NCBI RefSeq assembly: GCF_014274685.1
Contig: NZ_CP060393.1
Span: 2,043,501 to 2,107,500, forward strand
DNA length: 64,000 nucleotides
Direction of reading: 5' to 3'
DNA from: Edaphobacter sp. 4G125
GTDB taxonomy: Bacteria > Acidobacteriota > Terriglobia > Terriglobales > Acidobacteriaceae
Made by a program: the position numbers and the translations under genes. This document shows positions 1 to 64,000 of this stretch, piece after piece. The notes below the pieces were generated by a model. That model had not been told where the DNA came from, ran no database searches, and saw only the letters and a program-made list of their open reading frames with translations. The first letter of the stretch is position 1. Every line of letters begins with the position of its first letter.

Positions 1-522
1 GATGTGACGCAGAATCCGCAAGGCTGTGGAACGGCTCCGATACAACCGGGACTATGTCTCCAACCAATCACGCCAGCGCCGGACGGGAAGCAGCACATCT
101 TCGATACCTATGCGACATGGAATGTAACCCCGAAGCTGACGTTGGCAGGGGAAGGGGATTATGTGATTTCGCGGTTGTGGAAGAATGCTGCTCCGGGCCA
201 GTCTTCCGCGCCTTCGCATGTGATTGGCGGGGCGGCGTACGCACGGTATCAGTGGACTCCGAAGATGGCTCTGGCAGGAAGAACGGAGTATCTATCGGAT
301 CGTGGAGGATTATTCAGTGGAACAACACAGGCTCTAAAGGAATTTACGGGTACGTATGAGTACAAGGTGGCGGATGGTCTGCTAACGCGACTGGAGTATC
401 GGAGGGACTGGACGAACAGGCCGTTCTTTTTGACGAACAAGCCGGGAGTGTTGTCGCAGAATCAGGACACGCTTACGGTGGGGTTGGTTTGGTGGTATGG
501 CGGGAAGCAGGGGGCTTGGTAA
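1..522 (+). CDS. Outer-membrane beta-barrel protein (porin-like), C-terminal fragment
   Basis: The gene is cut by the left edge of the window; the reading frame is open from base 1, so the GTG at position 4 is not its start. About 173 codons remain. They show alternating polar and aromatic segments (YARYQWTPKMALAGRTEYLSD, GTYEYKVADGLLTRLEYRRD) and end in an aromatic-rich last strand (TLTVGLVWWYGG), which is typical of outer-membrane barrels. It resembles the barrel proteins often annotated DUF1597/BBP2 in Acidobacteriota, but that family assignment is from memory. A strong hairpin follows the stop codon. Function cannot be given beyond a likely porin. Confidence 0.7.
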   Translation, partial: DVTQNPQGCGTAPIQPGLCLQPITPAPDGKQHIFDTYATWNVTPKLTLAGEGDYVISRLWKNAAPGQSSAPSHVIGGAAYARYQWTPKMALAGRTEYLSDRGGLFSGTTQALKEFTGTYEYKVADGLLTRLEYRRDWTNRPFFLTNKPGVLSQNQDTLTVGLVWWYGGKQGAW

Positions 523-527
523 AAGGC

Positions 528-557
528 GAAGTCCCGGCGCAAGATCGCCGGGACTTC
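528..557. terminator. Bidirectional hairpin terminator
   Basis: Perfect 12-bp arms (GAAGTCCCGGCG at 528-539 and its complement at 546-557) around a 6-base loop. It lies in the 51-base gap between two convergent genes, so it can end both the porin transcript and the amidase transcript. There is no long T-tract. Confidence 0.8.
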
Positions 558-573
558 ATAGAATTGAGGCTTA

Positions 574-1533
574 TTAGTCTAAAAAGCGCTTGGCAATGCC
601 TTCGTAGGCGTCGATTCGTCGGTCGCGTAGAAAGGGCCAGTGTTGGCGGGTGATCTCGATGAGCTTGGGGTCGAGGTCGGCATAGAGGATCTCTTCCTTG
701 TCGTGGCTTGCCTGGGCGATGATGCGGCCGAAGGGGTCGGCGATGAAGCTTCCGCCCCAGAACTCGAGGCCGGATTGTGGGGTGTGGTCGCCGGGGCCGC
801 GAAGCTCGACGGTGGCGGGGTTGCCGTCGGCGGCGGTGGTCTTGAATTTCACGTCGCCGTGCTCGTGGCCTACGCGGTTGACGGCGCAGGCGAAGACTCC
901 GTTGGCGATGGCGTGGGCGCGCTGGGCAGTCTGCCAGGCGGAGTACTGTGCCTCGCCGAACTCCGATTTTTCGGACGGGTGCCAGCCGATAGCGGTGGGG
1001 AAGAAGAGGATCTCTGCGCCGCGGAGGGCGGTGAGGCGAGCGCCTTCGGGGTACCACTGATCCCAGCAGACGAGGGTGCCGACGGGTCCTTGCGAGGTCT
1101 GCGTGGTCTTGAAGCCGAGGTCACCGGGTGTGAAGTAAAACTTCTCGTAGTAGAGCGGGTCGTCAGGGATGTGCATCTTGCGGTAGACGTCGGCGATGCG
1201 GCCATCCTTCTCGATGGTGACGGCGGTGTTGTGGTAGAGGCCAGGGGCTCGGCGCTCAAACAGGGAGGCGACGAGGACGACGCCAGTCTCGCAGCAAACC
1301 TGAGAGAGTTTTTCGGTAGACGGGCCGGGGATGGATTCAGCAAGGCCAAAGAGGCCGTGGTCTTCGCGCTGGCAGAAGTATTGCGCCCGGAAGAGCTCGG
1401 GGAGGCAGACGAGAGTCGCTCCCTGGCGTGCGGCCTCGTAGACTCGTTCGGCCGCCTTGTCGAGGTTGAGCTGAGTATCGGGCGAGCAGGACATCTGGAT
1501 GAGGGCGACGCGGCGAATCGAGGTCTTGTTCAT
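574..1533 (-). CDS. aguB: N-carbamoylputrescine amidase
   Basis: Carbon-nitrogen hydrolase (nitrilase superfamily) expected to hydrolyse N-carbamoylputrescine to putrescine, CO2 and ammonia in the agmatine route of polyamine synthesis; cytosolic. The Glu-Lys-Cys triad is visible: E46 in LPELF, K119 in YRKMHIPDD and C156 in LVCWDQWYPE. The sequence KMHIPDDPLYYEKFYFTPGD and the WDQWYPEGAR context are typical of AguB rather than of other nitrilases. The length of 319 aa is normal for a full enzyme of this family. It stands alone, divergent from glnA. A deoxyhypusine-synthase-like enzyme at 39685, possibly also a polyamine enzyme, is the only related gene in view. A close amidase with another carbamoyl or amide substrate is the main alternative. 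Confidence 0.88.
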   Translation of the reverse strand: MNKTSIRRVALIQMSCSPDTQLNLDKAAERVYEAARQGATLVCLPELFRAQYFCQREDHGLFGLAESIPGPSTEKLSQVCCETGVVLVASLFERRAPGLYHNTAVTIEKDGRIADVYRKMHIPDDPLYYEKFYFTPGDLGFKTTQTSQGPVGTLVCWDQWYPEGARLTALRGAEILFFPTAIGWHPSEKSEFGEAQYSAWQTAQRAHAIANGVFACAVNRVGHEHGDVKFKTTAADGNPATVELRGPGDHTPQSGLEFWGGSFIADPFGRIIAQASHDKEEILYADLDPKLIEITRQHWPFLRDRRIDAYEGIAKRFLD

Positions 1534-1846
1534 AGCTTCTCTCTATCTTACTAAGGGCTTTTTCGAGCGAGAACGCGGCCCGCATTACGGACGAAAGAAT
1601 TTGTGCGAAGCGGCGCGGGTCTTTCGAAGATGAGCCGACATTGCAGGTCCGGTAGCGTGCTGCCAGGAAGGGCGCCGTTTTGCGGCCAGAACACGCGAAA
1701 ACTCCTTTTTTCGTGCGGGGATTTCTGTTAGTTTTTAAAAAGGTCTCCTGCCCACGATGCCAGCGGACCTTGCCTCCACCCACACAACCAATTTCCGTTT
1801 AGCCGACCCTGGTCGTCGTGTATCTCATTGCAGAAGGAGCAAGACG
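1534..1846. promoter_or_regulatory. Divergent intergenic region aguB/glnA
   Basis: About 310 bases without a convincing gene between two divergent genes, so it must hold both promoters. The only clear signal is the glnA ribosome binding site AAGGAG at 1834-1839. A short self-complementary TTTTTAAAAA lies near 1732-1741. I see no convincing sigma-70 or sigma-54 pair. Confidence 0.5.
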
Positions 1847-1849
1847 TTG
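1834..1849 (+). promoter_or_regulatory. Ribosome binding site deciding the glnA TTG start
   Basis: AAGGAG at 1834-1839 lies 7 bases before TTG 1847-1849. No comparable site precedes the upstream in-frame ATG at 1757. Confidence 0.75.
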
Positions 1850-3274
1850 AGCGAATTTCGTGATTTTCTGGAGCTTTCCTACTCTGAACTTGAGGATTTG
1901 AATCTTCAGGCCAAGGAGCAGCGCAAGAAGCGCGTTGCTGCCGATGTGATTCAGGAGGAGCGTCTCAAGTACCTGACCGACGAGCGCCGCATTAAGGCCG
2001 TAACGGTGTTGTTCAGCGACCTCGAAGGCCGGCTGCATATGCTGGACTACGACAAGAAGTTCCTGGTCAAGAGCTACGACAATCTTACGTTTGACGGTTC
2101 TTCGATCCGCGGCTTTACGGCGCAGCGTGAGAGCGACCTTCGTCTCGGCATCGATTGGAGTGCGTTCTACTGGGCTCCTGCAGACGTCTTCGGGCCGGGT
2201 AAGGTGCTGGTCTTCGGCGAAGTCATCGACAAGAATGGCGGAACGTACAGCGCCGATATCCGCGGCGTGCTGAAGAAGTTCTCGGAACAGTTGTATGCCG
2301 AGCAGGGATACACCCTGAATGCAGCGAACGAGATTGAAGGCTTCCTGTTTGAGGGTGTCGATGCGGAGCGCAAGTTCCACGAGACGGGACTCTTCGAATA
2401 CGTCAACAAGGGTGGCTACTACCACTCTCTGCCTGGCGATCCTCTACGTGAGTTCATCGATACGACGGCCGAAGTGCAGCGCGCGATGGGCTTTGAGAAC
2501 GAAAAAGACCATCCTGAGGTTGCGCCTTCGCAGTTCGAGATCAACTACACCTACGGCGACGTGGTTACTGCTGCCGACCAGATCCAGCTCTACAAACTGA
2601 TTTGCCGCCAGATCGCGAACCAGATGGGTATGACGGCCAGCTTCCTGCCGAAGCCTGTTACCGGAGTGAATGGATCGGGCATGCACACTAATGTCTCGAT
2701 CACCAAGGGGGGCAAGAACCTGTTCTGGGACCCCAAGGGCGAGGAGAAGATCTCGAAGATGGCATGGCAGTTTACGGATCGCATCCTGACGCACGGCAAT
2801 GATCTCTGCCTGCTGCTGAATGCAAGCGTGAATGCGTACCGTCGTCTCGATCCGCACTTTGAGGCACCGAACCAGATCAAGGCTTCGGCGACGGACCGTG
2901 GCTCGATGGTTCGTATCCCCATCGGTAATGAGAAGTCAGCTCGCGTCGAGGTACGTTCGGTTGGACCAGATGCGAACCCCTACATGGTGCTGTACTCGAT
3001 CTTTAAGACAGGTCTCCATGGCGAAACGGCGAAGATCAAGAATCTGCGCCAGGCGGAGCGTTATCTGCCAGACAACATCTATACCGCGATCGAGAACTTC
3101 CGTGGTGCGGATTGGAACAAGAAGCTGTTGGGTGCTGATGTCGCTGGACGCTATGCGGACCTGAAGCAGGCTTCGGCAGATCGTTGCCCGCGCCTGCTGG
3201 GAAGCATCGTGAAGGCGCCGGAGGTTCAGTTCCATCACGATGTCTACAACCAGCTCCTGTGGAACATCTTCTAA
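1847..3274 (+). CDS. glnA: Glutamine synthetase, type I
   Basis: ATP-dependent ligation of glutamate and ammonia to glutamine; cytosolic, expected to be a dodecamer. Type I signatures are present: FDGSSIRGF near the N-terminus, the ATP-site stretch KPVTGVNGSGMHTNVS, EVAPSQFEINY, and TDRGSMVRIP with the following GNEKSARVEVR. The C-terminal region lacks the NLYDLPP-type tyrosine motif that is adenylylated in enterobacterial GlnA, so control by adenylylation is unlikely. The TTG at 1847 was chosen because AAGGAG ends 7 bases upstream; this gives 475 aa. The in-frame ATG at 1757 has no ribosome binding site and would add a non-conserved 30-residue tail. The unit ends in the hairpin at 3299-3330. 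Confidence 0.9.
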   Translation: MSEFRDFLELSYSELEDLNLQAKEQRKKRVAADVIQEERLKYLTDERRIKAVTVLFSDLEGRLHMLDYDKKFLVKSYDNLTFDGSSIRGFTAQRESDLRLGIDWSAFYWAPADVFGPGKVLVFGEVIDKNGGTYSADIRGVLKKFSEQLYAEQGYTLNAANEIEGFLFEGVDAERKFHETGLFEYVNKGGYYHSLPGDPLREFIDTTAEVQRAMGFENEKDHPEVAPSQFEINYTYGDVVTAADQIQLYKLICRQIANQMGMTASFLPKPVTGVNGSGMHTNVSITKGGKNLFWDPKGEEKISKMAWQFTDRILTHGNDLCLLLNASVNAYRRLDPHFEAPNQIKASATDRGSMVRIPIGNEKSARVEVRSVGPDANPYMVLYSIFKTGLHGETAKIKNLRQAERYLPDNIYTAIENFRGADWNKKLLGADVAGRYADLKQASADRCPRLLGSIVKAPEVQFHHDVYNQLLWNIF

Positions 3275-3298
3275 TCAGCTAGCCATAGAAACAAAACA

Positions 3299-3330
3299 GA
3301 GGCCCCGGCATCGACCGGGGCCTTCTTGTA
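3299..3330 (+). terminator. glnA terminator
   Basis: GGCCCCGG at 3301-3308 pairs with CCGGGGCC at 3315-3322 around a 6-base loop, followed by TTCTTGT. It lies 26 bases after the glnA stop. Confidence 0.8.
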
Positions 3331-3337
3331 TGTGGCG

Positions 3338-3366
3338 TTGACATCTCATCCAGACTGCTGCATTCT
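3338..3366 (+). promoter_or_regulatory. Possible sigma-70 promoter for the SIMPL gene
   Basis: TTGACA at 3338-3343, a 17-base spacer, then CATTCT at 3361-3366. The -35 box is perfect and the -10 box is weak. It follows the glnA terminator and precedes the TTG start at 3391 by about 25 bases. Confidence 0.4.
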
Positions 3367-3390
3367 GCTCATGTTCTCCGGAGGGTATGC

Positions 3391-4167
3391 TTGGAAGCCA
3401 CACGCGACAATCCCTGGTTGGTTCCGACAGCTGTACTGGGTGGATTTCTTTTCCTTGGCCTTGTGCTGGGCGGATGGCTGCTGGGGAAAGAGATCAAAGA
3501 GACGCGCCTTGCGGACCGTTATGTAACCGTAAAGGGGTTAGTGGAGCGCACAGTGAAGTCTGACAGTGCGATCTGGCCGGTGACCTTCAAGGAGACGGGC
3601 AACGATCTGCAGCAGGTCTATGCGAAGAGCGAAGAGGACCGTGCTGCGGTACTCAAGTTTTTTACGGCGCAGGGAATTGCCACACAGGAGATTTCGGTCG
3701 GGCAGATCCAGGTGACTGATAAGCAGGCGAATGAATACGGCGGAAATAACCAGGGTGGACCGCGATACATTGTGCAGCAGACGGTGACCGTCAGCTCGAA
3801 TGATGTGGACAAGATCTCCAAAGCCGGCCAAAAGACTGCGCAGCTCCTGCAGGCGGGCATTATTGTGATTGGCGGATATGGGCAGGGGATTCGCTATGTC
3901 TTCAACGGTCTGAATGCTCTGAAGCCAGACATGATTACGGAAGCTACGAAAAATGCTCGCGCATCTGCGGATCGATTTGCGGCGGATTCCGGAAGCCAGG
4001 TAGGCTCAATTCGCTCTGCCAACCAGGGCGTGTTTTCGATCTCTGCCGCAGATGCGGGAAGCGGAGTTGGGCCGGGAGAAGAAGGCGGCGCTGCAACCAG
4101 TCCGGATTCCAGCATCATGAAGAAGGTGCGGGTTGTGGCCACCGTGGACTACTACCTGGTGAAGTAG
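3391..4167 (+). CDS. SIMPL-domain (DUF541) membrane-anchored protein
   Basis: The 258-aa protein has one N-terminal membrane segment (about residues 10-32, VLGGFLFLGLVLGGWLLG) and then a SIMPL/DUF541 domain facing the periplasm. Recognisable parts are DRYVTVKGLVERTVKSD near the start of the domain, QTVTVSSNDVDKI in the middle and the final KVRVVATVDYYL strand. The family (YggE and relatives) is linked to oxidative stress, but its biochemistry is unknown. The TTG start has GGAGGG five bases upstream (3380-3385); the nearby ATG at 3387 is out of frame. It forms its own unit between glnA and icd. Confidence 0.82.
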   Translation: MEATRDNPWLVPTAVLGGFLFLGLVLGGWLLGKEIKETRLADRYVTVKGLVERTVKSDSAIWPVTFKETGNDLQQVYAKSEEDRAAVLKFFTAQGIATQEISVGQIQVTDKQANEYGGNNQGGPRYIVQQTVTVSSNDVDKISKAGQKTAQLLQAGIIVIGGYGQGIRYVFNGLNALKPDMITEATKNARASADRFAADSGSQVGSIRSANQGVFSISAADAGSGVGPGEEGGAATSPDSSIMKKVRVVATVDYYLVK

Positions 4168-4301
4168 AGTGGCCTACTTATAAGCAGGGGATCAGATCAA
4201 CTCGAAGTGCGATTATCGCAATAAACGTGCGAATATTGCCAGAGCTTCTTCCTGAATGATAGCTTGGACTTCTCACAATCTCACCGGGAGAAGATTCATC
4301 T

Positions 4302-5705
4302 ATGCAGGAGAGTTACAACGGGATTGCGGTGCCGAAGGACGGAGCGCCGATTCAGTATGCCAACGGAAAATACACCATTCCTGATAACCCTATTATCCCT
4401 TTTATTGAAGGCGATGGAACGGGGCGCGATATCTGGAAGGCATCGCAGCGCGTCTTTGATGCGGCGGTAGAGAAGGCCTATGGCGGCAAGCGCTCGGTGA
4501 AGTGGTTTGAGGTGCTGGCCGGAGAGAAGGCATATCGGCAGACCCAAAACTGGCTACCGGATGACACGGTTAAGGCTACAGTAGATTTTCGCGTTTCCAT
4601 TAAAGGGCCACTGACCACGCCGGTGGGTGGCGGTATCCGCTCGCTGAACGTCGCTCTGCGACAGTTGATGGACCTATATCAGTGCGTTCGCCCGGTGAAG
4701 TATTACTCTGGCGTGCCGAGCCCTGTAAAGCACCCCGAGAAGCTCGATGTGGTGATCTTCCGCGAGAATACCGAAGACATCTATGCCGGAATCGAGTTTC
4801 GTGAGGGAACTCCTGAGGCGGCGAAGGTGCTTTCGTTCCTGAACGACGACATGCTGAAGGGTGGCAAGAAGAAGATCCGGTTGGATTCCGGTGTGGGAAT
4901 CAAGCCGATTTCGATTACGGGATCGAAGCGATTGGTGCGCGCTGCCATCCAGTATGCGCTGGACAACAACCGTAAAGTCGTGACGCTGGTGCATAAGGGC
5001 AATATCCAGAAGTTCACTGAAGGAGCCTTCCGCGAGTGGGGATACGAAGTTGCCACGCAGGAGTTCCGTGAGCACACCGTGACCGAGCGCGAGAGCTGGA
5101 TTCTCGGTAATCTCGAGTCCAATCCGAGCCTGACGGTGGAGGAGAACGCCGCTTTGATCGAGCCGGGCATCGAGTTTGCTCCCAAGCCGTTTGTCGATGA
5201 GGTGATCGCTGAAGTGAAGGACGTCCTCGAGAAGATCGGCAAGTCGCACGGTAATGGCGTGTGGAAGAAGAAGATCCTGGTGAACGATCGCATCGCCGAT
5301 TCGATCTTCCAGCAGATTATTCTGCGTCCGGATGACTACAGCGTGCTGGCGACGACCAACCTGAATGGTGACTATATTTCGGATGCTGCTGCGGCGCAGG
5401 TCGGCGGCCTTGGAATCGCTCCTGGCGCAAACATCGGAGACGGTTATGCGGTGTTCGAAGCGACGCATGGCACCGCACCGAAGTATGCGGACAAGGATGT
5501 GATCAATCCGGGTTCGGTGATTCTTTCGGGAGTCATGCTGTTCGACTTCATCGGATGGAGCGAGGCGGCAAGGCTGATCGAGTCGTCGATGGAGAAGACC
5601 ATCGGGCAGAAGTTCGTCACTTACGACTTCGAGCGCGGCATGCAAGGCGCAACGAAGGTGAAGACGAGTGAGTTTGCGACCCGGATGATTGAGAACATGA
5701 AGTAA
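4302..5705 (+). CDS. icd: Isocitrate dehydrogenase (NADP+)
   Basis: Oxidative decarboxylation of isocitrate to 2-oxoglutarate with NADP+; TCA cycle, cytosolic homodimer. The substrate loop [13 protein letters not shown] contains S114, the residue that is phosphorylated by AceK in E. coli Icd. [11 protein letters not shown] and the cofactor region [17 protein letters not shown] are intact; the Lys-Tyr pair in HGTAPKY is the usual mark of NADP preference. The length of 467 aa is slightly above the usual bacterial enzyme of about 416, through a longer N-terminus and an insertion around KLLAxx-type loops ([18 protein letters not shown]). It is followed by mdh in the same direction, but a hairpin separates them. 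No AceK gene lies in the window. Confidence 0.95.
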
Positions 5706-5711
5706 ATCTTT

Positions 5712-5740
5712 GAGGCCGGACTACAGAGTAGTCCGGCCTC
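5712..5740 (+). terminator. Hairpin between icd and mdh
   Basis: Perfect 12-bp arms (GAGGCCGGACTA at 5712-5723, complement at 5729-5740) and a 5-base loop, starting 7 bases after the icd stop. It is followed by AAACTTATT rather than a T-tract, so it may be only partly terminating. Confidence 0.7.
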
Positions 5741-5770
5741 AAACTTATTGTAATTGTCTTAGGAGAAACG

Positions 5771-6700
5771 ATGCGTAAGAAAGTAACGATTGTTGGCGCT
5801 GGAAATGTGGGTGCGACGGCTGCTCATTGGATTGCTTCCAAGGAGCTTGCAGATGTTGTGTTGATCGATGTGATCGATGGCGTGCCGCAGGGCAAGGGGC
5901 TCGATCTGCTGGAGGCGTTGCCGATTGAGAAGCGCGATGTCTCGGTGATTGGAACAAATGACTACGCGGATACCGCGAATTCGGACATCGTAGTCATTAC
6001 GGCAGGCATTGCGCGCAAGCCGGGTATGAGCCGCGATGATTTGCTGAACACGAACTTCGGCATTATGAGCGATGTGGCGGCGAAGGCGTTGGCTGCGTCG
6101 CCGAACGCGATCTTTATCATCGTCTCGAACCCTCTGGACGCAATGGCGCAGACCGCATTCAAGAAGCTGGGTCTTCCGCGCGAGCGCGTGATTGGCATGG
6201 CGGGTGTGCTGGATTCGGCACGCTTCCGCACGTTCATTGCACAGGAGCTGAACGTTTCGGTTGAGAATGTGACGGCGTTCGTACTCGGCGGGCATGGCGA
6301 CACGATGGTTCCGCTCTCACGCTACTCGACGGTGGCGGGTATTCCGATTACGGAGTTGATCCCGGCGGACCGCTTGAAGGAGCTTGAGACGCGTACGGCA
6401 AATGGCGGCGCGGAAATCGTCAAGTACCTCAAGACGGGCTCAGCTTACTATGCTCCTTCGGCTGCCGCCGTAGAGATGGTGGAGGCGATCCTGAAGGACA
6501 AGAAGAAGATTCTTCCTTGCGCTGCATATCTCGAAGGCGAGTACGGCATCAAGGGCCTCTATGTTGGTGTGCCGTGCAAACTGGGATCCAAGGGTCTGGA
6601 GCAGATCATCGAGATCAAGCTCACCGCAGAAGAGCAGACTGCGCTGCAGAAGAGCGCTGATGCGGTGAAGGAACTCTGCAGCGTGATTGGCGTAGCGTAA
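5771..6700 (+). CDS. mdh: Malate dehydrogenase (LDH-like type)
   Basis: NAD-dependent interconversion of malate and oxaloacetate in the TCA cycle. The Rossmann motif GAGNVG starts at residue 9, with D33 ending the second strand, which favours NAD. Substrate and catalytic residues are in place: R82 and R88 in [11 protein letters not shown]120 in VSNPLD, D148 and R151 in LDSARFR, and H175 in GGHGDTMVP. Arg rather than Gln at residue 82 separates MDH from lactate dehydrogenase. The length of 309 aa is normal. AGGAG about 4 bases before the ATG is a good ribosome binding site (TTAGGAGAAACG). Confidence 0.95.
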
Positions 6701-6715
6701 AACTATATTCACTTC

Positions 6716-6753
6716 AAATCAAAAGCCCGCTCGATGGAGCGGGCTTTTGATTT
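6716..6753. terminator. Strong bidirectional terminator mdh/ppiB
   Basis: Perfect 17-bp arms (6716-6732 and 6737-6753) with a GATG loop. The G+C core is flanked by AAATCAAAA on one side and TTTTGATTT on the other, so a U-rich end is produced on both strands. It sits between convergent genes. Confidence 0.92.
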
Positions 6754-6768
6754 ACCTATCGTTCAGAA

Positions 6769-7290
<522 letters not shown>

Positions 7291-7356
7291 GTAGTCTCCT
7301 TTGGATTGGAAGGTTGTGAGTGACGTCTCTCAGGAAAAAGCAGCGAGAGACAAAAA

Positions 7357-8118
7357 TTACTGAGGTGGCGCCGCAGGGGGCTGTGCGGCAGGCGGTGCAG
7401 GTTCCGGGGGTATAGGCTGGCCATCGCGGACGATCGTGATCTTGTTGATCACGACTGGAGTGACAGGCTTGTCGTTATCGTCGCGCTGTACGCGCGCGAT
7501 GGTGGCGACCATGAGGACGGTATGCGAATCGCACTGGCCGAAGATGGTGTGCTTGCCGTTGAGGTGAGGAACCGGAGCTTCCGTGATGAAAAACTGTGAG
7601 CCGTTGGTGCTGGGGCCGGAGTTTGCCATGGCGAGGCGTCCGGGTTCATCAAAGGTGAGGGAAGGATCGATCTCGTCTTTGAAGAGGTAGCCGGGATCGC
7701 CGCGTCCATCGCCGAGCCGGTCGCCGCCCTGGATCATGAAGCCGGGAATGACTCGGTGAAAAGTGGTTCCGTTGTAGAAGGGCTGGCCGTGAACCTTCTG
7801 GAGCGTTTTGGGATCGGTCCAGTCCTTTGTTCCTTCAGCGAGGCCGATAAAGTTGGCGACCGTGACGGGGGCCTGGGTGTCGTATAGCTTGCAGGTAAGA
7901 CGGCCCATGGTGGTGTCGATGACGGCGGTGGGGCCGGTGGGGGTAACGGGCGGCTTGGCCTGACTGGTGGTGCTCGGTGCGTCAGGAAGGTCTTGCGAAG
8001 AGACCCCAGTTGCCGGCGTCGACTGCTGAGACTGCGGCGCCTCGGTGGGAGGCGGAGAAGACTGAGCCCAAGCCGGACTGCTGAAGGCCAGAGCAAGTGC
8101 AAGGAAACGAAGCGTCAT
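7357..8118 (-). CDS. Exported peptidyl-prolyl isomerase, cyclophilin type
   Basis: Second cyclophilin, predicted periplasmic. The start at 8118 gives an N-terminus MTLRFLALALAFSSPAWAQ, a clear signal peptide; the longer frame opening at a TTG (8169) would bury it and has no ribosome binding site. After a Ser/Pro/Thr/Gln-rich linker of about 40 residues, the domain shows FHRVIPGFMIQGGD, STNGSQFFIT and GKHTIFGQ. A proline-rich tail (PPEPAPPAAQPPAAPP) ends the 253-aa protein. It likely assists folding of exported or outer-membrane proteins. The sequence differs clearly from the cytosolic neighbour, so this is not a recent duplication. Confidence 0.88.
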   Translation of the reverse strand: MTLRFLALALAFSSPAWAQSSPPPTEAPQSQQSTPATGVSSQDLPDAPSTTSQAKPPVTPTGPTAVIDTTMGRLTCKLYDTQAPVTVANFIGLAEGTKDWTDPKTLQKVHGQPFYNGTTFHRVIPGFMIQGGDRLGDGRGDPGYLFKDEIDPSLTFDEPGRLAMANSGPSTNGSQFFITEAPVPHLNGKHTIFGQCDSHTVLMVATIARVQRDDNDKPVTPVVINKITIVRDGQPIPPEPAPPAAQPPAAPPQ

Positions 8119-8461
8119 GCGTAGTGGAACTCCATAGAACAGGCTAACGCAGAGATTCTTATGGAGCAATTCGGCGCAGAGGCATCAGCCTGTTCCGGAA
8201 GAGGATGCGCCTTCCTGCTGCGGATTGTGCTCGATAGGCCATCCGATCCGTGATGACCCCCTACCACCATTTGCGCGCAAAGTATTCAATCGATGCGGCT
8301 TAGATTAGTACTTCGGATGATAGAGGCGTTCTCTTAGAAAAACGGAAGAACCGGATATTTTTAATTCTAACTGGTGAACAAGGATAATCTGCGATCCCTA
8401 TGTATTTAGAAACATGGTTGTTAGCTCCTCCCGGGACTTGACAGGCATTTTCTGAGAGGAG
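8119..8461. other. Intergenic region without a visible gene
   Basis: About 340 bases between two minus-strand genes. No open frame with plausible coding character, no repeat and no strong hairpin was seen. It should contain the promoter of the cyclophilin pair. Confidence 0.5.
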
Positions 8462-9745
8462 TTATTTCTGGCCCGGAGCGATGACAGGTGGCTTTTCCTG
8501 GGCTGCCTGAACGGCGCGGAAGACACGGAGCAGGTTGCCGCCGAGGAGTTTGTGCATATCTTCAGCGGTGTAGCCGCGTGCCATAAGTGCTGCGGTGACT
8601 TTAGGCAGGTCGGCGGCGGAGTCGATCCCAGCAGGGGGCTGAGGAATACCGTCGAAGTCGGTTCCGATGCCAACGTGGTCGATACCAGCAACCTTGATGA
8701 CGTGATCGAAGTGATCGATGAGGGAGTTGAAAGGGGCGCGGCCGATCTTCGCGGCGTACTTACGGTCGATCTTGTCGGAGGCTTCGAAGGGAACGGGGAG
8801 GCCCTTCGCTTCGTATTCGGCTTCGAGCGCGTCCTGTTCCTTTTGACGCTCGGGTTTGGATGCGTTCCATGCGGTACGCCAGTTTTCGTCGATGAAGGCA
8901 GGGAAGAAGTTGACCATGACGACTCCGTTGTTCTTTGCCACTGCGCGGAGCATATCGTCTGTCATGTTGCGTGGCGCCTGGGTGAGAGCGCGAGCGGAGG
9001 AGTGTGAAGCGATGACAGGAGCTTTGGTGATCTCCATGACGTCCCAGAAGGTCTTGTCGGAGACGTGAGAGATGTCGACCATCATGCCGAGGCGGTTCAT
9101 TTCGGCAACGACCTGCTTGCCGAAAGGGGTGAGGCCGTTATGGTGCTTGACGGTGGGGTCGTCGATGTCGCCGGAGGAATCGGCCCAGTCGTTGGTGTTG
9201 GACCAGGTGAGCGTCATGTAACGGACGCCGAGGCGATAGTAGTCGCGGAGAAGACCGAGGGAATTTTCAATGGAGTGGCCGCCCTCGATTCCCATGAGCA
9301 CGGCGAACTTGCCCTGCTGGTGTGTGGAGATGATCTGGTCGGCGGTGGTGCAGAGAGCGAGCTTATCGGGAGCGCGGCGAACCTGTTCGAGGGTGGCGTC
9401 GATCAGCTCGAGAGTGCGACGAGCTGAGTCGCGCGCAGAGTACTGGCCGGGGTCGACCCAGATGGAGAAGAACTGGGCATCGAGATTGCCCTTCTTCGCG
9501 GAGTCGTAGTTGAGCATGCCTCCGTTGAGCGGATCGGTAAAGTTCCAGTGCTCATCGAGGAATCGCTGTGGAGTGTCGGCGTGAGTATCGATGACGATGG
9601 CAGAGTCATGAACGGCGAGAGGATCCTGAGACGACATGTTCTTCTTTCCTGCGGCTTGGGGAGACTGCGCAAAGAGCGCTGTCGAGAGAAGGAATGCACA
9701 GACGGCTGCGGCGGATGGTTTGGTTGTGTGCATGAAATACTTCAT
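8462..9745 (-). CDS. Exported membrane-dipeptidase family (M19) peptidase
   Basis: Zinc dipeptidase of the renal-dipeptidase family, expected to cleave dipeptides (including D-residue substrates in some members). A signal peptide is visible (residues about 5-27, ending LFAQS), so the enzyme is probably periplasmic or secreted. Metal ligands can be placed: H55 and D57 in DTHAD, the bridging Glu in GIEGGHS, the His in DISHVSD and ASHSS, and the Asp in GIGTDFDG. The 427-aa length suits one domain plus signal. The neighbouring cyclophilins face the same way but are over 300 bases downstream, so this is probably a separate unit. Confidence 0.9.
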   Translation of the reverse strand: MKYFMHTTKPSAAAVCAFLLSTALFAQSPQAAGKKNMSSQDPLAVHDSAIVIDTHADTPQRFLDEHWNFTDPLNGGMLNYDSAKKGNLDAQFFSIWVDPGQYSARDSARRTLELIDATLEQVRRAPDKLALCTTADQIISTHQQGKFAVLMGIEGGHSIENSLGLLRDYYRLGVRYMTLTWSNTNDWADSSGDIDDPTVKHHNGLTPFGKQVVAEMNRLGMMVDISHVSDKTFWDVMEITKAPVIASHSSARALTQAPRNMTDDMLRAVAKNNGVVMVNFFPAFIDENWRTAWNASKPERQKEQDALEAEYEAKGLPVPFEASDKIDRKYAAKIGRAPFNSLIDHFDHVIKVAGIDHVGIGTDFDGIPQPPAGIDSAADLPKVTAALMARGYTAEDMHKLLGGNLLRVFRAVQAAQEKPPVIAPGQK

Positions 9746-9823
9746 GAGCCGGTGATGGAAATTGTAGCAAGGGTTCGGGTTGCGCGCTGGGAATGTCGGT
9801 TATGTCGCGGATAAGGAAGCCAG

Positions 9824-9897
9824 GCCCTCAGCGGCTAAAGCCGCTCGGTTTTGTGATAGCCATTTTTGGCACAGCTGAAGCCGTGTCCTTAAGCAAG
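9824..9897. repeat. Dispersed intergenic repeat, family 1, copy 1
   Basis: Begins CCCTCAGCGGCTAAAGCC (hairpin AGCGGC-TAAA-GCCGCT) and ends GCTGAAGCCGTGTCCTTAAG. It shares both ends and the spacing of internal blocks with the copy at 14186-14275. The next 70 bases (GCGAATATCCCACT to GGAGCACCC) match the layout that follows the copy at 16068. Confidence 0.65.
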
Positions 9898-10030
9898 GTG
9901 GTCGCGCATTCGCGCGAATATCCCACTCATACCGCTTTGCATTATGAATGGAGCACCCGGCACCTGGCTTGTTTTGGGGAACACGTTTTTGGGGCTACAG
10001 CATAGTTAAGGCGGGCGAGATGTGGTGATT

Positions 10031-10080
10031 TCTCCACTCCGCTCTCGCCTGCGGCGTTCGCTTCGGTCGAAATGGCACAT
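10031..10080. repeat. Repeat fragment with CTTCGGTCGAAATGGCACA
   Basis: The end GCTTCGGTCGAAATGGCAC resembles GCTCCGGTCGAAATGACAC at 11995-12015. Both lie in gaps of the sdh region. Probably the same small dispersed element; the boundaries are approximate. Confidence 0.45.
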
Positions 10081-10094
10081 CCATGATTGAAAGT

Positions 10095-10125
10095 AAGAAG
10101 CCCACCTGTGATGGTGGGCCTTCTT
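10095..10125 (-). terminator. sdhB terminator
   Basis: AAGAAGCCCACC (10095-10106) pairs with GGTGGG..TTCTT (10113-10125) with a small bulge; loop TGTGAT. It lies just past the sdhB stop on the minus strand. Confidence 0.75.
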
Positions 10126-10142
10126 GTGAGGTGTGCAATTGG

Positions 10143-10889
10143 CTATCGGGATACGAGATCTTTGACTTGCTGGATGAAGACGTCGCGGCCCATATCGCTG
10201 ATGGCTTCAGTGAGCGGGAGTTCTTTGGGGCAGGCTACGACGCAGTTCTGAGCGAAGCCGCATTCCTGAATGCCACCATCTCCAGCGAGAGCACGAAGGC
10301 GATCTTCGGCGAGGACGGCTCCGGCGGGGTCCATGTTGAAGAGCTTCGCTTGAGCGATGGTGGCGGCTCCGACGAAATTGGTGGAGACGTTGAACTGGGG
10401 GCAGACCTCCATGCAGCAGCAGCAGCTGATGCAGTTGGAGAGCGGGTAGCGCTGCTCCTGCACCTGCGGGAACTGGCGAGGCCCGGAACCGAGGTCGTAC
10501 GTGCCATCGATGGGAACCCAAGCCTTAACCGTCTTGAGGTTCTCAAAGAGGACGGAGCGATCGACGGCAAGGTCGCGGACGACAGGGAACTTCGAGAGTG
10601 GTGCGAGCTGGATGGGCTGTTCCAGCTTGTCGACGAGAGCGGAACAAGCCATGCGGGCCTTACCGTTGATGAGCATGGCGCAGGAACCGCAGATCTCCTC
10701 AAGGCAATTGGAGTCGTAGGTGACGGGCGTTGTGGCCTTGCCGCTGATGTCGACGGGGTTCAACGCGATTTCGCCGAGCAGAGAGGTAATGTTCATGCCG
10801 GGGCGATAGGGAACCTCGAAGGTTTCGGTGACAGCAGGGGCATTGGGATTGGCCTGACGCTTGATCTCGACTTTGATGGTAGTGGGCAT
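10143..10889 (-). CDS. sdhB: Succinate dehydrogenase iron-sulfur subunit
   Basis: Passes electrons from the flavoprotein to the membrane cytochrome b. Ligands for the 2Fe-2S cluster are C62, C67, C70 and C82 (CLEEICGSC and MAC). The 4Fe-4S/3Fe-4S region is NCISCCCCMEVCP (C153-C163) with C210, C216 and C220 in ECGFAQNCVVACP. The run of four cysteines (156-159) is unusual, as most homologues have Gly after the second Cys. The 248-aa length is normal. AAGGA lies 9 bases before the ATG. The gene follows an acyltransferase by only 23 bases, not sdhA; see findings. Confidence 0.94.
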   Translation of the reverse strand: MPTTIKVEIKRQANPNAPAVTETFEVPYRPGMNITSLLGEIALNPVDISGKATTPVTYDSNCLEEICGSCAMLINGKARMACSALVDKLEQPIQLAPLSKFPVVRDLAVDRSVLFENLKTVKAWVPIDGTYDLGSGPRQFPQVQEQRYPLSNCISCCCCMEVCPQFNVSTNFVGAATIAQAKLFNMDPAGAVLAEDRLRALAGDGGIQECGFAQNCVVACPKELPLTEAISDMGRDVFIQQVKDLVSR

Positions 10890-10912
10890 GGTCGTTTTTC
10901 CTTGGCTATGCT

Positions 10913-11908
10913 TTAGCTGGGGGTGACGGCGGGATACTGTGTCTTGATCCGTCGTGAATGTGCGAGTGCGAGTGAGGGTTTCTCAACGAAAAACCAGGAG
11001 AGCGGAGCCGCTACGGCGATGGCTAGAAATGTGAGCGTGAGCGCGGCCCAAGGATGGGTGCGGTAGAGCCCCAGGGCGACGACGACCTGGATGAGGGGCC
11101 AGTGCAGGACATAGATGCCGTAGGAGAAGTCTCCCCAGCGTGTGGGGCCCTTGACGACGGGCAGCAGGAGACTCGCCCAGAGGGTAAGGGTGGCGACAGC
11201 CGCTGGACGGAAGACAAACCATCCTGTGGCGACGTACACGACCCAGAGTAGAGCGGCACCAAGGGCGAACCACTTGCCATTGGCCTCAAAGAAGCTCAGA
11301 TGGTAATGGATGAGCGCTCCAATGATGAAGAAGGAAAGCTGGCCGGGAAGCTGGAGAGCGAGCGTATTGTGATCGGCCATCGCGACTCGGTAGATGATGG
11401 ACAGGACAAAGAGCGACCACAGCACGACATCGCGGTTGAGGCGGCGGCAGAGCCAGACGATGAAGGGAACGAGGATGTAGAACATGACCTCGATCTTGAT
11501 GGTCCAGAGGGCGCCGTTCATGCCGGTGCTGGGATTGGAGGCGAAGACGCCGGGGATCGATCCAGCAAGAAAGTTGGCGAAGATGAGGTTCGCGAAGAGG
11601 AACCGGACGACGTGAAAGCTGCCATAGCAGAAGGCAATGAAGAGGCAGAGAGCCGTAGCCAGCCAGTAGCCGGGGAGGATACGAGCAGCGCGTTTGATGA
11701 AATAGTCGCGCAGGGAGGAAGAACGCTCGTAACTGGCAAAGATGAGGAAGCCAGAGATGGCGAAGAAGCCTTCGACAGCGAGGTGGCCGCTGAAATAGCG
11801 GGGAAGCGGCTCAAAGAGGCTGGCTCCGCTGATGTAGCCGACATGGAAGAGAACAACGACTGCAGCCAACAAGAGGCGGAGAATATCGAAGTTATTCTCT
11901 CGTTTCAT
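10913..11908 (-). CDS. Acyltransferase 3 family membrane protein
   Basis: Integral membrane acyltransferase of the OafA/NodX type, which usually O-acetylates or acylates a cell-surface sugar. The N-terminus has the family pattern (NNFDILRLLLAAVVVLFHVGY, with FDxLRxxxAxxVxxxH) and the conserved SGHLAVEGFFAISGFLI follows. About nine or ten hydrophobic segments run to FSYGIYVLHWPLI and the terminal WFFVEKP. The start at 11908 gives 331 aa and begins right before the family motif; a longer frame from 11971 is possible. It sits between sdhA (with a small ORF) and sdhB on the same strand, 23 bases before sdhB, so it is probably co-transcribed. Its substrate is not evident. Confidence 0.88.
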   Translation of the reverse strand: MKRENNFDILRLLLAAVVVLFHVGYISGASLFEPLPRYFSGHLAVEGFFAISGFLIFASYERSSSLRDYFIKRAARILPGYWLATALCLFIAFCYGSFHVVRFLFANLIFANFLAGSIPGVFASNPSTGMNGALWTIKIEVMFYILVPFIVWLCRRLNRDVVLWSLFVLSIIYRVAMADHNTLALQLPGQLSFFIIGALIHYHLSFFEANGKWFALGAALLWVVYVATGWFVFRPAAVATLTLWASLLLPVVKGPTRWGDFSYGIYVLHWPLIQVVVALGLYRTHPWAALTLTFLAIAVAAPLSWFFVEKPSLALAHSRRIKTQYPAVTPS

Positions 11909-11956
11909 GAAGAGGCCACCCTGTCGCAGAACAAACGTTTGTGGGAGAGAAGCAGA

Positions 11957-12020
11957 TTTCTTCCACCCCACCGAGCAGGACGATAAGACGGTCTTGCTCC
12001 GGTCGAAATGACACTCTTGT
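11957..12020. repeat. Repeat fragment upstream of the acyltransferase
   Basis: Contains GTCTTGCTCCGGTCGAAATGACAC, matching in layout the block at 10031-10080. It fills much of the gap between the small membrane protein and the acyltransferase. Confidence 0.4.
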
Positions 12021-12095
12021 TAGGAGAAGCGGTAGTGGGAGCGAGGAGTACAGAACTTTCCCGCGGCCTGAGATTGTAGGAGCTTTCGCCGGGCG

Positions 12096-12308
12096 CTAGA
12101 AGATGCTGCCGGTGTGACCGGCCTGCTCCTTCTCGAGCGTTACCAGAGAGATGCCCTCTTCTGCACAGGTGAGATGTCTTCCGGATGCCTCGATCTGCTC
12201 GATTCTCTTTCGAATACTTCTGTTGTAGAGAATGATGTAGGTCCAGAGCGCGATGAAGATCGCCGGAAGGATCAGAAAGACGAAGTAGTTGGACGCCGTT
12301 TCTGTCAT
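12096..12308 (-). CDS. Small single-span membrane protein in the sdh region
   Basis: A 70-aa protein with one strong membrane segment (about residues 8-27, YFVFLILPAIFIALWTYIIL), followed by a basic stretch (NRSIRKRIEQIE) and a polar tail. This layout recalls CcmD-type small membrane proteins, but the match is only in topology. It lies 95 bases after sdhA and before the acyltransferase on the same strand. The ribosome binding site is weak. It could be an accessory of the sdh complex or of the acyltransferase, or a poorly supported ORF; I do not recognise a family. Confidence 0.55.
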   Translation of the reverse strand: MTETASNYFVFLILPAIFIALWTYIILYNRSIRKRIEQIEASGRHLTCAEEGISLVTLEKEQAGHTGSIF

Positions 12309-12403
12309 GAACGGTTAGATGGCGGTTCCCGGGTTGGAGGATACTCAGGAGCATCATTTTCGTCTTCCGTACTAGTTATTAAAGGGCGGATTCCTCCAGG
12401 TGA

Positions 12404-14179
12404 CTATGCCGTGGCGTCGTAACGGCGCGGACGCGGTTTGATGTGGCTGATGTCGACGTCCTCGAACTCGAACTTTGGGGCGTCGTTGACGAAGCTGGCC
12501 TTGGTGGTCTTGAGGAACTTCTCGTCGTTGCGGTCCGGGAAGTCAGGCTTGTAGTGCGCGCCACGGGATTCGTCGCGGAGTAGCGCTCCCTGGACGATAA
12601 CGCGGGCGAGCTCAAGCATGTTGTAGAGTTGGCGGGCGAAGGCGAAGCTGGTGTTGGCCCATTGGCTCTTGTCGGAGAGATTGATGTTGCGATAACGCTG
12701 TTGGAGCTCGACGATCTTCTCGTCGGCCTCTTTAAGGCCAGTGTTATAACGGATGATGGTCGCGTGCTTGGTCATGGTCTCGCCAAGTTCGCGCCAGATC
12801 TTGAAGGGATTCTCAGTGCCAGGGTTGTTGAGGAGGATATTGTTGGCCTCCTTCTGACGCTGGAATTCAGCGGCATGGCCACCATCGCCTTCCTGCGCGG
12901 GAAGGGACTTCGCATACTGCATGGCCTGCGGTCCGGCAACGAAGCCGCCGTAGATGCAGGAGAGCAGGGAGTTCGCGCCGAGGCGGTTAGCTCCGTGGAT
13001 GGAATAGTCGGCCTCGCCAGCGGCGAAGACGCCGGGGATGTTGGTCTGCTGGTTGAAATCGACCCAGAGGCCGCCCATGGTGTAGTGCATTCCAGGGAAG
13101 ATCCTCATCGGGACCTTGCGCGGGTCGTCGCCGACAAACTTCTCGTAGATCTCCAGGATGCCTTCGAGCTTATGCTGACGCTCGGGCGGGAGGTGGGAGA
13201 CATCGAGGTAGACCTGCGGCTGGCCGTCGATTCCCATGTGGTGCTCGTAGACGACCTTGAAGATGGCGCGGGTGGCCACGTCACGGGGGACGAGGTTGCC
13301 GTACTTGGGATACCACTCCTCAAGGAAGTACCAGCGGTCGCTCTCGGGGATGGACTGCGGGGCGCGTTTGTCGTTCTTATCTTTGGGAACCCATACGCGG
13401 CCACCCTCACCGCGAGCCGATTCGGACATGAGGCGGAGCTTGTCTTCGCCGGGGATGGCGGTGGGGTGGACCTGGATGAACTCTCCGTTCGCGTAATAGG
13501 CGCCCTGTTGATAAAGCGCTGATTGAGCTGATCCGGTGCAAACTACTGAATTCGTGGACTTTCCGAAGATGGCTCCGTTGCCGCCGGTGCAGATGATGAT
13601 GGCGTCTGCGGGGAAGGTGCGAAGCTCCATGGTGCGGAGGTCCATTGCGCTGATGCCGCGGCAGACTCCTTTGGAGTCGAGCACGGCGGAGAGGAACTCC
13701 CAGCCTTCGTACTTGGTGACCTTGCCCTCGGACTCGTAGCGGCGAACCTGCTCGTCGAGCGCGTAGAGGAGCTGCTGGCCAGTGGTGGCTCCGGCGAAGG
13801 CGGTGCGGTGGAAGAGGGTTCCACCAAAGCGACGGAAGTCGAGCAGGCCTTCGGGGGTGCGATTGAAAGGAACACCCATGCGATCGAGCAGGTCGATGAT
13901 GGCCGGACCTTGTTCGCACATCTGCTTGACGGGGGTCTGGTTGGCGAGGAAGTCGCCGCCGTAGATGGTGTCGTCGAAGTGAGCCCAGGCGCTATCGCCC
14001 TCGCCCTTGAGATTCTTGGCGGAGTTGATGCCACCCTGAGCGCAGACGGAGTGCGAGCGCTTGACGGGGACGATGGAGAAGAGGTCAACCTTGCCGCCCG
14101 CTTCGGCGATCTTGATGACGGCGGAGAGGCCGGCGAGTCCGCCGCCTACGACGATGATTCTTGGAGTTGCTGCTGCCAT
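12404..14179 (-). CDS. sdhA: Succinate dehydrogenase flavoprotein subunit
   Basis: Oxidises succinate to fumarate with covalently bound FAD. GGGLAGLSA near the N-terminus binds FAD and H43 in RSHSVCAQGGINSA is the expected covalent attachment site. Substrate-site residues are seen in HPTAIPG, SESARGEGGRVWV and MHYTMGGLWVD, with GANRLGANSLL near the end of the FAD domain. The sequence and 591-aa length match the Bacillus-type enzyme (short SdhA, one large cytochrome subunit). GAGGGA six bases before the ATG is the ribosome binding site, and it belongs to a dispersed repeat that fills the gap to sdhC. Confidence 0.95.
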   Translation of the reverse strand: MAAATPRIIVVGGGLAGLSAVIKIAEAGGKVDLFSIVPVKRSHSVCAQGGINSAKNLKGEGDSAWAHFDDTIYGGDFLANQTPVKQMCEQGPAIIDLLDRMGVPFNRTPEGLLDFRRFGGTLFHRTAFAGATTGQQLLYALDEQVRRYESEGKVTKYEGWEFLSAVLDSKGVCRGISAMDLRTMELRTFPADAIIICTGGNGAIFGKSTNSVVCTGSAQSALYQQGAYYANGEFIQVHPTAIPGEDKLRLMSESARGEGGRVWVPKDKNDKRAPQSIPESDRWYFLEEWYPKYGNLVPRDVATRAIFKVVYEHHMGIDGQPQVYLDVSHLPPERQHKLEGILEIYEKFVGDDPRKVPMRIFPGMHYTMGGLWVDFNQQTNIPGVFAAGEADYSIHGANRLGANSLLSCIYGGFVAGPQAMQYAKSLPAQEGDGGHAAEFQRQKEANNILLNNPGTENPFKIWRELGETMTKHATIIRYNTGLKEADEKIVELQQRYRNINLSDKSQWANTSFAFARQLYNMLELARVIVQGALLRDESRGAHYKPDFPDRNDEKFLKTTKASFVNDAPKFEFEDVDISHIKPRPRRYDATA

Positions 14180-14185
14180 TCGTTG

Positions 14186-14275
14186 TCCCTCAGAGGCTAA
14201 AGCCTCTTTCTATCTATGGCGTTTTCGGCATCCTTCGACACCGCTCAGGGCAGGCTCTAAAACCGTGCCCTTAAT
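14186..14275. repeat. Dispersed intergenic repeat, family 1, copy 2 (sdhC-sdhA gap)
   Basis: Begins CCCTCAGAGGCTAAAGCC and ends CTCTAAAACCGTGCCCTTAA. Internal block CATCCTTCGACACCGCTCAGG is shared with the copy at 16068. It occupies nearly the whole gap between sdhC (stop at 14279) and sdhA (start at 14179). Confidence 0.7.
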
Positions 14276-14278
14276 AAA

Positions 14279-15073
14279 CTATTTCTGTAGCGTGATTGCG
14301 GTTGCCGGTACTGGCGCAGAGGGCATATGAACCGCTGCAGAGGTTTCGGGCATGACATCTTCCGGAGCCGGTGGTGCGGTGACGACGGCGAAGATGCTGC
14401 CGAGTCCCATGAGGCAGAGCACGATGCCGACGACGGCGCAGACGTAGCCAAACCTCTTGCGAGCTTTGTCCCCAGGGGTGATGCCCCACTTGGCGGCGAA
14501 GAGCCAGACGCCGTATGCGAAGTGCCAGGTGGTAGCGATCATTGCGATGACATAGATGGCGATCATCCACGGATTGGAGAGCTCGTGCTGTACTTTGGCG
14601 AAGGCTGCACCTGGATGCTCGGGGAGGCTGACCCCCATAAATCGCTGTCGCAGGACGTGCTGAATGATATAGAGGAAGGCAATGATTCCCGTTACACGCT
14701 GGGAGAGGTACATCCAGTTGCCGGCCCAGGGGTAGACGTTGACATTATTCCGTCCGCGAACGGCGATGAAGAGACCGTAGAGAGCGTGATAGGCGAGCGG
14801 GATGAAGATGAGTCCCCACTCGAGGACGCGAACCAGAGGCAGGGAGTTGAGGAAGAGAACCTGCTTGGCATAGGCGACAGGGCCGTTGACGATCTCGAAG
14901 TTGGAGACGATGTGCTCGATGAGGAAGGCGCCGATAGGCACGATTCCGGTGAGGGAGTGCAACTTGCGCCAGAAGTAGGAGTGTCCTTCGCCAGCGCGAA
15001 GCGGTTGCACGCCAGGCTGGATCCCCTGTTGGGACGGCGTGGCGGATGGGGCTGGCGGTGCGGCAGAGGCCAT
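14279..15073 (-). CDS. sdhC: Succinate dehydrogenase cytochrome b558 subunit
   Basis: Membrane anchor and quinone-reducing subunit. After a Pro/Ala-rich N-terminal extension of about 27 residues there are five hydrophobic segments. Histidines that can bind the two hemes are HSLTG, IEHIVSN, AYHALYG, IQHVLR and TWHFAYG, the pattern of the di-heme Bacillus/Wolinella-type subunit. The 264-aa length is longer than B. subtilis SdhC (about 200) because of both tails. AAGGAG seven bases before the ATG is a strong ribosome binding site. It is the first gene of the minus-strand sdh unit. Confidence 0.9.
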   Translation of the reverse strand: MASAAPPAPSATPSQQGIQPGVQPLRAGEGHSYFWRKLHSLTGIVPIGAFLIEHIVSNFEIVNGPVAYAKQVLFLNSLPLVRVLEWGLIFIPLAYHALYGLFIAVRGRNNVNVYPWAGNWMYLSQRVTGIIAFLYIIQHVLRQRFMGVSLPEHPGAAFAKVQHELSNPWMIAIYVIAMIATTWHFAYGVWLFAAKWGITPGDKARKRFGYVCAVVGIVLCLMGLGSIFAVVTAPPAPEDVMPETSAAVHMPSAPVPATAITLQK

Positions 15074-15267
15074 GTCGGAACTCCTTAAGCTCGTTGGGAG
15101 TACTGCTGCGCAGATATTGCGACAGCAGGCTGATTATTCCGCTCCTGTTACGCCAACGTCAAGAAATCAACGGCTTCTGGTGCGGTTATCGTCAATTTTG
15201 TGCGATTAAGTAGCAAATAGAAAATGCGATTGATTCGGTCGGGATTTTGAGGTGTCCCTGCTTCTCT

Positions 15268-15891
15268 TCATGCAAGTTGAGGCCGCAGGGCACGAAGCGC
15301 TCGGCCACGATGGCTGAGAGCGAGTTTAGTCTGCAGGTCAATCTCGGCCATGGTCTTTTCCAGTCCGGGAAGAAAGAAGAGAGGATCGTAGCCGAAGCCG
15401 GAGTGGCCCCGAGGTTCGAAGAGGATGATTCCTTCAACAGAACCGTCGGCAATTGCGAGAACCTGCCCATCTCGTGCAGCTGCTAATACGCAGCGGTAAC
15501 GAGCCTGTCGGTCAACTTCCGGAACGTTTCGCAATGCATGTAGAAGACAACGGTTGTTTCGTTCATCGAGAGAAAGGTCTGGCGATGACGTGAATTCTGC
15601 ATCGTCGCCGTAGCGCGCGGAGCGAACGCCGGGTGCTCCATGAAGCGCATCGACCTCGAGACCAGAGTCGTCGGCCAGGACGATCTTGCCTGGGGCAAGG
15701 CTGGAATAGTAGATCGCCTTAGTGCGGGCGTTGCCCTCGAAGGTGGGTTCATCTTCAGGTGGGGCAGGGATATCAGCCAAACCGGGAAGAGGAAGGATCT
15801 CAGTATTGGTCTCTTGGGCCTTTGCTGTTGCGGAGAAGTCGCGGAGCTTGCCTGGGTTCGAGGTGGCAACGTAGAGGATCATTGTTTTCAT
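15268..15891 (-). CDS. rdgB: XTP/dITP diphosphatase (non-canonical purine NTP pyrophosphatase)
   Basis: Hydrolyses XTP, ITP and dITP to the monophosphates and pyrophosphate, keeping damaged purines out of nucleic acids. Family hallmarks are ATSNPGKLRDF at the N-terminus, the metal site ADDSGLEVDALHGAPGVRSARY, GFGYDPLFF and the C-terminal SHRGRAL. The 207-aa length is usual. The first ATG is used; an in-frame ATG three codons later (MILYVATSN) is an equally possible start. It is a single gene between intergenic repeats. Confidence 0.93.
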   Translation of the reverse strand: MKTMILYVATSNPGKLRDFSATAKAQETNTEILPLPGLADIPAPPEDEPTFEGNARTKAIYYSSLAPGKIVLADDSGLEVDALHGAPGVRSARYGDDAEFTSSPDLSLDERNNRCLLHALRNVPEVDRQARYRCVLAAARDGQVLAIADGSVEGIILFEPRGHSGFGYDPLFFLPGLEKTMAEIDLQTKLALSHRGRALRALRPQLA

Positions 15892-15931
15892 TTAAGCATT
15901 GAGAGAGATTCGGTGGGCCCTTCCGCGGTTG

Positions 15932-15970
15932 CATTCCTCCTAGATATCAGTTGCATTCCCTCCTAGATAT
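15932..15970. repeat. Short direct repeat, two copies
   Basis: GTTGCATTCCTCCTAGATAT and GTTGCATTCCCTCCTAGATAT occur back to back, differing by one base. Function unknown; it lies just upstream of rdgB. Confidence 0.6.
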
Positions 15971-16067
15971 AAAGACCGTACAGATTGGGAACTGACAAAG
16001 GATATCCGATGTCACTTCGCCCTTTGGGCTTCGCTCCGGCCTTCGGCAGAGTGGAACCGCTATCACG

Positions 16068-16129
16068 GCGACTTTTGCGGCACCCATTCGACTACGCTCA
16101 GGGCAGGCTCTAAAGCCGTGCCCTTAAAA
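16068..16129. repeat. Dispersed intergenic repeat, family 1, copy 3
   Basis: Shares CGCTCAGGGCAGGCTCTAAA and the following CCGTGCCCTTAA with copy 2 at 14186, over 45 bases with few changes. The first hairpin block of copies 1 and 2 is absent here. Confidence 0.7.
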
Positions 16130-16136
16130 GCGGTTC

Positions 16137-16190
16137 GCACTGTATGCGAATGCCCACCTTCGTCGCTTCGCGACGAAGATGGGGCACCCG
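16137..16190. repeat. Hairpin repeat block ending GGGGCACCC
   Basis: GCGAATGCCCACCTTCGTCG, a short loop, then CGACGAAGATGGGGCACCC: the arms CTTCGTCG and CGACGAAG pair. The same layout, degenerate, follows repeat copy 1 (about 9910-9960). Confidence 0.55.
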
Positions 16191-16226
16191 ATTCTAGGCT
16201 GATAGTCGTTGAGATTCTTCGATTGA

Positions 16227-17633
16227 TTATGGTGCGATGCGGAAACGTACGAAGGCTGCGACTCCCCAGGGATGATTTCCGTAGGTGGCTTGTAGGGAAT
16301 CGGGCGTGTTGTAGGTGGTGAACTGTGCACCGGGAGCTGCGGTGATGTGTTTTGCGATACGGAAGTCACGGTCGTAACCGAAGCTGAAGGCAGCGACGTG
16401 CCCGATGGGTTCTTCGTGGAAGTGTGAAGGTGTTGGTTCGTCAGGGTTGAGCAGCAGTTGGTTGGAGCGAGCGGCGTTTTCGATGCGTGTCCAGACGTAG
16501 TTCTTGCGCGAGAACTTGAGCAACGATTCGGCGAGATAGCTGTTCATCCTGCCGTGTGAGTTGGTGCGCCCCCAGATGAGGGTGCTGGACCAGTTGCCGG
16601 TGGTGAGTCCATTGGCATCGCGTGGGCCGAAGGAGCGGTTGTACATGATGGATGCGGTTTGGCGCTGCTGGTCTTCGTGCGCGTTGGGTTCAGGATCCGT
16701 GATGTGTGCGATGGAGTATTGGATATTCCAGTTGGGGTTGGGTGCGAAGGTCAGACGCGAGGAGTAGCTATCGATGGCGAGGCCATTCTCTGAGGGCTGG
16801 AACTGCCAACGACCTTCGCCGGGTTCGCCGCCATGAAAGCCAGAACCTTCGAGCCGAAACCATCGCCAGGTGAGTCCGGTAGTCAGGACGTTATAGGCAA
16901 TGTGGGTAGAGTCTTCCTGATGATGGCCGAGGGCGGCGAGGGGATTTTCGGAAGCAGACATGCGGTGGGGGAAGGCAACGGGGCCGATGGCGGGATCACC
17001 GATGGGAGCAGCATAGAAGCTGAGGAGCGTACGTTCGCTGAGCTTGATGTCGTAAAGTGCTCCGACCTCCATGAAGAAGTTATGTGGATGTTGTCCATCG
17101 ACGATGGGCTTGCCGAAGGCGGTTTCGCCCTGCTGGAAGAGCAGAGGATATTGGCGAGCGGTTACGGTAGCGGGTTCCAGTGAGAACATCGCGCGCAAGG
17201 TAAGCTGGCCGGGACCGACACGCCGCATGGCCATGGGCATGATCCAGTTGGTGGAGAAGAATTTATCGCCTCCGCGGCGGCCTTCAGGAGTCTGTGCAGC
17301 CTGCTGTTGGGTATCGGTGACGAAGGCCTCGCCATGCAGCATCCACATCCAGGGTCCATGCCAGCCCATGACCATGTACATGGGGGTTGAGGCGGGCTCG
17401 ACGGTGGTGCCGGAGGAGAGATGATTGAGCTGGGCTTCGATCAGGTTACCGGGCTGCATGATCATGCCTGGCATCTGTGCCATGGAGGACATATCGTGAG
17501 AGGAGTGGTCCATGGAATTCATCGAATGATCGGCAGGCATCTCGGAGGATTGCTGGGCGAGTGCGGGGAGGCCAAAGAAAAGGGATGCAGAGATAAAGGT
17601 GCGTAGAGATCTACGCCAGGTACGCGGGAACAC
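16227..17633 (-). CDS. Met/His-rich outer-membrane protein, possibly copper-related
   Basis: A 468-aa exported protein. A GTG start with AGGAGA eight bases upstream gives a signal peptide ending LPALAQQ. Residues about 32-60 are very rich in Met and His (MPADHSMNSMDHSSHDMSSM), as in metal-binding tails of CopB/PcoB-type barrels. The rest shows alternating-residue strands, aromatic girdles (GWHGPWMWMLHGEAF) and a terminal WGVAAFVRFRIAP strand, consistent with an outer-membrane barrel. It precedes a small Cys/His/Met-rich exported protein in the same direction (upstream, 17717), 83 bases apart. A copper or other soft-metal role is inferred from composition only; I do not recognise the family. 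Confidence 0.7.
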   Translation of the reverse strand: MFPRTWRRSLRTFISASLFFGLPALAQQSSEMPADHSMNSMDHSSHDMSSMAQMPGMIMQPGNLIEAQLNHLSSGTTVEPASTPMYMVMGWHGPWMWMLHGEAFVTDTQQQAAQTPEGRRGGDKFFSTNWIMPMAMRRVGPGQLTLRAMFSLEPATVTARQYPLLFQQGETAFGKPIVDGQHPHNFFMEVGALYDIKLSERTLLSFYAAPIGDPAIGPVAFPHRMSASENPLAALGHHQEDSTHIAYNVLTTGLTWRWFRLEGSGFHGGEPGEGRWQFQPSENGLAIDSYSSRLTFAPNPNWNIQYSIAHITDPEPNAHEDQQRQTASIMYNRSFGPRDANGLTTGNWSSTLIWGRTNSHGRMNSYLAESLLKFSRKNYVWTRIENAARSNQLLLNPDEPTPSHFHEEPIGHVAAFSFGYDRDFRIAKHITAAPGAQFTTYNTPDSLQATYGNHPWGVAAFVRFRIAP

Positions 17634-17716
17634 GGGTTCTTCTCCTGAAAGCTAAAGACAAGGGGCTACGATGCCTGGATGAAATCCGGGCAGGTCTTTT
17701 GGCGGGGGCTTCAGGA

Positions 17717-18085
17717 TCAGATTCGGAGAGCGATCAGCGGCGGGGTTTGTAGTGGTGTAGGTCGCGGCAGAGCGAATTGGTAGCTAGTTGCGATGTCCAG
17801 TGAGGGAACAGGAATTGCGACAAAGGGAAGCGCTGCAAACTGTACTAACTGAGACTCAGTGGTAGAAGCAGCCGATGCAGGCTGATGGTGAACCACGCAG
17901 CACTGATTCGAAATTTGCAGATCAGGAGCATGGCTTGGGCAGCAGGCGTGTGCTGGAGCGCTCATACTGTGGCTCGCGTGATCCATCTTTTGCTGTGGCG
18001 GAGCTACAGCAAAACAGGCTGCTGAGCTGACGAAGAAGGCCAGCAGGCAAAGGACCGAGACGAAACTGGAGAGCGTGCGCTTCAT
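17717..18085 (-). CDS. Small exported Cys/His/Met-rich protein
   Basis: A 122-aa protein with a signal peptide (residues 1-25, ending CFAVA) and a short mature part rich in potential metal ligands: KMDHASHSMSAPAHACCPSH, then CCVVHH. The C-terminal half is Pro-rich and ends PPLIALRI. It is transcribed just before the Met/His-rich outer-membrane protein and probably with it. A periplasmic metal-binding or metal-sensing role is plausible; no known family is recognised. Confidence 0.65.
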   Translation of the reverse strand: MKRTLSSFVSVLCLLAFFVSSAACFAVAPPQQKMDHASHSMSAPAHACCPSHAPDLQISNQCCVVHHQPASAASTTESQLVQFAALPFVAIPVPSLDIATSYQFALPRPTPLQTPPLIALRI

Positions 18086-18159
18086 GCTGTTACTGATAGA
18101 GACGGTTCCATGAGGAAACCATTACAGTCTTTTCTCATTTTATCAGTAGAAAAATGAAA

Positions 18160-18627
18160 TTATGCTGACCAGCGGGCCGAGGCAGGTTGTTCGGTGATGG
18201 AGGAAGGAGGAGGAGCGGAGAATAGCTCTTCTTTGGTACGGAGTTCGCGGGGAAGTACACGGCCCGCATCTGGATTACGCGCCGCGACAGTCCAGGCATC
18301 ACGAACGCTACGGATGCAGGCGATGACCTCGTGAAACTGTTCGATGGAGGTGGCATGGGAGGCCTCGAGCGACATCGTGAACATGGCGGCGTAGAAGTCC
18401 GAGAGCGATTCAGACGTGCTTTGGGCCAGATCGGGGCGAAGACGGGCCTGCAGGTACATCAGGATGTCGAGCGCTCGGCCTACGGCGATGCGGCGTCCGC
18501 GAGTATCGTTCTCTTCGATGCACTGGATAGCGCGATACAAAAACCGAATCGTTCCATCGTAAAGCGCGATGATTAGTTCGATACCGGTGGCGCCCATGAG
18601 CGCCTGCCGTTGGTAGGTTGAAACCAT
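18160..18627 (-). CDS. fliS: Flagellar export chaperone FliS
   Basis: Binds the C-terminus of flagellin in the cytoplasm and delivers it to the export apparatus. The 155-aa protein has the FliS pattern: YQRQALMGATGIELIIALYDG at the N-terminus, then helices with AIQCIEENDTRGRRIAVGRALDI and SLSDFYAAMF. The last 30 residues (Ser/Pro-rich) are beyond the family core. It follows fliD by 18 bases, so the two are co-transcribed. Confidence 0.9.
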   Translation of the reverse strand: MVSTYQRQALMGATGIELIIALYDGTIRFLYRAIQCIEENDTRGRRIAVGRALDILMYLQARLRPDLAQSTSESLSDFYAAMFTMSLEASHATSIEQFHEVIACIRSVRDAWTVAARNPDAGRVLPRELRTKEELFSAPPPSSITEQPASARWSA

Positions 18628-18645
18628 CTGATTCTCCTTGCGGGG

Positions 18646-20010
18646 CTACTGACCAGACTTATAACCGGTGATTGCGCTGTAGAGCTGATCAACCATGTTC
18701 AGCTGGCCAGGAAGCGACTGGAGGATCTGATTCGCGGTATTGAGTTCATTGGTCAGGCGAGTGCGATCGTCTGCTATGCGCGCTTCCTGATCGCTGATGT
18801 TTTTGTTCAGCATGGACTCCTGGGATGAGTTTTGTTGCAGGGCCAGGTAAATGGCGCCTTTGGTCGAGGTACTGCTCAAACCGCCAAGCATGGATGTGAA
18901 GGTCTGTCCGAAGCTATTGGAGTTCTGCAGAAAGCCCATGACATCGGTGAAGTTCTGATTGAGTGCGCTATCCAGGGTGCTCACATTCAAGTTCATCTGC
19001 CCATGCTGATCTACGGTAATACCGAGCTGTCCCAGGCTTTTGATCGCTCCGCTGGAGGATCCTGAGAGGAGTCCCTGAGAGAGTTGATTCTGAATCATTG
19101 CGAGCGTGGGGTCTCCGTAGAGAGGCTGTGGGTTACCGTTGGAGTCTTTTCCTTCCTGGGTTGTGATGTCGTTTACGACGGCGTTATAGGCCGTAACGAA
19201 GGCGTTAAAGGTTTGTTCGATAACGCTGTTGTTGTTCGTGATCTGGACCTGTACGGGCTGGTTGGGATTAGGGGAGACGGAAAGAAGCTGAAAGGTGACT
19301 CCGGGGATCAAACCGGTGACGGTGTTGGATGCGCTTGTAGTGTTCAGTCCATCCACGTTGAGGCTGGCATCCATCCCCTGCATGCCCTGTTGGAATCCGA
19401 TGGAGGTCCCGGTGACGTCGTTTGTGAGGGAGGCACTGAGAGAGATTTCACCTGCGGCTCCGCTGGTCTTGCTCACCAGTGAGAGTCGCGAGCCTGTGGT
19501 GTCAGTCACGATGGAGGCGGAGACTCCCATCGATGCAGCGTTGATGGAGGCAGCGAGTTGCGAGAGAGTTTGACCGCTAATGTTGAGGGTCTGATTGTTT
19601 CCGCCGATCGTAAGGGTGAGAGATCCGCTTAAGGTGCTGGTTGCGTCGGTGATCTTGTCGGAGTACTGAGAGGATGTCTGAGCAAGGTGATTCACGACGA
19701 TGGTATGACTACCTGCCACAGCCAGGTTGCTGGCCGAGGAGAGAGCGAGCACATCGGGGTTCGAGCTGGACCCCTGCTTGGAGGCGAAGACGCCGTTGAA
19801 GTCGGTGAGGTTTTGCAGGGCAGTCGCGAGGGTGGAGAGATCCGTTCCGAACTTGCTGAGAGCAGTATCCTGCGCCTGGAGATTCGTCAGCTGTGTCTTC
19901 CATGGTTTTTCAATCGCCTGCTCGGCAGCCAGAATCTGATTGACGGTGGAGGTGACATCGAAGCCCTGTCCGCTGTTGATCGGGCCAAAATTGATTCCAA
20001 CAGTACCCAT
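18646..20010 (-). CDS. fliD: Flagellar filament cap protein FliD (HAP2)
   Basis: Forms the cap at the filament tip and guides flagellin assembly. The N-terminal part has the FliD_N pattern (GFDVTSTVNQILAAEQAIEKP) and the C-terminal part (residues about 210-440) the FliD_C region, ending in the coiled-coil DQEARIADDRTRLTNELNTANQ. The ATG at 20010 was chosen: AGAGGA lies 7 bases upstream and the protein then begins MGTVGINFGP; a frame 9 codons longer has no such site. The 454-aa length is typical. It lies downstream of fliC beyond the terminator at 20117-20146. Confidence 0.92.
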   Translation of the reverse strand: MGTVGINFGPINSGQGFDVTSTVNQILAAEQAIEKPWKTQLTNLQAQDTALSKFGTDLSTLATALQNLTDFNGVFASKQGSSSNPDVLALSSASNLAVAGSHTIVVNHLAQTSSQYSDKITDATSTLSGSLTLTIGGNNQTLNISGQTLSQLAASINAASMGVSASIVTDTTGSRLSLVSKTSGAAGEISLSASLTNDVTGTSIGFQQGMQGMDASLNVDGLNTTSASNTVTGLIPGVTFQLLSVSPNPNQPVQVQITNNNSVIEQTFNAFVTAYNAVVNDITTQEGKDSNGNPQPLYGDPTLAMIQNQLSQGLLSGSSSGAIKSLGQLGITVDQHGQMNLNVSTLDSALNQNFTDVMGFLQNSNSFGQTFTSMLGGLSSTSTKGAIYLALQQNSSQESMLNKNISDQEARIADDRTRLTNELNTANQILQSLPGQLNMVDQLYSAITGYKSGQ

Positions 20011-20116
20011 TTGTTTTCCTCTCGGCGGCTGCGGCAATGGAGGAGCAATTAAAAGTCCTAAGGCAGGAAGGCAAAATTAGGCCGTTCTCATTGCTCGCTG
20101 GAGAATGCAAAAAACC

Positions 20117-20146
20117 AATGACGGACGGCTTAAGCCGTCCGTCATT
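20117..20146 (-). terminator. Flagellin gene terminator
   Basis: A perfect 30-base palindrome with 15-base arms (AATGACGGACGGCTT and its complement). On the minus strand it is followed by GGTTTTTTGC. It begins 11 bases past the fliC stop and separates fliC from fliD-fliS. Confidence 0.93.
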
Positions 20147-20157
20147 GAATCGGTTGA

Positions 20158-21006
20158 TTACTGGAGGAGTTTGAGGACATCCTGCTGAACCGCATTGGCC
20201 TGAGAGAGCGCGGCAATGCCAGTTTCGCTGAGGATTTTGTATTTGGCCATATCGCTGGTCGCCTGGCCGTAGTTGGTGGCACGGATGTTGTTTTCCGCTG
20301 AAGCCAGATTGACCGACTGTGAGTTGGCTACGTTGGCTGCGGCATTGAGTTGGTTGATGTTGGCGCCGAGGGTGCCGCGCTGGTAAGCGACGTCCTGAAC
20401 GGCGGTGGTGAGGGTGGTCAAAATGCTGGATGCAGTGGTCGCACTCAGGGTGGCATTGGTGGTGAGGTCGGCCCCGCCGCCGCCCGAGGTAGTTCCGACG
20501 CTGCTCTTGGCGAGCGTTCCAACCGTTTGCGCGAAGGTGCTTGCGCCCGACGAGGTACCGTCACTGACGAAGATGTTAACTGCGGTTGCGGAGAAGACGT
20601 TGTTGCCGTTGTAGTTCGTCGTCTTTCCGATGTTGTCAATCTCGGTCAGTATGTTTTGATACTCCTGATTGGCGGAGCCGACCTGACTGCTGTTGAGTGT
20701 GCCGTTGGCTGCTTCGGTAGCCAGGGTGATGGCGCGCGTGAGCAGGTTGGTGACCTGAGCGAGGGCTCCGTCGGCGGTTTGCAGCATTCCGACGCCGGCG
20801 CTGGCATTCTGGGCCGACTGGGTGAGAGCGGCGACGTTGGCGTGCAGACCGTCCGCGAGGGCAAGGCCGGCGGCATCGTCTGCACCGCTGTTGATGCGTG
20901 AACCGGACGAGAGCTGCGTCAGCGTGTTCTGCAGGTTCTGTTGTGTCAGGTTCAGGTTGTTCTGCGCGTAGATGGCTGAGATGTTGTTCAATACACCCAA
21001 AGACAT
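20158..21006 (-). CDS. fliC: Flagellin
   Basis: Main filament subunit. The N-terminal D0/D1 region (SLGVLNNISAIYAQNNLNLT, then LSSGSRINSGADDAAGLA) and the C-terminal region (ATSDMAKYKILSETGIAALS...LKLLQ) are conserved. The surface-exposed middle is short, so at 282 aa this is a compact flagellin. It contains a Gly run, TSGGGGADLTTNATLS. AGAGGAG eight bases before the ATG is a good ribosome binding site. A sigma-28-like promoter candidate lies about 120 bases upstream. Only one flagellin gene is in the window. Confidence 0.95.
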   Translation of the reverse strand: MSLGVLNNISAIYAQNNLNLTQQNLQNTLTQLSSGSRINSGADDAAGLALADGLHANVAALTQSAQNASAGVGMLQTADGALAQVTNLLTRAITLATEAANGTLNSSQVGSANQEYQNILTEIDNIGKTTNYNGNNVFSATAVNIFVSDGTSSGASTFAQTVGTLAKSSVGTTSGGGGADLTTNATLSATTASSILTTLTTAVQDVAYQRGTLGANINQLNAAANVANSQSVNLASAENNIRATNYGQATSDMAKYKILSETGIAALSQANAVQQDVLKLLQ

Positions 21007-21126
21007 GGGGGAACACTCCTCTTTATGGCTCGAATTGAGTTACCGCACCGCCTGTCTCTAGTGCCCGGATGTTGGGAGAACCCTCGATCCGGATGACCTT
21101 GTGAAAAGGCGTTGCGTTCCCACCTC

Positions 21127-21153
21127 TCATCGGCGCGGTAGCAGGGGACTTGA
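21127..21153 (-). promoter_or_regulatory. Candidate sigma-28 promoter for fliC
   Basis: On the minus strand TCAAGTCC, 11 bases, then GCCGATGA. Compared with TAAAGTTT-N11-GCCGATAA this is 12 of 16 positions at exact spacing. It would give a leader of about 110 bases before the fliC start. Confidence 0.45.
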
Positions 21154-21242
21154 GTCGAGTCCTCGGAACCTTGGTAATGGAGGGCTGCAATCTATTGGAT
21201 TTGTATTCGGGTGCCGATAGAGAGGCAAGAGGAAATGTCTCC

Positions 21243-21515
21243 ATGATTGAATTGACCCGCCTGAATGGCAGTCGTCTGAGTATTAATTGCGATCTCATCA
21301 AGTACGCGGACTCTGCTCCTGATACGGTTCTGACCCTGGTGACCGGCGAAAAGCTGGTCGTACTGGAAGCTAGAGCAGAAGTAACGAAGAGAATCCTGGA
21401 GTATCGCGCATCGATCCTTCGTTGTGCGTGGCCGGATGCGGGCACGGCGCTCAGCGCAAAGGGGGCGCATTCATCGCAGGAACTGGCTGCTGAAGCCGCT
21501 AAAGCTACAACCTAA
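21243..21515 (+). CDS. flbD: FlbD family flagellar protein
   Basis: Small protein found in flagellar operons; role not well defined. It starts MIELTRLNGSRLSINCDLIK, the exact layout of the family, then DTVLTLVTGEKLVVLE. The ATG at 21243 fits the family; a longer open frame back to 21150 only adds non-conserved residues. The family is usually 60-75 aa; this one has a further tail of about 25 residues, giving 90 aa. GAGGAAA upstream is the likely ribosome binding site. It lies 27 bases before motA in the same direction and diverges from fliC. GCCGATAG at 21213-21220 resembles a sigma-28 -10 box but has no good -35. Confidence 0.85.
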   Translation: MIELTRLNGSRLSINCDLIKYADSAPDTVLTLVTGEKLVVLEARAEVTKRILEYRASILRCAWPDAGTALSAKGAHSSQELAAEAAKATT

Positions 21516-21542
21516 ACAGCAGATCTTTTGGAAGAGGATGTT

Positions 21543-22322
21543 ATGGACATTGCCAGCATTGGTGGCATCATCGTCGCGATTCTCGGCATTCTGGCCGGCA
21601 TGATGATTGAAGGCGGAAGCGTCAGCCAGATTACCCAACCGACCGCAGCCCTGATTGTGATTGGAGGCACCACGGGGGCTGTGTTGCTCCAGTTCCCTCT
21701 GAAGATTGTTTTGGCTGCTCTGCGACAGATGTTCAAGATCTTCTTTTCTGGAAAAGAAGATAACGAAGAGGTTTTGAAGCAGCTTGTCCAGTTTGCGAAC
21801 AAAGCAAGAAAGAGCGGCATTGTTTCGCTTGACCAGGATCTTAGTTCGGTGGAGGACCCGTTTTTTCGTCAGGCTTTAATGCTTGCGATCGATGGAATGG
21901 AGCCGAGCGAGGTCCGGAAGATTATGCAGATGGAACTGGACAACAAGTCAGAGATGGAGGAGAAGATTCCGCAGGTCTTTGAAGCAGCTGGTGGATACTC
22001 ACCGACGGTGGGAATTATCGGCGCCGTATTGGGGCTTATCCAGGTGATGCAACATCTGGACAACATTACGGAGGTAGGGCGTGGAATTGCGGTCGCCTTT
22101 GTTGCCACGATCTATGGAGTGGGGTTGGCGAATCTGATCTGCCTGCCTGTTGCGGGTAAGTTGAAGATTCGCCACAGAGAGGAACAGATGGTGAAGGAGA
22201 TGATTCTTGAAGGTGTCATCTCGATTTTGGAGGGAATGAATCCTCGCATGATGGAGACGAAGCTGCGAACTTTTCTGGCAGATGGTCACGCAGTTGAGAT
22301 GACGGCGGAGGTTGCAGTATGA
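21543..22322 (+). CDS. motA: Flagellar motor stator protein MotA
   Basis: Forms the ion channel of the flagellar stator with MotB. Membrane segments are at residues about 1-22 (MDIASIGGIIVAILGILAGM), 33-52, and two near 140-200 (YSPTVGIIGAVLGLIQVM; GIAVAFVATIYGVGLANLI), as in the family. A conserved cytosolic loop carries charged residues that contact FliG. The ATG at 21543 has GAGGA just upstream; the TTG five codons earlier is less likely. The stop overlaps the motB start by 4 bases (ATGA), which indicates translational coupling. Confidence 0.94.
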   Translation: MDIASIGGIIVAILGILAGMMIEGGSVSQITQPTAALIVIGGTTGAVLLQFPLKIVLAALRQMFKIFFSGKEDNEEVLKQLVQFANKARKSGIVSLDQDLSSVEDPFFRQALMLAIDGMEPSEVRKIMQMELDNKSEMEEKIPQVFEAAGGYSPTVGIIGAVLGLIQVMQHLDNITEVGRGIAVAFVATIYGVGLANLICLPVAGKLKIRHREEQMVKEMILEGVISILEGMNPRMMETKLRTFLADGHAVEMTAEVAV

Positions 22323-23074
22323 GTCGGAAGAAGGAGCATGGGCATGTGAACCATGAGCGATGGCTGGTGTCGTACGCGGATTTTATTACGCTGCTCTTCG
22401 CGTTTTTTGTTGTGTTGTTTGCTTCTAGTCAGGCCGACAAAAATAAACAGGCGCAGATCGCAGCAGCCATGCAGATGGCGTTTACTCCTTTAGGTGGTTT
22501 TGAGGCTCATGCCAAAACGCCTCCACTGGAAGCAACGTCAGGCAGTTCCCCTGTTACAAAACCCGCAGCGCTGGCGATGCCATTTCCTCAAATGGGCAGG
22601 GTGACTCCTGCTGAGGAGAAAATAGAGTCCAGGCTGAATGAAATGATCCGGCAGGCTGCGGCGAAACTGCCAGAGGGAAGCATTACGACGCGGGTCACGC
22701 CAGAGGGATTGGTGGTCTCTTTGCATGAGATTGGATTCTTTGCCTCGGGTTCGGCCGGAGTTCGCAAAGAGTCGACTCCGACGCTGAGGGCACTCGCAGC
22801 AATGCTTCCTGATTCGCCTCTCCGTGTGGAGGGGCATACCGATAATGTCCCGATCCATACATCGCGATACTCGTCGAACTGGGAGCTTTCGACGGCTCGG
22901 GCCAGCATGATAGCCCGGTTTCTGCTGGAGCATGGAACGATGCATCCCAATCATGTTGCTGCTGCAGGGTATGCGGAGTTCCACCCGGTGGCCTCAAATG
23001 CTACCGCCCAGGGGAGAAGTCAGAACCGGCGGGTCGATATTATCCTTTTGCGATCCCCAACACCTTCACAATGA
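22319..23074 (+). CDS. motB: Flagellar motor stator protein MotB
   Basis: Anchors the stator to peptidoglycan and completes the ion channel. The single membrane segment [19 protein letters not shown] contains D21, the ion-carrying residue. After a linker, the OmpA-like peptidoglycan-binding domain is visible ([29 protein letters not shown]). The 251-aa length is usual. Its 3' end overlaps that of the convergent yjbQ-type gene by 35 bases. Confidence 0.94.
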
Positions 23075-23471
23075 CCCGTTTTGATCGCTGTCCATCGAAC
23101 TCCGCATAGAAGATGCGCTGCCATGTCCCGAGGTCGAGGCGCCCCTTCGTTATAGGAAGCGTGGTTTCATGATGCAGTAGAAGCGCCTTCAGGTGAGCGT
23201 CGGCGTTATCTTCGCCGGTCTGGTGGTGCTTGTAGCCGGGCCAGCGTGGGGCGAGCTTTTCCAGCCAGACGCCGATATCCTCGATGAGGCCATCTTCATG
23301 GTCGTTGACGTAAATCGCTGCAGTAATGTGCATGGGCGAAACGAAGCAGAGTCCGTCTTCGATACCGCTGCGTCGCACGATTTCTTCGACTTGCGGTGTA
23401 ATGTGGACCATCTCATAACGTTGACGGGTGTTGAAGGTGAGGTATTCGGTATGGGCTTTGGCTTGCGGCAT
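23040..23471 (-). CDS. YjbQ/UPF0047 family protein
   Basis: Conserved cytosolic protein of the YjbQ family, for which weak thiamin-phosphate-synthase-like activity has been reported; its real role is unclear. The family motifs [40 protein letters not shown] are intact. The start at 23471 gives 143 aa with the typical beginning ([12 protein letters not shown]); the frame remains open 22 codons further. Unrelated to the flagellar genes it abuts; its last 35 bases overlap the end of motB. Confidence 0.87.
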
Positions 23472-23671
23472 GAAGATAAGGCTCCCCAAAAGAGTTTCTT
23501 TAGGTGAGCATACTTGGCAGCCTTTATTGGTGAGCAACCGAAATAGGTCTGAATGAGTCCTATTTGTGGGGCGAGTTTCAGATTATGGATTGCACGGATT
23601 TTGCTGCTAGAATCGGAGCAAACGCCCACAACTGAAGATTTCAGACGCGGCAAAAGGGAGAGATTAGAGAG

Positions 23672-23932
23672 ATGGCTTATGTGATTGCGGAACCTTGCAT
23701 CGGGACGAAGGATACGGCCTGTGTTGATGCTTGCCCGGTCGACTGTATCCACCCGAAGAAGGATGAGGCTGGCCACGCCGATACGGAGCAGCTGTACATC
23801 GATCCAGTCGAGTGCATCGACTGTGGCGCGTGTGTTCCTGTGTGTCCGGTGTCGGCGATCTACGCAGGAGACGACCTTCCGGAGAAGTGGGTGAACTTCC
23901 AGCAGAAGGCTGCCGACCACTACGGCCGCTAA
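23672..23932 (+). CDS. Ferredoxin with 3Fe-4S/4Fe-4S pattern
   Basis: Small electron carrier. Cysteines are C9, C17, C21, C25 and C48, C51, C54, C58. The first motif is CIGTKDTACVDACPVDC, in which the second cysteine of a normal CxxC is Thr, so one cluster is probably 3Fe-4S; the second motif CIDCGACVPVCP is complete. The sequence matches the 7Fe FdxA-type group but is short (86 aa). GAGAGATTAGAGAG before the ATG gives a moderate ribosome binding site. It lies 67 bases before recO in the same direction, probably by chance. Confidence 0.92.
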   Translation: MAYVIAEPCIGTKDTACVDACPVDCIHPKKDEAGHADTEQLYIDPVECIDCGACVPVCPVSAIYAGDDLPEKWVNFQQKAADHYGR

Positions 23933-23999
23933 ATTTACACCGCAGACGCGGGAAGAAGATGCGCGTGGCTTTTGCCGCGCGCTTTTCGTTTGGTGAACG

Positions 24000-24737
24000 A
24001 TGAGACAACGGCAGAGCGAGGCGATTGTCCTGCGGACATGGCCTTTTGAAGAGGCCGATTTGCTGGTGAGCCTTCTGACAAGGGACCAGGGGCGGATCAA
24101 GGGAGTGGCACGCCATGCCATGCGGTCGCGGCGTAGGTTTGGCGGAGCTCTGGAGCCGATGACCTACGTCCGGGCCGCGTATGCAGAGAAGCCGAAACAG
24201 GAGCTGGCGCGGCTGGATGGATTTGAGATTCTATGGTCTCCTCTTGCAGAGAAAGTTGATTATGGGCGTACTGCAGCGTTGGAGTTTGTTGCAGAGGTCC
24301 TTGAAGAGGTCCTTCCGGAACAGGCTCCGGATGATGCCGTGTTTCGACTGGCCATCGCTGTCATCGAGGAGATGCACGCCGGACGAGTATGGATGCCGGT
24401 AATGTACTTCGCCTTATGGATCAGCCGCCTTATGGGATGGATGCCGGCGCTTGGGCGTTGTGTCGCCTGTGGTGCGGATCTACGCGGGATGTCTGTGTGG
24501 TATTCACCACTGGCGGATGGGGTGACGTGTGAGGATGATCGGGGCAACCAGAGTTTGCTGTTGCCTTCAGGGGGCATTGCGGAGACGCAGAGGATCTTTC
24601 GCTCGTCTGTCCGAGAGCTTGCACAGGAAGAATGGCCAAAGAGAAGGGCTGAGGCACTGCGTCATTTTGCGATCGCGCTTCTGGAGCGCCATCTAGAGCG
24701 TAGGGTCCGCAGCGCGCGTGCCTTGGAGCGCATCTAG
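24000..24737 (+). CDS. recO: DNA repair protein RecO
   Basis: Helps load RecA onto gaps in the RecF pathway. The N-terminal OB-fold start is recognisable (SEAIVLRTWPFEEADLLVSLLT, RIKGVARHAMRS) and the C-terminal helical part follows. The zinc motif of the family appears reduced: CVACG is present, but only one further Cys follows (GVTCEDD), where many RecO proteins have a second CxxC. The 245-aa length is normal. The TAG stop is immediately followed by the last codon of the convergent phhB gene, with no gap. Confidence 0.9.
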   Translation: MRQRQSEAIVLRTWPFEEADLLVSLLTRDQGRIKGVARHAMRSRRRFGGALEPMTYVRAAYAEKPKQELARLDGFEILWSPLAEKVDYGRTAALEFVAEVLEEVLPEQAPDDAVFRLAIAVIEEMHAGRVWMPVMYFALWISRLMGWMPALGRCVACGADLRGMSVWYSPLADGVTCEDDRGNQSLLLPSGGIAETQRIFRSSVRELAQEEWPKRRAEALRHFAIALLERHLERRVRSARALERI

Positions 24738-25019
24738 TTATACGAGTTCGTGGCTCAAACGGGCTGCCATTTTGGCGTCTCGGGTGGTGATTCCGCCAGC
24801 ATCGTGCGAGATAAGTCCAAGGCGAACTTTGTTGTAGCGAATGTCGATGTCAGGGTGATGCCCGGCTGCTTCGGCGAGTCCGGCAACCCGGTTTACGAAT
24901 GCCATCGCCTGAACAAAATTTTCAAAGGTCCAGTCGCGGACGAGCTTTCCCGATTCGAGCTTCCATTCAGGATTCTGCTTGAGTAGGGTGTCAACGTCGG
25001 ATGTGTTGAGGACAGTCAT
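24738..25019 (-). CDS. phhB: Pterin-4a-carbinolamine dehydratase
   Basis: Dehydrates 4a-hydroxytetrahydrobiopterin, recycling the pterin cofactor of aromatic amino-acid hydroxylases. The catalytic motif is GHHPDIDIRYNKVRLGLISHDAGGIT (histidines of EAAGHHPDI and SHD). The ATG at 25019 has GGAGG five bases upstream and gives 93 aa, the usual length; a longer frame to 25112 is rejected. No phenylalanine hydroxylase is nearby. It ends directly against the recO stop. Confidence 0.92.
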   Translation of the reverse strand: MTVLNTSDVDTLLKQNPEWKLESGKLVRDWTFENFVQAMAFVNRVAGLAEAAGHHPDIDIRYNKVRLGLISHDAGGITTRDAKMAARLSHELV

Positions 25020-25089
25020 GTCGCCTCCCTGGGATGTGGTTCCCATGCTAAAGCGATGAGAGAAAACAGGGAACGGTTGCAGGGGTGGG

Positions 25090-26169
25090 TCAGATTGCTG
25101 TGAGGGCGTCAAAGCCAGGTTGTTCAGCTTTGTCCCGGATCTTCTGCCAATGGTCGTGGGGGATTTTCAAAAAAACTTCGACAATGGCGGGGTCGAATTG
25201 TGTTCCAGAACATGCAGCGATTTCAGCACGGGCAGCTTCAAACGAGGTTCCCTTACGATAGGGGCGGTCGGAGGTCATAGCGTCGAGCGTGTCGGCGATG
25301 GCGAAGATGCGCGCTCCCAGGGGAATATGTGTCCCCTTAAGCCCTCGTGGGTATCCAGTCCCATTGAAGCATTCCTGGTGGGCATAGACGATCTCGGCGG
25401 CATCGCAAAGGAAAGGTATCTTGCGCAGCATCTCATACCCTCTTTGGCAGTGCTCACGCATGATAGCGATCTCGGTGGGGTCGAGGCGTCCTGGTTTGAG
25501 CAAGATGGCGTCCGGAGTTGCGATCTTTCCGATGTCGTGAAGGAACGCCCCGCGAGCGATTGTGCGTAAATCGTCGTAACTTACGCCCATAGCTCTAGCC
25601 AGTTCGATGGTATAGGCGGTGACCCGCTTTGAGTGTCCTTCCGTTTCTTGATCGCGCAGGTCGAGAGCATCTCCCATTGCTTCAATGGTGATATCGTAGC
25701 TGCGCTCAAGATCCTGCATGATCGCCCGGAGTCGGCTGGTGCGAGTGGAGATGATCTCTTCAAGATGTTGCCGGTACGCAGCATTCTGTTGGAGATGTCT
25801 TCGGTGCTCGGCGGCACGAGCGACTACACTTTCAAGCTGTTTCCGTTCGAAGGGCTTCAAAAGATAATCGAAAGCTCCACGGCGGAAGGCATTGGTGGCG
25901 ACATGGATGTCCCGCACAGCCGAGAACATGATGACGGGAAGGTCGGGGTGATTTGAGGTGATCCGGTCAAGAAGCGCAAGGCCGTCTGTCCCGGGCATCA
26001 TAATGTCGGACAAGACGAGAGAATAGTGGGGGTCCTGACTTAAAAGGTCGATGGCTTCGTTTGCGTCAGAGGCAGTAACAGCAGAGTGCCCTCCATGCTC
26101 CAGAAGGCTCGCAACGATACCGCGCGATGGCGCTTCGTCATCGACAACCAGGATTCTTTCCTGCCGCAT
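25090..26169 (-). CDS. Response regulator with HD-GYP domain (cyclic-di-GMP phosphodiesterase)
   Basis: Receiver domain (residues 1-120) with acidic pocket D10/D11 and phospho-acceptor D55 in LVLSDIMMPG, and K105 in LLKPF. A coiled linker (about 110-155) leads to an HD-GYP domain: HDIGK at 211-215 and NGTGYPRGL at 269-277. The usual HHE before GYP reads AHQE here (H264), so one His is replaced by Gln. The protein (359 aa) matches RpfG-type phosphodiesterases. It stands alone; no partner kinase is adjacent. Its targets may include motility, as flagellar genes are nearby and a diguanylate cyclase is at 54931. Confidence 0.9.
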   Translation of the reverse strand: MRQERILVVDDEAPSRGIVASLLEHGGHSAVTASDANEAIDLLSQDPHYSLVLSDIMMPGTDGLALLDRITSNHPDLPVIMFSAVRDIHVATNAFRRGAFDYLLKPFERKQLESVVARAAEHRRHLQQNAAYRQHLEEIISTRTSRLRAIMQDLERSYDITIEAMGDALDLRDQETEGHSKRVTAYTIELARAMGVSYDDLRTIARGAFLHDIGKIATPDAILLKPGRLDPTEIAIMREHCQRGYEMLRKIPFLCDAAEIVYAHQECFNGTGYPRGLKGTHIPLGARIFAIADTLDAMTSDRPYRKGTSFEAARAEIAACSGTQFDPAIVEVFLKIPHDHWQKIRDKAEQPGFDALTAI

Positions 26170-26282
26170 TTGCTCCCTGAAACTCCTCTGCGTGGTGCGC
26201 TTTGCTTTCCTGCAATATCGGCATTGAGGATAGAAGCATTATCTATGATTGGACGCTAGAGTCTAGCGTTAATTATTTCTGT

Positions 26283-27692
26283 CTACTGAGGCTGCTTCTT
26301 GCGGTTCGCCACCCAGTCTGGTTTTACTATCTGGCGGGCGCGGCCGAGCGCCAGCGAACCGGAGGGAACATCTTCAGTAATGCAGCTCCCTGCGGCGACA
26401 TAAGCACCAGATTCAATGGTGACCGGAGCAACCAGGGTCGAATCGGAACCTACGAATACATGATCCCCGATAGTGGTTTGGTGTTTATGGACGCCGTCGT
26501 AATTGCAGGTGATGGCGCCAGCTCCGATGTTGACACCTTCTCCGATGGCGGCGTCACCAAGATAGTTAAGGTGATTGGCCTTCGATCCCGCTCCAAGAGT
26601 CACTTTTTTTGTCTCGACGAAGTTGCCGACGTGAGCGCCGGCTCCAATACGGCTCTCTGGGCGGAGATGAGAGTAAGGGCCAATGATGGCCCCCTCTGCA
26701 ATGACGGCGGAGTCCATGATGCATCCGTTGCGGACGGTAATGTTGTCACCCAAAGAGGAGTTTTGAATGACAGAGTAGGAGCGAATGCGGCAGTCAGAAC
26801 CGATGCGTGTTGAGCCAAGAAGTTGGACATAGGGTTCGATGACCGTATCCGGTCCGATAGTGACCTCGCTGTCAATCACCGATGTTTCGGGACGGAAGAT
26901 AGTGACGCCGGAAGCCATCAAACGTTTCGCCGTTGCGAGGCGCATCGCGGCATCCAAGTGCATCATTTCGGCAATGGTGTTTGCGCCGAGGACTTCGTCG
27001 ACGCTTTCGGCTTGAACGGCAATTACCCTCTGGCGATCAGAGACAAGCATGGCAGCGACATCGGTGAGGTAGAACTCTCCGTGGGCATTGTCGGTGTTGA
27101 GCAGATCCAGTTTGTCAAAGAGTGCAGAGGTACGGAAGCAGTAGATTCCAGAGTTGATTTCAGGCGTGGCGAGTTGATCGGGAGTGAGGGACTTCTGCTC
27201 AATAATGGCGGTAACTTCAGGGCGATCTGGCGCGACGCGAAAGATGCGACCATAGCCGGTTGGATCAGGCGGAACCGCCGTAAGAATTGTCATTGCCGCT
27301 TTTTCGCGAAGATGAGCTTCGCAGATCGAAGCGATGGTTTCAGGACGGATCAGGGGAACATCGCCGGACAGCACAAGAAGATTTTCTGGAATTGAGGTGC
27401 CGGAGAGTGCGAAGAAAGCTTTCACCATCTGGAGCGCATGACCGGTCCCACGTTGCTCCGGTTGAAGAACGAACTGGATTCCGGTGGATTCCACGGCTGC
27501 GCGAACGCTGTCGGCCTCGTGTCCGATAATGCAGTAGATTTGGTTCGCAGGGACGACCTTTTCAGAAGCTGCGATCACGTGAAGTAAAAGCGCCCTGCCG
27601 CCGATTTCATGGAGAACTTTGGGACGCTTGCTCTTAAGCCGTGTCCCTTTTCCGGCTGCCATAATCGCGATAGCGAATGCTTTGTTATCCAT
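26283..27692 (-). CDS. glmU: Bifunctional GlcNAc-1-P uridyltransferase / GlcN-1-P acetyltransferase
   Basis: Makes UDP-GlcNAc for peptidoglycan and lipid A. The N-terminal uridyltransferase shows the nucleotide loop IMAAGKGTRLKSKRPKVLH and RGTGHALQM; the C-terminal left-handed beta-helix carries hexapeptide repeats from about residue 265, with RPESRIGAGAHVGNFVETK and NHLNYLGDA of the acetyltransferase site. The 469-aa length is close to the E. coli enzyme (456). It is a single-gene unit between the HD-GYP regulator and the purine permease. Confidence 0.95.
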   Translation of the reverse strand: MDNKAFAIAIMAAGKGTRLKSKRPKVLHEIGGRALLLHVIAASEKVVPANQIYCIIGHEADSVRAAVESTGIQFVLQPEQRGTGHALQMVKAFFALSGTSIPENLLVLSGDVPLIRPETIASICEAHLREKAAMTILTAVPPDPTGYGRIFRVAPDRPEVTAIIEQKSLTPDQLATPEINSGIYCFRTSALFDKLDLLNTDNAHGEFYLTDVAAMLVSDRQRVIAVQAESVDEVLGANTIAEMMHLDAAMRLATAKRLMASGVTIFRPETSVIDSEVTIGPDTVIEPYVQLLGSTRIGSDCRIRSYSVIQNSSLGDNITVRNGCIMDSAVIAEGAIIGPYSHLRPESRIGAGAHVGNFVETKKVTLGAGSKANHLNYLGDAAIGEGVNIGAGAITCNYDGVHKHQTTIGDHVFVGSDSTLVAPVTIESGAYVAAGSCITEDVPSGSLALGRARQIVKPDWVANRKKQPQ

Positions 27693-27755
27693 TGTTGCTT
27701 ATCTTCTCATGAGGGATTCAAATCCACGAATGAGATTCAGGCATTGGAAGCGGGT

Positions 27756-29060
27756 TTAACGATGAAGAAAGAAGAAGCGCATCAGGAAAAGAATGGCTAA
27801 TAGATAGAGCATCCAGCTGGAACGTTTGGCCCTCCCGGTAAGAACTTCCAGTAGAGCGTAGCTGGTGAGTCCAAAGCTGAGACCATCGGCAATCGACCAT
27901 GTGAGTGGAATGGTGGTAACGGTCAGAAACGCCGGGATGGCAATCACCGGATCGGTCCATTCGATCTGGCCCAATCCGGTGACCATCAGGCCGCCAACCA
28001 GGATCAGCGCTGGTGCCGTGGCGAAGCTGGGGATAGCTCCTACAAGCGGAGCGATGAATAGTGAGACCAGAAACAGAGCACCTGTCACGATGGCGGTTAC
28101 TCCGGTCCGCCCGCCTGCTGCAACGCCTGCGGAGGATTCGACATAGCTGGTTACGGTGCTCGTTCCGGTCAGCGAGCCAACAATCGTGGCAGTTGCGTCG
28201 GCAAAGAAGATGCGGTTCAGTCGCGGAATCTGATGATCGGGTGTCATCAGATTTGCCCGTTCCGAGACGGCGACGAGGGTGCCGATGTTGTCGAAGAGAT
28301 CGACGAAGAGAAAAACAAAAATGATTTCCGCGGCTCCAATCCGAAGCGCTCCGCGAACATCAAGTCGGAAAACGGTCTCGCTCAACGAGGCCAGGTGATA
28401 GGGAACTGGGGCCCAGTGGACCTGTCCCAAGGCCAGTCCGGCGGCCATCGTTCCGAGTACCCCGATCAGCATGGCAGCTCGCACCCTCAAAACCTGTAAG
28501 GTCGCGATCAGGATCAGGCCGAAGATGGCGAGCGCAGTCGTGGGAGCCCGCAGGTTTCCTAAAGCCACCGTTGTCGTTGCATTGGGAACGATGATGCCAG
28601 AATTACGGAAGCCAATGAAGGCGATAAACAGGCCGATGCCGCCAGCTACAGCAGCGTGAAGCTGATGCGGAATTGCGCTGACCAGCATCTGGCGAATCCC
28701 GGTAAAGGTGAGGATGAGAAAGATGACTCCGGAGAGAAAAACCGCTCCCAGGGCAGTTTGCCAGGGAACGTGCATTCCCTTTACGACTGTGTAGGTGAAG
28801 TAAGCATTCAACCCCATTCCGGGAGCCAGAGCCAGGGGATAGTTGGCGAAGGCACCCATCAGAACGCTGCCAAAAGCTGCGCACAGGCAGGTGGCTGCGG
28901 TGACGGCAGCAATCGGCATCCCTGTCTCATGCAAGATAGCGGGATTGACGAAAATGATGTAGGCCATCGTAATGAACGTCGTACATCCAGCCAGAATCTC
29001 CGTACGCCAGTTGGTTGCTCGCTCCGTAAAGCCAAAATACTGTTCCAGTCGTGAGCGCAT
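27756..29060 (-). CDS. NCS2 purine permease (AzgA-type)
   Basis: Proton-coupled uptake of adenine, guanine or hypoxanthine. The 434-aa protein begins LEQYFGFTERATNWRTEILAG, the typical AzgA/PbuG start, followed by about 12-13 membrane segments, NPAILHETGMP, and the substrate-site region FVDLFDNIGTLVAVSERA and SVTSYVESSAGVAAGGRTG-type motif. GGAGG just before the ATG is a clear ribosome binding site. No purine riboswitch was seen in the leader. It fits with the purine nucleoside phosphorylase at 47914. Confidence 0.9.
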   Translation of the reverse strand: MRSRLEQYFGFTERATNWRTEILAGCTTFITMAYIIFVNPAILHETGMPIAAVTAATCLCAAFGSVLMGAFANYPLALAPGMGLNAYFTYTVVKGMHVPWQTALGAVFLSGVIFLILTFTGIRQMLVSAIPHQLHAAVAGGIGLFIAFIGFRNSGIIVPNATTTVALGNLRAPTTALAIFGLILIATLQVLRVRAAMLIGVLGTMAAGLALGQVHWAPVPYHLASLSETVFRLDVRGALRIGAAEIIFVFLFVDLFDNIGTLVAVSERANLMTPDHQIPRLNRIFFADATATIVGSLTGTSTVTSYVESSAGVAAGGRTGVTAIVTGALFLVSLFIAPLVGAIPSFATAPALILVGGLMVTGLGQIEWTDPVIAIPAFLTVTTIPLTWSIADGLSFGLTSYALLEVLTGRAKRSSWMLYLLAILFLMRFFFLHR

Positions 29061-29220
29061 CCGCCTCCCGTTCTATTTGCTGAATAAGGGTTACTTTCAG
29101 GATACGTGAAGGTGATGCCGCGGCTGCGCAGAACTTCGCATGAATCGGCCGTCTCCAACGGTTGTGGCGGTCGAGCCTTCTCCGTAATAGAGTGGACTCA
29201 TTCGGTGTCGATGGAGGGGG

Positions 29221-30057
29221 ATGCCCGCTTACGAGTTTACGTTGATTGTTTTTTTTGTATCAACGGCCGCCGGCCTTATTGGAGCATTAACAGGCCTAGG
29301 CGGTGGAGTCATTGTTACCCCGGCCCTTACGTTGCTTCTTGGGGTCGACATTCGTTACGCCATCGGTGCCAGCTTGGTCTCAGTGATCGCAACCTCTTCT
29401 GGAGCCGCAGCGGCTTATGTTCGAGATGGATTGTCGAATATACGAATCGGCATGTTTCTCGAACTGGCAACAACCGTTGGAGCCATCTGTGGCGCGATGC
29501 TTTCTACGAAGATTCCAACGGCTGCTTTGGCGGTCATCTTTGGGCTCGTTTTATTGCACTCGGCATGGCAGACAAGCCAGGCACGGCATGACGGGAACCA
29601 CGAAACGACCCCAACTCCGCTTGCAGAGAGACTGAAATTGAATGGCATTCTGCAAACGGAAAATGGGAATCTTGCTTACTCCGTATCTCGCCCAGGGGCC
29701 GGGTTTGGCTTGATGTATATTGCGGGCTTGCTCTCCGGGTTGCTCGGGATTGGCTCAGGCGCTCTCAAGGTGATTGCAATGGACCGGATCATGAGGATCC
29801 CTTTCAAGGTGTCGACTGCGACCAGCAGCTTTATGATCGGCGTCACCGGAGTGGCCAGTGCGGCTATCTACCTTAAGCGCGGATATATCCATCCTGTGAT
29901 TGCATTGCCTGTCATGTTCGGAGTTCTTTCCGGGGCAATGGTGGGAGCGCGCCTTTTACCTCGGCTTCCCGTGCCCGTTCTACGGCGCATATTTGCTGTC
30001 ATCGTCGCTGTCATTGCAGTCCAGATGATCATCGAAGGAATCAGGGGGAAGGTGTGA
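29221..30057 (+). CDS. TSUP family (TauE/SafE) transporter
   Basis: Membrane transporter of the sulfite/organosulfonate exporter family; the substrate is not evident. About eight hydrophobic segments; both internal repeats show the Gly-rich motif (GLIGALTGLGGGVIVTP near residue 18 and GLLSGLLGIGSGALKV near residue 170). The 278-aa length is normal. It is directly followed by a DUF1634 protein whose start overlaps its stop, a common pairing for this family. Confidence 0.9.
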   Translation: MPAYEFTLIVFFVSTAAGLIGALTGLGGGVIVTPALTLLLGVDIRYAIGASLVSVIATSSGAAAAYVRDGLSNIRIGMFLELATTVGAICGAMLSTKIPTAALAVIFGLVLLHSAWQTSQARHDGNHETTPTPLAERLKLNGILQTENGNLAYSVSRPGAGFGLMYIAGLLSGLLGIGSGALKVIAMDRIMRIPFKVSTATSSFMIGVTGVASAAIYLKRGYIHPVIALPVMFGVLSGAMVGARLLPRLPVPVLRRIFAVIVAVIAVQMIIEGIRGKV

Positions 30058-30446
30058 TGGAGGTCAAAGATCCTCAGCTTCAACGAATGATCGGATTCAC
30101 TCTTCGCTCGGGAGTGATGGTCGCAATCCTGATCGGCCTTTTTGGAGGGACAATCTTCTTTCAGGCTCATCGCGAAGACACGGTCGCTTTCCATGTCTTT
30201 GCCGGAACGAAGTCGCTCTATGCCTCTCCGATACGAACGGTACAACAGGCACTCCACCCCCAGGTCCAGGATAAAGAAAATCGCGGACTCGCGATTGCAC
30301 AGGTAGGAATCATCTGCCTTTTGCTGACCCCTGTGATCCGGGTGGCTTTTTCACTGATTGGATTTGCTTTGGAACGTGACACGGCTTACGTATGCATCAC
30401 TGCGATCGTCTTAACGACATTAACAATTAGTTTGCTTATGCACTGA
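30057..30446 (+). CDS. DUF1634 membrane protein
   Basis: A 129-aa protein with three membrane segments (about residues 17-37, 80-100 and 108-128) and the layout of DUF1634, a family nearly always next to TSUP transporters. The ATG at 30057 shares one base with the upstream TGA stop (TGATG); the in-frame GTG at 30054 is an alternative that would overlap by four bases. Either way translation is coupled to the transporter. Probably a small subunit; function unknown. Confidence 0.85.
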   Translation: MEVKDPQLQRMIGFTLRSGVMVAILIGLFGGTIFFQAHREDTVAFHVFAGTKSLYASPIRTVQQALHPQVQDKENRGLAIAQVGIICLLLTPVIRVAFSLIGFALERDTAYVCITAIVLTTLTISLLMH

Positions 30447-30489
30447 GAATGAGTTAAACATTTGTTTCGCAAATTCTGAAGAGGTGATT

Positions 30490-30810
30490 ATGCAGATCTT
30501 GGTCAATGGCGATAACCAGATTTCGGTGGATGCACGACTCACTGAATTTGTTCAAGACGAGGTGGGACGAGCTTTAGGGCGATTTGGAGGTCGTTTGACG
30601 AGAGTAGAGGTCCACCTCAGTGATCACAATGGACCAAAGTCGGGCGCTTCACCCGACAAACGATGCCTTATTGAAGCCAGACCTTCGGGATGGCAGCCTG
30701 TCTCGGCGAGTGATGATGCGAACTCAGTCGCGGAAGCGGTATCGAACGCAGCAAACAAGATGAAATGTCAGCTTGAAAGCGCATTTGGGCGGGCTGCAGA
30801 TAAGCGATAA
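30490..30810 (+). CDS. HPF/RaiA-like ribosome-associated protein
   Basis: A 106-aa protein with the S30AE fold pattern: MQILVNGDNQISVDARLTEF, then RVEVHLSDHNGPKSG and a final amphipathic helix (AVSNAANKMKCQLESAFGRA). Short members (HPF/YfiA type) bind the 30S subunit and dampen translation in stationary phase. The middle loop DKRCLIEARPSGWQPV is unlike classical HPF, so this may be a diverged branch with another use. The ATG at 30490 has AAGAGG five bases upstream. Its last codons form the left arm of the terminator at 30789-30822. Confidence 0.75.
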   Translation: MQILVNGDNQISVDARLTEFVQDEVGRALGRFGGRLTRVEVHLSDHNGPKSGASPDKRCLIEARPSGWQPVSASDDANSVAEAVSNAANKMKCQLESAFGRAADKR

Positions 30811-30822
30811 TCTGCAGCCCGC
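30789..30822. terminator. Bidirectional terminator overlapping a stop codon
   Basis: Perfect 13-bp arms (GCGGGCTGCAGAT at 30789-30801, complement at 30810-30822), loop AAGCGATA. The left arm and loop lie inside the HPF-like gene, whose stop codon is at 30808-30810. The pgm stop is at 30828, so it serves both convergent units. Confidence 0.82.
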
Positions 30823-30827
30823 AACGG

Positions 30828-32474
30828 CTATGCAATTGCGGCATCGACCAAGGCTTGTGCTTCAGCCTGAATCTGCTTCAGGTGATCCGCACCTTTGAAG
30901 CTTTCGGCATAGATCTTGTAGACGTCTTCTGTGCCGGAGGGGCGTGCCGCAAACCAGCCGTTCGCGGTTGCAACTTTCAGGCCGCCGATTGGTGCATGGT
31001 TACCCGGAGCTTCTGTCAGAATTGCCGTAATTGGTTCGCCCGCAAGTTCTTTTGCTGTGACCTGCGAGGCAGAAAGTTTGCCGAGCTTGGCCTTCTGTTC
31101 CTTGTTGGCAGCTGCGTCGATACGCTGATAAACGGGTGACCCGTATTTAGCAGTTAGCTCCTGGTAGAGCTCTCCTGGATCGCGTCCTGTGCGGACGGTC
31201 ATCTCGGCGGCAAGGAGGCCGGGAATGATGCCATCTTTGTCGGTAGTCCAGACGATTCCGTTCCGGCGAAGGAAACTAGCACCAGCCGATTCCTCTCCTC
31301 CAAAACCGAGCGAGCCGTCGATCAGGCCGTCGACGAACCATTTGAAGCCGACGGGAACCTCGAGCACGGGGCGATTGAGTCCTTTGGCGACTCGGTCGAT
31401 GATGCTGGAAGAAACGAGAGTCTTGCCGATTGCGGTTGTATCCTTCCACTCTGGACGGTGGGTGAAGAGGTACTGGATCATGACTGCCAGATAGTGATTC
31501 GGATTCAGCAGGCCGGCAGATCGAGTGACGATGCCATGTCGATCATGGTCGGTGTCGGAGGCCCAGGCCACGTCATACTTCTCTTTATTGGCGATCATGC
31601 TGGCCATGGCGTATGGACTGGAGCAGTCCATACGGATACGGCCATCCCAATCGAGAGTCATAAACCGGAAGGTGGGATCGACGTTGCGGTTGAGAATCTC
31701 CAGGGGAAGGTTGTATTTCTCGGCAATCCTCGGCCAGTAATGAACTCCTGCACCTCCAAGCGGATCGACGGCGAGTTTGAGCTTCGTCCCATGTAAAACA
31801 GAGAAGTCGATCACGTTGGTCAGGTCGTTTACATAAGCGGTGATGTAGTCGTGCCGATAGGTCTTGTCAGCGCTCAGCGCACGAGCGTATGAAATGCGTT
31901 TAACATCCTTCAGGCCGCTCGCAATGATCTCGTTGGCGCGGTTCTCAATCCATTTTGTGGCGGCGGTATCGGCAGGTCCGCCATGGGGAGGGTTGTATTT
32001 GAAGCCGCCATCCTCTGGAGGATTATGAGAGGGTGTGATCACAATGCCATCGGCACGGTGCAGCTTCGGATTGGCATTGTGAGTCAGGATCGCGTGAGAG
32101 AGCACAGGCGTTGGCGTGTAGCCCAGATGTTCGTCGATCATGACTTCAACGTTGTTGGCGGCGAGAACCTCAAGCGCAGTGGTGAAGGCAGGCTCTGAGA
32201 GAGCATGGGTGTCACGGGCAAGAAACAGAGGCCCAATCGTATGCTGGCCCGTGCGATATTCAACAATCGCCTGCGTAATTGCAGCGATGTGATCGTCATT
32301 GAACGATGCGGCAAATGCCGAACCGCGATGCCCAGAGGTTCCGAATGCAACCTTTTGCGCTGGCACGCTGGTATCGGGATGAAGCGCGTAATACGCGGTG
32401 ATGAGGCGAGGGATATCTACAAGGGTATCGAGCGAAGGAAGGTGGCCAGGTTGATTGCGATCAGATGAACTCAT
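30828..32474 (-). CDS. pgm: Phosphoglucomutase (alpha-D-glucose-specific)
   Basis: Interconverts glucose-1-phosphate and glucose-6-phosphate. Hallmarks: GTSGHRGSAF, the phosphoserine loop ITPSHNPPEDGGFKYNPPHG, the metal loop SDTDHDRHGIV, and the phosphate loop ARPSGTEDVYKIYAESF. The start at 32474 gives 548 aa and an N-terminus that aligns with E. coli Pgm (546 aa); an in-frame start 26 codons upstream is rejected. The sequence and C-terminal layout match the Pgm rather than the PgcA/ManB branch. Confidence 0.95.
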   Translation of the reverse strand: MSSSDRNQPGHLPSLDTLVDIPRLITAYYALHPDTSVPAQKVAFGTSGHRGSAFAASFNDDHIAAITQAIVEYRTGQHTIGPLFLARDTHALSEPAFTTALEVLAANNVEVMIDEHLGYTPTPVLSHAILTHNANPKLHRADGIVITPSHNPPEDGGFKYNPPHGGPADTAATKWIENRANEIIASGLKDVKRISYARALSADKTYRHDYITAYVNDLTNVIDFSVLHGTKLKLAVDPLGGAGVHYWPRIAEKYNLPLEILNRNVDPTFRFMTLDWDGRIRMDCSSPYAMASMIANKEKYDVAWASDTDHDRHGIVTRSAGLLNPNHYLAVMIQYLFTHRPEWKDTTAIGKTLVSSSIIDRVAKGLNRPVLEVPVGFKWFVDGLIDGSLGFGGEESAGASFLRRNGIVWTTDKDGIIPGLLAAEMTVRTGRDPGELYQELTAKYGSPVYQRIDAAANKEQKAKLGKLSASQVTAKELAGEPITAILTEAPGNHAPIGGLKVATANGWFAARPSGTEDVYKIYAESFKGADHLKQIQAEAQALVDAAIA

Positions 32475-32797
32475 CGAAGATACATATCCTTTGTCTGTTG
32501 AACTTCTCACCTCTGAGATGCGAGGCAAAAGAGAAGGCCGAGTCGAATCCAAAATAGAACTTTTTAGATGCAGGGATACTACGGAAGTTGTAGCCGTTCT
32601 AGTTGTATTTCCGTGTGACCTGTCCTAAAACGAGGGTACTCCCAGTTTTCTGTTTCATGAGTTGCTGGTTTATCGCCGGCGATGGCAACGTGCATTGCAG
32701 AGTTTGGATCGTTGTTAAAGCAGACAGCCCTCTGTCAGTTTAGATGAGCTGCGGAGGGCGCTGGCGAGAATCTTCAAGAAGGTGCGTTCGAGTCCTG
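32475..32797. promoter_or_regulatory. Divergent intergenic region pgm/collagen-like gene
   Basis: About 320 bases. It contains the perfect palindrome ATCGCCGGCGAT at 32672-32683 and a small hairpin GACAG-CCCT-CTGTC near 32725-32738. No clear promoter pair was identified. An in-frame start for the downstream gene lies 54 bases before the chosen one. Confidence 0.45.
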
Positions 32798-34756
32798 ATG
32801 TTTCGGTGGTGGACGGGGTTCCTGATACTACTTCTCTCGGTCCATGCATCGGCCATTGAAGCAACATTAGTAGCAGACGCACATATTAATTCGGCCCGAC
32901 CAACCGCAAATAGCGGAACTATTTCGAATCTGAATGTAGGAGGCGGATATACAACCCTCCTTCAGTTTGATCTGGGGACTCTGCCGACAGGGACTACAGC
33001 TTCTCAGATCTCCCGAGCAGTACTTCGACTCTTTTGCAATCGAGCGGATGCGCCAGGCATGGTTAACCTTGCTTTGATCAGCGCAGGCTGGGGCGAGTAC
33101 AGCGTTACCTATGCAACACGTCCTGGGTTGGCTGCCCCTGTACAGTCGTTTCCAGTCAATCAAGCCGGAGCCTATGTGACGGTTGATGTAACGCCTTTGG
33201 TGCAGGGGTGGATCGCCGTGCCTTCCGGCAACAATGGCATCGCTCTCACGTCGGATACGGGTATCTTGCAGTTCGATAGCAAAGAAAATGATCTGACCGG
33301 TCATGCTCCTGCGCTTGAGATTCAGCTCGTATCGCAAGGGCCAAAGGGAGATACAGGGGCAACCGGAGCAACGGGATTGCAGGGGGCGGAGGGACCTGTC
33401 GGCCCGCAAGGTCCGATCGGCCTAACGGGAGCTGTTGGGTCCCCCGGGGCGAGAGGTGACACAGGAGTGAGTGGACCTAAGGGGGATATGGGACCGGTGG
33501 GTCCACAGGGCCCCCAGGGACTTCAGGGGGTACCGGGGCCACAAGGAGAGAGTGGTCCTGCCGGGCCAGCAGGACAGCCGGGAATGGGTTATCAAGGAAC
33601 CTTTTCCCTTGTTAAGACCTATTCGTATGGCGATGTCGTCTTCTGGCAGGGAAGCAGTTACGCTTCGCTCGTCAACGGTAATTTTGGAAACGTCCCGACG
33701 ACAGGCTCTGTGTGGTGGGGACCTCTCAGTTCTCAGGGGGCGACAGGTGCTCAAGGGGCAATCGGGCCTCCAGGTCCTGTGGGCATGACCTTTCGTGGTC
33801 TTTACTCTTCATCGGTCACTTATGCGGCTGGTGACGGCGTGACCTACGATGGCGCCGGGTATGTATCTCTGACGAATGGAAACCAGGGAAATCTTCCGGA
33901 CCAGGCTCCTGCTGTCTGGGGAAAGTTTGCAGCGGGAACGCAAGGACCTCCTGGAGTGACTGGCGTCCAGGGAATTCAAGGTCCACAGGGAGTTCAGGGG
34001 CCAGTGGGTCCTCAAGGATCTGTGGGAGCAACTGGACCCCAAGGGTTACAAGGTCCTTCAGGACCGGCCGGAGTGAGCTTTAAAGGGGCATGGTCGGTGG
34101 CGACAAGTTATGTCGCAAATGACGCGGTCTTCTATGACGGCAGCACCTATTTCGCATTCGTGACGAATATTGGAGTGCAACCGGATACCTCCACAACGGT
34201 CTGGGGATTGTTGGCTCAGAAAGGAAGCGCAGGGGCAACCGGTCCGGGCGGGCAGGCAGCTACGGTCAGTGTCGGGACAGTTACAACAGGAGCGCCAGGA
34301 ACTCCGGCTTCGGTGACGAACTCCGGTACTTCTGCTGCGGCGGTTTTCAACTTTACGATTCCGCAAGGGGCAGCAGCCAGCGGCGGGGCAAGCAATGGAA
34401 GCGCCTCCTTTGCATCGGTCTATCACGCGGTTTCATTTACTACGCCGTATTACTCCATCAGCAATACAAACCAGGCGGCGAATGAGACTGCTGCTGTTCT
34501 GACCTGGATTCCTGAGGGGTGTGGGGCAACATCATTAGCAGTCTATTCGCAGCAGGGCAATACTATTACGGTGACGATGCGCATGGGAATACCAGGTTCA
34601 CTTGCGAATACGTCCTTATCCTGTTCGGTTTCCACGGGCTCGAGCTGTACCTCACCGGTCAGCGTTACGATTCCCGCGGGAAACTTCGTCGACCTGATCG
34701 TCACAGGAGCGAACGGAACCTCGGCAGGCGTCTGGACCTCATTGTTGTGTAATTAA
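32798..34756 (+). CDS. Secreted collagen-like protein with DNRLRE and carbohydrate-binding-like modules
   Basis: Large exported protein (652 aa). Signal peptide at residues 1-20 (WWTGFLILLLSVHASA). Residues about 22-175 form a DNRLRE-type domain (ADAHINSARPTANSG, LLQFDLGTLP, VDVTPLVQGWIA). From about 177 comes a Gly-X-Y run of some 28 triplets (GPKGDTGATGATGLQG). Three modules of about 48 residues follow, each with the pattern G-x-[WYF]-S-x4-Y-x2-[GN]-D-x-V-x-[WY]-x-G-x2-Y, separated by further Gly-X-Y runs. They resemble CBM5/12 sugar-binding modules. A C-terminal Ser/Thr-rich domain with four Cys ends in SLLCN. A surface or extracellular fibre is likely. A GH105-type hydrolase follows. Confidence 0.82.
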   Translation: MFRWWTGFLILLLSVHASAIEATLVADAHINSARPTANSGTISNLNVGGGYTTLLQFDLGTLPTGTTASQISRAVLRLFCNRADAPGMVNLALISAGWGEYSVTYATRPGLAAPVQSFPVNQAGAYVTVDVTPLVQGWIAVPSGNNGIALTSDTGILQFDSKENDLTGHAPALEIQLVSQGPKGDTGATGATGLQGAEGPVGPQGPIGLTGAVGSPGARGDTGVSGPKGDMGPVGPQGPQGLQGVPGPQGESGPAGPAGQPGMGYQGTFSLVKTYSYGDVVFWQGSSYASLVNGNFGNVPTTGSVWWGPLSSQGATGAQGAIGPPGPVGMTFRGLYSSSVTYAAGDGVTYDGAGYVSLTNGNQGNLPDQAPAVWGKFAAGTQGPPGVTGVQGIQGPQGVQGPVGPQGSVGATGPQGLQGPSGPAGVSFKGAWSVATSYVANDAVFYDGSTYFAFVTNIGVQPDTSTTVWGLLAQKGSAGATGPGGQAATVSVGTVTTGAPGTPASVTNSGTSAAAVFNFTIPQGAAASGGASNGSASFASVYHAVSFTTPYYSISNTNQAANETAAVLTWIPEGCGATSLAVYSQQGNTITVTMRMGIPGSLANTSLSCSVSTGSSCTSPVSVTIPAGNFVDLIVTGANGTSAGVWTSLLCN

Positions 34757-34866
34757 GCTGAATCTTTCTCTACTTCTTATCTGACGTCAACCGCACTCGC
34801 AGATCAGGAGAAGGAGCAGGTATGCTGTTGTCTTGCTGATTTTAGATGCGCTGTGAGGTGTAGAAG

Positions 34867-36804
34867 ATGGGGTTGTTTCGAGTTGCGGCTTTTGGATGTG
34901 CCATTGGGTTCCAGGCGATTTGGTGTGCCGGAGCCTGGGCTGAGGGAGCGCTGAAGATCGATCAGCCATCTGCGAAGATGGCTGAATCCGTGATGCGCCA
35001 ATGGCCAAACGGCGTAGTCTCGACACAAAATCATCCATCTGCTTGGGGATATGAAGAAGGTGTTTTATTGGACGGAATGGCCGCACAATGGCACACTACC
35101 GCCAATGGCGACGACTACCGTTACATCAAGGCCGCAGTCGATAAGTACGTCACAGAAGATGGAACCATCAAGACCTATCATGCGGATGCTCACAGTTTGG
35201 ATGAGATTGAGATGGGGCGGTCTGTACTGCTGGTCTATCGTGTGAGCCAGCAGCCAAAGTACTACAAGGCGGCGAAGTTCATTCACGATCAGCTTGCGTC
35301 GCAGCCCAGAACTTCAAGTGGAGGCTACTGGCACAAGCAGATTTATCCGAACCAGATGTGGCTCGATGGCGCTTATATGGCCGAACCGTTTCGCGCCGAG
35401 TATGCCGCGACCTTTCAACAGCCGGAAGATTTCAACGACATTGCCAAGCAACTTCTGTTGATGGACCAGCACATGCGTGACGCAAGAACAGGTTTGTTGC
35501 GTCATGGATGGGACGAATCGAAACAGATGAAATGGGCCGACCCGAAGACTGGACTGTCCCCTGAAGCATGGGGAAGAGCGATGGGGTGGTATGCGATGGC
35601 TCTGGTGGACGTGTTGGACTGGTTTCCAGTCGATCATCCTGACCGTCCTGAGCTTGTTCGTGCTCTGAATCGCGTGGCGAAATCGATTGTGACTTATCAG
35701 GATAAGAAGACGAGTCTCTGGTGGCAGGTACTGGATAAAAGCTCGCAGAAGGGGAACTTTACCGAAGCCTCAGCGAGCTGCATGTTTGTATATTCGCTTG
35801 CGAAAGGCGTCCGCATGGGATACCTTCCGCAAGCCGATCTATCTGCCGCTCGTCGTGGCTGGAGTGCGATTCAGGCTGCGTTCGTGACGGCAACTCCCGA
35901 TGGACTAACAGCCCTGAAAGGAACGGTGAAGGTCGGCGGACTAGGAGGTACACCCTACCGTTCAGGAACTTTCGATTACTACATCGGAGAGAAAACGATC
36001 CTCAATGATGCAAAGGGCATCGGAGCATTTTTGCTCGCTGGATCGGAGATGGCGCAGGCTCCGACAGAAGCTTTGGGGCAAGGAAAAACTGTTCTCGTGG
36101 ATGCGTGGTTCAACTCGCAGACGCGAAAGAATGCTGCAGGTCAGGCGGAGCTTTTCCACTACAAATGGGATGACGATGCCAACTCGGGCTTTGCCTTCTT
36201 TGGCCGCGCCTTTCAGCGTTATGGTGTAAGGCTCGATACGTTAAAAACGGCGCCGACCGTAGCCGATTTAAAGAAAGCCCAGATCTATATCATCTCTTCT
36301 CCAGACATCCCCGCTAAGAATCCTCACCCGAACTATATGGATAAAGCGAGTGGAGATGCGATTGAAGCCTGGGTCAAGGCGGGCGGGGTTTTGATTCTGA
36401 TGGAAAATGATAAGAACAACTCAGAGTTTGAGCATTTCAATACTCTGAGCGAGCGTTTTGGCATCCACTTTAATGCGGTTCTGCGAAATACGGTCGACAA
36501 TAACAACTGGCCACAGGGAACAGTGATGATTCCGAAGGGAACCGGAATCTTCGAATACGCCCACAAGGCATATCTCAAAGAGATTTCTACGATCACTCCG
36601 GAGGCTCCTGCCAAGTCGATCCTGACCGATCAAGGAGACGTTCTTATGGCCGTGGCCAAGGTGGGCAAGGGAATCGTGTTTGCTGTAGTTGATCCATGGA
36701 TTTACAACGAGTACGTGGACCGCAGAAACAACCTGCCATTAGATTTCGATGGGTTTGATGCAGCGATTGATCTGGCGGGATGGGCAGTGCGACAGGCGAA
36801 ATGA
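34867..36804 (+). CDS. Exported GH88/GH105-type unsaturated glycuronyl hydrolase
   Basis: Expected to remove unsaturated uronic acid from pectin or similar oligosaccharides made by a lyase. A signal peptide ends near residue 25 (AGAWAEG). The (alpha/alpha)6 domain spans about 35-380 with catalytic-type MWLDGAYMAEPF (Asp), RHGWDESKQMKWAD, EAWGRAMGWYAMAL, and WWQVLDK. After residue about 400 a separate domain (VLVDAWFNSQTRKN, GGVLILMENDKNN, GKGIVFAVVDPWIYNEYVD) resembles DUF4350/glutamine-amidotransferase-like folds. The 645-aa length therefore exceeds a plain GH105 (about 370). Substrate specificity is inferred from the family only; no polysaccharide lyase is in the window. Confidence 0.85.
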   Translation: MGLFRVAAFGCAIGFQAIWCAGAWAEGALKIDQPSAKMAESVMRQWPNGVVSTQNHPSAWGYEEGVLLDGMAAQWHTTANGDDYRYIKAAVDKYVTEDGTIKTYHADAHSLDEIEMGRSVLLVYRVSQQPKYYKAAKFIHDQLASQPRTSSGGYWHKQIYPNQMWLDGAYMAEPFRAEYAATFQQPEDFNDIAKQLLLMDQHMRDARTGLLRHGWDESKQMKWADPKTGLSPEAWGRAMGWYAMALVDVLDWFPVDHPDRPELVRALNRVAKSIVTYQDKKTSLWWQVLDKSSQKGNFTEASASCMFVYSLAKGVRMGYLPQADLSAARRGWSAIQAAFVTATPDGLTALKGTVKVGGLGGTPYRSGTFDYYIGEKTILNDAKGIGAFLLAGSEMAQAPTEALGQGKTVLVDAWFNSQTRKNAAGQAELFHYKWDDDANSGFAFFGRAFQRYGVRLDTLKTAPTVADLKKAQIYIISSPDIPAKNPHPNYMDKASGDAIEAWVKAGGVLILMENDKNNSEFEHFNTLSERFGIHFNAVLRNTVDNNNWPQGTVMIPKGTGIFEYAHKAYLKEISTITPEAPAKSILTDQGDVLMAVAKVGKGIVFAVVDPWIYNEYVDRRNNLPLDFDGFDAAIDLAGWAVRQAK

Positions 36805-36805
36805 T

Positions 36806-37135
36806 TTACAGGTGCGGCGCGAGGAGCGATCGGAGCTGCTGCATAAAAGAAACCAGATGAGGGAGTTTCTCTGGAGTCGGCTGCTTGAAGATGTGTTCAA
36901 TCTCGCTGGCTGCCTCTCCGGCCTCGATATACCCGAACATGCCGAGATTGCCAGAGAGCTTATGCGCCGCGGATTGCGCTTCGGCACGCATCGCCTCCGC
37001 AAGGTTTCCATTGAGCATTGTGCGAATGGCATCTTCGAGAAGATCGAGGCGGGCACGTGTTGATGGGAGATGGCGTTGCCATATCTCCTGTAGAAAGCTA
37101 TGAATCGCGGGATCAGGGGTGGAGGCTTGGTCCAT
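36806..37135 (-). CDS. Hpt phosphotransfer protein
   Basis: A free-standing histidine phosphotransfer domain of 109 aa. H58 lies in SAAHKLSGNLGMFGY, the canonical Hpt motif, within a four-helix pattern. It is encoded next to a single-domain response regulator and a hybrid kinase on the same strand, so it probably relays phosphate between them. Its stop lies one base after the stop of the convergent glycosidase. Confidence 0.88.
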   Translation of the reverse strand: MDQASTPDPAIHSFLQEIWQRHLPSTRARLDLLEDAIRTMLNGNLAEAMRAEAQSAAHKLSGNLGMFGYIEAGEAASEIEHIFKQPTPEKLPHLVSFMQQLRSLLAPHL

Positions 37136-37277
37136 GGGATATCCGGCTTCTGGACTCGGCTGCGTCGAGATGCTCTGTTTAGCGGTTCCGATTCCTCAAA
37201 CGATCTTTGTCAATAGTGTATGGCTTAATCGGGGAAATGGTTCCTGGTGGCGTTACTTTGGTGCGATGTTGTGTGAT

Positions 37278-37676
37278 CTATTTCAGCGCAGAATTTGAGA
37301 GTGCAGAACCCCAGTGCAGGGCTTCCGTAATCTGTGCAGCAAGGGTGAGCGGGTCGAATGGTTTGAAGAGAACAGCTGCAACTCCCAGGTCCGCGAAGCG
37401 CCGCCGGTCCATGCCCTGTACTTTTGCAGTCAGCAGCAAGACAGGGATGTGAGAGATGGCTGGAATCTCCTGCATTTGGAGGAAGGTATCAGGGCCATCC
37501 TGACCCGGCATCATCACGTCCATCAGGATCGCATCCGGCTGATGAATTCTTGCCATCTCAATCCCTTGCTCGCCAGAAGAAGCAGAAAAAACCTGCCATC
37601 CTGCTGTCGCCTCCAGAGAGAGAGAGGCCACTTCACGGATATCGTCTTCGTCATCAATAATCAGGATTCGGCGCAT
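37278..37676 (-). CDS. Single-domain response regulator
   Basis: A 132-aa receiver domain with no output domain. Acidic residues are in IIDDEDD, the phospho-acceptor is D53 in AILMDVMMPG, and the conserved Lys is in VLFKPFDP. The start at 37676 (MRRILIIDDE) is preferred; an ATG four codons upstream is possible. It lies between the Hpt protein and the hybrid kinase, in the same direction, and is likely the phosphate acceptor or donor for the Hpt protein. Confidence 0.88.
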   Translation of the reverse strand: MRRILIIDDEDDIREVASLSLEATAGWQVFSASSGEQGIEMARIHQPDAILMDVMMPGQDGPDTFLQMQEIPAISHIPVLLLTAKVQGMDRRRFADLGVAAVLFKPFDPLTLAAQITEALHWGSALSNSALK

Positions 37677-37734
37677 GACCCCTTCCATCTTCTCATGTCG
37701 CTATAAGAGCTGTGCTGAAGGGGATGCGAGGAGA

Positions 37735-39444
37735 CTAGGCGGCGGGTTCTCGCGAAAGCAGATTCGTGAATCGGTTGCGAACCTGATGGAGCATCGAGAG
37801 TACCAGCCCCTCGACTTCCTGCGGTTGTATTTTGGCCTTTGTGAGAAACTCTGTAGGGCCAAGCCGCAGCTTCGTTCTCTCGATGTCCGAGAGTTCGCGG
37901 CCGGAGTAGACGACCAAGGGGATGCTCTGAAGCTGAGGTTGCTGCCGAAGCCATTCTACGAGGGAGAATCCATCCCCATCAGGTAGGGTCAGATCGAGAA
38001 TGAGCAGGTCGGGTCGGCGATTGAGGCAATGGCGGATGGCCATCTGTCGGTTCTGCACGTGTTCCACTTGTACAGACGCATCGCGAAAATTAGCAATCAG
38101 TACGCTGGCGAGGTCTTCGTCATCTTCCACAAGAAGGATATGCGCGGATCCTTCTCCATGATGCAGAACCCTGCTCAGCTCTGCGAAGAGATGATTCTCA
38201 TTAAATGGTTTTTGGACCCATCCCTGAGCCTCTCCTGCAAGCTGAGACCGGAGATCGGAAGAGAGTACGCTGAGTACGACCACCGGAATTGCAGCGGTTA
38301 CAGGATTGTTACGAAGTCGCTGCAGAGTTTCCCACCCGCTGAGTCCAGGCATATAGAGGTCAAGCAGGATAGCTCCAAAGGATTGTTTCGACGCCAGCCG
38401 GAGTACCTCTTCTCCGCTGCTTGCCTCTATCACCGTATATCCCCGGCGCATGAGATTTTCTGCCACGACGGTGCGCACGCCAGGGTCGTCGTCGCAGAGA
38501 AGAATCTCTTGCTGTGAACTGGCGCCGAGAGGAGTCGTTTCTGGAAGAGGAAGGTCGCTGGCCCGTGCAGTCCGGGGTAGCATGACGAAAAGCGTTGTAC
38601 CTTTGATCGGATTTCGTTGGGCCCATATAGAACCGCTGTGCTGCTGAACGATGCTCCGGCAGATGGAGAGCCCTAGCCCTGTTCCTCCACGCTGCTTTGC
38701 ATCGGCATGTTCCACCTGTTCAAAACGATCGAAGATGGAATCGAGCTTATCGGTGGGTATTCCGCGACCTTCGTCCACAACCTTTACCAGGATGGAATCG
38801 GAGGTCGCATCGATATGGACGCGTACCGTCGATGCTGGTGGAGAAAATTTAATGGCGTTCGATAACAGGTTAGTCAGCACCTGAAGGATGCGGTCTGGAT
38901 CACCATCGAAGAAGAGAGAGTTGGTGGAGCCCGTCTGCCCTGAAACATAGGGGACGAGTTCAAGATGTACTGTGTGATTTTCTGCCATGGGCGTCATGGT
39001 CTCAATGGCTTGCTGGCAGAGATCATGGAGTGAGCAGCGCCGAATCTGAAGAGGAGCTCTTCCAGATTCCATCCGCTCCAGGTCGAGGATGTCATTAATC
39101 AGCCGGATCAGCCGGTCAGTGTTTGTAGTCGCAATCCGAAGAAGATTAAGTGCTCGTGGATCCATCTCTCCCATCGTTCCGGAAACCAGTAGGCCAAGCG
39201 CTCCCCGGATGCTGGTAAGGGGGGTTCTCAACTCATGAGAGACAGTCGAGATGAATTCATCTTTCAGACGATCGAGCTGGGAGCGTTCCGAAAGCTGTTT
39301 CTTGTCTTGGTATTGCTGCTCGCGTGCCTCCATTAGTTGGACGGCCAATTCGCGCGTCGAACGGCGAGCGCGAAGAAAGGCAAGTAGTAAAACCACAGTG
39401 AAAGCTGTCAGAGAGATGAGCCCTAGAACCAGGAGCATATCCAT
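37735..39444 (-). CDS. Hybrid sensor histidine kinase with two receiver domains
   Basis: A membrane-anchored kinase (569 aa) with a single N-terminal segment (residues 4-24) and no extracytoplasmic domain. H70 in STVSHELRTPL is the phosphorylated His of the HisKA domain; the ATPase domain has NLLSNAIKFS, DEGRGIP and GGTGLGLSI. Two receivers follow: LLCDDDPGV...ILLDLYMPG...VQKPF and LLVEDDEDL...LILDLTLPDGDG...LTKAK. There is no PAS or other obvious sensor domain, so the signal is unknown. It is the first gene of a minus-strand set with the response regulator and the Hpt protein. Confidence 0.9.
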   Translation of the reverse strand: MDMLLVLGLISLTAFTVVLLLAFLRARRSTRELAVQLMEAREQQYQDKKQLSERSQLDRLKDEFISTVSHELRTPLTSIRGALGLLVSGTMGEMDPRALNLLRIATTNTDRLIRLINDILDLERMESGRAPLQIRRCSLHDLCQQAIETMTPMAENHTVHLELVPYVSGQTGSTNSLFFDGDPDRILQVLTNLLSNAIKFSPPASTVRVHIDATSDSILVKVVDEGRGIPTDKLDSIFDRFEQVEHADAKQRGGTGLGLSICRSIVQQHSGSIWAQRNPIKGTTLFVMLPRTARASDLPLPETTPLGASSQQEILLCDDDPGVRTVVAENLMRRGYTVIEASSGEEVLRLASKQSFGAILLDLYMPGLSGWETLQRLRNNPVTAAIPVVVLSVLSSDLRSQLAGEAQGWVQKPFNENHLFAELSRVLHHGEGSAHILLVEDDEDLASVLIANFRDASVQVEHVQNRQMAIRHCLNRRPDLLILDLTLPDGDGFSLVEWLRQQPQLQSIPLVVYSGRELSDIERTKLRLGPTEFLTKAKIQPQEVEGLVLSMLHQVRNRFTNLLSREPAA

Positions 39445-39546
39445 GCTGAATAACCCTTAAGTAACCTTGGCAGTAAGATCGGGGAGAAATGAGCTAACCA
39501 AGCCTAAACCCCAAAAGTGAAGCAGATAGACACTGTTTCCTAACGG

Positions 39547-39560
39547 TAGGGTATACCCTA
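39547..39560. promoter_or_regulatory. Perfect palindrome upstream of the hybrid kinase
   Basis: TAGGGTATACCCTA, 14 bases and fully self-complementary, in the gap between two minus-strand genes, about 100 bases upstream of the kinase start. It could be an operator. No binding protein is evident. Confidence 0.4.
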
Positions 39561-39636
39561 TCACCTCAAAATGTATAACGAAAGTAACCTAAATGAGAAA
39601 TAGGCTGAGTTTTCCTACGGCGAAAATATCAGAGAC

Positions 39637-39666
39637 AGAAAAAGCCGCCCGAAGGCGACTTTTTCT
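39637..39666 (-). terminator. Terminator of the deoxyhypusine-synthase-like gene
   Basis: AGAAAAAG-C-CGCC, loop CGAA, GGCG-A-CTTTTTCT: 12 paired bases with one mismatch, located 18 bases past the stop on the minus strand, with a T-run in the descending arm. Confidence 0.8.
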
Positions 39667-39684
39667 CTTGGTCCGCAGGAGGGG

Positions 39685-40752
39685 CTAAATTCCAACGGTG
39701 ACCTGATCCAGGATGGTTGCCCATTTCTTCCCCTGGCGGGAACCCTGAGCGTTTTTGTGGAAGGCGTATCCGGCGATCAAGGGGAGCGCCAGGGTGGCTT
39801 CCGAGTACACCATCTGCTCATAGGTCGTATCGACCTTGCCCCAGCTAGAAGCTTCCTTTAAAGTCGAGCCGGAGAGCGCACCGTCGCGGGCGTCGGCCAC
39901 GGTGATCTGGATCGCATACTTGTGCATCGAGGCCTCTACGCCGAGGATGTCAGCGGCAACGACAATATCCTGGGCGAAGTTCTTCGGCACACCACCGCCG
40001 ATCATCAATAGGCCGGTGGTTGGGTTGGCGATTTTGAGCTGCGTCAACTCATAGAAGTCTTTGCCCGAATCGATCGAGACAGAGGGCTTGCCCTGACGGT
40101 CGTGCAGGTGGGCGACTAGGCCGAACCCGGCGGAGCAGTCTGAGAAGGCCGGACAGAAGATCGGCACATTTTTCTCGTAGGCGGCGAGCACGATGGAATC
40201 CTTGCCACCGTTCTGCGGGGTCTTGCCGTTCTTGGCGAGGTAGGCTCCCATCTCGCGGATGAATTCACGTGAGCTGTGGGGGCGGGGTTCCAGCGAATTG
40301 GTGATCTGGTGGGTCGTCTCGTCGCAGATGCGTAGCTCTTCTTCGTCGATGAAGGTGTCGTAGATGCGATCGATCATCAACTCTCGCAGAACATTGTCGC
40401 GCTCGCCGTACTTGTACTCGTCACCGGCAATGTAGTGATAGAAGCCGAGAGCCTCGAAGAAGTCCTGGTCGACGATATTGGCGCCGGTTGAGACGATGGC
40501 ATCCACCATATTGTTGCGGACGAGGTCGATGATGACCTTCTGCAAACCTGCCGAGATCAGCGATCCGGCGAGGCAAAGGATCACTCCGCATTCGGTGTCG
40601 CGGAGCATCATCTCGTAGATCGAAGCGGCGCGGGCGGTGTCGCGCGAGCTGAAGGCCATTGACTGCATGGCATCGACCAGAGCCACGACGTTGTGTTGCT
40701 TGATATCGATGTGCTGAATGGGCTGGGCGAGGAGTTCTTTTTTCGTGGACAT
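39685..40752 (-). CDS. Deoxyhypusine-synthase-like protein
   Basis: A 355-aa member of the deoxyhypusine synthase family, which in eukaryotes transfers the aminobutyl group of spermidine to eIF5A. The NAD-binding regions (GSLISAGL, STGANIVDQDF, SVSIDSGKDFYEL, GGGVPKNF) and the catalytic lysine K306 in EASSWGKVD are present. Bacteria have no eIF5A, and bacterial members are thought to make polyamines such as homospermidine. Its exact product here is unknown. It stands alone with its own terminator. Confidence 0.87.
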   Translation of the reverse strand: MSTKKELLAQPIQHIDIKQHNVVALVDAMQSMAFSSRDTARAASIYEMMLRDTECGVILCLAGSLISAGLQKVIIDLVRNNMVDAIVSTGANIVDQDFFEALGFYHYIAGDEYKYGERDNVLRELMIDRIYDTFIDEEELRICDETTHQITNSLEPRPHSSREFIREMGAYLAKNGKTPQNGGKDSIVLAAYEKNVPIFCPAFSDCSAGFGLVAHLHDRQGKPSVSIDSGKDFYELTQLKIANPTTGLLMIGGGVPKNFAQDIVVAADILGVEASMHKYAIQITVADARDGALSGSTLKEASSWGKVDTTYEQMVYSEATLALPLIAGYAFHKNAQGSRQGKKWATILDQVTVGI

Positions 40753-40973
40753 AACCTATCTAGGATACCAACGTTTGAGACTGGATTGGCGCAGGGTTCA
40801 CGTGAATTTAATGCGTTCGAACAGGGCCGATTTCAGAAGGGAAACCAGGGCTCCAACGAGCGGACCCATCGTTTTGTAGTCTTGATGTAGTGCTGGCACT
40901 TGCAACTCTTCCTGGGAAGTGGGTCCGCAACCAGAAGTTGCGCCGTTCTGTGACAAAGGTGAGACTGTAGGGC

Positions 40974-42278
40974 ATGAACGTCAACCTGGCTGAGAGGGCC
41001 CACAACCACAATTGGAAGCTCGATCCGATCGTCCGTTCGCTACTTGATACGGACTTTTACAAGTTGCTGATGCTGCAGTTCATCTGGAAGAACTTCCCAC
41101 GGGTGCACGTTACCTCGGAGACCACCAATCGAACGACTTCTGTACGCCTGGCTGAACAGATCTCTGCGGAGGTGTTGATCGAACAGATGGAGCATGTGCG
41201 CCAACTTCGCTTCCGCAAGAGCGAGCTTATTTGGCTGGCCGGGAACACATTCTATGGCACACGCACTATCTTCGAGCCTGCGTTCCTCGACTGGCTGGAG
41301 AAAGATTTTCGCCTCTCGGACTACGAGGTCCTAGAGCACGATGGTCAGCTGGTTCTTCGTTTCTCTGGCCTCTGGACTGAGGTGACCATGTGGGAGATCT
41401 ACGGTCTTGCTCTTTTGAGCGAGATGAAGACGCGGGCTGCTCTAAGCAAGCTCAGTGAGCTGGAGTTGGACATCCTCTATGCTCGTGCCAAAACACGGCT
41501 CTGGGACAAGATCGAAAAGTTGCGAAAAGTGCCTGGGATTAGCATCTCCGAGTTTGGGACCCGGCGTCGCCACTCCTTCCTTTGGCAGGAATATGTTGTC
41601 CTGGCGATGCGGGCAGGGATTGGCGAAAGTCTTTCTGGAACCTCCAATACTTACCTTGCGTACAAACACGATATGGAAGCGATGGGAACCAACGCACATG
41701 AGCTCCCCATGGCCCTGGCGGCGATCTCGAATTCTGACGAAGAGCTGCATCAGTCGCAGTACCGTGTACTGGAACTCTGGCAACAAAGCTACGGTGGCGA
41801 GCTGCTCATTCTGCTCCCCGATACCTTTGGTACCACACAGTTTTTGCAGGGAGCACCCGATTGGGTTGCCGACTGGACGGGGCAGCGCTGCGACTCCAAA
41901 GATCCTTTTGTCGCCGGTGATGAGTACATTGCATGGTTGATGAGCCGTGGTCGTGACGCTCGCCGTAAGCGTTTGATTGCCTCCGACGGTCTGGACGTCG
42001 ACGAGATCATTGCGCTCCAGACGTATTTCAAAGATCGCATCCGTTTCAGTGCAGGGTGGGGGACCCTGCTAACGAACGACTTCCGAGGCTGCCATCCGCG
42101 TGGCGAACATGACTTTGAACCAATCAGTTTGGTCTGCAAACTTATATCTGTTGAAGGGAGACCCGCCGTAAAGCTCAGCGACAACGCCCACAAGGCGACC
42201 GGCCCTGTCGATGAGGTCGAACGTTATCGCCGTATCTTTGGGACGATGGCTATCGAGGGTGCGGAAGTCGTCGTGTAA
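40974..42278 (+). CDS. pncB: Nicotinate phosphoribosyltransferase
   Basis: Converts nicotinate and PRPP to nicotinate mononucleotide in NAD salvage. The 434-aa protein shows LLDTDFYKLLMLQF at the N-terminus, the substrate motif EFGTRRRHSF (residues 193-202), GTSNTYLA, and H242 in GTNAHELPM, the residue that is phosphorylated during catalysis. The phosphate site is near LSDNAHKATGP. The length is normal for the PncB branch. It is followed by a CPBP protease gene after only 4 bases, so the two are probably co-transcribed. Confidence 0.95.
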   Translation: MNVNLAERAHNHNWKLDPIVRSLLDTDFYKLLMLQFIWKNFPRVHVTSETTNRTTSVRLAEQISAEVLIEQMEHVRQLRFRKSELIWLAGNTFYGTRTIFEPAFLDWLEKDFRLSDYEVLEHDGQLVLRFSGLWTEVTMWEIYGLALLSEMKTRAALSKLSELELDILYARAKTRLWDKIEKLRKVPGISISEFGTRRRHSFLWQEYVVLAMRAGIGESLSGTSNTYLAYKHDMEAMGTNAHELPMALAAISNSDEELHQSQYRVLELWQQSYGGELLILLPDTFGTTQFLQGAPDWVADWTGQRCDSKDPFVAGDEYIAWLMSRGRDARRKRLIASDGLDVDEIIALQTYFKDRIRFSAGWGTLLTNDFRGCHPRGEHDFEPISLVCKLISVEGRPAVKLSDNAHKATGPVDEVERYRRIFGTMAIEGAEVVV

Positions 42279-42282
42279 GCAA

Positions 42283-43092
42283 ATGAGACAATCCTCTCTT
42301 TCGCGCTGGTATGGTTTTGCGCGTGTGCTCCTTTTCTTTGCCGCCTGTGCGGTTCTGCTCATTGTTGCTTCTTCATACATGCCGAAACGGCCGGCCTTTG
42401 CGCCACAGATCGCTCTGGGGATCGTTACAAGCATCGCAACGTGGTTCCTTACGTGGATCTTTTGCCGTTGGGATGGCATACGGCTCAAGGATGTTGGCGC
42501 GACCTTTCGGATTCAAAGCCTCTCCCGTCTTCTGTTCGGAGCAACACTGGGGATTGCCCTCGTAGCGGTTCAGGCATTCTTTATTGCACTGATAGCTCAC
42601 GCTCGTTGGACGCGAGTTCCCCATACGAACGCGTGGACCGCAATTGTTCCGTTGTTCGCATATCTGTCGCTTGCCTGTCGAGAAGAGCTGGCCTTTCGTG
42701 GATATCCGTTACGACGCATGGAGAGCTTCTTTGGGTCTCTTGCAGCGCAGCTAATTGTAGCTATTGTCTTTGCCTTGGAACATGTGGGCGGTGGTTATAC
42801 ATGGGGGAACGCCTTCCTTGGTGTCTTTGTAGGATCGCTGCTCTTTGGCATGGCAGCGCTTGCAACCCGAGGACTTGCCGTTCCGATTGGGCTTCATGTG
42901 ATGTGGAACTTCGGGCAATGGGTCCTCGGCGAGAAAGAGTCGTTGGGGTTATGGAAGGTATTGATCGATGACAGGTTTCAGGCCCGTGCCCAGGTGGTGG
43001 GAATGGTGACCTATCTCCTGGGAGCCGGTATTGTCATCCTCGCCTTCTGGTGGCAATACCAGAAAAGCCGCGCATCGAAGCCGCTACCATAG
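42283..43092 (+). CDS. CPBP family intramembrane metalloprotease
   Basis: An integral membrane protein of 269 aa with about eight membrane segments. The three family motifs are present: E134-E135-xxx-R139 in CREELAFRG, H167 in FALEHVGGG, and H205-xxx-N209 in GLHVMWNF. Members cleave prenylated or other membrane substrates, and some act in bacteriocin immunity. The ATG at 42283 starts 4 bases after the pncB stop; the frame is open upstream inside pncB. Substrate unknown. Confidence 0.87.
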   Translation: MRQSSLSRWYGFARVLLFFAACAVLLIVASSYMPKRPAFAPQIALGIVTSIATWFLTWIFCRWDGIRLKDVGATFRIQSLSRLLFGATLGIALVAVQAFFIALIAHARWTRVPHTNAWTAIVPLFAYLSLACREELAFRGYPLRRMESFFGSLAAQLIVAIVFALEHVGGGYTWGNAFLGVFVGSLLFGMAALATRGLAVPIGLHVMWNFGQWVLGEKESLGLWKVLIDDRFQARAQVVGMVTYLLGAGIVILAFWWQYQKSRASKPLP

Positions 43093-43110
43093 GCCAGATA
43101 TACTCGGGTT

Positions 43111-44049
43111 ATGCCTAAGTTTGCCCGTGTGATTCGTTTTGTGATGGCCTCTGCCCTGGTGCCGTGGATGTCGGTTCAACCTTCGTTCGCCTGGGGTGGC
43201 GATGGTCATCGTATGATCAACCGGCTGGCGGCAACCTATCTCCCCAAAGATGTTCCCGCATTTCTGCGGAACGGCAATGCTCTCGACACGATGGAGTATC
43301 TTGGGCCCGAGCCCGACCGGTGGCGCAATCGCGCCGAACAAGAGTTAGGAGATGCCCAGGCTCCAGAACATTTTATTGATTTTGAGCAAGCTGACCTGAT
43401 TGGTACCTTGCCGAAAAAGCGCTATGACTACGTTCGCGCCCTGATGCAGGCACAGGCTGCGCATCCCGAGATTCAGATGACTCCCGAGAAGGTGGGTCTT
43501 CAGCCTTACGTGACCGAAGAGGTCTGGCAGCGACTCAAGGTTGGTATGCGTGAGTACCGCAAGCTGCTCGCGGCAGGAGAAGATACCAAGCCCGCGGAGA
43601 CGTCGATTCTTTATTACGCGGCATGGCTCGGTCACTATGTCGCCGATGGAGCCCAGCCACTGCATGTCACGATCCAGTACAACGGTTGGACAGGACCCAA
43701 TCCCAATGGCTATACGACGGCACACAAGATTCATTCGCTCTTCGAGTCCATCTATGTGACTGCCAACGTCAGGTCTACCGATGTTGCTCCTTTGGTTGCG
43801 GCCTCTCAGCCGAAGCTGCTGAACGACGAGTGGACAGACTACATGAGCTATCTACGCCACTCCGCGACCCTGGTCGAAAAGACCTATCAATTGGAGAAGG
43901 CCGGAGGTTTTGTTGGGACTGGAACCCCGGAGGCCAAGACTTTTACGGAAGAGCGGCTTGCGGCAGGTGCGATTGAACTTCGTGACATGATCTATACCGC
44001 TTGGGTTCGCAGCGCTGATCCGGTTGAAGAGTTCCATGGCGCGAATTAG
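43111..44049 (+). CDS. Exported S1/P1-type nuclease
   Basis: Zinc-dependent secreted nuclease, expected to degrade single-stranded DNA/RNA or to remove 3'-phosphates. A signal peptide precedes the mature N-terminus W28 in FAWGGDGHRM; in P1 nuclease the first Trp is itself a zinc ligand. Further candidate ligands are H33, D59 (ALDTMEY), H87 (PEHFIDF), H175/D179/H185 in GHYVADGAQPLH and H208/E212. The 312-aa length fits. It lies 18 bases after the CPBP gene, so probably in the same transcript. It ends 12 bases before the convergent DUF2062 gene. Confidence 0.9.
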   Translation: MPKFARVIRFVMASALVPWMSVQPSFAWGGDGHRMINRLAATYLPKDVPAFLRNGNALDTMEYLGPEPDRWRNRAEQELGDAQAPEHFIDFEQADLIGTLPKKRYDYVRALMQAQAAHPEIQMTPEKVGLQPYVTEEVWQRLKVGMREYRKLLAAGEDTKPAETSILYYAAWLGHYVADGAQPLHVTIQYNGWTGPNPNGYTTAHKIHSLFESIYVTANVRSTDVAPLVAASQPKLLNDEWTDYMSYLRHSATLVEKTYQLEKAGGFVGTGTPEAKTFTEERLAAGAIELRDMIYTAWVRSADPVEEFHGAN

Positions 44050-44061
44050 GAATATATAGCT

Positions 44062-44628
44062 TTAGCTCTGTAAAAAGCGATCGTCTTCGATATTGTTTTT
44101 TGATCGTTGCAGACGGGTCGAAAGTTTCCTGAGCACTGGCGTAAGGATAAGCGCAATCAGCGGTACGAGAACGGCAGCGATGGTCGCCCAAACCAGGAAG
44201 GCGTGCCACTCCCAGCGCCAGATCCTGCGGCCAAATTCGATGGGATCCTTCCGAATGGCCTCCAATAGAGCCTTTGAGGAGAAGGGAAGGGGCTTCGTAT
44301 GAAAGGCGTAGCTGCCAAGCTCCAGAAAAGGGACCAACAGGAGAAGTTGTAGCGGATAGACCATGTGATTCGCCAGTTGGGAGGCGGCAATATTGAGTCG
44401 CAATGCGATGGCTGCCGCAAAGCAAAGGATTGTGGTTGTGCCGAGGAGCGGATTGATCCCAATCAGTAGCCCGACGGCGATGCTCCAGGCTAGGCGCCTG
44501 GGCGAAGCTCCCCGGCGAAGCAATGCCAGAATCGGCAATATGATCCGCCGGTACAGCAAGCTGCGATTCTCGGAAGGATCGGCTGAGATGTTTGGGGCGT
44601 TACCTTCTTTGAGGCTTGGTGTATCCAT
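44062..44628 (-). CDS. DUF2062 membrane protein
   Basis: A 188-aa protein with the DUF2062 pattern: SPRRLAWSIAVGLLIGINPLLGTTT in the first membrane segment, then LNIAASQLANHMVYPLQLLLL. Three or four membrane segments in all; the C-terminal tail is basic. Function is not established. It diverges from the acyltransferase gene at 44680 with 51 bases between them, so promoters must be compact. Confidence 0.85.
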   Translation of the reverse strand: MDTPSLKEGNAPNISADPSENRSLLYRRIILPILALLRRGASPRRLAWSIAVGLLIGINPLLGTTTILCFAAAIALRLNIAASQLANHMVYPLQLLLLVPFLELGSYAFHTKPLPFSSKALLEAIRKDPIEFGRRIWRWEWHAFLVWATIAAVLVPLIALILTPVLRKLSTRLQRSKNNIEDDRFLQS

Positions 44629-44679
44629 AATCGGCTCTTCTCAGGATAGACTTCCTGCGGAGGGGAGGATAAGGACGGA

Positions 44680-45459
44680 GTGAGTTTCTTTCGGTCGGTC
44701 GCCCGGAGCTTTCAGCTTGCTGGCTATTTCGTTCGTTTCGGGACAGAGCTCGTCGTCCGGCGTCCTTCAACTCGCCAGGCCCGGGCGGAATGGCTGCACC
44801 GGTTTGCATCCACAGCCTTGTGTGGTCTCGGCATCGAGGTCGAGATCTCAGGAAAGTTTCCGGAGCAGGGGGCCGTAATCTCCAATCACCTTAGTTACCT
44901 CGATATCGTTGTCTTTGCCGCATTGCATCCCTGCGTCTTTGTCTCGAAGGCAGAGGTTGCCGATTATCCGGTGCTGGGATGGATGACGAATATGGCGGGC
45001 ACGGTTTATGTCGCGCGAGGACATGGTGGTTCAGCGCTTAAAGCACGAACCGGACTGGAGTCCGCCTTCAACGCAGGATTGCCGGTTGTCTTCTTCCCGG
45101 AGGGAACAACTTCTAATGGCAGCGGTCTCCTAAAGTTCCACAGTGGGCTTTTATCACAGGCTCGGGCAGCAGGAGGAGAGATTACTCCGGCCCATATCTG
45201 CTATCACCTTGGTGAAGGGAACGGCAGTGCCACCGTTACAGAGGATGTTTGTTACTGGGGAGACGATGTGATCCTTGTGCCACACATCTTCCGCCTTTTG
45301 GGCTTGCGCGGTGTTCGAGCAGAAGTTCGCTTTGCAGAGGAACCGATTGCATTTTCGGTTGATGCAGACCATCGTAAGCGGGCTGCACAAGAGGCATGGG
45401 TAGCCGTGGGTGAGCTGGCACGTGCAGTAATGGGTACTGAAGCGGTGCACCATTTTTGA
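44680..45459 (+). CDS. PlsC-family acyltransferase, copy 1
   Basis: 1-acyl-glycerol-3-phosphate acyltransferase family member, membrane associated, 259 aa. Motif I is SNHLSYLDIVVF (NHxxxxD), motif III VFFPEGTTSNG. It begins at a GTG preceded by AAGGA. It lies 92 bases before the OlsB-like gene, and a related PlsC lies just after that gene. Both copies share an uncommon tail motif (EDVCYWGDDVILVPHIFRL here), so they are close paralogues. One of them may be OlsA (O-acyltransferase of ornithine lipid). Ordinary phosphatidate synthesis is the alternative. Confidence 0.87.
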   Translation: MSFFRSVARSFQLAGYFVRFGTELVVRRPSTRQARAEWLHRFASTALCGLGIEVEISGKFPEQGAVISNHLSYLDIVVFAALHPCVFVSKAEVADYPVLGWMTNMAGTVYVARGHGGSALKARTGLESAFNAGLPVVFFPEGTTSNGSGLLKFHSGLLSQARAAGGEITPAHICYHLGEGNGSATVTEDVCYWGDDVILVPHIFRLLGLRGVRAEVRFAEEPIAFSVDADHRKRAAQEAWVAVGELARAVMGTEAVHHF

Positions 45460-45551
45460 TTCAACGAATCTTCACATGGTTTGAACATTCTGTAACACAA
45501 ATCCAAGCAGACTGACCTCGAAGCACTCATCCTGGGCGTCAAGGAGAGTCG

Positions 45552-46370
45552 ATGGTTAGCGTTAAAGGGTCTTCCGAAGTCATTCTTCTTCCTTTGGTCT
45601 CTACAGTTTTCGTTGCAGAGCCCTCTTCTCGAAGAGAGGTTCGGCTCGAAGCAGGGCCTTATGTTGCGCGCCTCGCGGTTACAGAGGAAGACCGGTTAGC
45701 TGCTTATCGACTGCGTTTTCTCGTCTTCAACCTCGAGATGAACGAGGGACTTGAGTCAGCCTATGTCGACGGCTACGATAAGGACCGTTACGACGAGGTC
45801 TGTGACCATCTTCTCGTGGAAGAGAGGGCGACAGGCACAATCGTTGGAACCTATCGGTTGCAGATGGGAGATGTAGCGGGTCGCAACTTTGGTTACTACA
45901 GCGAGCAGGAGTTCTGCTTTGCTCCTTATGAGAGGATGCGGAGCCAGATTGTTGAATTGGGGCGTGCCTGCATTCATCGTGATCATCGCTCGCCAGAGGT
46001 GCTCAATCTGCTCTGGCGCGGGATCGCGCGTTATGCTCTGGCCAACGGCGGCCGCTATATGATGGGCTGCTGCTCGCTCAATTCTCTCGAACCGCAAATG
46101 GGACATGCTGTCCATGCTTCGCTCCAAGACTTTATGGTTGAGCCTGAGTTGCTGACACGGCCGACGCCGGCCTTCGCTATGCCCGGCCCTGACGGACCGG
46201 TGGTGATAGAGCGGGCACCGAAGCTGTTGCGGGCCTATCTCGCGATTGGAGCGAAGATTTGCGGAGAACCCGCGATCGACTATGAGTTCCGGACCATCGA
46301 CTTTCTTACGCTGCTCGACCTGCAGACTCTGCATCCGCGAGTAGCGGCGCGATTCCTCGAGAGGTGCTGA
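45552..46370 (+). CDS. olsB: L-ornithine N-alpha-acyltransferase (OlsB-like)
   Basis: GNAT-fold acyl-ACP-dependent N-acyltransferase that makes lyso-ornithine lipid. The 272-aa sequence shows RLRFLVFNLEMNEG, YDEVCDHLLVEERATGTIVGTYRL, ELGRACIHRDHRS and LLWRGIARYALANGGRYMMGC, the usual layout of OlsB and the related hemolysin-annotated proteins. AAGGAG five bases before the ATG is a strong ribosome binding site. It lies between two PlsC-type genes and overlaps the second by 7 bases, so it is translated with it. Substrate (ornithine or another amino acid) is inferred. Confidence 0.8.
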   Translation: MVSVKGSSEVILLPLVSTVFVAEPSSRREVRLEAGPYVARLAVTEEDRLAAYRLRFLVFNLEMNEGLESAYVDGYDKDRYDEVCDHLLVEERATGTIVGTYRLQMGDVAGRNFGYYSEQEFCFAPYERMRSQIVELGRACIHRDHRSPEVLNLLWRGIARYALANGGRYMMGCCSLNSLEPQMGHAVHASLQDFMVEPELLTRPTPAFAMPGPDGPVVIERAPKLLRAYLAIGAKICGEPAIDYEFRTIDFLTLLDLQTLHPRVAARFLERC

Positions 46371-47167
46371 AGTTGCGCTGGGCTCGTTCTGCTTGGAGAA
46401 TCCTGCATGTTACGGGACTCCTTCTGGTCTTGGGCATAGATTTCTTTCTGCGACCCGCTCGTTCTGCTGCCGAGGGTGCAGAAAAGATTCATCGTTACTG
46501 CCGCAGGCTCGTTCGTGCTCTCGGGGTGGAGTGGAGTGTGAAGGGCAGATTTCCTGAGTATGGAGCGTTGGTTTCGAACCATCTCAGCTATCTGGATATT
46601 CTTCTCTATGCTGCGATTCGGCCATTCATCATGGTGGCCAAGGCTGAGGTTCGCGGTTGGCCTGGAATCGGATGGCTGACGAAGCAGGCGGGAACGGTGT
46701 TTGTGGTGCGGGGTGGGGGGCCTCCTTCCTATCCTGCCGTGAATCATGCGATGGCTGAAGCGTATCGCAGTGGAGTTCCGGTGCTGTTCTTTCCTGAGGG
46801 GACGACGACGAATGGGTCAGAGACTCTACCGTTTCGGCGCGGACTTTTCCATTCAGTGTTGAACGAAGGAGTTGCGCTTCAGACTGCGGCGCTCGCTTAC
46901 TCAGTTGAGGAAGAAGAATACTCAGTCGCGAATGATGTGTGCTGGTGGGGTGACGCTCTTCTATTTCCTCATATTGTGCGGCTCGCGAGCATGCGAAGAG
47001 TGCAGGCGCGGGTGCGTTTTGGCGCGGTGGTGCAGGAGCGTGAAGATCGTTTTGTTCTTTCGGCGCAGGCCAGGGAACAGATTGTAGATATGGTCGCTGA
47101 GCTATCGTTCGCTACGGCTGTTGTAGTGGATGGTACGCAGGAGACCAAGCTGGTGGAGGCGCTGTAA
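46364..47167 (+). CDS. PlsC-family acyltransferase, copy 2 (OlsA candidate)
   Basis: A 267-aa membrane-associated acyltransferase with an N-terminal hydrophobic segment (ILHVTGLLLVLGIDFFL). Motifs: SNHLSYLDILLY and LFFPEGTTTNGS. The GTG start lies inside the end of olsB (7-base overlap), which suggests coupling and a role as OlsA, adding the second acyl chain to lyso-ornithine lipid. It shares DVCWWGDALLFPHIVRL with copy 1. Its last 66 bases overlap the end of the convergent uridine kinase gene. Confidence 0.87.
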   Translation: MLKLRWARSAWRILHVTGLLLVLGIDFFLRPARSAAEGAEKIHRYCRRLVRALGVEWSVKGRFPEYGALVSNHLSYLDILLYAAIRPFIMVAKAEVRGWPGIGWLTKQAGTVFVVRGGGPPSYPAVNHAMAEAYRSGVPVLFFPEGTTTNGSETLPFRRGLFHSVLNEGVALQTAALAYSVEEEEYSVANDVCWWGDALLFPHIVRLASMRRVQARVRFGAVVQEREDRFVLSAQAREQIVDMVAELSFATAVVVDGTQETKLVEAL

Positions 47168-47782
47168 AACCTGCTCGATTGACCAGTCGAGGGCGTCCGT
47201 TCCTTCAACAGTGATGGAAGCATGTGGGGCCGAGGGGAGAACGTAGAGTTCGGCCATGGGACGTGCGGTGGCTTCAAACTGGGCCCGGACGCTCTCTTCG
47301 GTGCGGCCGCGTTCGAGCATGTCGCGATAGATGCGACGGTTCAAGCAGACTTCGTTGGGCGCGTTGACGTAGATGCTGAAGTCGTAAAGATTCCTGATAT
47401 GTGGATAGTGGAGCGCGAGGATGCCTTCCACGATGAGCACCGGAGCGGGCACGACGGTTTCGGTGCGGTCAGGCACGCGAGTGTGCGTGGTGAAGTCATA
47501 GATGGGCCGTTCGATGCAGCGACCTTCGGCGAGTTCCTCGATATGCTGGGCGAGTAGTTTGTGTTCGAGTGAGTCTGGGTGATCGAAGTTCTGGAGTGCG
47601 CGTTCTTCGGGAGGCACATGGCCAAGACAGCGATAGTAGAAGTCCAGCGGCAACAGCGTTGCAGAGAGCTGCGTGGTCAGTTCACGAGCGAGAGTGGTCT
47701 TCCCGGAGCCGGAACAGCCACCCACTCCTAGAATGAGTGGGCGCTGCGGGAGGAGGAGTTGTTCGGGTTGTTCGTTTGACAT
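47102..47782 (-). CDS. udk: Uridine kinase
   Basis: Phosphorylates uridine or cytidine in pyrimidine salvage. The Walker A motif GVGGCSGSGKTTLA is near the N-terminus, followed by DFYYRCLGH, NFDHPDSLEH and DFTTHTR as in the family. The ATG at 47782 has AAGGAGG five bases upstream; the GTG two codons earlier lies within that site and is rejected. The length of 226 aa is normal. The 3' end overlaps the convergent acyltransferase gene by 66 bases. It follows the purine nucleoside phosphorylase gene, separated by a repeat. Confidence 0.92.
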   Translation of the reverse strand: MSNEQPEQLLLPQRPLILGVGGCSGSGKTTLARELTTQLSATLLPLDFYYRCLGHVPPEERALQNFDHPDSLEHKLLAQHIEELAEGRCIERPIYDFTTHTRVPDRTETVVPAPVLIVEGILALHYPHIRNLYDFSIYVNAPNEVCLNRRIYRDMLERGRTEESVRAQFEATARPMAELYVLPSAPHASITVEGTDALDWSIEQVLQRLHQLGLLRTIHYNSRSER

Positions 47783-47808
47783 GGGCACCTCCTTTCTTTA
47801 CGAGAACA

Positions 47809-47896
47809 GAATTGAACCGCAGATCCTTCGACCCTGTTTGCCGCTATCGCGCCAAACTTCGCCCAGGATGACACGTTGTATTTATCGGTTCAATTC
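47809..47896. repeat. Repeat element bounded by an 11-bp inverted repeat (family 2, copy 1)
   Basis: GAATTGAACCG at 47809-47819 and CGGTTCAATTC at 47886-47896 are exact inverted repeats. Between them lie CGCAGATCCTTCGACC and CTTCGCCCAGGATGACACG, which are shared with 51496-51572. The layout is that of a small hairpin mobile repeat. It sits between pnp and udk. Confidence 0.65.
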
Positions 47897-47913
47897 GATA
47901 CTTCGGTATAGGG

Positions 47914-48774
47914 TTATGTCTTATTCGCTAATTTCGGAATCAGGGCGGTGAGCAGGCCGGTGAACTGACCTGCGATGCGACGTCCGATCTCCATGACCTC
48001 TTCGTGATTGATGGGCTGATCGAGGACTCCTGCGGCCATATTGGTGACGACCGAGAGGCCGAGGATCTCGATTCCCATGTGACGGGCGATGATGACCTCG
48101 TGCACGGTGGACATACCGACGAGGTCTGCGCCGAGAGTGCGGAAGGCACGAATCTCAGCGGGAGTCTCATAGCTGGGGCCGAGGACCGCGATGTAGATAC
48201 CCTCGTCGAGTTTCCAGCCCTGTTTGGCAGCTTCTTCTTTTGCAAGGAGGCGCAGGGCAGGAGAGTAGGCCTGGGTCATATCGAAGAACCGCGGGCCGAA
48301 ACGGGTTTCGTTGGGCCCTAGAGCGGCATTGGCACCGGTGAGATTAATGTGGTCCGAGATAGTCACAATCGCTCCCTGACCGTAGCGAGTGTTGATGCCT
48401 CCGGCGGCGTTGGTGACGATGAGACGTTTGATGCCGAGGAGTCCAAGGACGCGGGTAGGAAAACTAACCTGGGCCATTGAATATCCTTCATAGGCGTGGA
48501 CGCGTCCCTGCATGACGGCGACCGGGATTCCGCCGATGGTTCCGATGATCAATCTTCCAGAGTGTCCGGCAACGGTTGAGACGGGGAAGTTGGGGATCTC
48601 GGAGTAGGGGATTGCAGTAGCGTTGTCGACACGATCGGCAAAGTCTCCCAGGCCGGAGCCGAGGATGAGTCCAAGCCGAGGCTGGAGCGGGGTAAGAGAA
48701 CGGATGTATTTTGCAGCCTTTGTGGCCTGCGTGAAGTGATCTCCGGCCTCTGTCGTCTTGTTGTTTGGCGTCAA
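47914..48774 (-). CDS. Purine nucleoside phosphorylase (trimeric, PNP-I)
   Basis: Phosphorolysis of inosine or guanosine to base and ribose-1-phosphate. The 286-aa sequence has the phosphate and base sites of the PNP-I family: LGSGLGDFAD, VAGHSGRL, QGRVHAYEGYS, TNAAGGINTRYGQG, GPSYETPAEIR, GMSTVHEVI and VTNMAAG. The Asn of VTNMAAG favours 6-oxopurines. It is upstream of udk on the same strand. Confidence 0.93.
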   Translation of the reverse strand: MTPNNKTTEAGDHFTQATKAAKYIRSLTPLQPRLGLILGSGLGDFADRVDNATAIPYSEIPNFPVSTVAGHSGRLIIGTIGGIPVAVMQGRVHAYEGYSMAQVSFPTRVLGLLGIKRLIVTNAAGGINTRYGQGAIVTISDHINLTGANAALGPNETRFGPRFFDMTQAYSPALRLLAKEEAAKQGWKLDEGIYIAVLGPSYETPAEIRAFRTLGADLVGMSTVHEVIIARHMGIEILGLSVVTNMAAGVLDQPINHEEVMEIGRRIAGQFTGLLTALIPKLANKT

Positions 48775-49123
48775 TACCCCTCCCTGCCAAAAGTGTACAA
48801 AGTATTCAAAATGGATAATTTAGCCTTGGACTTCCCAGGGACGGAATTTCATCCCGGAGACTTCTTTTTATGTACTTGTTCCTTACTAACAGTTTAGCGA
48901 GTAGCGTGGATCAATTCTGCAGATTTTCCCGGTTTATTTCGTGATGCGGAAAGCGGGTTGCGGCGCCGTGTAGACGGAGGGAGCGAGGGGATTTCCACCG
49001 GGAGAGAGACTTGACACGGTGAGAATGGGCAGGGATTTGCTGTGGCTCCGGGATGATCATGGGATGTTCGCTGGCCGGGTAAGGAATTGGACACGTTGTA
49101 AAAAGGAAGGGGAGAATGAGCCC
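48775..49123. other. Divergent intergenic region
   Basis: About 350 bases between pnp (minus) and an unknown secreted protein (plus). TTGACA at 49011-49016 is a possible -35 box without a good -10. The frame of the downstream gene is open back to 49019, but the extra residues look non-coding. Nothing else was recognised. Confidence 0.45.
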
Positions 49124-50167
49124 ATGGATCGCATCGTCTTCGCCGGGATTTTGTGGTGTGCGGCTGGAGGGCTTGTGGTAGCGCAAGCGGCAAAGCCTGC
49201 TGCGGCGGCGGACAGTGACCATGACGGGTTAAGCAACGTGCTGGAAGGGGAACTGCTCGATCAGTTCCAGCCGAGGTGGATGATCAGTAGAGAGGATTGT
49301 TCGGTGAAGCCGGCGCGGTTTGCTCCAGGACTGGCTGTGCCGACCGTGGTTAGCGATGACGGTACGGTGTATGGGCAGGCGTTCCCGCTCCGCAAGGACG
49401 AGCTGGAGTTGCACTTCTATCATCTGTGGCGGAAGGACTGCGGACAGATGGGGCACGCGCTCGATGCCGAGCACGTTGCAGTACTGCTGCGGAGGGAATC
49501 CGGTAGCGAGGGAAGGTCGAAGTGGAGAGCGATGTATTGGTACGCCGCGGCGCATGAGGATACGGTGTGCGATGCCAGCCAGATCACGCGAGCCTCAACC
49601 TTAGAGGCAGAGGACCAAGGTGCGACGGTATGGATTTCCTCGGGAAAGCATGGCTCGTTTTTGAACGAGGAGTTATGCACGCACGGTTGTGGGGGTGACC
49701 ACTGCGCGGATATGGACAAGATGAAGACGGAAGACGTGGTCAACTTAGGCGAATGGTTGTATCCGGCGGACGGCGCGGTATGGGTGGCGTCGCCGCAGTG
49801 GCCGCTGGCAGACAAGATGCGGCGCAGCGATTTTACCGAAGCTCGAGTGAAGCGACTGGAGCGTCTTCCGGAGACGGATGTGGCATGGGCCAATCCCTCC
49901 AAGCGGCCCGCGCAGGCGGCGATCTACGGAGGGAATTCCGCTGTTAACGGAGTTGCTATTGGAGGTCGTAGCACCGACACGGCACTGGTGCTTGCCAATG
50001 ACAAGACCAACCGGGCGCTGGACAAGGCGCAGCGAAATACCGGCAATGCGCTGACCAAGAGTTATCGGAACGTCCGCAAGGCCCTGAAAGGCGCCGCGAC
50101 GAGTACCACGAGAACTCTCGGGGTGGAAGACGGTAACGCGGATGCAAACCAAGACACGCCAAAGTGA
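49124..50167 (+). CDS. Secreted protein of unknown function with calcium-motif-like N-terminus
   Basis: A 347-aa exported protein. The ATG at 49124 gives a signal peptide (VFAGILWCAAGGLVVAQA). The mature start DSDHDGLSNVLEGEL resembles thrombospondin-type/dockerin-like calcium loops (DxDxDGxxN). The central part has His/Trp-rich blocks (ELHFYHLWRKDCGQMGHALD, WYAAAHEDTVCDASQ, SSGKHGSFLNEELCTHGCGG) with several Cys. This arrangement recalls Vps62-like domains, but I am not certain. The C-terminal 70 residues are basic and Asn/Thr-rich (ALDKAQRNTGNALTKSYRNV), probably disordered. No function can be assigned. Confidence 0.7.
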   Translation: MDRIVFAGILWCAAGGLVVAQAAKPAAAADSDHDGLSNVLEGELLDQFQPRWMISREDCSVKPARFAPGLAVPTVVSDDGTVYGQAFPLRKDELELHFYHLWRKDCGQMGHALDAEHVAVLLRRESGSEGRSKWRAMYWYAAAHEDTVCDASQITRASTLEAEDQGATVWISSGKHGSFLNEELCTHGCGGDHCADMDKMKTEDVVNLGEWLYPADGAVWVASPQWPLADKMRRSDFTEARVKRLERLPETDVAWANPSKRPAQAAIYGGNSAVNGVAIGGRSTDTALVLANDKTNRALDKAQRNTGNALTKSYRNVRKALKGAATSTTRTLGVEDGNADANQDTPK

Positions 50168-50334
50168 CTCGGTGTGGTTTGTGCCGAGATGATGCACAAG
50201 AAAAGTGGGTTGCGATAGCCATCCGGTCCCGGTCATGGCGTAGGCTTGGAGATTCGGCGGGGTGTTGGGGTTCCTGTCCAAATGCTACGGTCGCGAAGAA
50301 GATGAGACAGGAAGCACGAGCAGATTTAGGACGT

Positions 50335-51456
50335 CTATTGAGGAAGCGGTTTTAGCTCGACGGTGCGTCCGGTCTGAGCCGAGGTGCGTGCGGCATCGAG
50401 AATCTGCATAACGATCATGTTGGTATCGAGCGAAGAAAGATCGCCCTGTGGATTGATCTTTCCATGAAGAACAGCAGCGAGATAAGCAAGCGAGTTGGAC
50501 TGCTCAGAAGCGAGTGGTGGCGCATTTTTCTGCGACTCTTCCTTTTCGCCGTGATAACGAGAGCGGAGGCCGTTAGGGCCGACAGTGATGAGGTAACCGG
50601 TGGCTCCGTAGACCTCCATATCTTTGCGAGCGAAAGGCCAATTCCAGGAGGGCATCAGGACAGCCTGAGCACCGGGATAGCGAATGATGATAGTGGCTTC
50701 ATCGTCGACGTGCGGATAGATCTGGGGCTTATCGGTCTGGGTGACAGCGGTGACGGAGAGAGGAGCCTTGCCGTGCATCAACACAGTCATCAGGTCTGCG
50801 CCGTAGCAACCGAAATCGAAGAGGGCACCAGCGCCGTTCTGCACGGGATCTGTGAGCCAGGGGAGCCATTCGGGACCGACACCGATCTCCTTGGGGCCTT
50901 CGTGGCCGTCGTGCACGACGACTCTGCGGATCGTACCGAGGTGGTCGGCCTGCGCTTCGCGGATGGCTTCAGCATTGGAGGTGTACCAGGTGGTCTCGTA
51001 GTTGACCAGAACATGAACGTGATGCTCACGGGCAGCACGGCGAATGGCGAGAGCGTCTTCCATCGTAGTGGTAAGAGGTTTTTCGACCATTGAGCTGATG
51101 TTGTGACGGGCAGCAGCCTCGATGACGCGGCGATGATCCTGGATTGTGGTGTAGACGAGGACGGCGTCGGGGTGTTGTGTCGTGAGAGTCCGTTCGAGAT
51201 CGGTGGAGAAGAGGGCAGCGGGGAGGTGATATTGGGTGGCGTACTGATGCGCGAGTGCTGTGTTGGGTTCAACGATACCGACAAGCTGAGCCGCAGGATT
51301 TTTCGGCAAGGCGTTGAGGAAGCCTTTTACATGTCCGTGGACCAGGCCGACGATGACGACGCGGATGGGACGGTCGGTGACAGGGGATTGGGCGAGTGCA
51401 GGAAGCGAAGTGAGCGTGCAGAGTGCGGCGGCAAAGATGGCGAGTCGTAGTTTCAT
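50335..51456 (-). CDS. Exported Gfo/Idh/MocA-type oxidoreductase, copy 1
   Basis: A 373-aa NAD(P)-dependent oxidoreductase with a Sec-type signal peptide (LAIFAAALCTLTSLPALAQ). The Rossmann part is VVIVGLVHGHVKGFL, where one glycine of GxGxxG is replaced (VGLVHG), then the conserved EKPLT in SSMVEKPLTTTMEDA. The C-terminal domain has GALFDFGCYGADL. Probably acts on a sugar or inositol derivative outside the cytoplasm, with a bound cofactor. A related exported enzyme follows at 51651 (upstream on this strand) with a repeat between them. Confidence 0.83.
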   Translation of the reverse strand: MKLRLAIFAAALCTLTSLPALAQSPVTDRPIRVVIVGLVHGHVKGFLNALPKNPAAQLVGIVEPNTALAHQYATQYHLPAALFSTDLERTLTTQHPDAVLVYTTIQDHRRVIEAAARHNISSMVEKPLTTTMEDALAIRRAAREHHVHVLVNYETTWYTSNAEAIREAQADHLGTIRRVVVHDGHEGPKEIGVGPEWLPWLTDPVQNGAGALFDFGCYGADLMTVLMHGKAPLSVTAVTQTDKPQIYPHVDDEATIIIRYPGAQAVLMPSWNWPFARKDMEVYGATGYLITVGPNGLRSRYHGEKEESQKNAPPLASEQSNSLAYLAAVLHGKINPQGDLSSLDTNMIVMQILDAARTSAQTGRTVELKPLPQ

Positions 51457-51495
51457 TGTTCTCCCATATTTGAAGGAAGAGTGGTCGCTTCAAGC

Positions 51496-51572
51496 GAACC
51501 GCAGATCCTTCGACTTCGCCTCTCACGATAAAGCAACGAGAGGGCTTCGCTCAGGATGACACTTTATGTTTG
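51496..51572. repeat. Family 2 repeat, copy 2
   Basis: Contains GAACCGCAGATCCTTCGAC and CTTCGCTCAGGATGACAC, as in 47809-47896, with a different centre: CCTCTC and GAGAGG form a short stem there. The outer inverted repeat is degenerate. It lies between the two Gfo/Idh genes. Confidence 0.6.
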
Positions 51573-51650
51573 TTCAGGAGGACAATTCCTCAGTTCGTAT
51601 GGGTGATCCTGGATGAGAAGGGACGTTCGCACCCAGGATTCCTATTTTTT

Positions 51651-53006
51651 TCAGCCGAGCTTCATGGTGTCTGGGTTCCACTTGGCGACTTCGCCCTTTT
51701 CGACGCTAACGTTACTGAGCAGAGCCGCTCCAGCGGCGCGGAAGCCGAAGGTGGGGTCTTCTATCGGTTGCTGGCGCGTGCGGACGAAGCGGAAGAAATT
51801 GCGGAAGTGATCCACGCTGTCGGAGTAGCCCTTCGGAGCGGAGTATTTCTCGACAGCCGAGTAGACGGGGCCAGTTGGGGGCGTCGTCGGATATTTCTCG
51901 TGGTACTGATCCAGAAACTTCTTCTGTTCGGCGTTGGCGAAGGTCGAAACGGTGTAGCCCGGTTCTTTTTCGCGGGGTACACGAGTGAGGATGACGCTTT
52001 GGCCGGCGATCTCCATAGTTCCCTCAGAGCCAGTGAAGAGAAATCCTTCGCTTTCTTCACCTCCCGATACAAAGTTCACGCGAAGGCTGAGGTTGAAGCC
52101 CTGGGGATAATCGAGGAGAGCAAGGAGCACATCGTCGGCATTGCGTCCGTCTTTCCAGTAGCGAATACCACCGGTAGCCATGGCCCGGGTTGGACCTGTG
52201 GATCCGGTGATGAAGTGAGTTCCGCTGAAGAGATGGACAAAGAGGTCACCAGCGACTCCGGAGCCGTAGGCGCTCCACTTGCGCCACTGGAAGAAGTGTT
52301 CTGGGTTCCAGGGGATCTTTGGTGCAGAGCCGAGGAAGCGAGGCCAGTCGCAGGTCTGAGTACTGGCATCAGTGGGGACAGAGTAGTTCCAGGCACCGAT
52401 TGAGGAGTTACGGTCCCAGCGAGCGGAGACCATATTGAGCTGACCGATCGCTCCGGAGGCGAGGAGCTCCTTGGCTTTGGCATAGGCGATGGAGCTGACA
52501 CGCTGGCTGCCGACTTGAAGGATGCGATTCGTGGACTTTGCGGTGTTGATGATCTCGGGCCCATCGGAATAGAGATGGATCATCGGCTTTTCGAGATAGA
52601 CATCTTTACCGGCCTTCATGGCGTCGACAGCGGCGGTCTTATGCCAGTGGTCGGGGGTAGCGATAAGAACGGCATCAACATCGGGGCGGGCGAGGATTTC
52701 GCGGTAGTCGCGGGTGGTGAAGAGGTCGACATTATTGGAGGTGCCTGTTCCCCATTGCTCTTTGCAATGTGTGAGGCGGCCATCGTAGCAATCGGCGGCC
52801 GCGACCAGTTTTACTCCTGGAACCTGAAGAGCAGCGCGCGTGTCACCTTGTCCTTGAATTCCAGCGCCGATCAGGGCGAGGTGGACGTTGTCATTGGGGG
52901 ATTTGGAGGCTGACGCCTGACTGGGTTCTGCGGCGAGAACGTGAAGGCTGGTAGCGGCGGCGGCGAGGCTGCCCGTCTTGATGAATGTTCTGCGGTCCAG
53001 GGGCAT
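51651..53006 (-). CDS. Exported Gfo/Idh/MocA-type oxidoreductase, copy 2 (Tat signal)
   Basis: A 451-aa oxidoreductase with a twin-arginine signal (LDRRTFIKTGSLAAAATSLHV), so it is exported folded with its cofactor. Nucleotide-binding ALIGAGIQGQGD, then ATPDHWHKTAAVDAMKAGKDVYLEKP, is typical of bacterial Tat-exported Gfo/Idh proteins in Acidobacteriota, Planctomycetota and Bacteroidota. Such enzymes often act on glycans by oxidation-elimination steps. Its substrate is unknown. Confidence 0.86.
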   Translation of the reverse strand: MPLDRRTFIKTGSLAAAATSLHVLAAEPSQASASKSPNDNVHLALIGAGIQGQGDTRAALQVPGVKLVAAADCYDGRLTHCKEQWGTGTSNNVDLFTTRDYREILARPDVDAVLIATPDHWHKTAAVDAMKAGKDVYLEKPMIHLYSDGPEIINTAKSTNRILQVGSQRVSSIAYAKAKELLASGAIGQLNMVSARWDRNSSIGAWNYSVPTDASTQTCDWPRFLGSAPKIPWNPEHFFQWRKWSAYGSGVAGDLFVHLFSGTHFITGSTGPTRAMATGGIRYWKDGRNADDVLLALLDYPQGFNLSLRVNFVSGGEESEGFLFTGSEGTMEIAGQSVILTRVPREKEPGYTVSTFANAEQKKFLDQYHEKYPTTPPTGPVYSAVEKYSAPKGYSDSVDHFRNFFRFVRTRQQPIEDPTFGFRAAGAALLSNVSVEKGEVAKWNPDTMKLG

Positions 53007-53090
53007 GCGAATTGAACCTCTTTCAAAATGAAGTAAGAAAAGCGATTTAGCTTGCGAGTGAAGGTTATGAGATTCAGAGGCTCATGTAAA

Positions 53091-53130
53091 GATCGAGGGC
53101 TCCCAGCGTGAGACGCAGGAGCCCTCGATC
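53091..53130 (-). terminator. Terminator of the lipoprotein gene
   Basis: Perfect 13-bp arms (GATCGAGGGCTCC at 53091-53103, complement at 53118-53130) with a 14-base loop; followed on the minus strand by TTTACATGAG. It lies 35 bases after the lipoprotein stop. Confidence 0.8.
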
Positions 53131-53165
53131 AATGTACAGGCAACGTTTTGTATTAGGAGCTGTGA

Positions 53166-53510
53166 TTATCGACGATAGAACCCTCGATCGTATCCTCGCA
53201 GGTATGCATTTCGAAATGCATCGCGATAAGGGCCGTATGGTCCGAGAGCGGGATCGTATCCGGGAGTGTCGTGGAAGGCCCTATCGCGGCGAGGCTGATA
53301 GCTGAAGCCGCGATAGGCATCGCGCGTGCCGGCATCGACTCCTATACGGAAGCCTTCATGATTCGCACGATCAATCAATGGAGGGACAGAGTTATAAGGC
53401 GGCGGAGGTGGTGGAGGCGGTGCATAGGCATATGGTCGAGGAGAGGAGCACCCCACAAGAAGGATCAGGGGAAGCGCAAGGATGACAACAGCGACTCGGG
53501 GAGATTTCAT
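53166..53510 (-). CDS. Small Pro/Tyr-rich lipoprotein
   Basis: A 114-aa protein with a lipoprotein signal peptide: VAVVILALPLILLVGC, lipobox LVGC, followed by SSPRPYAYAPPPPPPPP. The rest is rich in Arg, Tyr, Asp and Gly (GFRIGVDAGTRDAYRGF, YLRGYDRGFYRR). The ATG at 53510 has GAGGG seven bases upstream; a longer frame to 53579 would hide the signal peptide. Membrane-anchored and likely periplasmic; function unknown. Confidence 0.75.
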   Translation of the reverse strand: MKSPRVAVVILALPLILLVGCSSPRPYAYAPPPPPPPPYNSVPPLIDRANHEGFRIGVDAGTRDAYRGFSYQPRRDRAFHDTPGYDPALGPYGPYRDAFRNAYLRGYDRGFYRR

Positions 53511-53614
53511 CGTAGCCCTCACTGACGCTTTTGCGTGTGTACTTCCGCGAAGCGTTCTGTGAGGTAAACGCGGGGCCATCGAAAATGTTGTTATTCCGAA
53601 AAGGTTGCCTGTGA

Positions 53615-54850
53615 TCAGCGAAGAAGCATGGAAACAATAGAGGCGGACATCAGGTTCGCCATCGTTCCCGCGAGCATGGCACGAAGGCCTAATCGAGCGA
53701 GATCGTTGCGGCGATTCGGAACCAGCGCTCCGATGCCTCCGATCTGGATACCAATGGAGCTGAGATTGGCAAATCCACAGAGAGCAAAAGTGGCGATAGT
53801 AAAGGTTCGCGGTGAGAGGATGGCTTTCTGCGCACCAAGATCGGTGTAGGCTACCAGTTCATTGAGTACAGTGCGGGTCCCGAGAAGATTGCCCACGAGT
53901 TTTGCTTCGTGCCAGGGAACCCCAATCAACCATGCAATTGGCGCAAAGAAGAAACCAAGGATGGCATTGAGGCTTTCGGGAAAAGGAATGTGATGCGGGA
54001 GCAGATAATTGTGAATCCCACCGAGGACGGCATTCGCAAGGCTGACGAGCGCAAGAAAACTGATGAGCATGATGGCGACGTTGAAGGCGAGTGAGCCGCC
54101 ATCGATGGTTCCGCGCGCGATCGCTCCGATGAGGTTTTCATTTGCATGCTCTTCAGTCGGTGGCATCTTGACGATGCCTGCGGTAGCCGGGACTTCGGTT
54201 TCGGGCACAAGCATCTTGGAGATGAGGATGGTGCCGGGAGCTGTCATGATGACGGCGGCAAGCAGGTCAGAGGCATGGATTCCATAGGCGATATAGGCTG
54301 CCATGATTCCGCCGGAGACGTGCGCCATACCGGAGGTCATGATGGTCATCAGTTCGGAGTAAGTGGCTCCATCGAGAAACGGTCGAATGGTGAGCGGGGC
54401 CTCGGTCTGCCCCATGAAGATGCTGGCGGCGACATTCGTGGATTCAGCTCCAGAGATTCCCATGGTCTTCTGCATGACCCAGGCGAAGACTCGAATGACC
54501 AACTGCATGAAGCCGATGTAATAGAGCACAGCAAAGAAGGCCGAGATAAAGATGATGGTCGGCAGGACGCGGAAGGCGAAGACGGAGGCGGTGGAGTTGT
54601 TACCGCCCAGATAGCCAAAGACCATGGAAGATCCGGCGATGGAATGGGCAAGCAGTTTGTTGATGCCATTGCCAGCCGTTGTGAAAATTTGCTGTCCGAT
54701 GGTGGACTTGAGAACGATGACCGCAAAGACGATCTGGAGCCCGAGACCCCAGGCGACAGTGCGCCAGCGGATGGCGCGGCGGTTGGTGGAGAAGGCGTAG
54801 GCGAGCGCGAGGAAGACGAGAAGTCCGAGCAGTCCGGTGAATCGATACAA
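53615..54850 (-). CDS. Concentrative nucleoside transporter (CNT, NupC type)
   Basis: Imports nucleosides with H+ or Na+. The 411-aa protein has the CNT layout: N-terminal three segments, then the core with GMAHVSGGIMAAYIAYG, ESTNVAASIFMGQTEAPL and GFANLSSIGIQIGGIGALVP, which form the substrate site. The frame begins with TTG at 54850; no ATG is available before the first membrane segments. It is close to the nucleoside catabolism operon cdd-deoA-maa on the same strand, with a diguanylate cyclase gene between. Confidence 0.92.
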   Translation of the reverse strand: MYRFTGLLGLLVFLALAYAFSTNRRAIRWRTVAWGLGLQIVFAVIVLKSTIGQQIFTTAGNGINKLLAHSIAGSSMVFGYLGGNNSTASVFAFRVLPTIIFISAFFAVLYYIGFMQLVIRVFAWVMQKTMGISGAESTNVAASIFMGQTEAPLTIRPFLDGATYSELMTIMTSGMAHVSGGIMAAYIAYGIHASDLLAAVIMTAPGTILISKMLVPETEVPATAGIVKMPPTEEHANENLIGAIARGTIDGGSLAFNVAIMLISFLALVSLANAVLGGIHNYLLPHHIPFPESLNAILGFFFAPIAWLIGVPWHEAKLVGNLLGTRTVLNELVAYTDLGAQKAILSPRTFTIATFALCGFANLSSIGIQIGGIGALVPNRRNDLARLGLRAMLAGTMANLMSASIVSMLLR

Positions 54851-54930
54851 AGAGGTGGCTCTCCTACAAGAGTGCAGATGTGCTGGTGGGAAGAGTGTAA
54901 AGGCTTCGCGTGCGGAGAACCAGCAGTTTC

Positions 54931-56241
54931 TTAGAGATGTCCGGAGGCGGTGCGGCTGCGAAATCGCCCACTTGCAGTAAGAGACGGAACACTGTCGAGG
55001 CGGACATGACGCAACGGCGTGCGAGCCTGCTTGATGGAGTACATACGAAGGTCCGCGATTCTCAAGAGGCGGGTCGCGTCGTCGGCATCTTCGGGAAAAA
55101 GCGCGATTCCGATGGAGGCAGAGACGGTGAGGTTGTTTCCGTCGAAGGAGAATGGTCGTTCGGTGGCGTCGCGGATGGCGTCACGAAGCTGCTCGACGGT
55201 TTCACTGAGATGGGGATCGCAGGCCACCAAGGTGAATTCATCGCCTCCAAGGCGGGCGATGGCGCTGTATCCCTTGACGTGCTCCTGTAGGTTGGCGGCG
55301 ACGTGACGAAGAAGCTGATCGCCAGCGTGATGTCCGTGTGTGTCATTGATCTGCTTAAAACCATCGAGGTCGAGCATGAAGAGAGCCAGAGTTGAATGAG
55401 CACGACGGCATCGCTCTAATGCGGTCGAGAGCTGATCTTCAAAGGAACGGCGGTTGGGAAGGCCGGTTAGCTCATCGTGATGAGCGAGCCAGCGGTTACA
55501 GGTGACCTGCTCTTCCAGCATGACAAGGATCATGCCGATGGAGATGAGGGACTTCTGTAGATTCCAGAGATGTGAGGCGATATCGGCGTAGGTGCGATAG
55601 TGGACGATGAAGGGATGAAGGAAGAAAAAGAAGGACCAGATGGAAAATCCAGTGACGATGGCAAGCCTGCCTGTGCTGCGGCGTGGGAGCTTGTGGTAGA
55701 AGTTGGCGGTAGCAAGAGCGTAGACGACGCCTAGGCTCCAGTAGACCGCATCCCGGTATTTGCCATGAGAGACAAGCAGGCCCATCGACAGCCATCCGGC
55801 AGCCAGCAGCAGGGCGTGGACCCGATTGCGATGGAGATAAAGAGCGCTGACAATTCCGGCAACCAGTCCGAGGGCTACCCAGGGCAAAAACGCTTTCGCC
55901 GAGAACAGGTGCAGGCCATAGGTCGCACAGGTTCCAAGGAGGGGGAAGATGTTAATCAAGAGGAAGAGGAAGCTCCTCCGATCAGAAGGAGGATGATCGC
56001 CGGATGCCCAGACGAAGACGGCTCCAGCGAGAAGATAACAGACGATGACGATCGTATGCAAAAACGTGCCGGGAAGTCCGTTTGGGGTATAGAAGATATG
56101 CGCGGAAGACTCAATGAGAGTGAAGAAGAGTCCGAGCAGCCAGAGGTTGGCTTGCCGCTGAGGATGGTGGCGGCGAAGCAGCAACAGAATGACGATAAGA
56201 ATCGCCAAGGCTGAGAGATCGGGAAGAAAAGCGTAGTTCAT
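54931..56241 (-). CDS. Membrane-bound diguanylate cyclase (GGDEF)
   Basis: Makes cyclic-di-GMP. The N-terminal half (about residues 1-235) holds seven or eight membrane segments without a recognised sensor domain name. The C-terminal GGDEF domain (about 250-410) has HDELTGLPNRRSFEDQL, DLDGFKQINDTHGHHAGD and the intact active site RLGGDEFTLV. No allosteric RxxD site was noted before the signature (YSAIARLGG). It is between nupC and maa in a minus-strand run. The HD-GYP phosphodiesterase at 25090 is the opposing activity in this window. Confidence 0.9.
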   Translation of the reverse strand: MNYAFLPDLSALAILIVILLLLRRHHPQRQANLWLLGLFFTLIESSAHIFYTPNGLPGTFLHTIVIVCYLLAGAVFVWASGDHPPSDRRSFLFLLINIFPLLGTCATYGLHLFSAKAFLPWVALGLVAGIVSALYLHRNRVHALLLAAGWLSMGLLVSHGKYRDAVYWSLGVVYALATANFYHKLPRRSTGRLAIVTGFSIWSFFFFLHPFIVHYRTYADIASHLWNLQKSLISIGMILVMLEEQVTCNRWLAHHDELTGLPNRRSFEDQLSTALERCRRAHSTLALFMLDLDGFKQINDTHGHHAGDQLLRHVAANLQEHVKGYSAIARLGGDEFTLVACDPHLSETVEQLRDAIRDATERPFSFDGNNLTVSASIGIALFPEDADDATRLLRIADLRMYSIKQARTPLRHVRLDSVPSLTASGRFRSRTASGHL

Positions 56242-56377
56242 CAGTTCGTGCTTTCTGGCGCAGGCTTCTTTTTAAAAGACGAAGAGGGCCCAGTGAGCCT
56301 GCTGATGGTGATGCTTTTCAGTTCAAGGCAGAAAGCGGACAACGAATCTACGGCAAAGTGAATCGGAAATCTGATTT

Positions 56378-56944
56378 TTATGGAACTTGTCGCTTGATTC
56401 TAGCAGGGTTACCGAAAACTGTCGCTCCAGAAGGTACATCGCGGGTAACAACAGAACCGGCTCCAATGATGGCGTCGTCGCCGATGGTAACTCCGGGAAG
56501 TATGATTGCCCCACCCCCGATCCAGACGTTGGCGCCGATACGGACGGGGCGTCCGTTTTCGAGATTGACGCGACGGATTGCTGGATCTCGAGGGTGATCA
56601 GCGGCATAGATCTGAACCGCAGGACCGATCTGGGTTCGCTCTCCGATCGTGATGCTGGTGACATCGAGGAGAACGCAGTTGAAGTTCAGGAACGCGCTAC
56701 TGGCGATATGGATGTTGTAACCGTAGTCGACAAAGAATGGTGGTCTGACCACTGCGCCTTTCCCCACAGAGCCAAGAAGTTGTTGGAGCAGGGGAAAATG
56801 CGTATCAGTGTGATGCAAAGTGGAGTTGTACCGGTGCTGAAGCAGGGCTGTGTGGGCACGGTCCGCAACCAGCTCAGGATCTTCGGCGTTGTAAAGTTCG
56901 CCGGCGATCATCTTTTCTTTTTCGGAGCGAGACGCGAGAGTCAT
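56378..56944 (-). CDS. maa: Sugar O-acetyltransferase (maltose/galactoside acetyltransferase family)
   Basis: Acetyl-CoA-dependent acetylation of a sugar hydroxyl. A 188-aa left-handed beta-helix protein: EKEKMIAGELYNAEDPELV at the N-terminus as in Maa/LacA, then hexapeptide repeats, NFNCVLLDV, the likely catalytic His in YAADHPRDP, and WIGGGAIILPGVTIGD. Its start overlaps the deoA stop by 4 bases (56941-56944), so it is translationally coupled to nucleoside catabolism, an unexpected partner. Confidence 0.9.
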   Translation of the reverse strand: MTLASRSEKEKMIAGELYNAEDPELVADRAHTALLQHRYNSTLHHTDTHFPLLQQLLGSVGKGAVVRPPFFVDYGYNIHIASSAFLNFNCVLLDVTSITIGERTQIGPAVQIYAADHPRDPAIRRVNLENGRPVRIGANVWIGGGAIILPGVTIGDDAIIGAGSVVTRDVPSGATVFGNPARIKRQVP

Positions 56945-58329
56945 GGTTGTGCTCCTGAGGCGGAGATGGTTTCACGGATGAGTGGCTCGATGACGGGGGG
57001 CTCAGCTGTGAGGACGAGAGTGTTTTGTAACATCTGTTCGGGTTCATCGAGCAGGGAGGCATCTTCGCTGAAGAGGGTGAAGAGAGGCTGGCCTTCTTCG
57101 ATATGATCGCCAAGTTTCACATGAGATTCGATACCGGCATGGGCACTGACCGGATCCCCGGGTTTGGCACGGCCGGCTCCGAGGCGCTGGACAGCCCAGC
57201 CCACTTGTTTGCAATCCATGGAAGCCAGATAGCCAGACTGAGATGCTTTGAGGATGCGTGAGGCGGTTGGCTTGTGGTGCGAGGCGGGATTTTCGAAGAC
57301 GGACAGATCTCCTCCCTGGGCTGCGATGATCTTGAGCCACGCTTTGTAAGCATCGCCGGAGGTAAGGATTTGATCGGCGAGCCTGGCACCCTCTTCCGGG
57401 GTCGAGGCACGACCTGCCAGATGGAGCATCCATCCAGAGAGGATGTTTGAGAGTTCGATGAGATCGCGAGACACCGGGTGACGTCTGCCCTGCATGATGT
57501 CGACACACTCCCATACTTCGATCCAGTTGCCCGAGAAGCGGCCAAGCGGTTCGTTCATGCTGGTGAGCAGAGCGACAGTGCGAGTTCCAGAGGTCTCCCC
57601 GGTCTGGACCATCAATTCGGCGAGGAACTTTGATTTTTCGTAGCTGGGCATGAAAGCGCCAGAGCCGACTTTTACGTCGAGGACCAAAGCATTGAGAGAT
57701 TCGGCGAGCTTCTTGCTCATGATGCTGGCCGTGATGAGGAAAGGGGATTCGACTGTGCCGGTGTGGTCACGCAGAGCATAAAGCGTACGGTCGGCGGGAA
57801 CGATACGTGGCGTCTGCCCGATGAGTGCAGCACCGCATTGTTTGAGTGTTTCCGCCAGTTGCTGCAGATTCAGTTGTGTATTGAATCCGGGGATGGTTTC
57901 CAGCTTGTCGAGCGTTCCTCCGGTGTGACCAAGAGAGCGGCCGCTGATCATGGGGACACAGATGCCGGGAATTCCTTCGAGTGTAGGGGCAGCAAGACCA
58001 ACAGCGGCGAGGATAGGGGCGATGAGCAGTGATGTCTTGTCGCCAACGCCGCCGGTGGAGTGCTTGTCGACGGTGAAGGTTTTGAGAGGTGTGGCGTCGA
58101 AGGTGTCTCCAGAGAAACGCATCACCGACGTGAGAGTGGCGAGCTCGCGGGCGTCGAGTCCACGAAGGAAGACGGCCATCAGGAAGGCTGCGATCTGGGC
58201 GTCAGTGACGAGCTGTCTTTCCGGAGTGCGTTCAACAATGGCGCGAATGAAGGCATGGATCTCCTCATCACGAAGAGAGTGACCATCGCGTTTACGCAGG
58301 ACCACATCAATGGGGTGAATGGGGTTCAT
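56941..58329 (-). CDS. deoA: Thymidine/pyrimidine-nucleoside phosphorylase
   Basis: Splits thymidine (or uridine) with phosphate into base and (deoxy)ribose-1-phosphate. The 462-aa protein shows KHSTGGVGDKTSL (phosphate site), MISGRSLGHTGGTLDKLE, and VKVGSGAFMP; the N-terminus (VVLRKRDGHSLRDEEIHAFI) and C-terminal PYNP domain are complete. Its start overlaps the cdd stop by 4 bases and its stop overlaps maa by 4 bases, so cdd-deoA-maa is a coupled operon. Substrate breadth (Tdp versus Pdp) cannot be decided from sequence alone. Confidence 0.93.
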   Translation of the reverse strand: MNPIHPIDVVLRKRDGHSLRDEEIHAFIRAIVERTPERQLVTDAQIAAFLMAVFLRGLDARELATLTSVMRFSGDTFDATPLKTFTVDKHSTGGVGDKTSLLIAPILAAVGLAAPTLEGIPGICVPMISGRSLGHTGGTLDKLETIPGFNTQLNLQQLAETLKQCGAALIGQTPRIVPADRTLYALRDHTGTVESPFLITASIMSKKLAESLNALVLDVKVGSGAFMPSYEKSKFLAELMVQTGETSGTRTVALLTSMNEPLGRFSGNWIEVWECVDIMQGRRHPVSRDLIELSNILSGWMLHLAGRASTPEEGARLADQILTSGDAYKAWLKIIAAQGGDLSVFENPASHHKPTASRILKASQSGYLASMDCKQVGWAVQRLGAGRAKPGDPVSAHAGIESHVKLGDHIEEGQPLFTLFSEDASLLDEPEQMLQNTLVLTAEPPVIEPLIRETISASGAQP

Positions 58330-58790
58330 GGCGTAGATCTATTTCCGGGAGCAGGTGAAGGTTCTTTCAGGATGAAGGCGTAGGGTAAGAGGTCCGCGGG
58401 AGTTGCGCGGGTGAGGGAATCATCTGCGTCGGGGAAGAAGACCTCTGTTTGCGGCGAGCTGAACTCGTGAATTGTCTGACGGCAGGCTCCACAGGGCTGG
58501 CTGGCAGCATGATTGAGATTGGCGATGACGATCGCCCGGATGCGGATGGAGGGTCCATAAAGCGCGACGGCTGAGGCGATGGCGGACTGCTCAGCGCATG
58601 TAGTGAGGCGATAGGATGCATTTTCAACATTGCATCCAGTTACAGTCTTTCCATCTTCGAGCAATATGGCGGCTCCTACTCGGAACTGGCTGTACGGGGC
58701 GTAGGCGTTTTCCGCAACCTGACGTGCGAGATGGTGAAGCTGATCGCGTTGTTCTGGGGAGATACCGCGATGTGATTCGTTTTGAGACAT
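58326..58790 (-). CDS. cdd: Cytidine deaminase
   Basis: Deaminates cytidine and deoxycytidine to uridine forms, feeding DeoA. Zinc ligands C65 (with catalytic E67) in TTCAEQSA, and C100 and C103 in PCGACRQ. The substrate loop AYAPYSQFRVGAA and GCNVENASY are conserved. The 154-aa length is a little above the short tetrameric type (about 130) because of a C-terminal tail. First gene of the cdd-deoA-maa operon, divergent from cheA. Confidence 0.94.
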   Translation of the reverse strand: MSQNESHRGISPEQRDQLHHLARQVAENAYAPYSQFRVGAAILLEDGKTVTGCNVENASYRLTTCAEQSAIASAVALYGPSIRIRAIVIANLNHAASQPCGACRQTIHEFSSPQTEVFFPDADDSLTRATPADLLPYAFILKEPSPAPGNRSTP

Positions 58791-58837
58791 GGGGTGAGGC
58801 TACCGGTTGCCTGAAAAGATGACAAGTCCACGATTAC

Positions 58838-58864
58838 TAATGCTTCGTTGATCTTTCCCGATAA
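58838..58864 (+). promoter_or_regulatory. Candidate sigma-28 promoter for the cheA operon
   Basis: TAATGCTT, 11 bases, CCCGATAA: 13 of 16 matches to TAAAGTTT-N11-GCCGATAA at exact spacing. It overlaps the TTG at 58848, so if real the cheA start must be further downstream (GTG at 58872), giving an almost leaderless message. Confidence 0.45.
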
Positions 58865-58871
58865 GAGGGAT

Positions 58872-61010
58872 GTGGACGATCTGACAAAAGAGTTTATCGC
58901 GGAGAGTCAGGAGGGATTAGACCGCATGGAGCGGTGCCTGACTGAGCTTGAAGCCCGGCCTGAAGACTATGGGCAGCTGGTGGGAGAGATCTTCCGCTCA
59001 GTGCATACGATCAAGGGGACGACCGGATTTCTGGGATTTGACCGACTGGAAAAGCTGGCCCATGCGGGAGAGCATCTCCTGGGTTCGCTTCGGGAAGGCC
59101 GATTGTCTGTCACTGAAGAGCTGGTCAGCGGCCTGTTGCGGTTGCTCGACGGTCTGCGCGAAATTCTTATGTTAATTGAGGAGACTGGCGGAGAAGGGAC
59201 TCGCACTGAGGATGAAGATAGCGATTTAATCGCAGAGCTTGCCCGGTTGAACGGCGAAGCCTACGAAGTCGACAAGGTGGCGCCGGTCGTCACGATGAAG
59301 TCTCCTGCGGAGATAAATCCCTCTGGTTCTGAAGGTGCGGGCTCCGGGCAGGGAATTTCGCAGGCTGCTGTTTCGAACAGCGATAAGACTCTACGGATTG
59401 ACGTGGAAGTTCTCAACCGCATGATGAATCTCGTAGGAGAGCTGGTTCTGACTCGGAACCAGATGTTGCAGAGCGGAGTTGAGTCGACGAGCTTTCCCGA
59501 GCTGGCCCGCAGGCTGGACAGCGTGACCGCGGACCTGCGAGAGACGGTGATGCAAGCTCGCATGCAGCCGGTTGGAAACCTCTTCGGCAAATTCCCACGG
59601 ATGGTTCGTGATCTGGCCAGGACCTGCAAGCGTGAGGTGCGGATCGAGTTTTACGGTCAGGAGACGGGGTTGGATAAAAGTCTCCTTGAGGCGATCAAAG
59701 ATCCACTGACGCATGCAGTTCGCAATGCTGTGGACCACGGTATTGAGTCTCCTGCGGATCGTGTGTTGGCAGGCAAGCCAGCTGAAGGGTGTTTGCGTCT
59801 CAAAGCCTTCCATCAGAGTGGTTCGGTTGTGATCGAAGTTTCAGACGATGGCGGGGGAATCGCAATTGACCGCGTGCTGACCAAGGCGATCGAGCGAGGT
59901 CTGGTGACACCGGAACAGGCCGAGGAGATGAGCGAGCGAGAAGCCTTGCAGTTGATCTTCCTACCTGGATTTTCAACGGCATCGGCAGTGACGACTGTAT
60001 CGGGTCGCGGCGTGGGCATGGACGTTGTACGCGCCAATGTAGAGAAGGTTGGGGGGAGCGTTGAACTGGAGTCCAAGGTCGGCATGGGTACGACGCTGCG
60101 TCTGCGAGTTCCCTTGACGCTTGCGATTGTTCCTGCGCTGGTTGTGCGAAGCGGTGGGCAGAGCTTTGCGCTTCCGCAGACTGCATTGGTGGAGCTCGTC
60201 TATATCCCGGAGCGAGATGCCTCCCAGGTGATTGAACGTGTGGGGAGCACCGAAGTTTATCGCCTGCGCGAGCGACTGTTGCCGATGGTATGGCTAGATC
60301 GCCTGCTGGGCTTAAAGAGAACTCCGGAGGACCATGGTGTTTACATGGCGGTGTTGGAGGCCGAGGGCTGTCGCTATGGACTGGTGGTGGATGATCTGCT
60401 GGCTCCGGAGGAGATTGTGGTTAAACCTCTTTCGGCGGTGTTGCGCGAGATTGGACTCTTTTCAGGAGCCACTGTTCTGGGCAATGGGGCCCTGGCCCTG
60501 ATTTTGGATATTGCTGCCGCGGCGGCTCGCGCAGGCGTGAAACCGATGATGGAAGAGAAGGAAGAAGATCTGGTGACTGAAACGCAGCAGGACGGGTCGT
60601 CGTTCCTGGTTTTTGAAGATCGTGCGCGCGAAAGAACAGCGCTTCCACTGGGTGTTGTGGAGCGCATTGAGAGCGTTCCTCTGGATCGGATTGAGTATGC
60701 TAATGGTTTGCCCATGTTGCAGTATCGTAGCGAACTTCTGCGACTTCGCGACGATGGCCATGTGCTGGATGAAGCTGGACTTCAAAGAGACGATGTTTCG
60801 ATTACGGTTCTGATCTGTGGAGATCCGCAGACGAGAAGCTCGCGGATAGGAATTGTGGTTCGCCAGGTGCTTGATGTATCGGATGGAACTCTTCTGGAGC
60901 AAGATGCCGCGAATGGAGAGATCGACCTGGCGCTGGTTAAGGAGAGGTTGACGACGATTTTCCGGGGCTTTGGAGCGGAGGCAACGAAGGGCTGGAAGGA
61001 GGTCGCATGA
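58872..61010 (+). CDS. cheA: Chemotaxis histidine kinase CheA
   Basis: Receives signals from chemoreceptors through CheW and phosphorylates CheY and CheB. Hpt domain at residues 1-105 with H45 in SVHTIKGTTGFLGF. There is no P2 CheY-binding domain: a linker of about 60 residues leads straight to the dimerisation helices (LRIDVEVLNRMMNLVGELVLTRNQ). The ATPase domain has HAVRNAVDHGIES, SDDGGGI and GRGVGMDVV. Two CheW-like regions follow, about 415-560 and 590-710. The GTG at 58872 was chosen because the protein then begins at the first Hpt helix; a TTG eight codons upstream lacks a ribosome binding site and lies in a promoter-like sequence. It overlaps cheW by 4 bases. Confidence 0.92.
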   Translation: MDDLTKEFIAESQEGLDRMERCLTELEARPEDYGQLVGEIFRSVHTIKGTTGFLGFDRLEKLAHAGEHLLGSLREGRLSVTEELVSGLLRLLDGLREILMLIEETGGEGTRTEDEDSDLIAELARLNGEAYEVDKVAPVVTMKSPAEINPSGSEGAGSGQGISQAAVSNSDKTLRIDVEVLNRMMNLVGELVLTRNQMLQSGVESTSFPELARRLDSVTADLRETVMQARMQPVGNLFGKFPRMVRDLARTCKREVRIEFYGQETGLDKSLLEAIKDPLTHAVRNAVDHGIESPADRVLAGKPAEGCLRLKAFHQSGSVVIEVSDDGGGIAIDRVLTKAIERGLVTPEQAEEMSEREALQLIFLPGFSTASAVTTVSGRGVGMDVVRANVEKVGGSVELESKVGMGTTLRLRVPLTLAIVPALVVRSGGQSFALPQTALVELVYIPERDASQVIERVGSTEVYRLRERLLPMVWLDRLLGLKRTPEDHGVYMAVLEAEGCRYGLVVDDLLAPEEIVVKPLSAVLREIGLFSGATVLGNGALALILDIAAAAARAGVKPMMEEKEEDLVTETQQDGSSFLVFEDRARERTALPLGVVERIESVPLDRIEYANGLPMLQYRSELLRLRDDGHVLDEAGLQRDDVSITVLICGDPQTRSSRIGIVVRQVLDVSDGTLLEQDAANGEIDLALVKERLTTIFRGFGAEATKGWKEVA

Positions 61011-61495
61011 AGATCGTTGAACAGGAGATGCACATCCAGGAGGAAGCCGAGAGCGTATCTGTGTGTTCGATGTTTGCCGGTGAAGAGAGCTTTGGGATTG
61101 ATACGGGCAAGATCCGTGAGGTGCTCGGCCGGCGAGGCCTGGAACGGGTTCCAATGGCTCCAGTATTTATCGCAGGAGTCGTTCCTTATCGCGGTGATGT
61201 GCTGACGACGATCAGCTTTCGCGCTTTGCTGGGATTACCTGAGAGTCCAGAGACTGGATGTGTGCTGGTTCTGGAAGATGATGAAGGTCAGGAGAGGTTT
61301 GGCCTGATGGTGGATGCAGTGGGTAGTGTGGTTACTGTTGGTCGAAATATGTTAGAGGCGAACCCCTGCACATTGGATGCGAAGTGCAAGTGGCTTTTCG
61401 ATGGGGCTTACAAGATGGAGGGCAATCTCCTGGTGCAGCTTGATCCCCAGAAATTGCGGCCTTCGAGGTTGGCAGAGACCGGAATGTTCCGGTAA
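61007..61495 (+). CDS. cheW: Chemotaxis coupling protein CheW
   Basis: Links CheA to receptors. A 162-aa SH3-like double-barrel protein: CSMFAGEESFGIDTGKIREVL, PMAPVFIAGVVPYRGDVLTTI (with the usual RG.. site as YRGD) and the terminal region DPQKL. The first codon lies in the last codons of cheA (ATGA overlap), so translation is coupled. Confidence 0.92.
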   Translation: MKIVEQEMHIQEEAESVSVCSMFAGEESFGIDTGKIREVLGRRGLERVPMAPVFIAGVVPYRGDVLTTISFRALLGLPESPETGCVLVLEDDEGQERFGLMVDAVGSVVTVGRNMLEANPCTLDAKCKWLFDGAYKMEGNLLVQLDPQKLRPSRLAETGMFR

Positions 61496-61512
61496 CAGAA
61501 ACAGGAGAGCCA

Positions 61513-61881
61513 ATGAGAGCACTCATTGTGGATGATTCAAGCTTTATCCGGGAATATCTGCGACACCTGCTGGACCGTATGGGCGTGACCTGCGAAGAGG
61601 CGGTGGATGGAAGTCACGCTCTTACAGTGCTTGCAGCGGAGGAAAACTTCGACCTGATGTTGCTGGATCTGAATATGCCAGTGATGAATGGACTGGAGTG
61701 TATCCAGGCTGTTCGCAGAGCGCAGTTGCATCCGGAGATGAAGGTGATGATGGTAACCACGGAAGCCGACAACTGCTTCATTGCAAGGGCGCTCGACCAT
61801 GGTGCTGATGAGTTTCTGATGAAACCGTTCACGCCAGAGAGCCTGCGAGAAAAGATGATGTTGCTCGGCTTTGCCGCGTGA
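61513..61881 (+). CDS. cheY: Chemotaxis response regulator CheY
   Basis: Single receiver domain, 122 aa, that carries the signal to the flagellar motor. Acidic pair D7/D8 in IVDDSSFIRE, phospho-acceptor D52 in LMLLDLNMPVMNG, T82-T83 in VTTEAD and K104 in FLMKPF. It lies 17 bases after cheW. AGGAGAGCC upstream provides a good ribosome binding site. Confidence 0.92.
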   Translation: MRALIVDDSSFIREYLRHLLDRMGVTCEEAVDGSHALTVLAAEENFDLMLLDLNMPVMNGLECIQAVRRAQLHPEMKVMMVTTEADNCFIARALDHGADEFLMKPFTPESLREKMMLLGFAA

Positions 61882-61929
61882 GAAGAAAGCAGAGAAGTTC
61901 TCGGATTTAGGGAGACTGGATAGACGGTG

Positions 61930-63153
61930 ATGAGTTCCTTTGAGACACAGCCTTTGCGCGTTCTTGCAGCGGATGATTCAGCGGTGATACGTGAGGTGAT
62001 GCGGACCTTATTCAAGCGTTATTCCGGGAGCAGACGGAGCGATCTGCCACAAATGGAACTCGTGGATGCAGCTCGCGATGGCGTAGAGTGCGTAGAGCAG
62101 GTGGCAAGACTGGCGCCAGATGTTCTGATTCTCGATTTGGAGATGCCGAGGATGAATGGCCTGGAGGTGTTGGAACGCCTGCGTCAAAGCAATCCACATC
62201 TTCCAGTTATCATGTGCAGTTCTCATACGGAGAGAGGCGCTCGCGCAACTCTGGATGCGTTGGCGCGCGGTGCGGCGGACTATGTGATGAAACCGGCAGG
62301 GCAGCGCGATTTTGAGAGCGCCTTGTCCTCTCTGGCGCAGCAGCTATTACCGAGGATTGCGGCTTTTGCCGGGGGACAGGTTCGATCGACTGGACAGCAG
62401 AAAGAAGTTGCGAAGATCAGTCAGACTGCGATCTCGAGAACAAACCCTGTCGCGGGTGGCTCTCTGACAACGGCGGTTGAGGTTGTAGTGATTGGGGTTT
62501 CCACGGGCGGCCCGACGGCACTGGAACAGCTTCTGCCAGAGTTTGCGTCGGACCTTCCGGTGCCGATACTGATTGTGCAGCATATGCCGAAGGTTTTTAC
62601 CCATGTGTTGGCGGAGCGTCTGGACCGATGCTGCTCTCTGCACGTTCAAGAGGCTTATCACGGAGCTCCACTGCGACGAGGAACCGTCTGGCTGGCTCCA
62701 GGAGATATTCACATGGAGATCGAGATGGCGCCGTCGTTTTCGGAGCGTTATGAGGGCGGTCAAAAGGCAACGCAGGTTAAGTTGCACGACCGAGAGCCGC
62801 TGCATTACTGCCGACCTGCTGTGGACTACCTGTTCTACTCAGCCGCGCGGGTGTACGGAGCGGGAACTCTGGCGCTGGTCCTGACCGGAATGGGCTCCGA
62901 TGGTCTGGAAGGAGCCAGGGCAATTCATCAGCGAGGAGGCGTTGTTCTGGCGCAAGACGAGGCTACCTCGGCAGTCTGGGGGATGCCTGGGAGAATAGTC
63001 GAGTCCGGAATTGCCGATGCGACGCTTCCTCTGCGGGTGATGTCACGCGAGGTGAATCAGAGGGTCCGGGCAAATTCCCCCTTGAAGACAGAAGTGTCGT
63101 TGCGCAATACAACTACCGGTCCTATGCGCGAGGTGATTCATGGGCTGCACTGA
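61930..63153 (+). CDS. cheB: Chemotaxis protein-glutamate methylesterase CheB
   Basis: Removes methyl groups from chemoreceptors when phosphorylated by CheA. Receiver domain at residues 1-125 with D69 in LILDLEMPRMNG, a linker, then the methylesterase domain with its Ser-His-Asp triad in VIGVSTGGP, VQHMPKVFT and LTGMGSDGLEG. The ATG at 61930 is used; the GTG one codon earlier is possible. The 407-aa length is somewhat above the average of about 350 because of a longer linker and an insertion before HYCRPAVDYL. Its end overlaps cheR by 14 bases. Confidence 0.92.
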   Translation: MSSFETQPLRVLAADDSAVIREVMRTLFKRYSGSRRSDLPQMELVDAARDGVECVEQVARLAPDVLILDLEMPRMNGLEVLERLRQSNPHLPVIMCSSHTERGARATLDALARGAADYVMKPAGQRDFESALSSLAQQLLPRIAAFAGGQVRSTGQQKEVAKISQTAISRTNPVAGGSLTTAVEVVVIGVSTGGPTALEQLLPEFASDLPVPILIVQHMPKVFTHVLAERLDRCCSLHVQEAYHGAPLRRGTVWLAPGDIHMEIEMAPSFSERYEGGQKATQVKLHDREPLHYCRPAVDYLFYSAARVYGAGTLALVLTGMGSDGLEGARAIHQRGGVVLAQDEATSAVWGMPGRIVESGIADATLPLRVMSREVNQRVRANSPLKTEVSLRNTTTGPMREVIHGLH

Positions 63154-63967
63154 TGCAGATTATGCGTACCTGCGTGAGCTGGTGTTGGAGCAATCTGCCA
63201 ACCTGATTGATCCTTCGCGGAATGCGCTGTTCGATACGAAGTTGACACCGATTGCAAAGTCTGCGGGAGTGGCGAGCCTAAGGGATTTCGTTAACCTGTT
63301 AAAGAACGATCAGCCGCCGCACCTGCATCGCGCGGTTGCCGAAGCAATGACCATCAATGAGACCAGTTTTTTCCGGGATGTGAAAACGTTCAACCTGTTG
63401 CGAGATATTCTTTTGCCGCAGCTGGTTGAACGCAGAAGAGAAGAACGCAGGCTACGAATATGGAGCGCAGCGAGTTCGACGGGGCAGGAGGCGTATAGTC
63501 TTGCGATCCTTCTAGCCGAGCATCTACCGGAGACGACCTCATGGGACGTAAGGATTTTTGGAAGCGATATCTCTCGAAAGGTGATCGAGTATGCTCGGGC
63601 TGGACGCTACGGAAGATTGGAGATCAACCGTGGACTGCCGGCGCGAATGTTGTTGAAGTACTTTCACCGCGATAAAGAAGAATGGGAGATCAATCCGCGT
63701 CTACGTGCGATGTGTGAGTTTTATCCTGTGAATCTCTGTACGCCGCCACCGAGTCTTCCCACTTTCGATCTTGTCCTGTTGAGAAATGTGCTTCTTTACT
63801 TCTCCCAGGAAGACAGAAGTCATGTTTTTCACACGGTCTACCAGCGCATGGCGGACGACGGTTATCTTTTGTTGGGAAATGCAGAGCAGGCCGAAGGATC
63901 GACTGACCTTTTTGAAACAGAGTTCTCTTCTGAATCCTTTTTTTACCGGCCTGTGGTGCGCACTTGA
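63140..63967 (+). CDS. cheR: Chemotaxis protein methyltransferase CheR
   Basis: Uses S-adenosylmethionine to methylate receptor glutamates. The N-terminal helical part (LRELVLEQSANLID) precedes TINETSFFRD and the SAM site WSAASSTGQEAYSLAI (most homologues read AGCSTGEEPYS, so two usual residues differ). FDLVLLRNVLLYFSQEDR and a short C-terminal domain (GYLLLGNAEQ) complete the 275-aa protein. The ATG lies within cheB. No further gene is visible in the last 33 bases of the window. Confidence 0.92.
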   Translation: MGCTDADYAYLRELVLEQSANLIDPSRNALFDTKLTPIAKSAGVASLRDFVNLLKNDQPPHLHRAVAEAMTINETSFFRDVKTFNLLRDILLPQLVERRREERRLRIWSAASSTGQEAYSLAILLAEHLPETTSWDVRIFGSDISRKVIEYARAGRYGRLEINRGLPARMLLKYFHRDKEEWEINPRLRAMCEFYPVNLCTPPPSLPTFDLVLLRNVLLYFSQEDRSHVFHTVYQRMADDGYLLLGNAEQAEGSTDLFETEFSSESFFYRPVVRT

Positions 63968-64000
63968 CGCATACCTTGTAACAGGTTGCCCTCTCAGCGC

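Follow-up and report, generated by a model that had tools for sequence, protein, structure and literature searches.

A conserved acidobacterial collagen-like protein in which Gly-X-Y runs alternate with CBM5/12-fold modules that lack the usual chitin-gripping Trp and Tyr

The bacterial collagen-like proteins Scl, BclA, PclA and Lcl generally carry one collagen region, the stalk, between two non-collagen end domains. A different arrangement has been described for the tail protein Tal of phage BK5-T and of streptococcal phages: a predicted trimer whose short collagen runs are separated by copies of a small beta knob, its length being set by the number of repeats (PMC9692632, PMC9437275). In BK5-T a unit of one collagen-like linker and one '3-beta domain' is predicted to occur ten times, giving a fibre of 140 nm, and in phage C41431 a single unit gives 45 nm (PMC9692632). 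Such 3-beta domains have been likened to half a fibronectin-III domain in PMC9437275, which also describes streptococcal phage fibres in which several CBMs (sugar-binding modules) are joined by collagen-like linkers. EPclA, a collagen protein from an E. coli prophage, forms trimers (PMC3368898). The short tail fibre of cyanophage A-1(L) is likewise trimeric; its joint domain (residues 111-215) attaches to the baseplate wedges, and host binding was observed for its stem-CBD part (PMC10966104).

Two kinds of carbohydrate-binding module are also relevant. CBM5 domains grip chitin by a Y-W or W-W pair, often helped by a third aromatic, and retain a core Tyr and Trp for folding (PMC8449059). In the founder of CBM96, Lys10, 22, 25, 27 and 31, Arg36 and Tyr159 of the alginate groove are essential (PMC9971899). 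An acidobacterial family combining collagen with such modules was not found described in the literature searched; two papers on Acidobacteria in which the word "collagen" occurs apply it to collagen-binding repeats and collagenases (PMC3174227, PMC8841776).

Here the combination was found in a 670-aa protein of Edaphobacter sp. 4G125, encoded in a stretch of 64,000 nucleotides (the window). The features of the gene and its neighbours are as follows.

30828..32552, - strand: divergent neighbour, phosphoglucomutase/phosphomannomutase (Pfam)
32744..34756, + strand: whole open reading frame, 670 aa; likely true start 32798 (Met19)
32798..32854, + strand: signal-peptide-like stretch, residues 19-37, with Ala-Ser-Ala at its end (read from the sequence and hydropathy)
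32861..33322, + strand: DNRLRE/CBM96 domain, residues 40-193 (Pfam PF24517, E 1.5e-16; NCBIfam NF033679, E 5.9e-24)
33338..33589, + strand: collagen run 1, residues 199-282, 28 Gly triplets
33590..33727, + strand: CBM5/12-fold module 1, residues 283-328 (Pfam)
33737..33790, + strand: collagen run 2, residues 332-349, 6 triplets
33791..33928, + strand: CBM5/12-fold module 2, residues 350-395 (Pfam; the copy that was modelled)
33935..34078, + strand: collagen run 3, residues 398-445, 16 triplets
34079..34213, + strand: CBM5/12-fold module 3, residues 446-490 (Pfam)
34223..34258, + strand: short run 4, residues 494-505, 4 triplets
34256..34369, + strand: conserved beta linker (TVSVGTVTTG...FTIPQG), residues 505-542 (alignment of 24; modelled strands, pLDDT 79-93 by blocks of ten)
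34397..34753, + strand: C-terminal head, residues 552-670, jelly-roll-like, with invariant Cys 593, 627, 635 and 669 (alignment of 24, and model)
34867..36804, + strand: downstream neighbour, glycoside hydrolase family 88/105 type (Pfam PF07470, E 9.9e-98)

From the N to the C terminus the order is thus signal-like stretch, DNRLRE/CBM96 domain, run 1, module 1, run 2, module 2, run 3, module 3, run 4, beta linker and head. An earlier note on this DNA had described Gly-X-Y segments alternating with three similar modules and had proposed an HMM search for both. Indeed, Pfam found Collagen in four stretches and CBM_5_12 in three, each above its curated cut-off; the three small modules were 45-46 residues long rather than about 48. 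Met19 (32798) opens directly before the hydrophobic stretch, which resembles a Sec signal peptide; the 19-residue window of highest hydropathy in the protein (1.97) starts at residue 26. A location on the cell surface, as had been suggested, was not borne out further: the signal-like stretch was present, but the 670-aa sequence had neither a second hydrophobic segment (no 19-residue window starting after residue 60 exceeded 1.6) nor a visible anchor.

The Collagen match had E 9.4e-19. In shuffled versions of the 670-aa protein (n=2,000), the longest Gly run was 7 triplets and the mean of the longest was 3.2. The runs of 28 and 16 triplets are therefore far beyond chance, and those of 6 and 4 triplets were unremarkable taken alone. 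Gly phase was unbroken in runs 1 and 3, the X position was Pro in 11 of their 28 and 7 of their 16 triplets, respectively, and relatives had collagen runs of similar length to these two. Uninterrupted Gly-X-Y beyond chance places the protein with Scl, BclA, PclA and Lcl, with which it shares a collagen stalk and non-collagen ends. In contrast to their single collagen region, the family described here has 2-8 knobs of the same fold inside the stalk.

The modules matched Pfam CBM_5_12 (PF02839) with E 3e-8 and 34 bits, against a cut-off of 26.2. An AlphaFold2 model of module 2, built from an alignment of 31 of 147 modules chosen for diversity (A1), had a pLDDT of 97.4. Its top VIA match, at Z 9.0 with an rmsd of 0.7 Å over 45 residues and 33% identity, was the tail fibre of cyanophage A-1(L), tied by VIA's own rule with S. 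griseus chitinase C (2d49, Z 8.2). The chitinase A1 domain 1ed7 scored Z 5.6, and the other matches listed included chitinase and deacetylase modules, then phage tailspikes and fibres and Anabaena injection-system parts. Foldseek E-values were all above 0.001, as can be expected at 46 residues. Because the structural matches include chitinase C and other chitinase/deacetylase modules, the module is considered CBM5/12-like. The prediction could have shown otherwise, yet single-chain module 2 came out with the CBM5/12 look that the earlier note had ascribed to it from sequence, and the modules share with 1ed7 and 2d49 both the fold and the core Tyr/Val/Gly/Tyr/Pro/Trp pattern. In A-1(L), with the chain taken as the short fibre by its name, the module-matching stretch (residues 138-183) falls inside the baseplate-binding joint domain.

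The residues that would grip sugar were followed in 139 modules from 25 complete proteins, the other 8 of the 147, from paralogues, being left out. Judging from residue numbers, the aromatic pair of CBM5 would lie in the loop that joins the third core Tyr to the conserved Pro; for the chitinase A1 domain 1ed7, we take its single Trp to be the residue needed for chitin binding, a residue that none of the papers listed in a literature search named. The corresponding loop of the family modules, Tyr24-Pro36, contained Trp in 0/139, Tyr in 0/139 and an adjacent aromatic pair in 0/139; Phe occurred in 9/139, two of these being modules 1 and 3 of the 670-aa protein. The position matching the 1ed7 Trp was Asn in 85/139. 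CBM5/12 chitin binders carry a loop Trp or Tyr, whereas all 139 family modules have neither, and neither the loop pair nor the single Trp of a known-type binder was found among them. Core positions were kept (Tyr11, Pro36 and Trp43 each in 139/139; Tyr24 in 133/139). Given the absence of Trp and Tyr from the gripping loop, binding of chitin in the usual CBM5/12 manner is unlikely, and the sugar-binding role first proposed for the modules is not supported. Against this, aromatics that may be exposed were present in 139/139 at position 1 (Tyr or Phe) and position 5 (Tyr, Trp or Phe); position 1 has no equivalent in the chitinase A1 domain as aligned. Another ligand may be bound, or another face of the module used. 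Within the loop, N31 (121/139), G33 (122/139) and N34 (85/139) were conserved.

The DNRLRE domain reported ahead of the modules was recovered by both profile libraries, the CBM96 profile covering nearly the whole domain; a sequence search for solved relatives gave a best E of only 0.34. Unlike the CBM96 founder, with its five essential Lys, one Arg and one Tyr, residues 40-193 (154 residues) contained one Lys and five Arg by plain count. With a single Lys in the domain, the five groove Lys of the founder cannot be kept.

At the other end, the Cys-containing C-terminal domain of the earlier description proved to have four Cys, invariant across 24 aligned heads (alignment A3; a second alignment, A4, held 9 segments). 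Linker and head were modelled together as 166 residues with a mean pLDDT of 74. Model residues 41-77, among them the first 30 of the head, fell below 50, and the remainder was mostly beta. For the head, the first Foldseek rows were mostly TNF-family chains with TM 0.3-0.5 (at most 0.50). Among the VIA matches listed, CBM36, CBM6, 4-1BBL, APRIL, Cbln1 C1q, the F-BclA tip, nucleoplasmins and other jelly rolls scored Z 6-7, where a Z below 8 may reflect just a common arrangement. XepA, the top VIA row for the head (Z 8.9), was set aside for its rmsd of 12 Å. The sequence search for solved relatives of the head returned a single match with E 0.65. On the model, the head is likely to be a jelly roll, and a trimeric TNF/C1q-type head is plausible.

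Genomes were also scanned with a pattern taken from the beta linker, not from the module, and the best 80 of 129 confirmed places were kept; these loci overlap the genomes searched below. The scan is no census of the architecture, since it starts from the linker and retains only the best 80 of 129. At 46 of these 80 loci a module lay in a frame that also had at least 4 Gly triplets, and at 40 at least two modules had collagen between them. The linker itself (TVSVGTVTTG...NFTIPQG) is widespread: records named Oscillospiraceae, Lachnospiraceae, Verrucomicrobia and others were also hit, and 33 of the best 80 of 129 loci had no module in any frame.

Among 61 genomes searched (own, genus, order and class), some match to the protein was found in 39. 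Within the genus 35 of 37 genomes had a match, strong in 33 of 37 (best E at most 3.4e-62); a single weaker match was found in each of G005 and G016, and none in G003 or G004. As most relatives carry the same gene, it is considered a conserved, genuine protein. Going by named records that contain a part of the protein, the family belongs mainly to Edaphobacter, Granulicella and further Acidobacteriaceae, and Geothrix has more distant cases of modules with collagen. A module of this type was present in 31 genomes of a phylum sample of 297, own genome included. In another genome, G254, the 14 listed module matches all fell in a single open frame of 2,029 codons (G254:C7), and an open frame of 1,983 codons (G177:C3) had 7.

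The 139 modules were distributed over the 25 complete single-frame proteins (that of the window and 24 others) at 2-8 each: seven proteins had 8 modules, five had 7, four had 3 and three had 2, and the counts 6, 5 and 4 were each found in two proteins. Eight of the 32 strong relatives (G031, G034, G007, G006, G035, G008, G027 and G019) were left out of these counts because the frame was split or cut by a contig end. Module number thus varied while the head, in the 24 sequences aligned, stayed conserved. Recent copying of modules inside one protein did not dominate: for 46 of the 139, a sister module of the same protein was closer than the median best match elsewhere, and last modules best matched last modules in 374 of 600 comparisons. 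In two relatives (L036 and L054) the gene was spread over more than one frame, through either sequencing error or decay.

Paralogues of the protein lie at other genomic places in G033, G001 and G036 (L069, L070 and L071); they have collagen, 2-3 modules and a different C-terminal end, and DNRLRE/CBM96 was confirmed by Pfam in L069, the one scanned. In the genome of the window itself, a further frame (L068:9192-10271, G000:C1 about 1,015,191-1,016,270) joins a GDSL-type hydrolase to a single CBM5/12-like module and 13 Gly triplets; its start reads as lipoprotein-like.

The position of the gene was also conserved. The phosphoglucomutase gene adjoined it on the opposite strand in 25 of the 29 relatives with at least 600 nt upstream; among the other four, its frame overlaps the collagen gene in G008 and was missed by the distance rule. 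Downstream, 29 relatives had at least 600 nt of DNA, and in 12 of these the GH88/105 gene came next; it also did so in one with 594 nt, which makes 13 of 32 overall. In the other 17 of the 29 it was not found adjacent. Its presence as next gene in 13/32 fits a role with plant polysaccharide, but at 12 of 29 plus the one with 594 nt, a link to pectin with GH88/105 as a core partner was rejected. Other neighbours were signalling genes, as read from their translations. The collagen gene thus lies beside phosphoglucomutase and GH88 genes that recur in relatives, and not among phage tail genes.

The same plan nevertheless occurs in phages. Records matching the 670-aa protein numbered 45 of 50,697, and three of the four phage proteins examined combine collagen with CBM5/12-like modules. 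Pseudaeromonas phage KLEP7 gp195, truncated where the stretch examined ends, carries weaker modules besides five that score above 23 bits; short collagen runs precede the first of the five and occupy three of the gaps. In Escherichia phage UPEC06 (QUL77272) one module is flanked by two long collagen runs, and in Streptomyces phage Saftant (gp22) one module is flanked by two runs; the fourth, a Rhizobium phage protein, has two modules without a run of four triplets. All three resemble the 670-aa protein in placing collagen runs beside CBM5/12-like modules. They differ in that they reside in phage genomes and have C-terminal parts that look different, whereas the gene in the window lies on the chromosome, is present in most of the genus, and encodes a DNRLRE domain behind a signal-like start.

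BK5-T ORF18 contained 11 runs of 5-8 triplets. The module profile found nothing in it even at E 100, and Pfam found no CBM_5_12; BK5-T works alike but is thus no sequence relative, and Tal is a phage tail protein, whereas the 670-aa protein is of an exported type by its signal-like start. With the alternation present at 40 of the best 80 of 129 linker loci and in some phage proteins, and with phage tails of collagen and small knobs already published, the rarity implied by the earlier note did not stand.

We propose, with an even chance of being right, that the protein is an exported, rod-like homotrimer in which the knobs are mainly spacers, attachment is mainly by the end domains, and the modules are not usual CBM5/12 chitin binders. 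Three chains would start zipping at the C-terminal linker and head, and each long Gly-X-Y run would form a triple helix. At every module the three chains would fold into three copies of a compact knob. As folded spacers, the knobs would hold the chains between short collagen runs and set the length and bending of the fibre, and the CBM96-type domain and the head would do most of the attachment outside the cell. Favouring this model are the tied-best match of the module to the baseplate-binding part of a trimeric fibre, the loop without Trp or Tyr in all 139 modules, the change in module number with the head kept, and the precedent of BK5-T Tal, where the number of units gives the fibre length (PMC9692632). 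Counting against it are the BK5-T knob, unrelated in sequence to the modules, the sugar-binding modules between collagen-like linkers in streptococcal phages (PMC9437275), the weak match of the head (TM at most 0.50; VIA Z 6-7), the invariant aromatics at positions 1 and 5, and the hydrolase gene in 13/32.

The alternative, in line with the earlier note, is a multivalent glycan-binding fibre, in which the modules would bind a polysaccharide (for example plant pectin, the cell's own exopolysaccharide or a fungal wall) through a site other than that of CBM5/12 and collagen would space them for avidity. The fold of the modules, the CBM96-type domain at the N terminus, the several knobs on each chain, the conserved N31, G33 and N34 together with the aromatics at positions 1 and 5, the GH88/105 gene in 13/32 relatives and the streptococcal phage fibres with several CBMs (PMC9437275) all agree with such a fibre. 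We nevertheless rate it as unlikely, if a serious contender: Trp and Tyr are absent from the usual binding loop of all 139 modules, a phage-fibre part that docks to the baseplate ties for best structural match, no adjacent glycosidase was found in 17/29 relatives with enough DNA, and the DNRLRE domain, with its one Lys, cannot keep the five Lys of the founder's alginate groove.

That the gene is a domesticated phage tail-fibre gene now working for the cell, for instance as part of a contractile injection system or a tail-like particle, appears improbable. The protein did match PHROG 5073 'tail fiber protein' (E 7.8e-54, four stretches; module 3 alone, 7.8e-9), phage proteins with collagen plus modules exist, and the module fold matched Anabaena injection-system parts, but part of the PHROG score probably comes from low-information collagen repeat. 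Moreover, the N terminus is signal-like and followed by a DNRLRE domain, the neighbours are a phosphoglucomutase, a glycoside hydrolase and, by translation, signalling genes rather than tail genes, and the genomic place is the same in most relatives; with phosphoglucomutase alongside in 25/29, a recent phage origin is unlikely.

Finally, an exported, non-trimeric, flexible multidomain protein with Gly-X-Y runs as low-complexity linkers would suit the mere 6 and 4 triplets of runs 2 and 4 and the fact that, to our knowledge, bacteria are not expected to make hydroxyproline, but is also improbable given the kept Gly phase and X-position Pro (11/28, 7/16) of runs 1 and 3, the runs of similar length in relatives and the trimeric EPclA of an E. 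coli prophage (PMC3368898).

The protein is real, conserved and unexpected in detail, and falls within known kinds, namely bacterial collagen-like proteins and phage-type collagen-and-knob fibres. More tentatively than the homotrimer model itself, we suggest that the CBM5/12 fold, originally a sugar binder, has become in bacterial collagen a trimeric knob that keeps register and spacing, with length and stiffness tuned by gain or loss of collagen-plus-knob units; that this block is common to phage and cell-made fibres; and that lactococcal phages arrived at an equivalent design using an unrelated knob. Should the knobs be structural, such proteins named carbohydrate-binding from a CBM5/12 match would be mislabelled, and a short collagen run with its 46-residue knob would offer a natural building block for making bacterial collagen materials to a set length. 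Should they bind sugar instead, the binding site must be new for CBM5/12. In both cases the protein is a candidate component of the surface or matrix of soil Acidobacteriaceae.
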